This document shows positions 1-43,263 of a stretch of DNA of 43,263 nt, one piece after another. Where the stretch lies: contig PAYR01000004.1 in the NCBI GenBank assembly GCA_002715345.1, positions 42,098 to 85,360 of the forward strand, in the 5' to 3' direction. Origin of the DNA: Flavobacteriales bacterium. Lineage in GTDB: Bacteria; Bacteroidota; Bacteroidia; Flavobacteriales; UBA7312. Numbering within the stretch: the first letter of the stretch is position 1; each line of letters opens with the position of its first letter. Below the pieces are notes generated by a model. The model searched no databases, was not told where the DNA came from, and was given only the letters and a program-made list of their open reading frames with translations. The translations under genes and the position numbers were made by a program.

Positions 1-893
1 CCTGAAGTAGAGTGTCCTTGAGGTTGTGTCATTTCCACAACATGCACCATGACAGGAACATGTTCTTCTCTAGCTATCTTCTCCGCCTTTTCGTAAGCGT
101 TGATTAGCGCAGGATAATCCCATCCCTTTACTTTGATGATTTCGTACCCTTTATTTTTCTTATCTCTTTGGAATCCTTTTAAGATTTCAGAGATATTTTC
201 TTTGGTGGTTTGGTGTCGACTATGCACCGAAATCCCGTACTCATCATCCCATACCGAAATAATCATAGGAATTTGTAAAACTCCTGCTGCGTTAATGGCT
301 TCAAAAAAGTGTCCTTCCGATGTTGAGGCGTTACCAATTGTTCCCCACGCAATCTCATTTCCTTGATTAGAAAACTGTGTCCAATCTGATAAGTCTTTGT
401 TTTGTCGATATACTTTTGATGCTTGCGCTAACCCAACTAATCGAGGCATTTGTCCTCCTGTACAAGAAATGTCAGAAGCAGAGTTGTTTTGCTCGGTTAA
501 ATTTTTCCAACTACCATCTTCGTTAAGTGATTGTGTTGAAAAGTGAGCAACCATTTGTCGGCCTCCAGACTGAGGTTCTGCAGCAATATCAGCATGACCG
601 TATAGTGCAGCGAAAAATTGTTGAATACTCATTTCTCCTTTCGCCATCATAAAAGTTTGATCACGATAGTATCCAGAGCGAAAATCACCTTTTTTGAAGC
701 AACGAGCCATGGCGATTTGTGCCAACTCTTTTCCATCTCCAAAAATTCCGAAACTTCCTTTACCGCTTAAAACTTCTCGTCTTCCCATTAAGCTAGTTTC
801 ACGGCTTTCGCAGGCAATTCGGTAGTCGTTTAGTACAGCAGATTGAAAATCTTCGAAAGTCATACCCTTTGTTTCTTGTGTTTTTACACTCAT
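1..893 (-). CDS. TPP-dependent 2-oxoacid dehydrogenase E1, N-terminal part (runs off window)
   Basis: The open frame starts at the ATG ending at 893 and is still open at base 1, so about 297 N-terminal residues are visible and the C-terminus is missing. The sequence has the layout of the alpha (TPP-binding) half of a 2-oxoacid dehydrogenase E1: an early stretch with SGKGSFGIFGDGKE, then YRDQTFMMAKGE, then the pyrophosphate-binding region TIGNASTSEGHFFEAINAAG followed by IISVWDDEYGISV. Family knowledge: such enzymes decarboxylate pyruvate or branched-chain 2-oxoacids and pass the acyl group to a lipoyl E2. In Bacteroidota an alpha-beta fusion of about 650-800 aa is common, so the missing part may hold the transketolase-like beta half. 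The substrate cannot be told from this fragment. It is the last gene of a minus-strand stretch and has about 100 bp of its own upstream DNA. Confidence 0.85.
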   Translation of the reverse strand, partial: MSVKTQETKGMTFEDFQSAVLNDYRIACESRETSLMGRREVLSGKGSFGIFGDGKELAQIAMARCFKKGDFRSGYYRDQTFMMAKGEMSIQQFFAALYGHADIAAEPQSGGRQMVAHFSTQSLNEDGSWKNLTEQNNSASDISCTGGQMPRLVGLAQASKVYRQNKDLSDWTQFSNQGNEIAWGTIGNASTSEGHFFEAINAAGVLQIPMIISVWDDEYGISVHSRHQTTKENISEILKGFQRDKKNKGYEIIKVKGWDYPALINAYEKAEKIAREEHVPVMVHVVEMTQPQGHSTS

Positions 894-989
894 ACAAGCT
901 AGGTTTTACAAAGCGCGAAATTAAGAAAAAAGGAGGTCTTTTGGAAATGAAGATTTACAATAGGTTTGTGAATGAAATGAAAGCTTAAA

Positions 990-3900
990 CTATTGAATGA
1001 TAATCATCTCATGTTCTACTCCAATATTTGATAAAAGTTGTATGAAGTAGCTTCCTTTTGCAATATTCTTTAAATCAATAGATGTTTTGTTTGTGTTCTC
1101 TTTGATATAAAACTCTTTTATTAGTTTACCTGTAATATCTATAATTCTAACCTTTTTTAAGAATATATTTAGAGAGGGTGAGTTGATATTTAGTATACCT
1201 TTAGAAGGATTGGGGAAAATATTGAATGTAATTCTTTTAAGTTCTTCTACTGCGTTAGTATTATGATAAAAATTTATATCGAAATAGCTTGTATCTACAC
1301 AGTTAAAGTAATCACTTGCTATTACCCAATATTCTCCATTTTCTGTTGGAGTTATTGATTGTGAGTTTTCCCCTGTGTTCCATAAGTAGGTGTAAGGAGG
1401 GATTCCACCAAAAGGAGATGCTTGTATGCTTTCTCCGTCTATAGAGTTAACAAACATTTGTGTGATTCCAATATTGTTGGGCATCAATGTTAATTCTAAA
1501 TAATCTGTGCTGTCACAACCCATTTCATTTTGAAAAACAAAAGAATATATTCCATTTTCGGTTAAAGAATCTCCATTCCATAAATAATAATCACATGTTG
1601 TAACGCTAGTAAATGATTCGCTTGGATTAGTAACATTGATGTAGTCAGCGATATAAATGGAATCATTTCCTGAAATATTTGATACATTTAATGCAACATT
1701 GTAAACTCCAGTGTCATTGTAACAAATAGTTGGGTTTAACTCATATGAGGTTGAAGGATTTCCTCCAGGGAAATGCCACATCCATTCAGAAATGTAGTTG
1801 AGAGATGTGTTATTAAACTGTACGCAACTATTTTTACATATGGTAGTGTTTTCTGAAATAAAAGAAGCAGTAGGAGATAAAACATCTAGGCTAGTTTTCC
1901 ATAACCCTCTTCCATATGTAGCTGCATATAAAGTGTTACTATTATATTGTATTTCTAACTCGCGAACTATTACATTTGGTAGGCCTTGATTAAATTGAAT
2001 CCACTCATTCATTTGTTTATTTTTGTAGTAGATTCCAATATCAGTTGCAAGAAATAATTCATCTTCATTAGAGTCATTTTTATGCACAATACAGTTAGCA
2101 GGAAGGTTAGGTAGGTTGTATGATATGTTTTCCCAACTATCGCCACCATCTTCTGTATAGTATACTTTTTCGTTTGAAGTAAAGCCTGAGAATGAAATCC
2201 AAATTTTTTCAGGATTACTTGGGTGAATTGTAATGTAAGAAATAACTTTATTTGGAAGACTTGATGAAATAATCTCCCAGTCCTGTCCTCCATTAGAAGT
2301 TTTGAATAAGGTGCTATTTTTTGAAGTAAGAATGATATCATTATTACTAGCAGAAACAGCTAACTCATCTAAGTCTTCACCATTTGTTAAATTATCTGAG
2401 ATCGCAATCCAGCTATTTCCTCCATCTATTGTTTTCCATACATCTTGGTACCCTACATATAAAATATTATTATTACTTTGATCTATAACATAAGGTGTTT
2501 CCCAAGCTCCTTGTTGTCCATTTGGAGTGATATTATAAAATTCGTTTCCTCCATCCGTGGATTTGTAGATGTCTCCATAATAATATTCTGCATACATAAT
2601 ATTATCGTCTGAATAATCAATTATACACTCCATTCCGTCACCACCTAAAATAGCATCCCATTCATTGTCATTATTCATTAAAAGAGTACCATTATCTTGT
2701 GAACCTGTTATTACTAGTTCAGGATTGTTTTGTGATACCCCTAAACTGTAAAACTGTGTTATTTGCAGTCCGTCACTTAAGTCAGTCCAATCACCATTCA
2801 TTAATTTGTAAATACCTCCATCATTACCAGAATACAGAGTTCCATTAGAATGAAACTTTAATACATGTTCGTCTGCGTGTTTGTATGGAACACCATTGCT
2901 TCCATACCAATGTGAAATTATACTCCATGAAAGCCCTCCGTCGGTTGATCTCCAAGTATTTATCCCACCAACGTAAACTTCATTTTCGTTGGAAGGTGAA
3001 ATAGCAAGAGCTAAATCATACCAGCCCTGACCATCATTTCCATTCCCATTTGTTGACCAGGTTAGTAAATTTGGTGTGTCAGATTGTAGATTCCAATTTT
3101 CTCCTTCGTCATTTGATTTATATAAACCTAGGTATCCCCCATCAGTGTTAGAAATTAGAGCATAAACAACGGAAGGATTGTTAGGTGTTACTCCAATTGT
3201 AACTCTGTATCCACCTGAACTTGGTAGTCCTTGATTGGGTAGTATAATATTCCAACTTTGTCCATTATCCGTTGATTTGTAAATTTTACCGGTGCTACTT
3301 GTCCCTCCGTAAAGTATGTCTGGATTTGTTGGGTGTTGTTCAATACTAATAAGTTTTACTCCATTTAGAGTTGTTTCCCATGAAACTCCTCCATCAACAC
3401 TTCTGTATACCTCTCCACTTCCTGCTTTCTTTACAGAAGCATTGATAATATTTGAATTATCTGGATTTACTTTAATTTGATAGCCTACATAGCCATAGCT
3501 GTAATTAAAGCTAAGTCCAGTTGTGTTCCATGAAACTCCTCCATCATAAGACTTTAATATACCGTAAGCATAAGTGTCTCCACCATCTCTATCACCACTA
3601 GCTAAATACATGATATTTGGATTGTTTGGATCAATTTCAATGTCTCCAATTCCAATACTTGGAAGTTGGTCTGTATTACTATTCCAAGTTTCACCGCCAT
3701 CTGTGGTTTTCCATAGTCCTCCAGCAGGAGTTCCAACCCAAATAGTATTTGGGTTGTTAGGATGAAAAGCGATGTCGTTAATTCTTCCAACGCCTCTTTT
3801 GGTTCCCCAATTAGTTAATGGTACATTGGTAGGTCCCACAGCTTCCCATGATGCAATGTCTTGTAAGGATGATCTGTGTTGAATCTTCTCTGCTTCATAC

Positions 3901-4148
3901 ACTGACATGAGAGTGTTGTGAAATTTTCCATCTGGATATACTCGAGGCTGCATAAAAGACTCCCAGCGTTTAAATTGTTTCCAACCTTTACCTTTTTCAA
4001 TAGTTCGGTTTTCCCAATATTGGTTAAAAGATTCTTGTGTTTGATAAAAATTAATATCTGAATTATACATTCCTTCAACCCAAAGATGCTGAGCAGAAGT
4101 GTAACTGAAAAAAAATAGAGGTAATATTAATTTGTATAATATTTTCAT
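990..4148 (-). CDS. Large secreted BNR/sortilin-like beta-propeller protein with PKD domain and T9SS sorting domain
   Basis: A 1052-aa exported protein. Residues 1-19 are a signal peptide ending SYTSAQ. From about residue 95 to 750 there are many Asp-box (BNR) repeats, seen as S/T-x-DGG-x-SW motifs such as TTDGGETW, SYDGGVSW, STDNGQSW and STDGGLSW, the pattern of sortilin/VPS10-like or sialidase-like propellers. Residues about 756-838 look like a PKD domain (phrases FISENTTI and MWHFPGG). The last 75 residues (NIFPNPSKG..., IDITGKLIKEF, ending EMIIIQ) form a type A T9SS sorting domain, so the product should cross the outer membrane and be surface-attached or released. No catalytic residues were recognised; a binding or adhesion role is an inference. 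It stands alone, with a likely -7 box at 4168-4175. Confidence 0.9.
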   Translation of the reverse strand: MKILYKLILPLFFFSYTSAQHLWVEGMYNSDINFYQTQESFNQYWENRTIEKGKGWKQFKRWESFMQPRVYPDGKFHNTLMSVYEAEKIQHRSSLQDIASWEAVGPTNVPLTNWGTKRGVGRINDIAFHPNNPNTIWVGTPAGGLWKTTDGGETWNSNTDQLPSIGIGDIEIDPNNPNIMYLASGDRDGGDTYAYGILKSYDGGVSWNTTGLSFNYSYGYVGYQIKVNPDNSNIINASVKKAGSGEVYRSVDGGVSWETTLNGVKLISIEQHPTNPDILYGGTSSTGKIYKSTDNGQSWNIILPNQGLPSSGGYRVTIGVTPNNPSVVYALISNTDGGYLGLYKSNDEGENWNLQSDTPNLLTWSTNGNGNDGQGWYDLALAISPSNENEVYVGGINTWRSTDGGLSWSIISHWYGSNGVPYKHADEHVLKFHSNGTLYSGNDGGIYKLMNGDWTDLSDGLQITQFYSLGVSQNNPELVITGSQDNGTLLMNNDNEWDAILGGDGMECIIDYSDDNIMYAEYYYGDIYKSTDGGNEFYNITPNGQQGAWETPYVIDQSNNNILYVGYQDVWKTIDGGNSWIAISDNLTNGEDLDELAVSASNNDIILTSKNSTLFKTSNGGQDWEIISSSLPNKVISYITIHPSNPEKIWISFSGFTSNEKVYYTEDGGDSWENISYNLPNLPANCIVHKNDSNEDELFLATDIGIYYKNKQMNEWIQFNQGLPNVIVRELEIQYNSNTLYAATYGRGLWKTSLDVLSPTASFISENTTICKNSCVQFNNTSLNYISEWMWHFPGGNPSTSYELNPTICYNDTGVYNVALNVSNISGNDSIYIADYINVTNPSESFTSVTTCDYYLWNGDSLTENGIYSFVFQNEMGCDSTDYLELTLMPNNIGITQMFVNSIDGESIQASPFGGIPPYTYLWNTGENSQSITPTENGEYWVIASDYFNCVDTSYFDINFYHNTNAVEELKRITFNIFPNPSKGILNINSPSLNIFLKKVRIIDITGKLIKEFYIKENTNKTSIDLKNIAKGSYFIQLLSNIGVEHEMIIIQ

Positions 4149-4167
4149 TTGATTGAATTAAGAAATA

Positions 4168-4175
4168 CAAATATC
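4168..4175 (-). promoter_or_regulatory. Probable -7 promoter box for the BNR protein gene
   Basis: The minus strand reads GATATTTG here, one mismatch from the Bacteroidota -7 consensus TAnnTTTG. It lies 19 bp upstream of the ATG that begins at 4148. The same GATATTTG variant occurs upstream of the barrel protein gene (5507-5514) and hisS (5606-5613). Confidence 0.45.
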
Positions 4176-4182
4176 GACTTTT

Positions 4183-4204
4183 AATATTAAGTAAATATTA
4201 AGTA
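4183..4204. repeat. Two perfect tandem copies of an 11-bp unit
   Basis: The unit AATATTAAGTA occurs twice head to tail, at 4183-4193 and 4194-4204. It covers the region just upstream of the -7 box of the BNR gene, where a -33 element or activator site would sit. The unit length is close to one helical turn. It could also be a simple AT-rich slippage product. Confidence 0.6.
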
Positions 4205-4263
4205 ATAAATACATCCTTACGCATTCATGCGTTTTGGGAACTTATTTAGCAACTTTTTTATGC

Positions 4264-4953
4264 TTAATCTCTATTTCCTAGAAAAAGCATTACATAGTAG
4301 GCAAGCTGTGTAAGTGATGCTAAAGCTGCTACCATATAGGTTCCTGCAGCCCACTTAAGAGCATCTTGTGCCATTGGGTGATTATGTTCGCTAGTAATGT
4401 TGCTTTGTTTGAGCCAGATAAGTGCTCTATTACTTGCATCAAACTCTACAGGGAGTGTAACCATTGTAAAAATAGTGATAGCTCCTTGAAAAACAATAAC
4501 AGCTAATAAAGCAGTATTAATACCAAACCATCCGAGTACTCCTGCTCCTAAAAACATCATTATAAAAATAAAGTTGAGCATTTTACTGCTGAAAGCTACA
4601 GCAGGAACCATAGCTGATCGCATTTGTAACCAAGCGTAAGCTGTTGCATGTTGTACAGCATGACCACATTCATGTGCAGCAATTGCTGCAGCCGCTACAC
4701 TATTAGTGTTGTATACATCTGGACTAAGGTTAACAGTTTTGTCTTGTGGGTTGTAGTGGTCTGTTAAACGACCAGCAACTGATACTATTTTCACATCTGT
4801 TATTCCGTGGTCATGAAGCATTTTTTCTGCTACTTCTTTTCCTGTCATTCCATTGGTTAGTGGTATAGCAGAGTATTTTTTGAATTTATTTTTCAGGCGG
4901 TTACTTACTATACCTCCTGCAATCATAAAAAAGATGATAATTAACCAAATCAT
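4264..4953 (-). CDS. Membrane zinc metallopeptidase, YugP family
   Basis: A 229-aa protein with an N-terminal membrane segment (residues 1-16) and further hydrophobic segments at about 112-165 and near the C-terminus (YMVAALASLTQLAYYVMLFL). The zinc-binding motif HECGH is at residues 94-98, directly after an Ala-rich helix, as in the YugP-type neutral zinc metallopeptidases (DUF2268/peptidase_Mx-like families). Length matches the family (about 225-235 aa). Its substrate is not known from the sequence, and the family is poorly studied. The gene is monocistronic, with a perfect -7 box at 4982-4989. Confidence 0.85.
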   Translation of the reverse strand: MIWLIIIFFMIAGGIVSNRLKNKFKKYSAIPLTNGMTGKEVAEKMLHDHGITDVKIVSVAGRLTDHYNPQDKTVNLSPDVYNTNSVAAAAIAAHECGHAVQHATAYAWLQMRSAMVPAVAFSSKMLNFIFIMMFLGAGVLGWFGINTALLAVIVFQGAITIFTMVTLPVEFDASNRALIWLKQSNITSEHNHPMAQDALKWAAGTYMVAALASLTQLAYYVMLFLGNRD

Positions 4954-4981
4954 AGTGTTCGTTTTTTTATTGTAAACTATG

Positions 4982-4989
4982 CAAAGTTA
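4982..4989 (-). promoter_or_regulatory. Promoter -7 box for the zinc metallopeptidase gene
   Basis: The minus strand reads TAACTTTG followed by C, a perfect TAnnTTTG match 28 bp upstream of the ATG at 4953. It sits just beyond the terminator of the preceding gene, as expected for an independent promoter. Confidence 0.6.
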
Positions 4990-5019
4990 GAAATATTGTG
5001 TGAATAATAAGTGCAAAAA

Positions 5020-5046
5020 AAACGCGCCACTTAGGGCGCGCTTTTT
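5020..5046 (-). terminator. Rho-independent terminator for the barrel protein gene
   Basis: The arms CGCGCC (5023-5028) and GGCGCG (5035-5040) pair around a 6-base loop. On the minus strand the stem is followed by a run of T (the A-run at 5015-5022 on the plus strand). A T-run also follows on the plus strand, so it could work in both directions. It lies 18 bp past the stop codon of the gene at 5064-5474. Confidence 0.8.
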
Positions 5047-5063
5047 ATAATTGAATTACGATT

Positions 5064-5474
5064 TTAGAATTGCCAAGAAACACCTAAATTAAATGAACCT
5101 TCTCTATCACCATTATCGTCTTCATTAAGTGGCATTGAGTAATTTGGTTCAACATTTAATGAATTCCAAACATTAAAAGAATAACCGACACCAACATTCA
5201 TGTTATCAGTCATTTCTTCCATTGGAGCTGCTGCTGAAATGTAAATATTTTCATTCCAGTAATAACGAGCGAAAATATTCATATCATCATCTCCGCCTAA
5301 ATTTTTAACTCCTACAGCAAAAGCATCATTTACAAAATATCCAAAACCTACTGTTTCAGTTATTGCTTCAAAGTCAAAATCATCAGTATCGATGTCAGCA
5401 GTTACCATAAAACCTTGTGCTGATACCATCAATCCCATTAGAGCCATAGCTCCAGTTAAAAACATTTTTTTCAT
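5064..5474 (-). CDS. Small outer-membrane beta-barrel-like protein
   Basis: A 136-aa protein with a clear signal peptide (residues 1-20, ending MVSAQ). The mature part is made of alternating amphipathic strands typical of short outer-membrane barrels (for example ETVGFGYFVNDAFAVGVKNL, IFARYYWNENIYISAAAP, NVGVGYSFNVW, GSFNLGVSWQF) and ends in an aromatic residue, F, as barrel proteins usually do. It is acidic, with several Asp-rich turns. Function is unknown. It is single, with a promoter-like box upstream and a strong terminator downstream. Confidence 0.75.
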   Translation of the reverse strand: MKKMFLTGAMALMGLMVSAQGFMVTADIDTDDFDFEAITETVGFGYFVNDAFAVGVKNLGGDDDMNIFARYYWNENIYISAAAPMEEMTDNMNVGVGYSFNVWNSLNVEPNYSMPLNEDDNGDREGSFNLGVSWQF

Positions 5475-5506
5475 AATAGAAAATAATCTTTGGTTAATAA
5501 TATTTG

Positions 5507-5514
5507 CAAATATC
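5507..5514 (-). promoter_or_regulatory. Probable -7 promoter box for the barrel protein gene
   Basis: The minus strand reads GATATTTG followed by C, one mismatch from TAnnTTTG, 32 bp upstream of the ATG at 5474. It is part of a palindrome (ATATTTGCAAATAT, 5500-5513), so the plus strand carries an almost mirror copy. Confidence 0.45.
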
Positions 5515-5605
5515 TTAATATCTATTTACCAATCCTATTCTGTTTTCTATCCTTTTTTAACAAAAAACTGTTGATAACCGTATTCGATACAGCTCGAATT
5601 TTTCC

Positions 5606-5613
5606 GATATTTG
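5606..5613 (+). promoter_or_regulatory. Probable -7 promoter box for hisS
   Basis: GATATTTG followed by C, one mismatch from TAnnTTTG, 23 bp before the chosen hisS start codon. No clear -33 TTG was seen at the usual distance. Confidence 0.4.
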
Positions 5614-5636
5614 CGAAATAATTGGAATTCAAGAAA

Positions 5637-6998
5637 ATGGCTCAGAAAACGAGTATACCTAAAGGAACACGTGATTTTTCATCAAAGGTGATGATGCAAA
5701 GAAACTATGTGTTTAATACCATACAATCTGCTTTTCAGCGCTTTGGTTTTATGCCTATAGAAACTCCTGCTATGGAGAATCTAGATACTTTAATGGGTAA
5801 ATATGGAGAAGAGGGTGATCGATTAATTTTTAAAATTTTGAATTCTGGAGACTACCTTTCGAAAGCTTCCTTAGTTGGGGATACGACTTCGAAATCCTTG
5901 ACTAAACAGATTTCTGAAAAAGCACTTCGATATGATTTAACAGTGCCTTTTGCAAGGTATGTGGTCCAGAATAGAAATGATATTACTTTTCCTTTTAAGC
6001 GCTACCAAATGCAGCCGGTTTGGCGTGCGGACAGACCTCAAAAAGGGCGTTTTAGAGAGTTTTATCAATGTGATGCTGATGTGGTGGGTTCAGACTCTCT
6101 TTTATGTGAAGTAGAGTTGGTGCAGTTGTATGATGAAGTTTTTGCCTTTCTAGGTTTGCAAGATTTCTCTGTATGCATCAACAACCGAAAAGTATTGAGC
6201 GGTATTGCCGAGGTGATTGGTGAATCTGAAAAATTGATTGATATTACAGTAGCACTTGATAAGTTAGATAAAATTGGTGTTGAAAAAGTGCAAGAAGAAA
6301 TGCGTGCAAAAGGTATTGATGATGAAGCGACAGCTAGGATGAATCCATTGTTCGAATTATCTGGAAACAATACTAACAAACTAGAAAAACTAGAATCATT
6401 TTTATCTGATTCTGAAGTTGGAATGAAAGGTGTAGAGGAACTTCGTTTTATTTTAAATATGTTGTCTGATTTACGTTTGCGAAAGGCAAAACTAGAGTTA
6501 GATGTTACACTTGCTAGAGGCTTAAACTATTATACAGGAGCAATCTTTGAAGTAAAAACCAATGAAGTGCATATGGGAAGCATTGGAGGAGGAGGTCGCT
6601 ATGATGATTTAACGAGTATATTTGGTTTAAAAGATGTTTCTGGTGTAGGTATCTCTTTTGGTGTAGATCGTATTTGTTTAGTACTGGAGGAGTTGAATCT
6701 GTTCCCTAAATTGTTAGAAGCCTCTACACAGTTAATGTTTGCTAATTTCGGTGAACAAGAAGCTGCTTATTGCATGAAACTTTTAAAGCAGTTAAGAGAT
6801 GCGGGTGTGAATGCTGAAATTTACCCAACTGCTGCTAAAATGAAGAAGCAAATGAACTATGCTGACAAAAAAAGTATTCAGTATGTGGTGCTAGTTGGTG
6901 AGGATGAAATGGCTAGTGGTAATTTGACTGTGAAAAACATGATTGAGGGAACACAGCAAAGCTTAACAATAGAAGATTTATTGGTTTTATTAAAATAA
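5637..6998 (+). CDS. hisS: Histidyl-tRNA synthetase
   Basis: Attaches histidine to tRNA-His using ATP, in the cytoplasm. Class II synthetase features are visible: the N-terminal KGTRDF, motif 1 region ([14 protein letters not shown]), the motif 2 region [27 protein letters not shown], the histidine-binding [15 protein letters not shown], and the motif 3 GGGGRYDDL...[11 protein letters not shown]. The C-terminal 90 residues form the anticodon-binding domain. I chose the ATG at 5637 ([14 protein letters not shown], 453 aa) over an in-frame TTG at 5622, because homologues begin close to KGTRDF. The lipoprotein gene at 7006 follows after 7 bp, so the two are probably co-transcribed. Confidence 0.97.
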
Positions 6999-7005
6999 TC
7001 AAACA

Positions 7006-7404
7006 ATGAAAAAAATAGTTATAATAGCTTTTGTTGCAAGCATGTTAACAGCTTGCGTAGATACTTCTGATTTACCTCAAATTGATAACCTAACAATTTT
7101 AAACGATTCTATTCAGAAAGCTCCAGGTGCGGTGTTTCAGTTTACAGTAGATTTTTCTGACGATAATGGCTTGTCTCAGTATAGAGTTCGAGTTGAAGAT
7201 GATTTTCCAAATGCTAGAACGCAAGATGCTCCTTGGTATTTCGTTGAAGGTTATGAGATAAATGGTTTGAGCGTTTCAGAGAGTCAGGTGATAGAACTTC
7301 CTTATCCAGATTTGGAGCAAGGTAGATATCGTTTAGATGTTATTGTTCAAGACATTGATTTAGGAGAAAGTAGTGAAAGTCAACACTTTTTTATTTACGA
7401 ATAA
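7006..7404 (+). CDS. Small lipoprotein, DUF4625-like
   Basis: A 132-aa protein with a lipobox: residues 1-17 run MKKIVIIAFVASMLTAC, so Cys17 is the likely lipidated residue. The rest is a compact acidic beta-rich domain (PGAVFQFTVDFSDDNGLSQYRVRVED, ending QHFFIYE) resembling the immunoglobulin-like lipoproteins placed in DUF4625. It should sit in the periplasm or on the outer membrane. No enzymatic motif is visible. It starts 7 bp after hisS and ends at a hairpin terminator (7411-7431). The family assignment is from memory of the fold pattern and is moderate. Confidence 0.75.
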   Translation: MKKIVIIAFVASMLTACVDTSDLPQIDNLTILNDSIQKAPGAVFQFTVDFSDDNGLSQYRVRVEDDFPNARTQDAPWYFVEGYEINGLSVSESQVIELPYPDLEQGRYRLDVIVQDIDLGESSESQHFFIYE

Positions 7405-7410
7405 ATAAAG

Positions 7411-7431
7411 AGCAGCAGAGGCTGCTTTTTT
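7411..7431 (+). terminator. Rho-independent terminator touching the cinA start codon
   Basis: AGCAGC (7411-7416) pairs with GCTGCT (7421-7426) around the loop AGAG, followed by six T. The T-run ends one base before the cinA ATG at 7432, so the hairpin occupies the place where a ribosome binding site would be. Confidence 0.7.
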
Positions 7432-8670
7432 ATGCAAGCAGACATCATTACAATAGGAGACGAGATTTTAATTGGTCAAATTGTAGACACTAATTCTACA
7501 TGGATAGCTAATCAATTAGAAGGTGCTGGTGTAAAAGTGCGTCAAATCACTTCTGTTGCGGATGAAAAAGAACATATCTTATCAACTCTTGATTCTGCTC
7601 TAAAATCGAGTGATTTAGTAATTCTAACAGGTGGTTTGGGTCCAACTAATGATGATCTTACAAAACACGCTCTTTGTGAGTTTTTTCAAGATGAATTGGT
7701 GTTGAGCAGTGAAGTGCTAGCCGATATAAAAGCACTATTTGCAAAGTATGGTCGAAGGATGAATTTTCATAACGAACAGCAAGCAATGGTTCCGACTCAG
7801 TGTCAATTGTTGCGAAATTCGAAAGGAACAGCACCTGGAATGTATTTTGAGAAAAATGGAAAGTTAGTTGTATCGCTTCCTGGTGTTCCGCTTGAGATGA
7901 AACATTTGATGCAGGAATTTCTTTCTTTTTTGCAACAACAATTTCAATTGCCATTTGTTATCCATCAAGTAGTATTACTTAGAGGGATTGTAGAGTCTCA
8001 TTTAGCCGAGTTGATAGAATCTTGGGAAGAAGCTCTTCCTCAAGCAATCAAATTAGCCTATTTACCATCCAGAGGCGTAATTAAATTAAGGTTTACAGCC
8101 AGGGGTGATGATAAAGGCTTCTTGCAACAAATAATTAATAAACAAATAGAAAAATTGCGTGAAATTGCAGGGGTGTATTTTTGTCCCTTTCAAGAATTAA
8201 AAACTGAGTTGATTGTTGGTGAGTTGTTAAAAATGAATAAAGCAACCATAGGAACAGCGGAAAGTTGTACTGGAGGGAAGATTGCACATCGCATTACTTC
8301 TGTAGCAGGAAGTTCTAGTTATTTTAAAGGTGCTGTAGTAGCGTATTCAGAAGAGATTAAAAAGATTGAGCTAGGAGTTGACTCAACAACAATTGCTCGA
8401 AATCACATTGTAAGTGAGGAGGTTGTGTTGGAGATGGCTCAAGGGGTGAGGAGTAAACTGAATGTAGATTATGCCTTAGCAACTTCTGGTATAGCAGGTC
8501 CAGGAGTTGCGGAAGACGATAAGCCCGTTGGAACTGTTTGTGTGGCTTTAGCTACTCCGCATAATACCATAGCAAAAACTTTTTATTTTAAAGGATCTAG
8601 AGAAGAAGTGATTGACAAATCAACAGAAAAAGCACTTTGGATGCTGAAAGAAACACTTGAAAATAATTAG
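7432..8670 (+). CDS. cinA: CinA-like protein: molybdopterin-binding fold plus nicotinamide-nucleotide amidase
   Basis: A 412-aa two-domain protein. Residues 1-170 are the MoCF/COG1058 domain (IITIGDEILIGQIVDTNS, then LTGGLGPTNDDLTK and SLPGVPLEMKHLM). The C-terminal 160 residues are the CinA/PncC amidase domain, with the TAESCTGGKIAHRITSVAGS segment that holds the catalytic Ser and the later GAVVAYSEEIKK segment with the Tyr/Lys pair. Family role: hydrolysis of ADP-ribose-type substrates and deamidation of nicotinamide mononucleotide in NAD recycling. The length is full for the fused form. The start is fixed by the conserved QADIITIGDEIL. No room is left for a Shine-Dalgarno sequence because a terminator hairpin ends at the start codon. 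Confidence 0.95.
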   Translation: MQADIITIGDEILIGQIVDTNSTWIANQLEGAGVKVRQITSVADEKEHILSTLDSALKSSDLVILTGGLGPTNDDLTKHALCEFFQDELVLSSEVLADIKALFAKYGRRMNFHNEQQAMVPTQCQLLRNSKGTAPGMYFEKNGKLVVSLPGVPLEMKHLMQEFLSFLQQQFQLPFVIHQVVLLRGIVESHLAELIESWEEALPQAIKLAYLPSRGVIKLRFTARGDDKGFLQQIINKQIEKLREIAGVYFCPFQELKTELIVGELLKMNKATIGTAESCTGGKIAHRITSVAGSSSYFKGAVVAYSEEIKKIELGVDSTTIARNHIVSEEVVLEMAQGVRSKLNVDYALATSGIAGPGVAEDDKPVGTVCVALATPHNTIAKTFYFKGSREEVIDKSTEKALWMLKETLENN

Positions 8671-8701
8671 AAAATCTATTTTCTGTAAAAAGAAATAATT
8701 C

Positions 8702-8709
8702 TATATTTG
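8702..8709 (+). promoter_or_regulatory. Promoter -7 box for rpmB
   Basis: TATATTTG followed by C is a perfect TAnnTTTG match, 28 bp upstream of the rpmB ATG and after the cinA stop. No convincing -33 TTG was seen. Confidence 0.65.
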
Positions 8710-8737
8710 CATCCCGAAAAACTAAAGAATACAGACA

Positions 8738-8977
8738 ATGGCTAGAGTTTGCGATATTACAGGAAAGAAAGTAATGGTTGGAAACAATGTTTCTCACTCT
8801 AATAGAAAGACAAAGAGAAGATTCTATCCAAACTTACAAACAAAGAAGTTTTTCATTCCAGAAACTGGCGAATGGATAACATTAAAAGTGTCTGCAAATG
8901 CGTTGAGAACAATCAACAAAAAAGGCATTACAGCTGTTTTAAAAAAAGCTTTAGAAAACGATAACGTATTGTTTTAG
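8738..8977 (+). CDS. rpmB: 50S ribosomal protein L28 (bL28)
   Basis: A 79-aa basic protein beginning [29 protein letters not shown] and containing [21 protein letters not shown], the standard L28 signatures. It has only one Cys, so it is the zinc-free (C-minus) form. It has its own promoter (8702-8709) and its own terminator (9006-9036). In related genomes rpmB is followed directly by rpmG; here two other genes stand between them. Confidence 0.98.
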
Positions 8978-9005
8978 AAACAAACGCTCGTTTTAGATTT
9001 AGGAA

Positions 9006-9036
9006 AAGTTGTTACATTTGGTAGCAACTTTTTTAT
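9006..9036 (+). terminator. Rho-independent terminator after rpmB, with a TAnnTTTG box across its loop
   Basis: A 10-bp stem (AAGTTGTTAC, 9006-9015; GTAGCAACTT, 9021-9030, one G-T wobble) with a 5-base loop and a following T-run. The sequence TACATTTG at 9013-9020, which spans the inner stem and loop, is a perfect match to the -7 promoter consensus. The next gene starts at 9047. Confidence 0.85.
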
Positions 9037-9046
9037 TTTATAGAAT

Positions 9047-9682
9047 ATGACAAAGAATAAATTATTCCAATTATTTGGATTACTTATTGTAGCTGCAGTA
9101 ATTATCTCTTTACCAGCATGTAAAAAAACAGTCTTAGGATGTATGGATTCTGTTGCTTGTAATTATTCGGATACAGTAACCGAGGACAATGGATCTTGTA
9201 CATATCCAGAGGAAAATTACGATTGTTCAGGAGGTTGTGTGAACGATCAAGATGGGGATGGTGTTTGTGATGAAAACGAGGTTCCTGGTTGTATGGATGC
9301 AACAGCTTTTAATTATAATGAAGAAGCTACGGATGGTGATGGTTCTTGTCAGTATGCGGCCTCTATAATGGCTAACACATGGAATGTTTCTTCTCAGTGT
9401 ACAGGTATGATTATAGGTAATATTTTGCCAGCTGAAATTACAATAATAGAAGGTGCTAGTGAGGGAGATTTAATCTTAGATTTAGGAGCGGGTGTTACGA
9501 TTAACGGAACAATTGAAAGCGATGGTAGTATTACCATCCCTGCGCAAGATGTAGGTTTTGATATGATAACTCTTTCGGTGAGCGGCAATGGACAATTAGA
9601 TTCTGAAACTTCAGCTTCTATAAATGTAAACTTTTCATCAATATTTATTAATGATGATTGTGTGTTAACATTGACAATGTAA
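9047..9682 (+). CDS. Lipoprotein with Cys-rich GCMD...GSC repeats
   Basis: A 211-aa protein with a lipobox (SLPAC, Cys25). After it come two copies of a short Cys repeat, GCMDSVACNYSDTVTEDNGSC and GCMDATAFNYNEEATDGDGSC, flanking a DQDGDGVCDENE loop that looks like a calcium-binding type 3 thrombospondin-like element. These GCxDxxAxNY...DGSC repeats are frequent in surface proteins of marine Bacteroidota. Residues 110-211 form a beta-rich domain of unknown function with no catalytic motif. The gene is enclosed by two terminators (9006-9036 and 9701-9729) and so is an independent unit inserted between rpmB and rpmG. Confidence 0.85.
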   Translation: MTKNKLFQLFGLLIVAAVIISLPACKKTVLGCMDSVACNYSDTVTEDNGSCTYPEENYDCSGGCVNDQDGDGVCDENEVPGCMDATAFNYNEEATDGDGSCQYAASIMANTWNVSSQCTGMIIGNILPAEITIIEGASEGDLILDLGAGVTINGTIESDGSITIPAQDVGFDMITLSVSGNGQLDSETSASINVNFSSIFINDDCVLTLTM

Positions 9683-9700
9683 AACAATAAAACAACCATA

Positions 9701-9729
9701 AAGCTCACTTGAAAAAGTGGGCTTTTTTT
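9701..9729 (+). terminator. Rho-independent terminator after the Cys-repeat lipoprotein gene
   Basis: AAGCTCACT (9701-9709) pairs with AGTGGGCTT (9716-9724) with one T-G wobble and a 6-base loop, followed by a run of seven T. It ends 9 bp before the ATG of the M1 peptidase gene. Confidence 0.85.
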
Positions 9730-9738
9730 ATTATCAAA

Positions 9739-11382
9739 ATGAAAAAAATTAGACTGTTAATATTGCTGATAGGAAGCTCTTTTCTCTTATCTGCACAAGA
9801 TTTTGGAAGAACGGATAGTTTAAGAGGATTTTTATTCCCGGAGCGTATTTGTTATGATGTAACTTATTACCACCTAAGTTTAAATGTAGATCCAGAAGAA
9901 AAATTCATCAAAGGGTTTACAGATATTCATTTTGATGCTGTTAAAGATTTTGATATTATACAGATAGATTTATTTGAAAATTTTAAAATCAATCGTATCG
10001 AGTTTGAACAGCAGGACTTGAATTTTACTAGAGAATATAACACTGTTTTTGTTAATTTTAACAGGCTTGTTCTTCAAGGAGAAAACACAAGTATTAAGGT
10101 TTATTATGAAGGAAATCCAAGAGTCGCTGTGCATGCTCCCTGGGATGGTGGTTTTTCTTGGCAAAAGGATGAGAACGGAACAGACTGGATAGGTGTTTCA
10201 TGTCAAGGTTTAGGCGCTAGTTCTTGGTGGCCTAATAAAGATCATCAGTCGGATGAACCTGATAGCATGTTAATCAGTTGTCAGGTGCCAGGAGGATTGC
10301 AATGTGTGGCTAACGGTAATTTACGATTTCATGATTTGAGGAAGTCTTCCATGCATTACAATACTTATCACTGGTTTGTGTCTTATCCAATCAATAACTA
10401 TGATGTCAGTTTAAATATTGGTGATTACACTCATTTTTCGGATTTGTATGTAAGCGGTCAAGATACATTAGATTTAGATTATTATGTGCTCAGTTATAAT
10501 GAGGAAAAGGCCCGTGAGCAGTTTCAAGAAGTGAAGCCAATGCTTGAGTGTTACGAGAAGTTTTTTGGTCCTTATCCTTTTTGGGAAGATGGCTACGCCT
10601 TAGTGGAAAGCCCTTATCTAGGGATGGAGCATCAAAGTGCAATTGCTTATGGTAACGATTATTTGCCAGGTTATAGAGGTAACACCAATTTTATTGCGGG
10701 CTTAGATTTTGATTATATAATTGTTCATGAAACAGGTCACGAATGGTGGGGGAATAGCATCACAGCTAACGATATTTCGGATATGTGGATTCAAGAATCT
10801 TTCTGCACTTATTCTGAAGTATTATTTGTGGAGTGTATGTATGGTTATGATGCTATGATTAAATATGTGGAAAACCAGATGAGAATGGTGCGTAATGACA
10901 AGCCAATTGTAGGTGTTCCGCATGTGCATCAAAGAGGAAGCAGTAGCGATATGTATCAGAAGGGCAGTGCAGTTTTGCACACCATTCGTAGTCTAATAGA
11001 AAGTGACTCTCTTTGGTATGATTTAATGTTGTCAATGACGGATCATTTCAAACACCAAACCATTGATGGAAGAGATGTGCTTAATTACATCAATGAAAAA
11101 AGCGGTTATAATTTTGATGATCTATATGAGCAATACCTGTACACAGCTGATTTACCAGAGTTTCAATACAAAATTGTAAGAAAAAGAGGGAAAACCTATT
11201 TGCAGTACCGATGGGAGGCAAACGAAAAGTTCGACATGCCTATTCAACTCCGTTTAAAACCGAATGAGTGGAGTTGGGTCTATCCAAATAAAGAATGGCA
11301 AGAGGTTGTGCTAGAGTTGAGCTCTAAAAATTTTGAAATAGCTACACATTTATTTTTGATGGATGTGAAAAAGCTGAAATAG
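9739..11382 (+). CDS. Secreted M1-family metallopeptidase (aminopeptidase)
   Basis: A 547-aa exported zinc peptidase. The signal peptide is MKKIRLLILLIGSSFLLSAQ. The M1 fold is clear: substrate-binding GMEHQ in place of the usual GAMEN, then the zinc site HETGH at residues 330-334, with the third zinc ligand E353 exactly 18 residues later (WIQESFCTYSE), and the later YQKGSAVLHTIRSL segment that holds the catalytic Tyr region. It should trim N-terminal residues from peptides in the periplasm. I chose ATG 9739 rather than the in-frame TTG at 9709, which lies inside the upstream terminator hairpin and would spoil the signal peptide. It has no T9SS domain. The rpmG promoter begins right after its stop codon. 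Confidence 0.93.
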   Translation: MKKIRLLILLIGSSFLLSAQDFGRTDSLRGFLFPERICYDVTYYHLSLNVDPEEKFIKGFTDIHFDAVKDFDIIQIDLFENFKINRIEFEQQDLNFTREYNTVFVNFNRLVLQGENTSIKVYYEGNPRVAVHAPWDGGFSWQKDENGTDWIGVSCQGLGASSWWPNKDHQSDEPDSMLISCQVPGGLQCVANGNLRFHDLRKSSMHYNTYHWFVSYPINNYDVSLNIGDYTHFSDLYVSGQDTLDLDYYVLSYNEEKAREQFQEVKPMLECYEKFFGPYPFWEDGYALVESPYLGMEHQSAIAYGNDYLPGYRGNTNFIAGLDFDYIIVHETGHEWWGNSITANDISDMWIQESFCTYSEVLFVECMYGYDAMIKYVENQMRMVRNDKPIVGVPHVHQRGSSSDMYQKGSAVLHTIRSLIESDSLWYDLMLSMTDHFKHQTIDGRDVLNYINEKSGYNFDDLYEQYLYTADLPEFQYKIVRKRGKTYLQYRWEANEKFDMPIQLRLKPNEWSWVYPNKEWQEVVLELSSKNFEIATHLFLMDVKKLK

Positions 11383-11384
11383 TG

Positions 11385-11415
11385 TTTGTAGATAAGAGAA
11401 GTTTGCTTAAATTTG
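11385..11415 (+). promoter_or_regulatory. Complete Bacteroidota-type promoter for rpmG
   Basis: A -33 TTTG (11385-11388) and a perfect -7 TAAATTTG (11408-11415, followed by C) are separated by 19 bp. The -7 box is 22 bp upstream of the rpmG ATG. The -33 element begins 2 bp after the stop codon of the M1 peptidase gene. Confidence 0.75.
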
Positions 11416-11437
11416 CAGCCCATTAAAAGAGAGAAAA

Positions 11438-11620
11438 ATGGCTAAGAAAGGAAACAGAGTTCAAGTTATTTTAGAGTGTACCGAGCATAAAGCAAGCGGA
11501 ATGCCAGGAACATCTCGTTACATTACGACAAAAAATAAAAAGAACACACCCGATAGAATGGAGTTGAAAAAATACAACTCTATTTTGAAGAAAATGACTA
11601 TTCATAAAGAGATTAAATAA
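11438..11620 (+). CDS. rpmG: 50S ribosomal protein L33 (bL33)
   Basis: A 60-aa basic protein, [18 protein letters not shown]..., with the L33 core [22 protein letters not shown]. Only one Cys is present where zinc-binding paralogues have two CxxC pairs, so this is the zinc-free form. It is the first gene of rpmG-DUF4295, with its own promoter (11385-11415). Confidence 0.97.
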
Positions 11621-11641
11621 ACAATTTAAAGCTGATATATC

Positions 11642-11797
11642 ATGGCAAAGAAAGCAGTAGCATCTTTACAGAAAAGAGGAGCAAAAGATTTCACTAAAGT
11701 GATTAAGATGACCAAGAACGAAAAGACTGGCGCTTATTCATTCAAACAAGAAATTGTTCATAAAGATCAAGTAAACGACTTTTTGGCTAAAAAGTAA
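11642..11797 (+). CDS. DUF4295 family small basic protein
   Basis: A 51-aa Lys-rich protein starting MAKKAVASLQKRGAKDFTKV and ending VNDFLAKK. It follows rpmG by 21 bp. This short protein is found next to rpmG across Bacteroidota and is placed in DUF4295; its neighbours suggest a ribosome-linked role, but its function is not established. A terminator (11818-11852) follows. The ATG is preceded by an A/T-rich leader with no clear Shine-Dalgarno sequence. Confidence 0.9.
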   Translation: MAKKAVASLQKRGAKDFTKVIKMTKNEKTGAYSFKQEIVHKDQVNDFLAKK

Positions 11798-11817
11798 TCG
11801 TTTAAAAAGTATATTTC

Positions 11818-11852
11818 AAAAGCTTCTTTCTATCTTTGAAAGGAGCTTTTTC
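11818..11852 (+). terminator. Rho-independent terminator before ftsY, with TATCTTTG in the loop
   Basis: A 13-bp stem (AAAAGCTTCTTTC, 11818-11830; GAAAGGAGCTTTT, 11838-11850, one wobble) and a 7-base loop, followed by T. The loop and first base of the right arm read TATCTTTG (11831-11838), a perfect match to the -7 consensus TAnnTTTG. ftsY starts at 11872. Confidence 0.85.
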
Positions 11853-11871
11853 TATTTTTAAGATTAAACAA

Positions 11872-12819
11872 ATGGGTATTTTCGGATTTTTTTCCAAGGA
11901 TAAAAAAGACAAGCTAGATAAGGGTTTAGAAAAAACCAAAGAAAATGTATTTGGCAAATTATCTCGTGCGGTTGCAGGTAAATCTAAGGTAGATGAGGAG
12001 TCTTTGGATGATATAGAAGAAGCGCTTATCACCTCTGATATAGGGGTAGAGACCACTCTTAAAATTATTGAAAAACTAGAAAATCGTGTTGCTTCTGATA
12101 AGTACTTAAACATTACAGAACTTAATGCGTTTTTAAAAGAAGAGATAGCTGAACTTCTGGAAGATAGTTATGCAAATGCTGAAGAATTTGTGTTGCCGGA
12201 TGTTGATGGTCCGTATGTAATCATGGTGGTTGGAGTAAATGGGGTAGGAAAGACAACTACTATTGGTAAGTTAGCTCATCAATTCAAGCAATCCGGAAAG
12301 AAAGTTGTGTTAGGAGCTGCTGATACATTTCGTGCTGCTGCTGTAGATCAGTTGGTTATATGGGCTGAAAGAGTGGGGGTGGATATTGTCAAGCAAGAGA
12401 TGGGTTCGGATCCTGCATCCGTATGCTTTGATACTCTACAATCTGCTAACGCTAATAATGCTGATGTAGTTATTATTGATACAGCTGGTCGATTACATAA
12501 CAAAGTGAACTTGATGAATGAGTTGTCCAAAATTCGCAATGTAATGGCTAAAGTTATTTCTAGTGCTCCGCATGATGTAATGTTGGTGTTAGACGCTTCT
12601 ACAGGACAAAATGCCATTGAGCAAGCCAAGCAGTTTACAAAAGCTACTGAGGTAGATTCATTAGCACTTACTAAGCTAGATGGAACGGCTAAAGGAGGGG
12701 TGGTGATAGGTATTTCTGATCAATTTAAGATTCCGGTTCGTTACATTGGTGTAGGGGAAGGAATGGAAGATTTGCAAGTTTTTAATAAACACGAATTTAT
12801 CGATTCATTATTCAACTAA
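11872..12819 (+). CDS. ftsY: Signal recognition particle receptor FtsY
   Basis: A GTPase that docks the SRP-ribosome complex at the inner membrane. The NG domain is complete: G1 VVGVNGVGKTTTIGKLA (residues 119-135), DTFRAAAVDQL, DTAGRLHNK, TKLDGTAKGGV and the C-terminal YIGVGEGMEDLQVF. I chose ATG 11872 (MGIFGFFSKDKKDK, 315 aa); the in-frame TTG at 11836 falls in a terminator hairpin. The N-terminal region is short and amphipathic rather than a long acidic A domain. The stop overlaps the ATG of the next gene (TAATG), so mini-rimO and bshC are translationally coupled to it. The partner GTPase Ffh is encoded at 24290. Confidence 0.97.
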   Translation: MGIFGFFSKDKKDKLDKGLEKTKENVFGKLSRAVAGKSKVDEESLDDIEEALITSDIGVETTLKIIEKLENRVASDKYLNITELNAFLKEEIAELLEDSYANAEEFVLPDVDGPYVIMVVGVNGVGKTTTIGKLAHQFKQSGKKVVLGAADTFRAAAVDQLVIWAERVGVDIVKQEMGSDPASVCFDTLQSANANNADVVIIDTAGRLHNKVNLMNELSKIRNVMAKVISSAPHDVMLVLDASTGQNAIEQAKQFTKATEVDSLALTKLDGTAKGGVVIGISDQFKIPVRYIGVGEGMEDLQVFNKHEFIDSLFN

Positions 12820-13250
12820 TGCGTACTAGGTCTCTCAAGAAAAATAAAATCAATGTTATCACATTAGGGTGTTCTAAAAACATTTACGATTCGGAAGTGT
12901 TGATGGGGCAACTCAAGGCAAATAACATGGAAGTGGAACACGAATCTGAAAAGGATGATTCGAACATTGTGGTGGTTAATACCTGTGGATTTATTGATAA
13001 TGCTAAAGAAGAGTCTATCAATACCATTTTGGAACAAGCGCAAAGAAAAGAAGGGGGTGAAATTGATAAACTTTTTGTTACAGGCTGTCTTTCGGAAAGA
13101 TACAAACCAGATTTAGAAAAAGAAATGCCTAATGTAGATAACGAAGTGCTAGTAAAAACTGATGACACTTACATTCGTATGGGTGATTTTTCACAAATAA
13201 AAATTACACATGCAGATCATTACGATTTGTATGGAGAGTTAGTTGAATGA
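12819..13250 (+). pseudogene. rimO: Internally deleted RimO (ribosomal protein S12 methylthiotransferase): N-domain fused to TRAM end
   Basis: A 143-aa open frame. Residues 1-103 match the N-terminal methylthiotransferase domain (UPF0004) of Bacteroidota RimO: TLGCSKNIYDSEVLMGQL, VVNTCGFIDNAKEES and VTGCLSERYKPDLE, with all three auxiliary-cluster cysteines (C18, C56, C90). From about residue 104 the sequence PNVDNEVLVK...YIRMGDFSQIKITHADHYDLYGELVE matches not the radical-SAM domain that should follow, but the last 35-40 residues of the C-terminal TRAM domain. About 290 residues, including the CxxxCxxC radical-SAM site, are missing, yet the frame is kept. Normal RimO is about 430 aa. It cannot carry out radical methylthiolation. 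It overlaps ftsY (TAATG) and bshC (ATGA). It may be a decayed gene, an expressed small Fe-S protein, or an assembly join at a short repeat. Confidence 0.85.
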
Positions 13251-14773
13251 AGCAAAAGTTCTCATATCATCAAACAAAAAAGTTCACTCACTTAGTGAAT
13301 GATTACTTATCGAACTCAGATGATATCCATAACTTTTACAATCGTTACCCTTCTTTAGAAAACTTCTCAGCTCAATGGGAAGAGAAATCCAATCATAAGA
13401 TAGATAGAAAGACGCTGGTTGAGGTATTGAATGATCAAAACCAAGCATTAACTCTGTCTCCACTAACAAAATATAATATCAATTCCTTGTTAAAGGAAGA
13501 TACATTTTCAGTTACAACAGGGCATCAATTGTGCTTGTTTACAGGTCCTTTATATTTTGTGTATAAGATAATTTCTACAATCAACTTGGTAGAAGAGTTA
13601 AAGGAAAAATATCCAGAAAATAATTTTGTTCCAGTTTTTTGGATGGCTTCAGAGGATCATGATTTTTATGAAGTGAATCATATTCATCTTTTTGGTAAAA
13701 AAATAGAGTGGAATAGCGGTCAAAAAGGAGCAGTAGGCCGCATGTCTTTGGAAGGTGTTGAATCTGTTTTGTATGACTTAGATAAGTTGCTTGGAGCTGG
13801 TGAAAATGCTAATCATTTATCTCTTTTGTTTAGAAATGCGTATTTGAATCATGATAACTTGGCAGATGCGAGTCGTTTCCTTGTAAATGCTCTTTTTGGA
13901 AAATATGGTTTAGTTATACTAGACGGAGATGATATTCGCTTGAAAAAGCAGTTCATATCCATTATTAAAAAAGATGTGCTTTTTCAAGGTTTTTTTGAGA
14001 CGATTTCAAAATGTACTCAAGACTTAGCTAAAGAATATAAAACACAAGCTTTTGTGCGGGATATAAATTTTTTCCATTTATCTGATGGAGGTAGAAAGCA
14101 TTTGGAAGGAGAGGTGTTAGAAAGCGAGATAGATTCATATCCAGAAAACTTCAGTCCAAATGTATTGATGCGCCCTTTGTATCAAGAGATGCTGCTGCCA
14201 AACTTGGCTTATGTAGGAGGTGCTGCAGAAGTGGCTTACTGGATGCAGTTAAAAACAACATTTGAACAAGAACAGATACCATTCCCAATTTTAGTATTAA
14301 GAAGCTCAATTCTTTGGATGGAGCAAAAGCAAGTTAATAAGTGGCAAAATCTAGGCTTTGATTTAGCGGATTTATTTTTAGATGAACATCAGCTTCATCA
14401 ACAATATGTAGGTAGGCATACAAATTTGAATTTAACTCAAGAGTTGACAGGTTTGAAGAAAGTGTTTGAACAAATATTATCTAAAACAACTGATAAAGGG
14501 CTGCAAACATCGGTTTTGGCAGAACAGCAAAAACAACTGAATTCGTTTGAAAAACTAGAGAAGAAGTTGTTAAAATCAGAAAAGAAAAAGCATGAGGATG
14601 CTTTGAATCAAATAACACAGCTAAAAGCAAAGCTCTTTCCAAATAATAGTTTGCAAGAGCGTTATGATAACTTCATTCCTTTTTATTTAAAACATGGGGA
14701 AAACTTTATAGAAATACTTCAAAAAGAATTAAGCCCACTGGATGCTAAATTTGTAATTTTGAGCCCACAATAA
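13247..14773 (+). CDS. bshC: Bacillithiol biosynthesis cysteine-adding enzyme BshC
   Basis: A 508-aa protein with the BshC signatures VTTGHQLCLFTGPLYFVYK, PVFWMASEDHDFYEVNH and GGAAEVAYWMQL, plus a Lys-rich coiled coil near residues 430-470 (KKLLKSEKKKHEDALNQI). BshC is assigned to the last step of bacillithiol synthesis, adding cysteine to glucosaminyl-malate. Its presence suggests that this organism makes bacillithiol as a low-molecular-weight thiol; bshA and bshB are not in the window. The start codon overlaps the stop of mini-rimO (ATGA), so its translation probably depends on ribosomes finishing that frame. Confidence 0.93.
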   Translation: MKQKFSYHQTKKFTHLVNDYLSNSDDIHNFYNRYPSLENFSAQWEEKSNHKIDRKTLVEVLNDQNQALTLSPLTKYNINSLLKEDTFSVTTGHQLCLFTGPLYFVYKIISTINLVEELKEKYPENNFVPVFWMASEDHDFYEVNHIHLFGKKIEWNSGQKGAVGRMSLEGVESVLYDLDKLLGAGENANHLSLLFRNAYLNHDNLADASRFLVNALFGKYGLVILDGDDIRLKKQFISIIKKDVLFQGFFETISKCTQDLAKEYKTQAFVRDINFFHLSDGGRKHLEGEVLESEIDSYPENFSPNVLMRPLYQEMLLPNLAYVGGAAEVAYWMQLKTTFEQEQIPFPILVLRSSILWMEQKQVNKWQNLGFDLADLFLDEHQLHQQYVGRHTNLNLTQELTGLKKVFEQILSKTTDKGLQTSVLAEQQKQLNSFEKLEKKLLKSEKKKHEDALNQITQLKAKLFPNNSLQERYDNFIPFYLKHGENFIEILQKELSPLDAKFVILSPQ

Positions 14774-14781
14774 AACGATAA

Positions 14782-16317
14782 ATGCAACACGAAAAAGTCC
14801 TGATTTTAGATTTTGGTTCGCAGTATACACAGCTTATTGCGAGAAGAGTTAGAGAGTTGAATATTTACTGTGAGATTCATCCTTACAATAAAATCCCAGC
14901 ACTTTCTGGCGATTTGAAAGGAGTGATTTTGTCTGGAAGTCCGCATTCAGTTAGAGAGGAAAATGCGCCAATTCCTAACTTAGAAGCAATCAAAGGAGAA
15001 CTTCCATTATTAGGCATATGTTATGGTGCACAACATTTAGCACACAAATTTGGGGGTGAAGTATTACCTTCAAAAATTCGTGAGTATGGCCGTGCAAATC
15101 TTTCGTTTGTAGATGATACAAACCCTTTGATGAAGGGTGTTCCAAATAATTCTCAAGTTTGGATGAGCCATGCAGATACCATAACAAATCTTCCTCATAG
15201 ATATAAAATAATTACCTCGACTAATGATGTTGAAGTTGCTGGATATCAAATAGAAGGTGAGGAAACATATGCCATACAATTTCATCCAGAAGTTTACCAT
15301 TCAACTGATGGAACAACACTTTTGAGTAATTTTTTAGTTGATATTTGCGGGTGTTCTCAAGATTGGACCCCAGCTTCTTTTGTAGAAGAAACAGTTCATA
15401 AGCTGAAAGAAAAAATTGGAAACGATAAGGTGATTTTAGGCCTTTCAGGAGGTGTAGATTCTACTGTTGCAGGCATGCTTTTAAACAAAGCAATTGGTAA
15501 CAATCTTTATTGCATTTTTGTAGATAACGGTTTATTACGTAAAGATGAATTTGAGAATGTTTTAGATCAATATAAACACATGGGTCTAAATGTAAAAGGA
15601 ATTGATGCTAAAGATCGTTTTTATAAAGTTTTGGCAGGATTGAGCGATCCTGAAGCAAAGCGAAAGGCGATTGGAAATAAATTTATTGATGTGTTTGATG
15701 ATGAGGCTCATTCGATAGAGGATGTGGTATGGTTGGCCCAAGGAACTATCTATCCTGATGTAATTGAATCTGTATCAGCAACAGGAGGGCCTTCAGCTAC
15801 TATTAAATCTCACCATAATGTTGGTGGTTTACCGGATTTTATGAAACTTAAAATTGTTGAGCCACTTAACACATTATTCAAAGATGAAGTTCGAAGAATT
15901 GGTCGTTCTATGGGAATTAAAGGAGAGTTGTTGGGAAGACATCCTTTCCCAGGTCCAGGATTAGCAATTCGTATTTTAGGTGACATAACAAAAGAGAAAG
16001 TTCGTATTCTGCAAGAGGTCGACCATATCTTTATTTCATCATTGAAAGAAGAAGATTTATATGATGAAGTTTGGCAAGCTGGAGCTATTTTACTACCTGT
16101 TCAATCGGTAGGAGTGATGGGAGATGAAAGAACCTACGAGAATGCTGTTGCACTTAGAGCGGTAGCCTCTACCGATGGTATGACAGCAGATTGGGTACAC
16201 CTTCCTTATGAATTCTTGGCAAAGGTGTCTAATGATATTATCAATAAAGTTAAAGGAATCAATCGAGTGGTTTATGACATCAGCTCAAAACCACCTGCTA
16301 CTATCGAGTGGGAGTAA
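14782..16317 (+). CDS. guaA: GMP synthase (glutamine-hydrolysing)
   Basis: Converts XMP to GMP with glutamine and ATP in purine synthesis. Residues 1-190 are the class I glutamine amidotransferase domain, with the catalytic Cys80 in [10 protein letters not shown] and the His-Glu pair in QFHPEVYHS. The ATP pyrophosphatase P-loop is [15 protein letters not shown], and the C-terminal dimerisation domain contains [16 protein letters not shown] and ends [12 protein letters not shown], the usual GuaA ending. Full length at 511 aa. It follows bshC after 8 bp. Confidence 0.98.
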
Positions 16318-16346
16318 TATATTTCCGAAAAAAAGGTTTTATAATT

Positions 16347-17672
16347 ATGAGATATCTGTTTTGTTTTTTGTTTTTTTTAAGTCGTTTAAGCGCTCATACT
16401 CAAACGATAAAAGATACCATCATTAATGATAGACCTTATGTTATTCATGAAGTTCAGCCACAAGAGACATTGTATGGTATTGCTAGAAATTATAATGTTG
16501 AGTTAAATCAAATAGTTGTTCAAAATCCATTTGTAATACAAGGTCTTATCCCAGGAAATACTATTCTGATTCCTATGATGGGATATGTGACGAATCGCCT
16601 ACCGCCTAGTAAACTTCAAAATAAGTTAAAACCAAAAGTTGTTGTAGATAGTAGTAATGTCGTTAAAATGGCTCTCGTTCTACCTTTTTATCTAGATATG
16701 AATGATACTCTTGAAGCGTATAATCTAACAGATCAACCTGCAGAGATTTATAAGAGATCTCAAACCGCATTAGATTATTATTCAGGAGTTAAGATTGCTT
16801 TGGATACCCTGAGTCAACTTGGCTATCATGTTGACCTAAGGGTTTTTGATGCTCCAAATGATTCGGTTTTTTCCTATCTTTTAGATTCAACATTTTTTGA
16901 TGATAGGAATCTGATTTTTGGACCACTTTATCAGAAGCAATTTCAAAAATTAGGAAATCGATATTCAACAGATGAAAATCGAGTGTTAGTTTCACCCCTT
17001 TCTTTTAAAAATGTAATCAAATATTACCCTAATGCTTACCAAATAGTTCCTCTTCCTAAGATTCAAATCAATGCATTTGTGAAATTGCTTAAAGATAAGT
17101 CAAATAAAGGTCAAATAGTTGTGCTTGGAGATGATGAGAACTTATTAAAGTATACCAAGACTCAATTATTACAAGAGCCTATTCCTTTAAAATTTAAAAG
17201 TCATTTGTTTAAAAAAGGGGAAGTTCCAGTGAAAGAGGTTCTTTATCCTTTGTTAGATGAAAAGAATAATACTGTTATAGTACCTTCTAACGACAGGTCT
17301 TTTGTAAGTAGGTTAATGCCGGTTTTAGGGAGTATGGAGGATACACTATTTACAGTATATGGTATGGATAGTTGGAATAGGTTTGATAACCTAGATATGG
17401 ATGATCTTGTAAAGCTTCAAGTACATATACCTTCTGTTTTTAATCAATCAGGCAAGTTGTTTGATAAGTTTCAAAAGCATTATCTTAAGACATATTTAGC
17501 ATATCCTTCGAAGTATGCGTATGCTGCATATCAGCAAACTTTATATTTTATTGGTCAACAAAAATTTGGTGATATCTATGATTTCCAAAAAACGAATAAA
17601 TGTTTAGGGAATGTTAATTTACAATTTCCCATATTATTTTACCAAGATTACAATTTACATATTGTAGATTAA
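16347..17672 (+). CDS. Secreted LysM protein with periplasmic-binding-like domain
   Basis: A 441-aa exported protein. The signal peptide is MRYLFCFLFFLSRLSAHTQ. A LysM domain follows at about residues 32-76 (VQPQETLYGIARNYNVELNQ ... GLIPGNTILIPM), which should bind peptidoglycan. Residues 105-441 resemble a type 1 periplasmic ligand-binding fold (LPFYLDMNDTLEAYN, FGPLYQKQFQKLG, TVIVPSNDRSFVSRLMPVLG). The combination is common in Bacteroidota downstream of guaA. I chose ATG 16347 rather than a start at 16308 that overlaps guaA and would add a non-signal N-terminus. It converges on lolA with a 4-bp overlap of the stop codons (17669-17672). The ligand is unknown. Confidence 0.85.
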   Translation: MRYLFCFLFFLSRLSAHTQTIKDTIINDRPYVIHEVQPQETLYGIARNYNVELNQIVVQNPFVIQGLIPGNTILIPMMGYVTNRLPPSKLQNKLKPKVVVDSSNVVKMALVLPFYLDMNDTLEAYNLTDQPAEIYKRSQTALDYYSGVKIALDTLSQLGYHVDLRVFDAPNDSVFSYLLDSTFFDDRNLIFGPLYQKQFQKLGNRYSTDENRVLVSPLSFKNVIKYYPNAYQIVPLPKIQINAFVKLLKDKSNKGQIVVLGDDENLLKYTKTQLLQEPIPLKFKSHLFKKGEVPVKEVLYPLLDEKNNTVIVPSNDRSFVSRLMPVLGSMEDTLFTVYGMDSWNRFDNLDMDDLVKLQVHIPSVFNQSGKLFDKFQKHYLKTYLAYPSKYAYAAYQQTLYFIGQQKFGDIYDFQKTNKCLGNVNLQFPILFYQDYNLHIVD

Positions 17673-18283
17673 CGCAAATCAATCACATCTACATGAGGAT
17701 GTGCACTGGTGTTAAATTGAAAAAAACCTTCTTCAAATGTTTGATTTGCTTTGAATTTTTGCACATCATAAGCATAGCTTCCGCCATTTTTATCAAATAA
17801 TGTAAACCCAGTAATTCTCATCTCTTTTTTGCTAATACGAAGCTCAATTTTGATGAATGAACCAGTTTCTTCAGGAATCAGATCAATAATGTAACTATTG
17901 GTAGTTTCTGCAACAAATTGGTTTTTATATCCTTCTTGATAAATCGTAAACATTTTAGAAGGACTCATGCTTTCATCTTCCTCATCTAATTCAGTAATTT
18001 GCACCTCTTCCTCATCAATTAGATGAATCCAATTATTTTCTCCATCTGATATAATTGTTTGTCCTTCTAGTTCCAATCTATATAAATCTCCTTGTAGATA
18101 AAGCACTCCCTTCTGGCTCTCGTTGATGCCTGCTGCCTCGTTAATTATAGCATTTGTAAAATGTGCTTCAATGTTAGAATAACTAGCTGTTTTTTGGCTC
18201 ACTTTATCCAAAATTTTATTAGCTCTATGCTGTGAAAACAAAAAGTTAGGAATTAATAAGAAAATAAAAAGCAGCTTATGCAT
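17669..18283 (-). CDS. lolA: LolA-like outer-membrane lipoprotein carrier protein
   Basis: A 204-aa periplasmic protein with signal peptide MHKLLFIFLLIPNFLFSQ. The mature part has the LolA pattern: an N-terminal helix (ILDKVSQKTASYSNIEAHFT), then beta strands (GVLYLQGDLYRLELEGQTIISDGENNWIHL) and the KMFTIYQEGYKNQF helix. LolA ferries lipoproteins across the periplasm from LolCDE to the outer membrane. It is the last gene of an enoyl-CoA hydratase-ftsK-lolA operon; its first 8 bp overlap ftsK, so it is translationally coupled. The ftsK-lolA order is common in this phylum. Confidence 0.88.
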   Translation of the reverse strand: MHKLLFIFLLIPNFLFSQHRANKILDKVSQKTASYSNIEAHFTNAIINEAAGINESQKGVLYLQGDLYRLELEGQTIISDGENNWIHLIDEEEVQITELDEEDESMSPSKMFTIYQEGYKNQFVAETTNSYIIDLIPEETGSFIKIELRISKKEMRITGFTLFDKNGGSYAYDVQKFKANQTFEEGFFQFNTSAHPHVDVIDLR

Positions 18284-20615
18284 TATCTTTGTTGTTTAAG
18301 TTGTTAAGCAATTCTTCTAAAGCCATATCATCGGAAATCAATACTTGTCTAGCTTTACTGCCTTCAAAAGGTCCTACAATTCCAGCAGCTTCTAATTGAT
18401 CAATAATTCTTCCAGCTCGATTGTAGCCTAGTTTAAGTTTTCGTTGAATCAAAGAAGTAGACCCGGATTGATTCATGACTACTACTCGAGCAGCATCTTC
18501 AAACATTACATCTCGATCATCTAAATCTGCATTTAGATTTCCTCCTTCAACATCGCCAACATATTCCGGCAATAAAAAGGCTTCAGGATACGCTCTTTGG
18601 TTTCCAATAAAATCGGTCACTTTTTCTACTTCAGGAGTGTCTATAAAGGCACACTGAATACGTGTTAATTCACTTCCTAAAGCAATTAACATATCTCCAC
18701 GCCCAATCAGTTGATCTGCGCCTCCAGCATCTAAAATCGTTCTTGAGTCAATTTTTGAAGTTACTCTAAAGGCAATCCTTGCGGGGAAATTAGCCTTGAT
18801 AATGCCTGTGATAACATTTACAGATGGTCTTTGAGTAGCTACAATTAAGTGAATTCCAATTGCACGGGCCAGCTGTGCTAAACGAGCAATCGGTGTTTCC
18901 ACCTCTTTTCCAGCAGTCATAATTAAATCGGCAAATTCATCAATCACCAATACGATATAAGGCAGGTAGCGATGACCATCATTTGGATTTAGCTTTCGAG
19001 CGATGAATTTTTTATTGTATTCTACAATATTTCTACACTGCGCATTTTGAAGCAAATCATACCGCTGATCCATTTCAATACACAAAGAGTTTAGGGTATT
19101 GATTACCTTCTTAGTGTCAGTGATTATAGCTTCATCTGTATCTGGAAGTTTTGCTAAAAAGTGACGCTCTATTTTGTTGAATAAAGTTAATTCAACTTTC
19201 TTAGGATCTACTAACACAAACTTTACTTGCGAAGGATGTTTCTTATAAAGAAGAGATGCTAAAATAGCATTAAGTCCAACCGATTTACCTTGTCCTGTGG
19301 CTCCTGCCATTAGTAGGTGAGGCATTTTAGCTAGGTCTGCTACAAATGTTTCATTAGATATAGTTTTTCCTAATGCAACAGGAAGCTCCATTTCTGAGTT
19401 TTGAAATTTGTCCGAAGACAAAACAGCCTTCATAGAAACAGTTGCTGGATTTTGATTTGGCACTTCAATTCCTATTGTTCCTCTTCCAGGTATTGGTGCG
19501 ATAATACGAATTCCTAAAGCAGATAAACTTAATGCAATATCGTCTTCAAGGTTTTTGATTTTTGAAATACGAACCCCTGCTTCTGGTACTATTTCATATA
19601 ATGTGATTGTTGGTCCAACAGTGGCGCTAATTGAAGCGATGCCAATTTTGTAATTACCAAGTGTTTCTACAATTCGGTTTTTATTTGCTTCTAGTTCTTT
19701 TTTGTCAATTTCAATTTTTCCACTTCCGTAATCGTTAAGGAGTTTTACAGATGGTATTTTGTAATTAGATAGGTCTAGTGTTGGGTCGTAATCGCCTAAT
19801 TCTTCTAATTTGTTTTTAATTTCTTTTTGAGAAAGTGTTTCTTCTTCTTCCGCTTGGTTTACTTCGAATGCTAGCCCATTCTCTTCTGTTGATTGGTCCT
19901 TAGCTTTTGTCTGAGTTGATGCATAAGGTTCATCATTAATAAGTAAAACAGATTCAGGAATTTCTTCTTTTACTTCTTCTTCAAAAGATACTTTTGAAAC
20001 GACAGGTTCTTCAATTGTTTTTTCCTCTTCTATTTCTTCCTCTAATTCGTTTGCTGCTGATTTTTTTTGGAATAGAGTAGGGTTGAATTTTGCTACAATT
20101 AAAGCACTTAAGCTAAAAAATAACAACAAACCTGTTCCTATTTTTCCAAGCCATGTGCTAAGCCAAATATTCATTTGAAAACCAAACACACCTCCTAGAA
20201 TTGAAGGCTCTGTGAAAAAACTTAAACAAATAGATGTCCAAACGATTGTAAAAAATGCGTTAGCAAATGATTTTCTAAGATTAAAAATTTGTATTTCGAA
20301 TATTAGCTTGATTCCTAGCAACAAAAAAACGAAAGGAAACAAAAAAGAAGATATTCCAAACCAGTTATAAATAAACTGGTGTGCAAAGCTGTGCCCTAAG
20401 CTTCCTCCAAAATTTTGAATTTCTTGTGTAAACTTGCCAATTTTATCTTGATCTACTCTTCCATTAAAAATATAAGAGACAAAAGAAACGACAAGGAAAA
20501 TAGCAGTGACTAAAAAGAATAACCCAGCAATTTTTTTAACTCTTTCATTTTTTGAAAAAGAGTTGATGCTTTGAAAAGTGCGTTTTATGATGTTGTCTTT
20601 CTTCTTTTTGACCAT
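18276..20615 (-). CDS. ftsK: DNA translocase FtsK/SpoIIIE
   Basis: A 779-aa septal DNA pump. The N-terminal 170 residues hold about four membrane segments (for example IAGLFFLVTAIFLVVSFV and GTGLLLFFSLSALIVAKF). A charged Glu-rich linker follows (EEEIEEEKTIEE). The motor has Walker A AGATGQGKS at residues 437-445 and Walker B YIVLVIDEFADL. The C-terminal gamma domain (LIQRKLKLGYNRAGRIIDQL ... FEGSKARQVLI) is the KOPS-reading winged helix. It moves chromosome termini during division and activates dif recombination. It starts 1 bp after the enoyl-CoA hydratase stop. Confidence 0.97.
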   Translation of the reverse strand: MVKKKKDNIIKRTFQSINSFSKNERVKKIAGLFFLVTAIFLVVSFVSYIFNGRVDQDKIGKFTQEIQNFGGSLGHSFAHQFIYNWFGISSFLFPFVFLLLGIKLIFEIQIFNLRKSFANAFFTIVWTSICLSFFTEPSILGGVFGFQMNIWLSTWLGKIGTGLLLFFSLSALIVAKFNPTLFQKKSAANELEEEIEEEKTIEEPVVSKVSFEEEVKEEIPESVLLINDEPYASTQTKAKDQSTEENGLAFEVNQAEEEETLSQKEIKNKLEELGDYDPTLDLSNYKIPSVKLLNDYGSGKIEIDKKELEANKNRIVETLGNYKIGIASISATVGPTITLYEIVPEAGVRISKIKNLEDDIALSLSALGIRIIAPIPGRGTIGIEVPNQNPATVSMKAVLSSDKFQNSEMELPVALGKTISNETFVADLAKMPHLLMAGATGQGKSVGLNAILASLLYKKHPSQVKFVLVDPKKVELTLFNKIERHFLAKLPDTDEAIITDTKKVINTLNSLCIEMDQRYDLLQNAQCRNIVEYNKKFIARKLNPNDGHRYLPYIVLVIDEFADLIMTAGKEVETPIARLAQLARAIGIHLIVATQRPSVNVITGIIKANFPARIAFRVTSKIDSRTILDAGGADQLIGRGDMLIALGSELTRIQCAFIDTPEVEKVTDFIGNQRAYPEAFLLPEYVGDVEGGNLNADLDDRDVMFEDAARVVVMNQSGSTSLIQRKLKLGYNRAGRIIDQLEAAGIVGPFEGSKARQVLISDDMALEELLNNLNNKDNA

Positions 20616-20616
20616 A

Positions 20617-21396
20617 TTACCAACTCAGTTTTTCTTTGTTTAAAAAGGCTGCGATTCCTTTTTTGCAGTCATTCGTTTCTCTAGCTTTGGCATTCATCTC
20701 AGCGGCCCACTTAAATCCTTCTGAAATAGATTTATCACTTACTCCGTTAATAAGCTGCTTGGTTAATGCGATTGAATCAGCAGAAGTTGTTTTTACCAGG
20801 CTCTGTGCTATATCCATAACGGTGATTTCTAATTTTTCTTTTGTAGAAACTTTATTGATGAGTCCAAAAGCCTGCGCTTGTTCAGCTGAAACAATTTTTC
20901 CAGTAAGTAATAATTCTTTGCTTTTCGCAACACCAATTTGCTTGATTAAAAATACGCTAACAATAGAAGGGATAAAACCGATTTTTACCTCGGAATAACC
21001 AAATTTAGATTCTGTTGAAGCAATAGCTAAATCGCATACACTTGCTAATCCGCATCCACCAGCAATAGCGTGTCCTTGTATTTGTGCAATAACTAATTTT
21101 GGTAAAGTGTATATCTGCTTAAACAGCTCCATTAAATGAGTCGAGTCAGCTAGGTTTTCATCATAAGAATTAGATTGTAGCTTTTGTAAATAATCAAGGT
21201 CTGCTCCAGCACAAAAAGCATCCCCTTTAGCTTTTAAAACGATGACCTTACAGTCGGTGTCTTTTTCAGCATGTGTGAAAGATTCTTTTAACTCACTAAC
21301 GAATTGTGCGTTTAAGGCGTTTCGTTTTTCAGGTCTGTTGAGGGTAATAAAACCAACTCTTTCTTCGCAGTTGTAATTGACAAAATTCCAGTTCAT
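20617..21396 (-). CDS. Enoyl-CoA hydratase/isomerase family protein
   Basis: A 259-aa crotonase-fold enzyme. Visible marks: VGFITLNRPEKRNALNAQFV, the first oxyanion-hole segment AFCAGADLDYLQ, the second IAGGCGLASVCDLAIAS, and the acid/base segment GYSEVKIGFIPSIVSVF with a Glu. It most resembles methylglutaconyl-CoA hydratase or short-chain enoyl-CoA hydratases, but the substrate cannot be fixed from the sequence. I chose ATG 21396 (MNWNFVNYNCEERVGF); an in-frame TTG at 21420 would add eight residues. It is the first gene of the operon with ftsK and lolA. A perfect -7 box lies at 21418-21425. Confidence 0.92.
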   Translation of the reverse strand: MNWNFVNYNCEERVGFITLNRPEKRNALNAQFVSELKESFTHAEKDTDCKVIVLKAKGDAFCAGADLDYLQKLQSNSYDENLADSTHLMELFKQIYTLPKLVIAQIQGHAIAGGCGLASVCDLAIASTESKFGYSEVKIGFIPSIVSVFLIKQIGVAKSKELLLTGKIVSAEQAQAFGLINKVSTKEKLEITVMDIAQSLVKTTSADSIALTKQLINGVSDKSISEGFKWAAEMNAKARETNDCKKGIAAFLNKEKLSW

Positions 21397-21417
21397 ATAA
21401 GGATGAAAAAAGCTTTT

Positions 21418-21425
21418 CAAATATA
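21418..21425 (-). promoter_or_regulatory. Promoter -7 box for the enoyl-CoA hydratase-ftsK-lolA operon
   Basis: The minus strand reads TATATTTG, a perfect TAnnTTTG, 21 bp upstream of the ATG at 21396. The box overlaps the in-frame TTG at 21420, which argues against that upstream start. Confidence 0.5.
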
Positions 21426-21485
21426 TTCAAAAATAGGACTGCAAATAATGTTTGTCTCAGATTTTATTAAACCCTAAAGTATCGT

Positions 21486-21493
21486 TAAATTTG
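21486..21493 (+). promoter_or_regulatory. Promoter -7 box for ctlX-argS
   Basis: TAAATTTG followed by C, a perfect TAnnTTTG, 95 bp upstream of the ctlX ATG. This would give a leader of about 90 nt, longer than for the other genes here. The leader holds a possible 17-codon ORF (21524-21577). Confidence 0.5.
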
Positions 21494-21588
21494 CGTTTCA
21501 ATTTCAAGTAGAGGAATTACCTTATGCTGAAATTGTCAAAATGGAAGGTCTGTTGCGTTGTTCAACTATACCTTTAAGAAGAAAATAA

Positions 21589-22521
21589 ATGAGTCAGATT
21601 ACGAATCATATCATGATGATACAGCCTGTTGGTTTTAGATACAACGAGCAAACAGCTGTTAGTAATTATTACCAACAATTAATGGAGGAATTGACTCCTA
21701 CAAGAGCGCAAGAAAACGCATTACAAGAGTTTAATGATTTTGTGGATAAGTTACGCGCCAAAGGGGTAAATGTGGTAGTGATTTCAGATTCTAATGATTC
21801 CGATACTCCAGATTCTATCTTCCCTAATAACTGGGTATCTTTTCATAGAAATGCTGTAGTAGGTTTGTATCCTATGTGTGCAGAAAATAGAAGAAACGAA
21901 CGTAGAGAAGATATACTGGAAACTTTGGTAGATGATTATGGTTTTCAAATTGAGGAAATCAAAGATTTTACTGAGTTTGAAGAGCACGATAAATTTTTAG
22001 AGGGGACGGGTAGCATGATTCTGGATAGAGAAAATAAACTGTGTTATGCGGCTATATCTATCCGAACAGATGAACAAGCTGTTATTCATTTTTGCGATGA
22101 GTTTGGTTACGAGCCTGTTTGCTTTACAGCCAATCAAGATGTCAATGGAGAGCGACTAGCAATTTATCATACCAATGTAATGATGTGTGTGGCAAACGAT
22201 TTTGCTATTGTTTGTTTAGATTCAATTGATGAACCAGAAGAACGCCAAAAAGTGAAAGACTACTTAACTAGAACAGGAAAAGAAATTATTGAAATTTCTG
22301 AAGTACAAAAACACCGATTTGCCGGTAATATGTTACAGGTAATGGGAGATCAGCCCTATTTGGTGATGTCGAAATCGGCACATGAAAGCTTAACAGATTC
22401 GCAAGTTGCATCAATCGAAAAAAATTGTCCAATTATTTCTAGTTCCTTAGATACCATAGAAGCAAGTGGTGGAGGCAGTGCTAGATGTATGATGGCTGAG
22501 ATATTTTTACCAAAAGCATGA
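21589..22521 (+). CDS. ctlX: Arginine deiminase-related hydrolase, CtlX type
   Basis: A 310-aa guanidino-group-modifying enzyme of the amidinotransferase fold. Visible features: IMMIQPVGFRYNEQTA at the start, SIFPNNWVSFH, the EFEEHDKFLEGTGSMILDR segment with the acidic and GTGS residues, and the C-terminal GGGSARCMMAEIFLP with the likely nucleophile Cys300. This matches the CtlX group (citrulline utilisation hydrolases related to arginine deiminase). Whether it acts on citrulline or another guanidino/ureido compound is not certain. Its stop overlaps the argS start (ATGA), so it is translationally coupled to arginyl-tRNA synthetase. Confidence 0.85.
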   Translation: MSQITNHIMMIQPVGFRYNEQTAVSNYYQQLMEELTPTRAQENALQEFNDFVDKLRAKGVNVVVISDSNDSDTPDSIFPNNWVSFHRNAVVGLYPMCAENRRNERREDILETLVDDYGFQIEEIKDFTEFEEHDKFLEGTGSMILDRENKLCYAAISIRTDEQAVIHFCDEFGYEPVCFTANQDVNGERLAIYHTNVMMCVANDFAIVCLDSIDEPEERQKVKDYLTRTGKEIIEISEVQKHRFAGNMLQVMGDQPYLVMSKSAHESLTDSQVASIEKNCPIISSSLDTIEASGGGSARCMMAEIFLPKA

Positions 22522-24287
22522 TAGAACAATTGCTACATACAGCTGTTGAAAAAGCATTGCAATTTCTTTACCTAGCAGAAGGGCAAAGTATACAGTTTCA
22601 AAAAACGCGTAAAGATTTTGATGGAGACATTACATTAGTTGTCTTTCCATTTTTGCGTGCTTCTAAAAAAGGACCCGAACAAACAGCAAATGAGCTAGGG
22701 CAGTATTTGCAAGAGAAAGTAGCTGAGGTTTGTTGTTACAATGTAGTAAAAGGATTTTTAAATTTATCCATAGATAAAAATTATTGGTTATCACAATTCA
22801 TTACCCTTTATAAAGCTGAAAATTACGGTATAGTAAAAGTTTCTGAAGATGCTTCAACTTATTTAGTAGAATACTCTTCTCCAAACACCAATAAACCTTT
22901 GCATTTAGGCCATATCAGAAACAACCTTTTAGGATATTCTGTTGCTGAAATCATTAAAGCAAGTGGTAAAAATGTAAAGAAGGTTCAAATCATCAACGAC
23001 AGAGGAATTCACATCTGTAAATCTATGGTCGCTTGGCAACTTTTTGGACAGGATGAAACCCCTGAAAGTACAGGACTAAAAGGAGATCATTTAGTAGGAA
23101 AGTACTATGTGGAGTTTGACAAGCATTATAGAGCAGAACAGGCTGACTTGATTGCACAAGGAGTTAGCGAGGAAGAGGCTGCTAAACAAGCGCCTATTTT
23201 CTTGAAAGCAAAGGAGATACTTCGTCAATGGGAAGCGAAAGATCCAAGTGTTTATGCACTTTGGGAGAAGATGAATAATTGGGTGTATGATGGTTTTGCA
23301 GTTACTTATGATAGACTAGGGGTAGATTTCGATAAAAACTATTATGAAAGCAACACCTATTTGTTAGGCAAAGAAGTAGTTCAAGAGGGTTTGGATAAAG
23401 GAACTTTCTACCAAAAAGAAGACGGTTCTGTTTGGATTGATTTAACAGCAGACGGATTGGATGAAAAACTGATATTACGATCTGATGGAACGGCTGTTTA
23501 TATGACTCAAGATATCGGTACAGCTATTCAAAGACATGATGACTTTGGCTTTTCTAATATGGCCTATGCGGTAGGAAACGAGCAGGATTATCACTTTAAA
23601 GTTTTGTTTTTAATTTTAGATAAACTTGGTTACAATTGGGCTAAAAACTGCTATCACCTTTCTTACGGCATGGTCGATTTGCCAAGTGGAAAAATGAAAT
23701 CTAGAGAAGGAACTGTAGTAGATGCTGATGATTTGATGCAAGAGATGGTGGACACAGCACAATCTATCGCGCAAGAGTTAGGTAAGCTTGATGGTATGTC
23801 TGGAGAAGAAGCTGATGCGTTGTACGAACAGATTGGTTTAGGTGCATTGAAGTATTTTATGCTAAAGGTTGACCCTAAAAAACGCATGATGTTTGATCCA
23901 GAGGAGTCGATTGATTTTAATGGAAACACAGGGCCATTTATTCAATATACGCATGCAAGGATTCAATCTATATTGCGTAAGTACGGTAAGCAAGCGGTTT
24001 GTGCATCGGATGTAGAAATATTGGATAAAGAACAAGAAATCATCAAGTTGTTATTGGAGTTTCCTGCAACTATTCAGGAAGCGGCAGATCAGTATAGTCC
24101 AGCACTTATAGCCAACTACACTTACGATTTGGTGAAAGAGTACAACGGCTATTATCAAAATACGCCTATTTTGGTAGGCGATAATAAAGAACAAATTGCC
24201 TTTAGAGTAGCTTTGTCCGACAAAGTAGCACAGGTGATTAAAACAGGAATGGGCTTGCTCGGAGTAGCAGTTCCAAATAGAATGTAG
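22518..24287 (+). CDS. argS: Arginyl-tRNA synthetase
   Basis: Class I synthetase of 589 aa. The N-terminal Add-1 domain is followed by the HIGH motif as HLGH at residues 129-132 (SSPNTNKPLHLGHIRNNLLG). The KMSKS region appears as SGKMKSREGTVV. The C-terminal DALR anticodon domain ends GMGLLGVAVPNRM, typical for ArgS. It is coupled to ctlX by ATGA overlap, and ffh starts 2 bp downstream, so ctlX-argS-ffh-folD form one operon. Confidence 0.97.
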   Translation: MIEQLLHTAVEKALQFLYLAEGQSIQFQKTRKDFDGDITLVVFPFLRASKKGPEQTANELGQYLQEKVAEVCCYNVVKGFLNLSIDKNYWLSQFITLYKAENYGIVKVSEDASTYLVEYSSPNTNKPLHLGHIRNNLLGYSVAEIIKASGKNVKKVQIINDRGIHICKSMVAWQLFGQDETPESTGLKGDHLVGKYYVEFDKHYRAEQADLIAQGVSEEEAAKQAPIFLKAKEILRQWEAKDPSVYALWEKMNNWVYDGFAVTYDRLGVDFDKNYYESNTYLLGKEVVQEGLDKGTFYQKEDGSVWIDLTADGLDEKLILRSDGTAVYMTQDIGTAIQRHDDFGFSNMAYAVGNEQDYHFKVLFLILDKLGYNWAKNCYHLSYGMVDLPSGKMKSREGTVVDADDLMQEMVDTAQSIAQELGKLDGMSGEEADALYEQIGLGALKYFMLKVDPKKRMMFDPEESIDFNGNTGPFIQYTHARIQSILRKYGKQAVCASDVEILDKEQEIIKLLLEFPATIQEAADQYSPALIANYTYDLVKEYNGYYQNTPILVGDNKEQIAFRVALSDKVAQVIKTGMGLLGVAVPNRM

Positions 24288-24289
24288 GT

Positions 24290-25636
24290 ATGTTTGAAAA
24301 TCTATCGGAAAAATTAGATAAAGCGTTTAAAGTCCTGAAAGGAAAAGGAAGTATTTCCGAAATCAATGTAGCGCAAACAATGAAAGAAATCCGTAAGGCG
24401 CTTTTAGCGGCCGATGTGGATTTTAAAACAGCTAAGAAGTTTACTAATACGGTGAAAGAAAAAGCGCTTGGAAAACAAGTGTTAACAGCTGTAGAGCCAG
24501 GACAATTGCTAACAAAAATCATGCGTGATGAGTTAGCAGAATTGATGGGGAGTAAGCAGTCAGAAATTAACCTAGAGGGCTTTCCTACGGTTATTTTGAT
24601 TGCGGGTTTACAGGGTTCTGGTAAAACTACTTTTTCAGGAAAGTTAGCATTGCATTTGAAATCTAAACAAAATAAGCGCCCATTATTAGTTGCTTGTGAT
24701 GTATATCGTCCAGCAGCAATTGATCAGATTGGCGTATTGGCCGAGCAAGTAGGGGTAGATGTTTATCAGGATAGAGAAAACAAAAACCCTGTTGAGATTG
24801 CTCAGGCAGCTATCAAGCATGCAAAATCCAATGGGCATAATGTAGTGATAGTGGATACGGCAGGTCGCTTGGCGGTAGATGAAGAGATGATGCAAGAAAT
24901 TGCAGCAGTCAAGTCAGCTATCAATCCAAATGAAATCTTGTTTGTGGTAGATTCTATGACAGGTCAAGATGCTGTAAATACCGCCAAATCTTTTAATGAT
25001 CGCTTGAATTTTGATGGGGTAGTCCTCACGAAATTAGACGGTGATACTCGAGGCGGTGCAGCCTTAACGATTCGTTCGGTTGTAGATAAACCAATTAAGT
25101 TTATCGGAACCAGTGAAAAGATGGATGGCTTGGATGTATTTCATCCAGACCGTATGGCGAATCGTATTTTGGGAATGGGAGATGTTATCTCTTTGGTTGA
25201 GCGTGCACAACAGCAGTTTGATGAGGAGGAAGCTCGTAAAATGCAGAAGAAAATTGCGAAAAACCAATTTGGTTTTGACGATTTCCTAAAGCAGATTCAG
25301 CAAATAAAAAAAATGGGTAATATCAAGGATTTGATGGGCATGATTCCAGGTATGGGTAAAGCTTTGAAAGGAGTGGATATTGATGATGATGCCTTCAAGG
25401 GAATTGAAGCCATCATTCGTTCTATGACTCCAGAAGAGCGTACTAATCCTCAGCTACTAAATGGTAGCCGAAGAAAAAGAATCGCAGATGGTTCTGGAAC
25501 TTCTGTGCAAGAGGTGAATCAACTCATCAAACAATTTGGACAAATGGGCAAGATGATGAAGATGATGCAAGGTGGAGGAGCCAAGCAGATGATGCAAATG
25601 ATGAAAGGCAGAGGTGGAATGCCAGGAATGAAATAA
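24290..25636 (+). CDS. ffh: Signal recognition particle protein Ffh
   Basis: A 448-aa GTPase that binds SRP RNA and signal peptides. N domain at 1-90, G1 [51 protein letters not shown] and [20 protein letters not shown]. The C-terminal M domain is Met-rich ([20 protein letters not shown], and the tail with repeated MM pairs). Full length. It starts 2 bp after argS and ends 7 bp before folD. No 4.5S RNA gene was recognised in the window. Confidence 0.98.
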
Positions 25637-25643
25637 TAAAATT

Positions 25644-26522
25644 ATGATAATTCTAGACGGTAAAAAGACATCTAACGATATTAAAGAGGAAATAGCTGTT
25701 GAGGTAGCTCAACTAATAGCAAGTGGTGGTAAAAAACCGCATTTAGCGGCTATTTTAGTTGGAAACGATGGTGCAAGTGAAACCTATGTGAGTGCCAAAG
25801 TGAAAGCTTGCGAAAAAGTGGGTTTCAACTCGACTTTAGTTCGTTTAGAGGACACCGTTTCAGAAGAGGAATTGTTGGCCCAAGTAGAAAAAATCAATCA
25901 AAATGCTGATATTGATGGTTTGATTGTACAATTGCCTTTACCGAAGCATATTGATGAAATGAAGGTAACGGAAGCCATTTTTCCACAAAAAGATGTGGAC
26001 GGATTTCACCCTGCTAATGTGGGGCGTATGGCACTTAATTTACCCACCTTTCTTCCCGCTACTCCAGCTGGTATCATAGAGTTGTTGGAGCGATACAAAG
26101 TTGAAACTTCAGGAAAACACTGTGTAGTTATTGGTCGTAGTCATATTGTAGGTTCTCCAATGAGTATTTTGATGGCACGCAACAGTTACCCTGGAAATGC
26201 TACTGTAACCTTAACGCATTCGCGTACACAAAACCTGAAAGAGATTTGCCAGACAGCAGACATCTTGATTGTGGCCTTGGGTAAACCGGAGTTTGTTACA
26301 GCTGATATGGTAAAAGAAGGAGCTTGCGTTGTTGATGTAGGTATCACAAGAGTAAAATCGGACAAAACCAAAAGCGGTTGGAAGCTAAAAGGAGATGTAG
26401 CTTATGATGAGGTAGCAGAGAAATGTAGCTTCATTACACCTGTTCCTGGTGGTGTGGGACCCATGACTATTGCTATCCTCCTTAAAAACACCTTACTCTC
26501 ATCTAAAAGAGAAATTTACTAA
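25644..26522 (+). CDS. folD: Bifunctional methylenetetrahydrofolate dehydrogenase/cyclohydrolase
   Basis: A 292-aa FolD. Family signatures are clear: [20 protein letters not shown] with the catalytic Lys, [31 protein letters not shown], and the dinucleotide-binding [18 protein letters not shown], then [18 protein letters not shown]. It interconverts 5,10-methylene- and 10-formyl-tetrahydrofolate. It is the last gene of ctlX-argS-ffh-folD. Its stop codon overlaps, by 4 bp, the stop of the opposing ORF at 26519-26806, so there is no terminator between them. Confidence 0.98.
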
Positions 26523-26806
26523 AGCTCAATACGCTTAATAATCATCTTGGTTTTAATGGTATCCCCATTAATTACCTTGATGTCTTCCGTAATACCGTCT
26601 TCTGCCTCTTGTATGGCTGCATCCATTAAAGAGTCGATATCGATGTTTAAATCCTCACTTCCTCCAATAGAAAAAACCTTAGAGGTACTGCATTCGAAAC
26701 TTTTTCCATCGGAACAATTGCTACTACAAGTTGTTCGTCCTAATAAAAATCCTACAGCACCTACAAGTATAAAGAGTGCTAAAGTGGTAAATGTATTTTC
26801 TTTATC
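26519..26806 (-). CDS. Small single-pass membrane protein with no visible start codon
   Basis: The minus strand carries a 95-codon open frame that looks coding: [20 protein letters not shown] begins a membrane segment, followed by a Cys-rich loop ([17 protein letters not shown]) and an acidic tail ending [11 protein letters not shown]. It begins immediately after, and in the same frame as, the TAA stop of the TlpA-like gene (26807-26809). None of the first codons (GAT AAA GAA AAT ACA TTT ACC ACT) is a start, and the first in-frame ATG is at codon 61, past the membrane segment. The ancestral gene probably had ATG where this frame follows the TAA. Options are loss of the start codon, a sequence error, or TAA read-through. 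The 3' end overlaps the folD stop. Confidence 0.6.
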
Positions 26807-27787
26807 TTATAAATGTTGATCAATCAATGTTCTAATTCCTTTTGATGATGGTCTTGGAGCCATTAAAGAAATAATGTTTCCTTCTTTGTTAAAAAGCATA
26901 AATCTAGGGATACCGTTTATAGCGTAAGATTGCATGATTTCTGTTTGCCAACCTTTATCGCCAATAAGTTGCACACCACCCATATTATAGTCGTCTAACA
27001 TCTTTTTCCAGGCTTCCTTATTATCATCTACAGACACGCTTAAAAAGACAATATCCTTATCGTGATAATCTTTCTCTAAGTTTAGTAGATGAGGGATTTC
27101 TCGCACACAAGGACCACACCATGTAGCCCACACATCTACATAAACTAGCTTCCCTTTTAAATCGCTTAAAGCATATTCGTTTCCATTTCTGTCTGGATAG
27201 CTGAAATCAATTGCTGCCTCTCCAGGTTTAGGAAGTTTCTCAAAAGAAGTAATGGTGTGTTCAAAATATTTAGCCATTTGTTCCATATCCATTTTTTCTA
27301 GCGCAATAAATCCGCTATCAGTTAAGAAGTGTAGTTCTTCCATTACAGCATTCTTGTATTCGTTTAACCCTAATTGAAATTCACTCCAAGAAGAGTTGTA
27401 CATTTTACTCCAGAAATCTGCATTTTCTTCTAAAAGATATTTTTTAGCTAAATAACTAGAAGCAGGACTTCCTGTATATTCTATCGTTTCATCAAATAAT
27501 TCGGTATTTATAGAGAAGTTAATTTGTTCATCACCATATAGGTACATGGCTGAGTTTTCTTCTCCATGTATAAAGTAAGCATAGGTAGCTGTATCAACAG
27601 AAAACTGAATGTTGAATTGATGGTCTACATCAAGTTTAGCGTAATAGGTAGTGTCTTGCACTTTAAACGCTACTGTGTCGGAAGTAGGGTTTTCTATACT
27701 TCCAGTGATGCTAATTCCTTTAGGCTCCTGTTTGCATGCAAACAATAAAGCTAATGAGCTAATGAATGCGATTTTTTGGATGTTCAT
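26807..27787 (-). CDS. TlpA-family thioredoxin-like lipoprotein with DUF4369-type N-domain
   Basis: A 326-aa exported protein. Lipobox LLFAC with Cys18. Residues 25-120 are a beta-rich domain like DUF4369 ([20 protein letters not shown]). The C-terminal half is a TlpA/ResA-like thioredoxin fold ([20 protein letters not shown]) with the redox pair Cys224-Cys227 and cis-Pro region NGIPRFMLF. It probably reduces disulfides in periplasmic or outer-membrane proteins. The layout is common in Bacteroidota. A same-frame ORF follows directly after its TAA. Confidence 0.9.
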
Positions 27788-27841
27788 ATGCTGTTATGAT
27801 TTAATGTTAGATTTTAAAGAAAGGGCAAGATAAGAAATAAT

Positions 27842-27849
27842 TACCTTTG
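27842..27849 (+). promoter_or_regulatory. Promoter -7 box for queE
   Basis: TACCTTTG followed by C, a perfect TAnnTTTG, ending 6 bp before the chosen queE ATG. With normal spacing transcription would start 0-4 nt before the start codon. Confidence 0.55.
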
Positions 27850-27855
27850 CCTTCG

Positions 27856-28488
27856 ATGAACGAGCAAACTAAAGCGCTAGTAGAAAAAGGGGAAATGCTT
27901 CCGTTGATGGAGGCTTTTTATACCATACAAGGAGAGGGTTTCCATTCGGGAAAGTCGGCATATTTTCTGCGAATTGGTGGTTGCGATGTGGGTTGCCATT
28001 GGTGCGATGTAAAGGAGAGCTGGGATGCAGCATTACATCCTCCAATACATATCGAAAAAATGCAAGAAGCTATTGCACCTTTTTCGGCAGAAACCGTAGT
28101 GGTAACAGGAGGGGAGCCGCTGATGTGGAATATGCAACCATTAACAGACTTGCTACATCAAAAAGGATTACAAGTACATATAGAAACTTCCGGAGCTTAT
28201 CCTTTAAGCGGTTCCTTTGATTGGATTTGTCTTTCTCCTAAAAAGACTATACCTCCTAAAGCAGAAGTGTTAGCTGAGGCAGACGAGCTTAAAGTGATTA
28301 TTTACAATAGACATGACTTTAAGTGGGCAGAGCAACATGCAGCTCAAGTAAAGGAGAGTTGTTGTCTATACTTACAGCCAGAGTGGAGTAAAGCATCTGA
28401 AATGATGGAAGAAATTGTAGAGTTTGTGAAAGAAAATCCAAAGTGGAGCGTTTCTTTACAAACACACAAATACATGAATATTCCTTAA
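27856..28488 (+). CDS. queE: 7-carboxy-7-deazaguanine synthase
   Basis: Radical-SAM enzyme making the 7-deazaguanine core of queuosine from 6-carboxy-tetrahydropterin. 210 aa from ATG 27856. The N-terminus has LPLMEAFYTIQGEGFHSGKS; the cluster motif is CX3CX2C (C43, C47, C50 in GGCDVGCHWCD). TGGEPL follows at about residue 88, and the C-terminus SVSLQTHKYMNIP is typical. An in-frame TTG at 27847 overlaps the -7 box, so the ATG is preferred. The stop overlaps the next start (TAATG). Confidence 0.95.
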   Translation: MNEQTKALVEKGEMLPLMEAFYTIQGEGFHSGKSAYFLRIGGCDVGCHWCDVKESWDAALHPPIHIEKMQEAIAPFSAETVVVTGGEPLMWNMQPLTDLLHQKGLQVHIETSGAYPLSGSFDWICLSPKKTIPPKAEVLAEADELKVIIYNRHDFKWAEQHAAQVKESCCLYLQPEWSKASEMMEEIVEFVKENPKWSVSLQTHKYMNIP

Positions 28489-30137
28489 TGAGAATAGCTA
28501 TAGTCATATGTTTATTGGTTCCGACAATCTTGTTGGGGCAAAATCGTAAAAAGGCAGAAAGGGCATATGCTAAAGCAGTGGAGTTTTATCAGCAAAGTGC
28601 CGATAAAAAAGCCAAAGATTTAGCCGAACAAGCACTGCGCCATGACGCTACTTTTATTAAGCCTTATTTGTTGTTGGGACAGCTTTCCGAAAACGAACAA
28701 AAGGTAGAAGAGGCAATTGCTTTTTACTTGAAGGGATTGGCTGATAATGACCCTAAAAACGCTTGGGGTTATTGGAAGGTTGGAATGTTAGATTTCCAGC
28801 AAGGAAATTATAGTGAGGCTCAAACACATTTACAACATTTTTTAAGCTTTGATAAGCAGTCTGAAAAACGCATAAAATCAGCCAATAGCTTGTTAGCAAA
28901 CTGTGTGTTTGCATTAGAAGCCTTACAAAACCCTGTTCCTTTTCAGCCCGAAAATATGGGAGAAGAGATCAATAGCAAATGGGAAGAGTACTTACCTAGT
29001 ATCTCTGCCGATGGATCCTTGTTTGTATTCACGCGTAGAGGTCCGCATCAAGAAAACATTGTTTCGGAAGATTTTTATGCCAGCACTTTAAAAGAAGGCG
29101 AGTGGACTGCAGCAGAAAACTTAGGGCAGACTTTAAATACTTTTGGAAATGAGGGTGCGCAATGCCTTTCATCTGATGGTAAAATTTTGTTTTTCACGGC
29201 TTGCGACAGAGAAGATGGTTTTGGTCGTTGCGATATTTATGTAAGTTTTTTAGGAGTTCAAGGGTGGAGTCCTGCGCAGAATATAGGCCCTTCAGTTAAT
29301 AGTCCAAATTGGGAGTCGCAACCAAGTATTTCTCCAGATGGAAAAGAGCTTTACTTTGTGAGTAACCGACCAGGAGGAAAAGGAAAGATGGATATTTGGA
29401 AAAGTGTTTTAACACCTCAAGGAAGTTTTGGAAAACCTGTTAATTTAGGTAAGCTCATCAACACAGCTGATGATGAAATGTCCCCCTTTGTACATATGGA
29501 TAATCAAACGCTTTACTTTGCTTCAAAAGGACATGTAGGGATGGGTGATTTTGATTTGTTTTTAAGCAGAAGAACACATGCGCAAGAGAAATGGACTTAT
29601 CCTGAAAACTTGGGCTATCCTATCAATACACATGAAGTAGAAAATAGTTTGATTGTTGCTTCAGATGGACAAACAGCTTATTTTGCTTCTGATAAATCGG
29701 GATATGGACAAGAAGATATTTTTTGGTTTGAATTGCCAGAGTCCGCTCAGCCCAATCAAGTGGATGGTTTAGAGTTAGATATTATCAGTCAAGAATCGGG
29801 AGCTGAAATCATTTTAGAGAATGTGCATTTTGCACATAATTCATACGAATTAGATAAAAGCTCTTTTGAGGAATTAGATAAACTGATTGCTTATTTACTC
29901 AAAAATACAGAAATTAACATTCTTATTGAAGGGCATACGGATGATATAGGCGGAGAAGTGGCTAATCAGTTGCTTTCTGAAAATAGGGCCAAAGCAGTAT
30001 ATACATATTTGCTAGATGCTTTTATTGAAAAAGGCAGACTTACCTATAAAGGATATGGCGAAAGTAAACCACTAGTTGCAAATACAACAGAAGAAGGTAG
30101 GGCACAGAATAGAAGAACTTCTTTCCGTATTAAATAG
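28488..30137 (+). CDS. OmpA-family outer membrane protein with TPR and PD40 propeller
   Basis: A 549-aa exported protein. Signal peptide MRIAIVICLLVPTILLGQ. Residues 20-130 form TPR-like helices (KKAERAYAKAVEFYQQSADK, YLLLGQLSENEQKVEEAI). Residues 160-400 contain PD40/WD40-like propeller repeats (SISADGSLFVFTRRG, SSDGKILFFTACDRE, SISPDGKELYFVSNRPGG). The C-terminal 110 residues are an OmpA peptidoglycan-binding domain (IEGHTDDIGGEVANQLLSENRA, YGESKPL, RAQNRRTSFRI). Similar proteins include gliding/T9SS-associated PorE-like factors, but I cannot assign it to that group with certainty. ATG 28488 was chosen because it opens the signal peptide. It overlaps queE by 1 bp and kdsA by 8 bp at the 3' end. 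Confidence 0.9.
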   Translation: MRIAIVICLLVPTILLGQNRKKAERAYAKAVEFYQQSADKKAKDLAEQALRHDATFIKPYLLLGQLSENEQKVEEAIAFYLKGLADNDPKNAWGYWKVGMLDFQQGNYSEAQTHLQHFLSFDKQSEKRIKSANSLLANCVFALEALQNPVPFQPENMGEEINSKWEEYLPSISADGSLFVFTRRGPHQENIVSEDFYASTLKEGEWTAAENLGQTLNTFGNEGAQCLSSDGKILFFTACDREDGFGRCDIYVSFLGVQGWSPAQNIGPSVNSPNWESQPSISPDGKELYFVSNRPGGKGKMDIWKSVLTPQGSFGKPVNLGKLINTADDEMSPFVHMDNQTLYFASKGHVGMGDFDLFLSRRTHAQEKWTYPENLGYPINTHEVENSLIVASDGQTAYFASDKSGYGQEDIFWFELPESAQPNQVDGLELDIISQESGAEIILENVHFAHNSYELDKSSFEELDKLIAYLLKNTEINILIEGHTDDIGGEVANQLLSENRAKAVYTYLLDAFIEKGRLTYKGYGESKPLVANTTEEGRAQNRRTSFRIK

Positions 30138-30936
30138 CCTTTCTAATCCTTACTAGTTTTTCTAATAAATTTTCTAATTGAACGAGCTGTAGCATGTTAG
30201 CGCCATCTGATTTGGCTTTAGAAGGGTTTGGATGAGTTTCCAAAAAGATGCCATCAGCACCGACAGCAATTCCTGCTTTTGCAATGGTTTCAATTAGTTG
30301 AGGTTTACCACCCGTTACACCAGAGGATTGGTTTGGCTGCTGCAAAGAATGCGTGACGTCTATAACGACAGGCGCAAAGTTTTGCATAGTAGGGATTCCA
30401 CGCATATCTACCACGATATCTTGATAACCAAACATAGTTCCTCTATCTGTTAAAAGCACATTGTTATTGCCACTTTCTTTTACTTTTTGCACTGCAAATT
30501 GCATGGCCTCAGCAGATAGAAATTGTCCTTTTTTGATATTGACTGTTTTCCCTGTTTTCGCTGCTGCAATTAGTAAATCAGTTTGTCGGCACAGGAAAGC
30601 AGGAATCTGTAAAACATTTACATATTTAGCGGCTAAAGCAGCTTCTTCGGCAGTGTGTATATCCGTTACTGTAGGGATGCTTAACGAGTTTCCTACTTTT
30701 TGTAAAATAGCTAATGCTTTTTCGTCTCCAATTCCTGTGAATGAGTCCAAACGGGAGCGATTAGCTTTTCGGTACGAACCTTTGAAGATAAAAGGAATCT
30801 CTAAACGATGACATACTTTTTGTATGTGCTCGGCAATCTCAAACGCCATTTCTTCTCCTTCAATAGCGCAAGGACCGGCTATTAAAAAAAAGTTGCCACT
30901 ATTAGTGTGTTGTATGTTTGAGATGTATGTTAGCAT
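30130..30936 (-). CDS. kdsA: 3-deoxy-8-phosphooctulonate synthase (KDO-8-P synthase)
   Basis: Condenses PEP with arabinose 5-phosphate in lipopolysaccharide core synthesis. 268 aa. Signatures: FFLIAGPCAIEGEEMAFEIAE, FKGSYRKANRSRLDSFTGIG, TVTDIHTAEEA, LQIPAFLCRQTDLL, VNIKKGQFLS, DVTHSLQQPNQSSGVTGGKP and GIFLETHPNPSKAKSDG. It is the last gene of the minus-strand operon starting at 37805 and overlaps its upstream neighbour by 1 bp. Its 3' end overlaps the OmpA gene from the other strand. Confidence 0.98.
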   Translation of the reverse strand: MLTYISNIQHTNSGNFFLIAGPCAIEGEEMAFEIAEHIQKVCHRLEIPFIFKGSYRKANRSRLDSFTGIGDEKALAILQKVGNSLSIPTVTDIHTAEEAALAAKYVNVLQIPAFLCRQTDLLIAAAKTGKTVNIKKGQFLSAEAMQFAVQKVKESGNNNVLLTDRGTMFGYQDIVVDMRGIPTMQNFAPVVIDVTHSLQQPNQSSGVTGGKPQLIETIAKAGIAVGADGIFLETHPNPSKAKSDGANMLQLVQLENLLEKLVRIRKAI

Positions 30937-32099
30937 CAGTTTTCTTTCGACAAAAATACTTTTTTAATGCCAAAACCTAAATGAACACCATAGGCAGATT
31001 TTTTATCTATAATATTTAAATGGTTGCTGTAAATACTAAAGTGATTTTTTTCGTTTTTAAATGTGTAAGCAGCAGTTATTCCAAAAGGTTCAATTCCTCC
31101 TGTTTTTGCTCCAAGAGAAATCTGATGGTTTTTGAAATTTTTACTTAAGCTAGTATACAAAATACGGTGTTCAAAATATCCAAACTTGTGCATTATGCCT
31201 AAATTTAAAAAATTGAAAGCTTTGTTTTTGAGTTTTAACTTTGCTTGTAATGAAAGTTGTATGGGTAATTTACTGATGTATTCTTCTTGATAATTCTGAA
31301 CATCTAATAAAGTATCTGTTTGATTTGAAACGATAGAGTCATTAAAGTCAAGTATGTTTTCGATTTCAATACCCTCAAAATAAAAATCTTCATTTAAGCT
31401 TCTATTTATGGTTTTATCATTCCATTTAATTAGTCCAATATCTGACACTTGAGCTGAAAAAATATGTTCATTAATAGTGTCTGTATATCCAAGGCTTACA
31501 GCTGTTCCAATACCGTTTATGCCAAAATAGTTATTAGTTGAGGTATCTGAGGAAATGTGAGTATAATCTATAGTATAGTTGAGGTATTCACCATTTTTTT
31601 CCGTAAATAAAGCACCTTCATGAATTCTAAACCGTTGTAAATCATGTGCATTTAGTAAGGAAATTGAGACGTTGAATTTATTACCAAAACTTTTTGAAAA
31701 ACGGAAGTCAGAGAATCTAACAAAATCTATAAAGGTGTTATTGAAATCAAGTTCACGACCAGCTACAACACCATTTCCAAACAGACCTAGTTCTATAAGG
31801 TCTTTAGATATGCTTCCAGCCCCAATTATTCTATAATTATAAGCTATACTGAATGAGGTATTTCCGTATTCAATTCCATTATAAGTTTCTAAAAAAAAGT
31901 GATTATTATCTGTTATAGTATTTAATAAGTCTGTCTTAAAACTTGTATCCCAATACCCAATATGCAAGCCTCTCCATACATCTTCAGCATTAATATTGTT
32001 ATTCATTAAATTTAGATCAGATGTTATATTTACAAATGATTGGCTAAAGGAAAGATTGCTTATTAAAAATAATAATCCAAAAAATACTTTTTTCATCAT
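30936..32099 (-). CDS. DUF5723-type outer-membrane barrel protein
   Basis: A 387-aa exported protein with signal peptide MMKKVFFGLLFLISNLSFSQ. The mature part is a series of short amphipathic strands (SFSIAYNYRIIGAGSIS, FFLETYNGIEYGNT, FSIYSNHLNIIDKKSAYGVHLGFGI) typical of large outer-membrane barrels, and it resembles DUF5723. No substrate is known. It directly follows the 675-aa lipoprotein gene (2 bp gap) and overlaps kdsA by 1 bp, so the lipoprotein and barrel could work as an outer-membrane pair. The family call rests on recognition of pattern and may be off. Confidence 0.7.
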   Translation of the reverse strand: MMKKVFFGLLFLISNLSFSQSFVNITSDLNLMNNNINAEDVWRGLHIGYWDTSFKTDLLNTITDNNHFFLETYNGIEYGNTSFSIAYNYRIIGAGSISKDLIELGLFGNGVVAGRELDFNNTFIDFVRFSDFRFSKSFGNKFNVSISLLNAHDLQRFRIHEGALFTEKNGEYLNYTIDYTHISSDTSTNNYFGINGIGTAVSLGYTDTINEHIFSAQVSDIGLIKWNDKTINRSLNEDFYFEGIEIENILDFNDSIVSNQTDTLLDVQNYQEEYISKLPIQLSLQAKLKLKNKAFNFLNLGIMHKFGYFEHRILYTSLSKNFKNHQISLGAKTGGIEPFGITAAYTFKNEKNHFSIYSNHLNIIDKKSAYGVHLGFGIKKVFLSKEN

Positions 32100-32101
32100 A
32101 T

Positions 32102-34129
32102 TTAATACTCAATTGTTTGATCTGTATAGCCAACAATTTTAATAAGTAATTCTTGTTGGTTTGTCAATTGTTCGAATTGGCTTTCTTCTGTTCGAAGTAT
32201 TGCCTCAAATTCTATAAACTGACTATTATTCAGAGTAGTAACTAAGTCTTCTGCAGGAAGGTCAATTATAGTTTTAACTTTTGTAGTAGAGCCATTATTT
32301 GTAGTTTCAGCTGCTGCTATCTTGCTTAAATCATCCAATTCCTCTAACAATGTATAGTTATTGTTAAGAAATCGTACATTCACATTAGCAGAAAAAGGAT
32401 ACCCATTTTCTATAATTAACTTAAAATTTACAGCGCTTATTTCATTGATTGATTCAATATTAATATTTACTGTATCTTTTAAAATTAAACCATTTGATGA
32501 AAAAGATAATGGAATTTCTATTTTTATAGATGATGTTATCCCATGAGAATCATAAATAAAACCAGAATTATTGTTATTTGGGTTTATATATGCTTTACTT
32601 CTTAAGAATAATGATTTAGGAAATGACTCTAATATATTGTCAATATTTGAATTAATTTCATCAAATACAATTGTTTTTTCAGCATATGAGATAGGGTTAT
32701 TGTTAGCCGCGGGTACTAGTATATTGTCAGAAGCTACTTCTCCAGAAAGAATTAATTCAGTTCCTTTCGCATTAGTTGTAGAAAGTTTTTCAATTTCTAA
32801 TGATGTACTTACACCAAAGCCGTTACTAATTTTTAAACTTACTTCTGCTTCTTGAATATCAATATGTCCTGACATATTTTTGAAAACATCAAATTCAACA
32901 GTGGTTGTATCAACTGCAATTGTGTCTTGACCAATATATCCTTCAATATATCTTGGAAATAAATTTTTTAATTTGAGAGAATAAAATAAACTATCATCAT
33001 TTAAAGAGATATGAGTTAGTGTACCTGAAGAATCAATTCTTCCTATTGAAGAAGTATATAAAGTATTTACTGTGTCTCCTAATTCTCCAGTTAAATCAAG
33101 TTCATAATTACTGAAGTCAAAAATTTCTGTAACAGTAATTGAACCATCAACAGGAGCGGGTGGTAATGTTGTATTCAATACAAAAGGTATACCATTAAGA
33201 GTAGCTCCAGGAATTTCATATAATATTTTCACCGTATCTTGTATTGTATTTACGGCTTCTATTTCAATTTCTCCATTACGTAGAATTGCTTTTTTTAGAA
33301 GAACATCATCTAACTCAAAAGAAACATCAATTTTTTCATCATATATTATTTGTTCTGGAAAAATTGCATTTCCTTCGACAGGGGCAATGTTTTCAATTTT
33401 AAAGACAGCACTTAAATCGTCTTGAAAATTAATAATTGTTGGAAAGTTTGTTCCAACTAGATCAATATTGATAATGTCGGCAACTAGATCTCCATCAATA
33501 GTTAAGCCAGATAGATCATAAGAATAAGTTGATGTTTGTCCAACAGAGATATAAGGAAAAACAATATTAGCAATTATAGATCCTGCTTCATCATTAATTA
33601 TATTCATTTCTATATTACTTAGGTCGCTAGGTAAGTTGTTAGTAAGTGTCACTATTAATTCTCCACCACTAAGTGTCATACTTTGAAAATAATCGTTTGC
33701 ATTTATATTTACTATATCTGAAAAAATTCCTGGAAATGCAGGGAGCCCATTTGCAAGTTGCATGCCATTCTGAAAACCTAGAGGTTGAAAGATACTTCCT
33801 AATGTTATTGAATGTAATATAGTAATGTCATTAAAATTGATATTAGAAAGCTTGACATTTTTGGTTACGTTTTTTTCTTCAAGTTCTGTTAAATCACTTA
33901 TTTTAAAAGAATCTATATCTATTTCATGATGATAATAAAGCACATTTAAGCTGTCTTCTGAAAAGATACTGTCTGAAGCAAAATCGTTTATGTTAATACT
34001 AGTGAAAGCGATAGGGCTTAAGATAGAAACATCCCAACTAGGAACTTCTAAATCAGGTTTACATGAAGTGAAAATACATAAGCATATAAGGATGTTACCC
34101 CACCAGTTTTTAATAATTGTATTTTTCAT
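32102..34129 (-). CDS. Large lipoprotein of unknown function
   Basis: A 675-aa protein with a lipobox (CIFTSC, Cys23) and the following KPDLEVPSWDVSILSPIAF, which resembles the start of other Bacteroidota outer-membrane lipoproteins. The rest is almost all beta-strand with repeated phrases such as SDIVNINANDYFQSMTLSGG and DLVGTNFPTIINFQDDLSAV; several segments recur in type, suggesting three or more Ig-like domains. There is no catalytic motif. The DNA is more AT-rich than the neighbouring housekeeping genes. It overlaps rarA by 20 bp and precedes the DUF5723 gene by 2 bp. I do not recognise the family. Confidence 0.8.
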   Translation of the reverse strand: MKNTIIKNWWGNILICLCIFTSCKPDLEVPSWDVSILSPIAFTSININDFASDSIFSEDSLNVLYYHHEIDIDSFKISDLTELEEKNVTKNVKLSNINFNDITILHSITLGSIFQPLGFQNGMQLANGLPAFPGIFSDIVNINANDYFQSMTLSGGELIVTLTNNLPSDLSNIEMNIINDEAGSIIANIVFPYISVGQTSTYSYDLSGLTIDGDLVADIINIDLVGTNFPTIINFQDDLSAVFKIENIAPVEGNAIFPEQIIYDEKIDVSFELDDVLLKKAILRNGEIEIEAVNTIQDTVKILYEIPGATLNGIPFVLNTTLPPAPVDGSITVTEIFDFSNYELDLTGELGDTVNTLYTSSIGRIDSSGTLTHISLNDDSLFYSLKLKNLFPRYIEGYIGQDTIAVDTTTVEFDVFKNMSGHIDIQEAEVSLKISNGFGVSTSLEIEKLSTTNAKGTELILSGEVASDNILVPAANNNPISYAEKTIVFDEINSNIDNILESFPKSLFLRSKAYINPNNNNSGFIYDSHGITSSIKIEIPLSFSSNGLILKDTVNINIESINEISAVNFKLIIENGYPFSANVNVRFLNNNYTLLEELDDLSKIAAAETTNNGSTTKVKTIIDLPAEDLVTTLNNSQFIEFEAILRTEESQFEQLTNQQELLIKIVGYTDQTIEY

Positions 34130-35387
34130 TCCATCTGGTTTTTAAAAAGTGTCTAAATGCTTTTTCTTTATCATTATTTCCAGGTTCATAAAAAACAGTT
34201 CCTGTAAAATCTGAAGGTAGATATTCCTGATTAACAAAGTTTAAGTCGTTATTATGTGAATAATTATATTCTTTACCATAGTTCAGATTCTTCATCAATT
34301 TTATAGGGGTATTTCTTAAATGTAAAGGTACGGGTATAGCACCGTTTTGTTTCACCGCTTCTTGTGCTTTATTAATAGCCTTGTAAGCTGTATTACTTTT
34401 TGGAGAACAAGCTAAGTAAATAATTGTTTGAGATAGTATGATACGTGCTTCTGGGTGACCAATGATATTTACTGATTGAAAACAATTGTTAGCAATAACT
34501 AAAGCGCTTGGGTTCGCATTGCCAATATCTTCAGAAGCAGATATGATTAATCTTCGTGCTATAAATTTCATATCTTCACCCCCTTCTATCATTCTAGCTA
34601 ACCAATATAATGCTCCATTAGGATCGCTACCTCTTATTGATTTTATTAAGGCAGAAGCAATATCGTAATGGTTTTCTCCTGATTTATCATAAAGAGCAAT
34701 GTTTTGCTGCGCTATTTTCTGCACAAGCATATCTGTAATAACTACCTCTTGTTTTTCGTGAGTGTTGATGACTAGTTCAAAGATATTTAACAATTTACGA
34801 GCATCTCCTCCAGAAATTTGTAATAAAACTGAGGTTTCTTTAAGTGTAATGTTTTTTTTGGTTAAGATTTTATCTGTTTCGATTGCGTGTTGAAGTAAAT
34901 GCAATAGTTCATCTTTGCTTAAATGCTCCAAAACATATACATGACATCTTGATAAAAGAGCTGAAATGACTTCGAATGATGGGTTTTCAGTTGTTGCTCC
35001 AATAAGTGTAATGACGCCTTTTTCAACAGCACCTAATAATGAATCTTGTTGCGCTTTGCTAAATCGATGTATTTCATCTATAAAAAGGATGGGTACATTT
35101 TTTCCAAAAAGCCCTAAGGAAGATGCTTTTTCTATAACTAACCGAATATCTTTCACACCAGAGTTGATGGCAGATAATGTGTAAAAAGGACAATCCATTT
35201 GCTTGGCTATAATGTTGGCTAGTGTAGTTTTGCCAACGCCTGGAGGTCCCCAGAAAATAATAGATGGTATTAATCCATTATTTAAGGATTTAAGCAACCC
35301 ACTATCATCACCAATGAGGTGCTTTTGCCCTATATAATCGGTTAGGTTTTGTGGGCGTAAGCGTTCCGCTAATGGTGGTGATGTCAT
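34110..35387 (-). CDS. rarA: Replication-associated recombination protein A (AAA ATPase)
   Basis: A 425-aa clamp-loader-like AAA+ ATPase. LAERLRPQNLTDYIGQKHLI is the diagnostic N-terminus. Walker A GPPGVGKT is at residues 47-54, Walker B is ILFIDEIHRF, and sensor 1 is GATTENPSFEV. The C-terminal part has RGSDPNGALYWLARMIEGGED and LRNTPIKLMKNLNYGKEY. RarA (MgsA) acts at stalled replication forks. It lies, unusually, inside an operon of exported proteins: its start overlaps the previous stop by 1 bp and its 3' end overlaps the lipoprotein gene by 20 bp. Confidence 0.97.
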   Translation of the reverse strand: MTSPPLAERLRPQNLTDYIGQKHLIGDDSGLLKSLNNGLIPSIIFWGPPGVGKTTLANIIAKQMDCPFYTLSAINSGVKDIRLVIEKASSLGLFGKNVPILFIDEIHRFSKAQQDSLLGAVEKGVITLIGATTENPSFEVISALLSRCHVYVLEHLSKDELLHLLQHAIETDKILTKKNITLKETSVLLQISGGDARKLLNIFELVINTHEKQEVVITDMLVQKIAQQNIALYDKSGENHYDIASALIKSIRGSDPNGALYWLARMIEGGEDMKFIARRLIISASEDIGNANPSALVIANNCFQSVNIIGHPEARIILSQTIIYLACSPKSNTAYKAINKAQEAVKQNGAIPVPLHLRNTPIKLMKNLNYGKEYNYSHNNDLNFVNQEYLPSDFTGTVFYEPGNNDKEKAFRHFLKTRWNEKYNY

Positions 35388-36412
35388 TATTTAGTAATGA
35401 ATATTTTATAGGTGTTTTGCGCGTTGATTGTTAAAAAATATACTCCTGACTTTAAGGAAGGGACACTTATATTATAAGTTCCCGATAAAGATTGTTCAGA
35501 AACAGTTTGCCCCATTTGATTTATCCAAACAGCTGAGTAAACTTTTTCTGAAAATGTTAAACTATTTCCAGATTTAGTAGGGTTTGGAAATACTAGTAAA
35601 TGACTTAGTTCATTTTTCAATATAGATACGGGATTGCAATTTTCTAATTGAATAAAATCAACTGTATTGCTAGAAGAGTTAGGTACAGCTAAGATGTCAT
35701 TAAATCGATTGTAATATACATCTGCAGGAGAAGACATCCCGCTTTGAATATTCTCATTAAAGCTAAAATCGCTACTAAATTTATGAATTGAGTTAGTACT
35801 CCATGCAGAAATAAAGAATTCACCACAGTCATTCATCCCTATTCCATCAATGTTGCCTAATTTAGTATTGATAACAATATTACTTACTGAGTCAGATAAA
35901 TTTATTTCATAAATCGGGGCGTTATTTCCCCAACATACAACCATTAATCTATCGTTTATATCATCATACAGAATTCCGTTTGGTGTTCTGTTAACAGAAG
36001 TGTATAGGTTGTGGTTTCCTGATGCTATATTATATCTGTAAATTTTCTTAGCTGAAAAGTCAGTCACATAAACATCCTTTCCTTTATGTGTAATTCCATT
36101 TAGGAATTGAGCGCCAACAGGATAATTGACAACTTGATTTCCAGTATTGATGTCAAAGGCTCTCAGGTTACTTCCACTACATACAAACAAGGTATCACCT
36201 ACAACTTCAAGACCATGAGGTCCACTCATGTTCGAAGCAAAAATAGAAAGTATTCCATCAGAATTTAATGTTAATATTTCACCGGCAGAAGAGTTGGAAA
36301 TAAAATAAGTGTCAGTAAGAGGGTGATAATCTACACTTTCTGGTCCATTGTAGCTTTGAGCTGAAAGTTGTGTTGAAAATATAAAACTAATACAAAGTAT
36401 AAAGTATTTCAT
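35387..36412 (-). CDS. Secreted SMP-30/gluconolactonase-like beta-propeller with T9SS sorting domain
   Basis: A 341-aa exported protein. Signal peptide MKYFILCISFIFSTQLSAQ. The propeller carries residues at places that fit the SMP-30 metal site: E25 (YNGPESVDY), N105 (FLNGI), N145 (RTPNGILYD) and D189 (NIDGIGMNDCGEFFISAW). SMP-30 family lactonases use Glu, Asn, Asn and Asp with calcium or zinc. The last 70 residues are a T9SS type A sorting domain (LLVFPNPTKSGNSLTFSE ... SGVYFLTINAQNTYKIFITK). A lactonase role is an inference supported by the preceding sugar dehydrogenase gene, 1 bp away. It could instead be a non-catalytic NHL-like protein. Confidence 0.8.
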   Translation of the reverse strand: MKYFILCISFIFSTQLSAQSYNGPESVDYHPLTDTYFISNSSAGEILTLNSDGILSIFASNMSGPHGLEVVGDTLFVCSGSNLRAFDINTGNQVVNYPVGAQFLNGITHKGKDVYVTDFSAKKIYRYNIASGNHNLYTSVNRTPNGILYDDINDRLMVVCWGNNAPIYEINLSDSVSNIVINTKLGNIDGIGMNDCGEFFISAWSTNSIHKFSSDFSFNENIQSGMSSPADVYYNRFNDILAVPNSSSNTVDFIQLENCNPVSILKNELSHLLVFPNPTKSGNSLTFSEKVYSAVWINQMGQTVSEQSLSGTYNISVPSLKSGVYFLTINAQNTYKIFITK

Positions 36413-36413
36413 A

Positions 36414-37805
36414 TTATTGAATGATTAGTTTGCTATTCAGATTTCCAACTTTCAGAATATAAGTTCCTTTTGATAGATTTCCATCTAATTGAATCTGTTG
36501 GTTTTTCATTTTTTCGGATATAATCAATTTTCCAGCAAGGTCCGTGATTTCAACAACTTGATTACTGTTAGGGATGTCAATCGTTAAAGCTCCGTTTGAA
36601 TAAATAGGGTTTGGATAAATGTTTAATGAAATGCTATTTTCAGTAATAGCAACAGGTTCGTATGCTTCGTTGCTTAATTCAATAATTTCGTTTGGACCTT
36701 GGCTAGGCCAACTATTACCATTCGTTGCAATATAAATCTTACCATCAGGGCTTACACATATGTCTCTAAGCCTTCCCCATGTATTAACAAAGAAATCATC
36801 CTCTTCTGTCATAGTTTGTCCATCATCAGAAAATTTAAAACGAACCAGTTTTTTATCCTTTAAAACAGACATTAATAATGTATTTTGAAATTCTGGAATA
36901 GATGGGTGATCGTACCAAATTATGTCCGATGGGGCAATTGTGCTTTGTGTTCCACTACTCCAAAGTGGTTCAGTAATATCATTATTATTACAATACTCAA
37001 TCTCACTGGCATAATTACAAAAACCTTCTACATCAGGCCAACCATAATTATTTTCCATCGAAATAATATTTAATTCATCATCCGTATCCGCCCCATGTTC
37101 TGAACTATAAATAATATTATTTGGTCCCAGTGCTAGTCCTTGAGAGTTTCTGTGACCAATAGAGTAAACATAACTTTGTTGAATTGGATTGTCTAAAGGG
37201 ACATCTCCAAAACTTCCATCAATATGATTTATACTTATTCTTAGAGTTTTACCGGTTAGAAAGTTTGGGTTTTGGGAGTTTTCAACCTGCTGGGCATCTC
37301 CAGTAGTTATAAGCATTGTTAAATCGTCTAATGCCAATAGTCTGCATCCAATGTGTGTTGTAGCAGCATCTATACTATCTATCAGAATATCTTCGTTAAT
37401 CAATTGGTCGTTGGTACTATCATATTCAAAAGAAACAATACGTTCTTTTGGATTGTTATTTCCGTAGGTGTAAGCAAGAAAAACATAAGGAGCCCCATTA
37501 TTAAATTCTGGGTGTATCTCCATTCCAAGCAATCCAGCCTCGGCATACTGAGGAGAGTATATTATACTAGAGAGATCAAGAATAACATGTCTTTCTCCAT
37601 TTTCAACATTAATTCGACTGACTGTCCCTGCTTCTCTTTCAGTTATCCATAGATAATCATCTGGTCCCCATTTGATTTCCCAAGGCACATCAAGTCCATT
37701 AACAACTTCTCTTTCAGTAAGAGTTGTATTTCCAATAACATGTTCTTGAGCATTTAAAATTTGATAAGTAAAGAAGGGCAATAATGCTAATAATATTTTT
37801 TTCAT
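36414..37805 (-). CDS. Secreted PQQ-dependent sugar dehydrogenase (GSDH family) with T9SS sorting domain
   Basis: A 463-aa exported protein. Signal peptide MKKILLALLPFFTYQILNAQ. The glucose/sorbosone dehydrogenase fold is shown by LDVPWEIKWGPDDYLWITER, GLLGMEIHPEF, LTGKTLRI, the family hallmark GHRNSQGLALGPNNIIYSSE followed by HGADTDDELNI, and GWPDVEG. Such enzymes oxidise aldoses to lactones with pyrroloquinoline quinone. The C-terminal 70 residues (LNIYPNPIYSNG ... LSKGTYILKVGNLNSKLIIQ) are a T9SS sorting domain. It opens the six-gene minus operon. Its first 26 nt are identical to those of the divergent gene at 37947. Confidence 0.9.
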   Translation of the reverse strand: MKKILLALLPFFTYQILNAQEHVIGNTTLTEREVVNGLDVPWEIKWGPDDYLWITEREAGTVSRINVENGERHVILDLSSIIYSPQYAEAGLLGMEIHPEFNNGAPYVFLAYTYGNNNPKERIVSFEYDSTNDQLINEDILIDSIDAATTHIGCRLLALDDLTMLITTGDAQQVENSQNPNFLTGKTLRISINHIDGSFGDVPLDNPIQQSYVYSIGHRNSQGLALGPNNIIYSSEHGADTDDELNIISMENNYGWPDVEGFCNYASEIEYCNNNDITEPLWSSGTQSTIAPSDIIWYDHPSIPEFQNTLLMSVLKDKKLVRFKFSDDGQTMTEEDDFFVNTWGRLRDICVSPDGKIYIATNGNSWPSQGPNEIIELSNEAYEPVAITENSISLNIYPNPIYSNGALTIDIPNSNQVVEITDLAGKLIISEKMKNQQIQLDGNLSKGTYILKVGNLNSKLIIQ

Positions 37806-37824
37806 GAGTTTAAATTTTATGAAA

Positions 37825-37832
37825 CAAATATG
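37825..37832 (-). promoter_or_regulatory. Probable promoter for the sugar dehydrogenase operon
   Basis: The minus strand reads CATATTTG, one mismatch from TAnnTTTG, 19 bp upstream of the ATG at 37805, with a TTG 20 bp further upstream (37853-37855) where a -33 element would be. Confidence 0.45.
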
Positions 37833-37920
37833 ATTAAAAATTGGAGCAATGACAATAGATAAAACAATTATTTCTTACGTGTTCAGCTATTATTAATTCT
37901 TTAATATGTCTAAAAATTAC

Positions 37921-37928
37921 TAGATTTG
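37921..37928 (+). promoter_or_regulatory. Promoter -7 box for the Cys-repeat T9SS protein gene
   Basis: TAGATTTG, a perfect TAnnTTTG, 18 bp upstream of the ATG at 37947. Confidence 0.5.
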
Positions 37929-37946
37929 TCACATAAATAGACACTT

Positions 37947-39278
37947 ATGAAAAAAATATTATTAGCATTATTAGTAACTTTTGGATTGAATCAAACACAA
38001 GCTCAAATGGTATCGCCTTGTGATTCCATAGATATTGTAACAAGTCCTAATGGAAGCGTGTCAATGGAAATAATGGTTGGTTGGAATATAAATTCACCGC
38101 TGTTTATTGTATCTGTAGATAATATGGGAAATGTTTTAGGGGAAGATAGTTTGTCTTGGACGCACTATGTTTATCCAACTCCAGCACTTCAAACCTTTAC
38201 AACCTGTACAGATTATGTTTTCGGAGTTGATACGTTGACTTGTTGTGTGCAGTTTAATTGGGATGGTCAAGCATGGGCAATGTCAACAGGAGCAATTGAA
38301 GATAATGAAGATCTTATTGGTCAATGGTATTCAGAAGAGGAGGGAGAATATGTTACTTTCACTTCAGATAGCATTTTCATTTATTCTTTAGAAAACGATT
38401 GCTATGAATTTATGAGTATGTCTTATGAAATTCAATCAGATACATCTTTTATTGCTACTCAAGAGTTTCAAGGAATGTCATTTGAAATGGAGCTATTATA
38501 CGCTATAAACAATGATAATCTAACTATAGTTATAGATCAAGAAGGAGATATAGAACAATATAATTATGTTTCTACAAACTATGATCCTTCAAAACTTAAT
38601 TTATGTAGTGATTTTTATACATGGATTTGTGATAATAATTCTAGTTGTGTTGAAGTTGCAGAAGGAAGTGGCGAATTTGCTAGTGAAGAAGAATGCCAAT
38701 GGCAATGTTTTTCAGGAGAAGTGACATACGAATGTTGGGATGGTGACTGTTATGAAGCAGGTGATTTTGGTTCTTATCAGTCTTACGAAGCATGTGTTGA
38801 CGTATGTGAACTTGTCGATACTATAGTTACTTATAATTGTATTGTTGGTTCATGTGTAGAATCTTTCTTTGGTGAAGGTGAATACAACACACTAGATGAA
38901 TGTGAAGAGGAATGTGGAAACAATAATGAAGACATTACATATGAGTGTGTTTTAGGAGCTTGTTATGAAAATCCATTGGGTAATGGTACATATGCATCTT
39001 TAGAAGAGTGTGAGCAAAATTGTAACCCGAGTGCAATAGAAGAAGAGGAAATAGGTATTCAGCTAGTGCCTAATCCATTCTTTGAGAGCACACTTATTTT
39101 ATTAGATAAGGTAGCAAATAATTACAAATTGTATGACTTGAGCGGAAAGCTTGTTAAGCACGAAAAAATGAATAGCAAGCAAACACAAATCAAAAGAGAT
39201 AATCTTCCTTCAGGAATGTATTTCTTAGAATTATACAGTGATGATGTTGTAATCAGAAAGAAGCTTATTATTCAATAA
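37947..39278 (+). CDS. Secreted protein with four Cys-rich repeats and T9SS sorting domain
   Basis: A 443-aa exported protein with signal peptide MKKILLALLVTFGLNQTQAQ. Residues about 120-220 (LIGQWYSEEEGEYVTFTSDS ... TNYDPSKLNLC) look like a small lipocalin-like or beta-sandwich domain. Residues 225-360 hold four repeats of the form C-x(4-5)-C-x(16)-C-x(3)-C, for example TYECWDGDCYEAG, TYNCIVGSCVES and TYECVLGACYEN, each ending in ECxxxC. They probably form disulfide-bonded modules. The last 70 residues (QLVPNPFFES ... LPSGMYFLELYSDDVVIRKK) are the T9SS sorting domain. Function is unknown; a binding or structural role is likely. It is monocistronic with its own terminator. Confidence 0.85.
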   Translation: MKKILLALLVTFGLNQTQAQMVSPCDSIDIVTSPNGSVSMEIMVGWNINSPLFIVSVDNMGNVLGEDSLSWTHYVYPTPALQTFTTCTDYVFGVDTLTCCVQFNWDGQAWAMSTGAIEDNEDLIGQWYSEEEGEYVTFTSDSIFIYSLENDCYEFMSMSYEIQSDTSFIATQEFQGMSFEMELLYAINNDNLTIVIDQEGDIEQYNYVSTNYDPSKLNLCSDFYTWICDNNSSCVEVAEGSGEFASEEECQWQCFSGEVTYECWDGDCYEAGDFGSYQSYEACVDVCELVDTIVTYNCIVGSCVESFFGEGEYNTLDECEEECGNNNEDITYECVLGACYENPLGNGTYASLEECEQNCNPSAIEEEEIGIQLVPNPFFESTLILLDKVANNYKLYDLSGKLVKHEKMNSKQTQIKRDNLPSGMYFLELYSDDVVIRKKLIIQ

Positions 39279-39297
39279 GAAAAAGTACAATTTTTAT

Positions 39298-39331
39298 AAA
39301 AGCTCTGCTCTATTGAGTGGGGCTTTTTTTT
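39298..39331 (+). terminator. Rho-independent terminator after the Cys-repeat T9SS gene
   Basis: A 13-bp stem (39298-39310 with 39315-39327, three G-T wobbles) around the loop TATT, followed by a run of eight T. Confidence 0.8.
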
Positions 39332-39372
39332 GTATAAAAACAAATGTTTTTTTACACCTTAAGAGTATTTAA

Positions 39373-39610
39373 AATTTTCCCAAATTCAGAACTAGTGAAT
39401 GTGAATTAAGTCAAACAATTTTATTTTATTCTGAAGGTAATCTTCAAACTAAATATTTAAATAATTCTGAGGATACATCTTATGTTATTGAAGAACTCTT
39501 TTCTGAAAAAAATGGGTTATATCAATGACAATAATTCAAACTTTAGATCTGAACCAAAAGTTTATAATAATATTGGTTATTTATATCAAAAATTTGTAAC
39601 AAAATATTAA
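39373..39610 (+). pseudogene. Frameshifted remnant of an unidentified gene
   Basis: In the 403-bp gap between the 37947 gene and mnmE, one frame (39373-39528) reads like protein: SECELSQTILFYSEGNL, then YLNNSEDTSYVIEELFSEK, ending at a TGA. A second frame (39512-39610) continues with MGYINDNNSNFRSEPKVYNN and IGYLYQKFVTKY before a TAA. The two meet at an A7 run (39506-39512), the usual place for a frameshift. No start codon with upstream signals is visible, so this is a C-terminal remnant or a random pair of open frames. The protein family is not recognised. A 7-bp hairpin (ACTCGAA/TTCGAGT, 39617-39634) follows. Confidence 0.4.
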
Positions 39611-39681
39611 GTTTTAACTCGAAATTATTCGAGTCCCATTCAGATTATTTACATTAGTTTTAACCATTTAAAATTTAATGG

Positions 39682-41031
39682 TTACTTTCCAATACAGAAG
39701 TTGGAGAAAATATTATTGAGCAGGTCATCGGTAGAGATTTCTCCTGTGATTTCTCCTAGATGGAAGAGTGCTTGACGAATATCCATCGCTAAGAAGTCGC
39801 CAGAGATACCACTGTTCAGACCTTCGATGGTCTTGATGATTTGTTCCAAAGATTTGTTCAGCGCATCAACATGTCGGCTGTTGCTCACAATTGTTTGGTT
39901 GTTGCACAATGCTCCTGTATTTACAAAGCTTAGAAGGATATCGGTCAGTGCCTCCAAACCTACTTTTTGCTTGGCTGATATGAAGAGCGCATCTTTCACT
40001 TGCGCTTTAGCAGCAGGGTTTTGATCGACCTTGTTCACTACCACTACTAATTTATTCGCCAGTTTGCCTTTCAGTTCTTCTACTTCTTTCAGTTGTTGGG
40101 ATAGGTCTTTGCTAGCATCCATGAGATACAGCACTAATTGTGCCTGTTGCGCCTTTTCTAATGCCTTTTGTATACCGATACTCTCGACCACATCGTTGGT
40201 TTCTCTTAGTCCAGCCGTATCAATAAATCGGAAGTGAATGCCGCCTATGATGAGGTCATCCTCTATGGTGTCTCGGGTGGTTCCTGCAATATCCGATACA
40301 ATCGCTCTTTCCTCATTTAATAAGGCATTGAGTAGGGTGGATTTTCCCACATTGGGCTCGCCTAAAATAGCTACAGGGATTCCGTTCTTAATCACATTTC
40401 CTACCGCAAAGGAGTCTACTAGTCGCTTTAGTGCTGCTTTGATTTTTTCAAGCAGTTCGTTGAACTTCTCTCTATCGGCAAACTCCACATCTTCTTCTCC
40501 AAAATCAAGCTCCAGTTCAATGAGTGAAGCAAAGTTGATAAGTTCTTCTCTTAGGTCTTTCAGCTCGTTGGAAAAACCACCACGCATCTGCTGCATAGCC
40601 ACTTTATGCGCTGCCTCGCTGTCCGAAGCAATAAGGTCGGCAACCGCCTCTGCTTGCGATAGGTCTATCTTTCCATTACTGAAGGCACGCAAGGTAAACT
40701 CACCTGGTTGGGCCATACGTCCCCCCTCTTTTAAAAAGAGCTGTATCAGTTGGTTTTGAATGTATACCGAACCATGACAAGATACTTCCACCACATCCTC
40801 ACCCGTATAAGAATGCGGGTTTTTAAAGATTGTTACCAATACCTCATCCACAATTTTATCAGCATCACGAATCGTGCCAAAGTGAACCGTATGTGAGGCT
40901 TGCTCGCTTAGGTTCTTGGCAAGAAACAACTTATCGCAGATAGAAATAGCTTCCGGACCCGATAAACGAATAACCGAAATAGCACCCACTCCGGACGCTG
41001 TTGCAAGTGCACAGATAGTATCTTGAAGCAT
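39682..41031 (-). CDS. mnmE: tRNA uridine-5-carboxymethylaminomethyl modification GTPase MnmE
   Basis: Works with MnmG on wobble U34 of certain tRNAs. 449 aa from ATG 41031 (MLQDTICALATASGVGAI). The tetrahydrofolate-binding N-domain has VIRLSGPEA, EVSCHGSVYIQNQLIQ and GEFTLRAFSNGKIDLSQAEA. The G domain has GEPNVGKSTLLNALLNEERA, DTAGLRET and VVNKVD. The C-terminal CIGK is the conserved ending. A longer in-frame start at 41073 would add 14 residues upstream of the conserved DTICALAT and is less likely, because the -7 box at 41036-41043 falls inside it. Confidence 0.97.
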   Translation of the reverse strand: MLQDTICALATASGVGAISVIRLSGPEAISICDKLFLAKNLSEQASHTVHFGTIRDADKIVDEVLVTIFKNPHSYTGEDVVEVSCHGSVYIQNQLIQLFLKEGGRMAQPGEFTLRAFSNGKIDLSQAEAVADLIASDSEAAHKVAMQQMRGGFSNELKDLREELINFASLIELELDFGEEDVEFADREKFNELLEKIKAALKRLVDSFAVGNVIKNGIPVAILGEPNVGKSTLLNALLNEERAIVSDIAGTTRDTIEDDLIIGGIHFRFIDTAGLRETNDVVESIGIQKALEKAQQAQLVLYLMDASKDLSQQLKEVEELKGKLANKLVVVVNKVDQNPAAKAQVKDALFISAKQKVGLEALTDILLSFVNTGALCNNQTIVSNSRHVDALNKSLEQIIKTIEGLNSGISGDFLAMDIRQALFHLGEITGEISTDDLLNNIFSNFCIGK

Positions 41032-41035
41032 GTGG

Positions 41036-41043
41036 CAAAGATA
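41036..41043 (-). promoter_or_regulatory. Promoter -7 box for mnmE
   Basis: The minus strand reads TATCTTTG followed by C, a perfect TAnnTTTG. Only 4 bp separate it from the mnmE ATG, which suggests a leaderless or nearly leaderless transcript. Confidence 0.5.
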
Positions 41044-41089
41044 AGGCAAACTCTTTTGCTTTTTTACTTTCATCTATCAGATTAACTTT

Positions 41090-41097
41090 TAATTTTG
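41090..41097 (+). promoter_or_regulatory. Promoter -7 box for sucD
   Basis: TAATTTTG followed by C, a perfect TAnnTTTG, 23 bp upstream of the sucD ATG. Confidence 0.55.
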
Positions 41098-41120
41098 CAG
41101 CGATTAAAAAAGCATAACAA

Positions 41121-41990
41121 ATGAGCGTTTTGGTAAATAAAGATTCTAAAGTAATTATTCAGGGTTTTACAGGAAGTGAGGGTACCTTCCATGCTGGGCA
41201 AATGATTGAATACGGAACTAATGTAGTAGGAGGGGTAACTCCGGGTAAAGGTGGACAAACACACTTGGACCGTCCTGTTTTCAATATGGTTTCCGAAGCA
41301 GTAGAAAACGTAGGAGCAAACACTTCTATGATTTTTGTACCACCAGCATTTGCCGGTGATGCCATTATGGAAGCTGCTACAGCGGGTATTCAAGTAATCA
41401 TATGTATTACGGAAGGTATTCCTACAAAGGATATGATTACGGTGAAGGAATTTATAAGCGATAAAGACTGTACGCTTGTTGGACCGAACTGTCCAGGTGT
41501 TATCACACCAGGTGAAGCAAAATGTGGTATCATGCCAGGATTCGTATTTAAGGCGGGTAAGATTGGTATCGTTTCTAAGTCGGGCACATTAACTTATGAG
41601 GCGGCCGACCAAGTAGTAAAAGCGGGCTTAGGTATCTCTACAGCTATCGGTATTGGTGGTGATCCAATTATTGGAACAACGACTAAGGAAGCAGTTGAGT
41701 TATTGATGAACGACCCAGAAACAGAAGGTATCATCATGATTGGTGAGATTGGTGGTCAGTTAGAGGCGGATGCTGCTAAGTGGGTAAAAGCAAATGGAAC
41801 AAAGCCAGTGGTTGGTTTTATTGCTGGACAAACAGCTCCTGCTGGTAGAACAATGGGGCATGCTGGTGCTATTGTAGGTGGTGCAGATGATACTGCTGAA
41901 GCGAAGATGAAAATCATGAGCGAATGTGGTATTCATGTAGTCGCTTCTCCTGCACAAATCGGTTCTAAAATGGCCGAGCTAATGAGCTAA
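41121..41990 (+). CDS. sucD: Succinyl-CoA ligase alpha subunit
   Basis: TCA-cycle enzyme making ATP or GTP from succinyl-CoA. 289 aa. Signatures: QGFTGSEGTFHAGQMIEYGT near the start, TPGKGGQTHLDRPVFN, FVPPAFAGDAIMEAA, VGPNCPGVITPGE, MIGEIGGQLEADAA, and the active phosphohistidine His247 in MGHAGAIVGG. The beta subunit gene (sucC) is not adjacent. It has its own promoter and terminator. Confidence 0.98.
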   Translation: MSVLVNKDSKVIIQGFTGSEGTFHAGQMIEYGTNVVGGVTPGKGGQTHLDRPVFNMVSEAVENVGANTSMIFVPPAFAGDAIMEAATAGIQVIICITEGIPTKDMITVKEFISDKDCTLVGPNCPGVITPGEAKCGIMPGFVFKAGKIGIVSKSGTLTYEAADQVVKAGLGISTAIGIGGDPIIGTTTKEAVELLMNDPETEGIIMIGEIGGQLEADAAKWVKANGTKPVVGFIAGQTAPAGRTMGHAGAIVGGADDTAEAKMKIMSECGIHVVASPAQIGSKMAELMS

Positions 41991-42012
41991 ATTCATTACA
42001 ATTTAAATATTG

Positions 42013-42044
42013 AAAAGCCCTTCCGTGTTGGAATGGCTTTTTTT
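42013..42044 (+). terminator. Rho-independent terminator after sucD
   Basis: AAAAGCC (42013-42019) and GGCTTTT (42035-42041) pair, extended inward by TTCC/GGAA after one mismatch, with the loop GTGTT and a T-run. Confidence 0.8.
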
Positions 42045-42046
42045 AT

Positions 42047-42074
42047 GGTCACCCTGAATTTGATTCAGGATCTG
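42047..42074. repeat. Short palindromic intergenic element (REP-like)
   Basis: CCTGAAT (42053-42059) and ATTCAGG (42063-42069) flank TTG, inside the phrase GTCACCCTGAATTTGATTCA. Similar palindromes (GTCAnCCTGAA...TTCAGGnTCT) are, as I recall, dispersed repeats in many Bacteroidota genomes. It is the only copy seen in this window. Confidence 0.45.
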
Positions 42075-42088
42075 TTAGCAATTTATAT

Positions 42089-42484
42089 TTATTCATCATT
42101 ATTTATTAATTTTCCATCTCGAAACGTTCCTTGCTCAATTCTACCATCTTTATGGATCCATATTCCCCAACCGTTATAATCTCCATTTTCGAAATTTCCA
42201 ACATAAGTTCCTAATAAATTACCCATTGTGTCATAAAGTGTCTCTGAACCCCATCCATTTACTAATCCCATTTCCATTTCTCCATCAAAAGATTTAATCA
42301 ATTTTCCTTCATAAACATCTGTTTTTTGGATTACACCGTGAGGGCTTCCATTTTTCCATGTCCCATTTGTGTAAGATCCATCTGGCCAAAAATATAGCCC
42401 AATTCCATTTTCACAATCCCCTTTAACACACTGCCCAAACCCAATAACAGGAAAGCAAAGTAATGTGAATAGTATATTTTTCAT
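42089..42484 (-). CDS. Secreted MORN-repeat protein
   Basis: A 131-aa exported protein with signal peptide MKNILFTLLCFPVIGFGQ. It consists of MORN repeats of the G-x-G/N-x-Y-x-G form: GIGLYFWPDGSYTNGTWKNG, GLVNGWGSETLYD, GTYVGNFENGDYNGWGIWI and HKDGRIEQGTFRDG. One Cys pair (QCVKGDC) lies near the mature N-terminus. Its role is not known; MORN repeats usually serve in binding. It is single, converging on sucD. Confidence 0.85.
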   Translation of the reverse strand: MKNILFTLLCFPVIGFGQCVKGDCENGIGLYFWPDGSYTNGTWKNGSPHGVIQKTDVYEGKLIKSFDGEMEMGLVNGWGSETLYDTMGNLLGTYVGNFENGDYNGWGIWIHKDGRIEQGTFRDGKLINNDE

Positions 42485-42488
42485 CTCA

Positions 42489-42496
42489 CAAAAATA
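42489..42496 (-). promoter_or_regulatory. Possible -7 promoter box for the MORN gene
   Basis: The minus strand reads TATTTTTG, a TAnnTTTG match only 4 bp before the ATG at 42484. The surrounding DNA is AT-rich, so chance is more likely than for the other boxes. Confidence 0.35.
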
Positions 42497-42617
42497 AAAT
42501 AAGATCTATTTTGTAAATATTTTTTAGGATAAAAATTTCGTGGTTAGTATGTAAATTATTTTTTTATTTCACTAAATCAATGTTCTAAAATCAAGAAAAA
42601 GAGGTGAAGTAATTTTT

Positions 42618-42625
42618 TATATTTG
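42618..42625 (+). promoter_or_regulatory. Promoter -7 box for fabG
   Basis: TATATTTG, a perfect TAnnTTTG, 42 bp upstream of the fabG ATG. Confidence 0.5.
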
Positions 42626-42667
42626 GTGCTTTAATAAGATATAGCTAATAAAAGGATATATACACCT

Positions 42668-43263
42668 ATGAAATTACTAGACGGAAAAATAGCCATTATT
42701 ACTGGTGCCTCAAGAGGTATTGGTAAAGGCATCGCATTAAAATTTGCCGAGCAAGGTGCTAATATTGCTTTCACTTATTTATCATCGGAAGAAAAAGCCA
42801 AAACTTTGGAGGCAGAGCTGGGTGCTTTCGGTATTACTGCCAAAGGGTTTAAATCGGATGCTTCCGATTTTGATTCGGCACAGCAATTAGCTACTAATGT
42901 AATGGAAACTTTCGGTAGCATTGATGTAGTGGTAAACAATGCGGGTATCACCAAAGATAACTTGCTCATGCGCATGAGCGAGGAGGATTACGATAGAGTA
43001 ATGGAAGTGAATATGAAATCCATCTTTAACCTTACAAAGGCGGTATTGCGCCCGATGTTGAAGCAAAGAAGTGGTTCTATTATTAACATGAGCTCGGTAG
43101 TAGGCGTAAAAGGCAATGCAGGTCAAACCAACTATTCAGCTTCTAAGGCGGCTATTATTGGTTTTAGTAAATCTACTGCTTTGGAGTTAGGCTCGCGTAA
43201 CATCCGTTGTAATGTGATTGCTCCTGGTTTTATAGAAACAGAAATGACAGCTGCTTTAGATGA
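42668..43263 (+). CDS. fabG: 3-oxoacyl-[ACP] reductase, N-terminal part (runs off window)
   Basis: NADPH-dependent reductase of type II fatty-acid synthesis. About 198 residues are visible, and the frame is open at the window end. The short-chain dehydrogenase marks are all present: the nucleotide-binding TGASRGIG at residues 12-19, NNAG at 90-93, and the catalytic tetrad N115, S143, Y156 and K160 (NYSASKAAIIGF). The later APGFIETEMTAAL is typical for FabG rather than for other short-chain reductases. No other fab gene is adjacent in the window. Confidence 0.93.
   Translation, partial: MKLLDGKIAIITGASRGIGKGIALKFAEQGANIAFTYLSSEEKAKTLEAELGAFGITAKGFKSDASDFDSAQQLATNVMETFGSIDVVVNNAGITKDNLLMRMSEEDYDRVMEVNMKSIFNLTKAVLRPMLKQRSGSIINMSSVVGVKGNAGQTNYSASKAAIIGFSKSTALELGSRNIRCNVIAPGFIETEMTAALD

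Follow-up and report, generated by a model that had tools for sequence, protein, structure and literature searches.

A rimO remnant without its radical-SAM core in a Flavobacteriales bacterium, and a parallel loss in a second genus

We identified a remnant of rimO from which the radical-SAM core has been deleted in frame. The remnant is an open reading frame of 143 aa at positions 12819-13250 on the plus strand of the window (the whole 43,263-nucleotide stretch of DNA that was analyzed), and its assignment is based on the open frame, HMM matches and alignment. RimO carries out the beta-methylthiolation of ribosomal protein uS12. The remnant represents an early stage of gene loss rather than a new protein, and it is very probable that it is young and arose through one 882-nt in-frame deletion between short direct repeats in a dispensable gene. 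Gene loss is seen just after its first step, in two genera with near-identical breakpoints, where one remnant is still open and the other, older one has decayed.

Domain content of the remnant and the missing core

The remnant consists of RimO residues 1-107 fused in frame to the final ~36 residues of the TRAM domain. The N-terminal part (12819-13139, plus strand) matches the Pfam UPF0004 HMM over remnant residues 10-107 (1.6e-24), and the domain ends approximately 28 residues early. The published domain sizes are ~135 residues for UPF0004, ~235 for the radical-SAM domain and ~60 for TRAM (PMC5352715). The C-terminal part (13140-13247, plus strand) corresponds to TRAM_2 positions ~27-63 of 63 by HMM and alignment. 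The TRAM_2 HMM match itself extends over residues 103-142 and covers profile positions 25-63 of 63 only (1.8e-9), so that the complete TRAM domain required of RimO is not present. The radical-SAM domain with its CxxxCxxC motif, which RimO also requires, is absent as well. The RimO model TIGR01125 matches the remnant at profile positions 1-91 and 395-432, leaving positions 92-394 unmatched, and the score of 105.7 bits falls under the curated cut-off of 356.95 bits.

The cysteine pattern that we used for RimO is a UPF0004 domain with CysX35-36CysX32-33Cys. All three N-domain cysteines pointed out in the initial annotation are kept in the remnant: C18 (codon 12870-12872), C56 (12984-12986) and C90 (13086-13088), all on the plus strand, with spacings of 37 and 33 residues. 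The predicted structure of the remnant is weak, with a mean pLDDT of 61 and values below 50 at residues 105-122, which span the junction.

The window's own assembly (G000) is a 1.21-Mb metagenome-type draft of 47 contigs that is ~60% complete. The sole other genome of the genus (G001) encodes an intact RimO of 436 aa following ftsY, to which the N part of the remnant is 93% identical and the C part ~80%. The gene is also intact in six further genomes of the same family (G002, G003, G004, G005, G007 and G008), and in all seven relatives the intact orthologue occupies the same locus. Compared with these, the remnant has lost exactly 882 nt (294 codons). The lost segment begins inside the N-domain sequence PNVD or directly behind it and ends at the matching point of PDVDNEV in TRAM. 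In G008 the rimO frame is intact, while many N within coding sequence (G008:C5:80000-90000, L018) depress its apparent identity. No rimO was found in G006, but the true ftsY is also absent from that 66%-complete assembly.

Alignment to the Thermotoga RimO of known structure (4jc0) indicates that the lost segment comprises the end of UPF0004, the whole radical-SAM domain with CxxxCxxC and the start of TRAM. The initial annotation had proposed from the letters alone that about 290 residues were gone and that the end of TRAM directly followed the N domain. The count of 294 codons against the intact G001 protein agrees with the first proposal and the TRAM_2 match with the second, and alignment to full-length RimO places the breakpoint at PNVD and the VDNEV of TRAM, as it had supposed. 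Methylthiotransferase chemistry is impossible without the radical-SAM cluster (PMC5352715), and the remnant cannot be a methylthiotransferase.

The deletion junction and a parallel loss in another genus

The join (13128-13139, plus strand) sits in a 12-bp imperfect direct repeat, CCTAATGTAGAT / CCAGATGTWGAT, whose copies are exactly 882 nt apart in intact relatives. There the N-side site is CCTAATGTAGA(T/C) and the TRAM-side site is CCAGATGT(A/T)GAT, and the N-domain copy encodes PNVD, the TRAM copy PDVD. The window junction reads CCTAATGTAGATAACGAAG, which is a single repeat copy followed by TRAM sequence. Similar sequences therefore flank both breakpoints and one copy is left at the join, which bears out the earlier suggestion of a deletion between short look-alike stretches. 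In G008 the sites share an exact match of 8 nt (ATGTAGAT), and the 14-mer pair ranks among the top 23 of 500,500 in the gene. In G001 the corresponding 14-mer pair matches at 10 of 14 positions, and 437 pairs in the gene are equal or better. Judged by these rankings the direct repeat is only moderately strong, and as it is not the best in the G001 gene, repeats alone do not account in full for breakage at a single site in two lineages.

A second remnant occurs in G009, a genome of the same family and another genus. Here both ends of rimO are present and the core is gone, between intact ftsY and bshC genes (G009:C2:65497-65909, minus strand; L017:5500-5920). This copy carries a one-base deletion near codon 10, a Cys18 to Tyr change, a frameshift at the junction and in-frame stops in the TRAM part, and from these lesions it is plainly a pseudogene. 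Its breakpoints are ~10 bp or less from those of G000. The junction is CCTAACTCTTAGATAATGAAG and allows two readings: a deletion ~10 bp from that of the window with a small deletion afterward, or one identical to that of the window with a local change afterward.

The closeness of the breakpoints could suggest a single deletion common to both genomes through ancestry or exchange, a reading that we regard as scarcely credible. In trees based on nucleotide alignments the G000 remnant groups with the intact copy of G001 (support 98-100), whereas that of G009 falls among the intact copies of G005, G007 and G008 (85), and the ftsY tree agrees. The G000 remnant is 91.8% identical to G001 and that of G009 is ~90% identical to G005 and G008, but the identity between the two remnants is only 73%. 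The junction bases also differ (CCTAATGTAGAT in G000 vs CCTAACTCTTAGAT in G009). We rejected a shared ancestral deletion on the tree and the junction sequence. Since each remnant groups with the intact copies of its own genus, the core losses in G000 and G009 are, on this phylogenetic evidence, independent events.

The parallel loss also bears on whether the deletion in the window is real. An assembly or binning artefact, in which rimO is complete in the population and 882 bp of it were left out in assembly, would fit a metagenome-type draft of 47 contigs at ~60% completeness whose sister genome G001 is intact. However, the exact match between the two sites is no longer than 8 bases in relatives, far below usual assembler k-mers, and the flanking ftsY and bshC genes are intact. 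In addition, the same segment is gone in the unrelated G009 assembly, where the remnant has decayed. We therefore consider an artefact unlikely, although the deletion in G000 might belong to a minority strain or be an error.

A single deletion between the two 12-bp look-alikes (the PNVD and PDVD codons) would have removed in frame the 882 nt that include the radical-SAM domain. The most likely route would be replication slippage or single-strand annealing, and the event is probably recent.

Neighboring genes, selection and the loss of RimO function

The remnant lies between two intact genes on the plus strand, ftsY (11872-12819) and bshC (13247-14773). The ftsY gene adjoins rimO upstream in every relative whose region was read. 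The start of bshC overlaps the stop of the remnant (ATGA), in G000 only. The initial annotation had described the TAATG junction with ftsY and the ATGA junction with bshC as intact; both are indeed present, but overlap with bshC is not conserved among RimO genes. In the loci read from other relatives that have bshC the gap between rimO and bshC is at least ~140 bp, and in G001 bshC is not near rimO. Unrelated genes on the opposite strand follow rimO in place of bshC in G001 (L016:3977-7222), which suggests that the order ftsY-rimO-bshC was broken there by rearrangement. A gene start near the same locus (L016:7679-7999) resembles microbial rhodopsin by eye.

The frame of the G000 remnant is fully open, with no stops and no excess of amino-acid changes on its branch. 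Polarized changes on this branch comprise 5 synonymous and 4-5 replacement changes in the remnant, with 7 and 8 in ftsY. On the G001 branch the corresponding part of the intact rimO shows 6 synonymous and 7 replacement changes, with 13 and 6 in ftsY. The ratio of remnant to ftsY branch length is about equal in the two genomes. From these counts the remnant is not evolving faster. With so few changes counted, a deletion too recent to show an effect and some or weak constraint would fit equally.

The lack of acceleration, with a remnant/ftsY ratio alike in G000 and the intact G001, could also be expected of a retained mini-protein with a function of its own, such as an Fe-S protein, one that binds uS12, or a leader ORF through which translation of ftsY and bshC is coupled. 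The open frame, the three cluster cysteines and the overlap of the remnant stop with the bshC start would agree with such a role, which is nevertheless quite improbable. The UPF0004 domain is truncated and the first ~24 positions of TRAM are missing, the structural model averages a pLDDT of 61 and drops below 50 over the junction, and the nearly identical deletion product of G009 is a dead gene. Nor is the bshC overlap conserved, and a degenerate junction pattern searched in 398 genomes of the order has no match in the 397 others. In a wider collection of genome contigs the pattern had one match, in Paraburkholderia, which was rejected as chance, with no RimO sequence in the single frame translated. 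In its fullest form, the proposal would be that the in-frame deletion joined the RimO cluster domain to the end of TRAM in a 143-aa fusion that was retained as a small protein, for example a three-cysteine Fe-S protein still binding uS12 or a translated linker that couples expression of ftsY and bshC, and that such a fusion had earlier arisen once in the other genus and then decayed; this we consider very improbable.

Among the alternatives raised in the initial annotation, a recent and tolerated deletion is therefore the best supported. An assembly collapse is unlikely because an independent, decayed deletion exists at the same place in G009. Nothing speaks positively for an Fe-S or ribosome-binding protein: neither domain is complete, the structure is poorly predicted and the parallel copy in G009 is dead. 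The reason offered there for keeping the frame, translational coupling to bshC, would depend on an overlap that occurs in G000 alone.

The missing core was sought across the ~60%-complete G000 assembly, which yielded only MiaB and no second rimO. The MiaB gene (G000:C36:3036-4292) is intact and scores 430.6 bits against a TIGR01574 cut-off of 355.3, so it was rejected as a replacement for rimO. The search for a second intact copy that had been proposed earlier thus returned none, but in an assembly of this completeness. In G009 the same search found a MiaB-like frame and another methylthiotransferase-type frame of 445 aa, with 29-35% identity to the RimO core. The search for a second rimO covered assemblies that are 60-65% complete (G000 and G009), and RimO adjoins ftsY in every relative read. 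The uS12 gene rpsL is absent from both assemblies.

We infer that uS12 methylthiolation by RimO has been lost in G000, given that the remnant lacks the SAM-binding CxxxCxxC domain and that the search returned no second copy. Such a loss would be tolerated, since the gene is dispensable. In E. coli, a rimO mutant has a wild-type generation time while S12 thiomethylation is absent (PMC10002905).

Distribution in the order and relation to known systems

Of 298 sampled genomes of the order, 213 match the RimO N domain strongly; the 85 without a strong match include some incomplete or tiny endosymbiont-sized genomes. On these counts, loss of rimO seems to be common in the order. One genome without a strong match (G020) is a single contig that is 99% complete. 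Among the ~165 rimO matches listed for the sample, the frame is too short to contain the core only in G000 and G009. The frame in G229 is 365 aa, but a contig end is near it. In the same sample, no listed member of family f7 has a strong RimO N-domain match. A search of the literature on rimO gene loss in Flavobacteriales found no paper.

On a small scale, the two remnants offer a natural test of the part that short repeats play in directing gene loss, and of whether free-living bacteria with small genomes can dispense with uS12 methylthiolation. They are a natural example of repeated loss at one place, and are otherwise ordinary. Caution is also warranted, as automatic annotation may call such a stub 'RimO'.

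The remnant shares with RimO (TIGR01125; solved structure 4jc0) the N-terminal UPF0004 domain with its three cysteines, the end of TRAM and the position following ftsY. However, the radical-SAM domain is missing from it, as are the end of UPF0004 and the beginning of TRAM. MiaB (TIGR01574) belongs to the same superfamily as RimO and has the same domain order, but the MiaB of G000 is intact and clearly MiaB, unlike the rimO remnant. The remnant resembles bacterial gene remnants and pseudogenes that result from deletion between short direct repeats (slippage or single-strand annealing), given the join within an imperfect repeat, the dispensable gene and the decayed parallel in a relative. In contrast to these, the frame in G000 happens to stay open and further decay is not yet visible.
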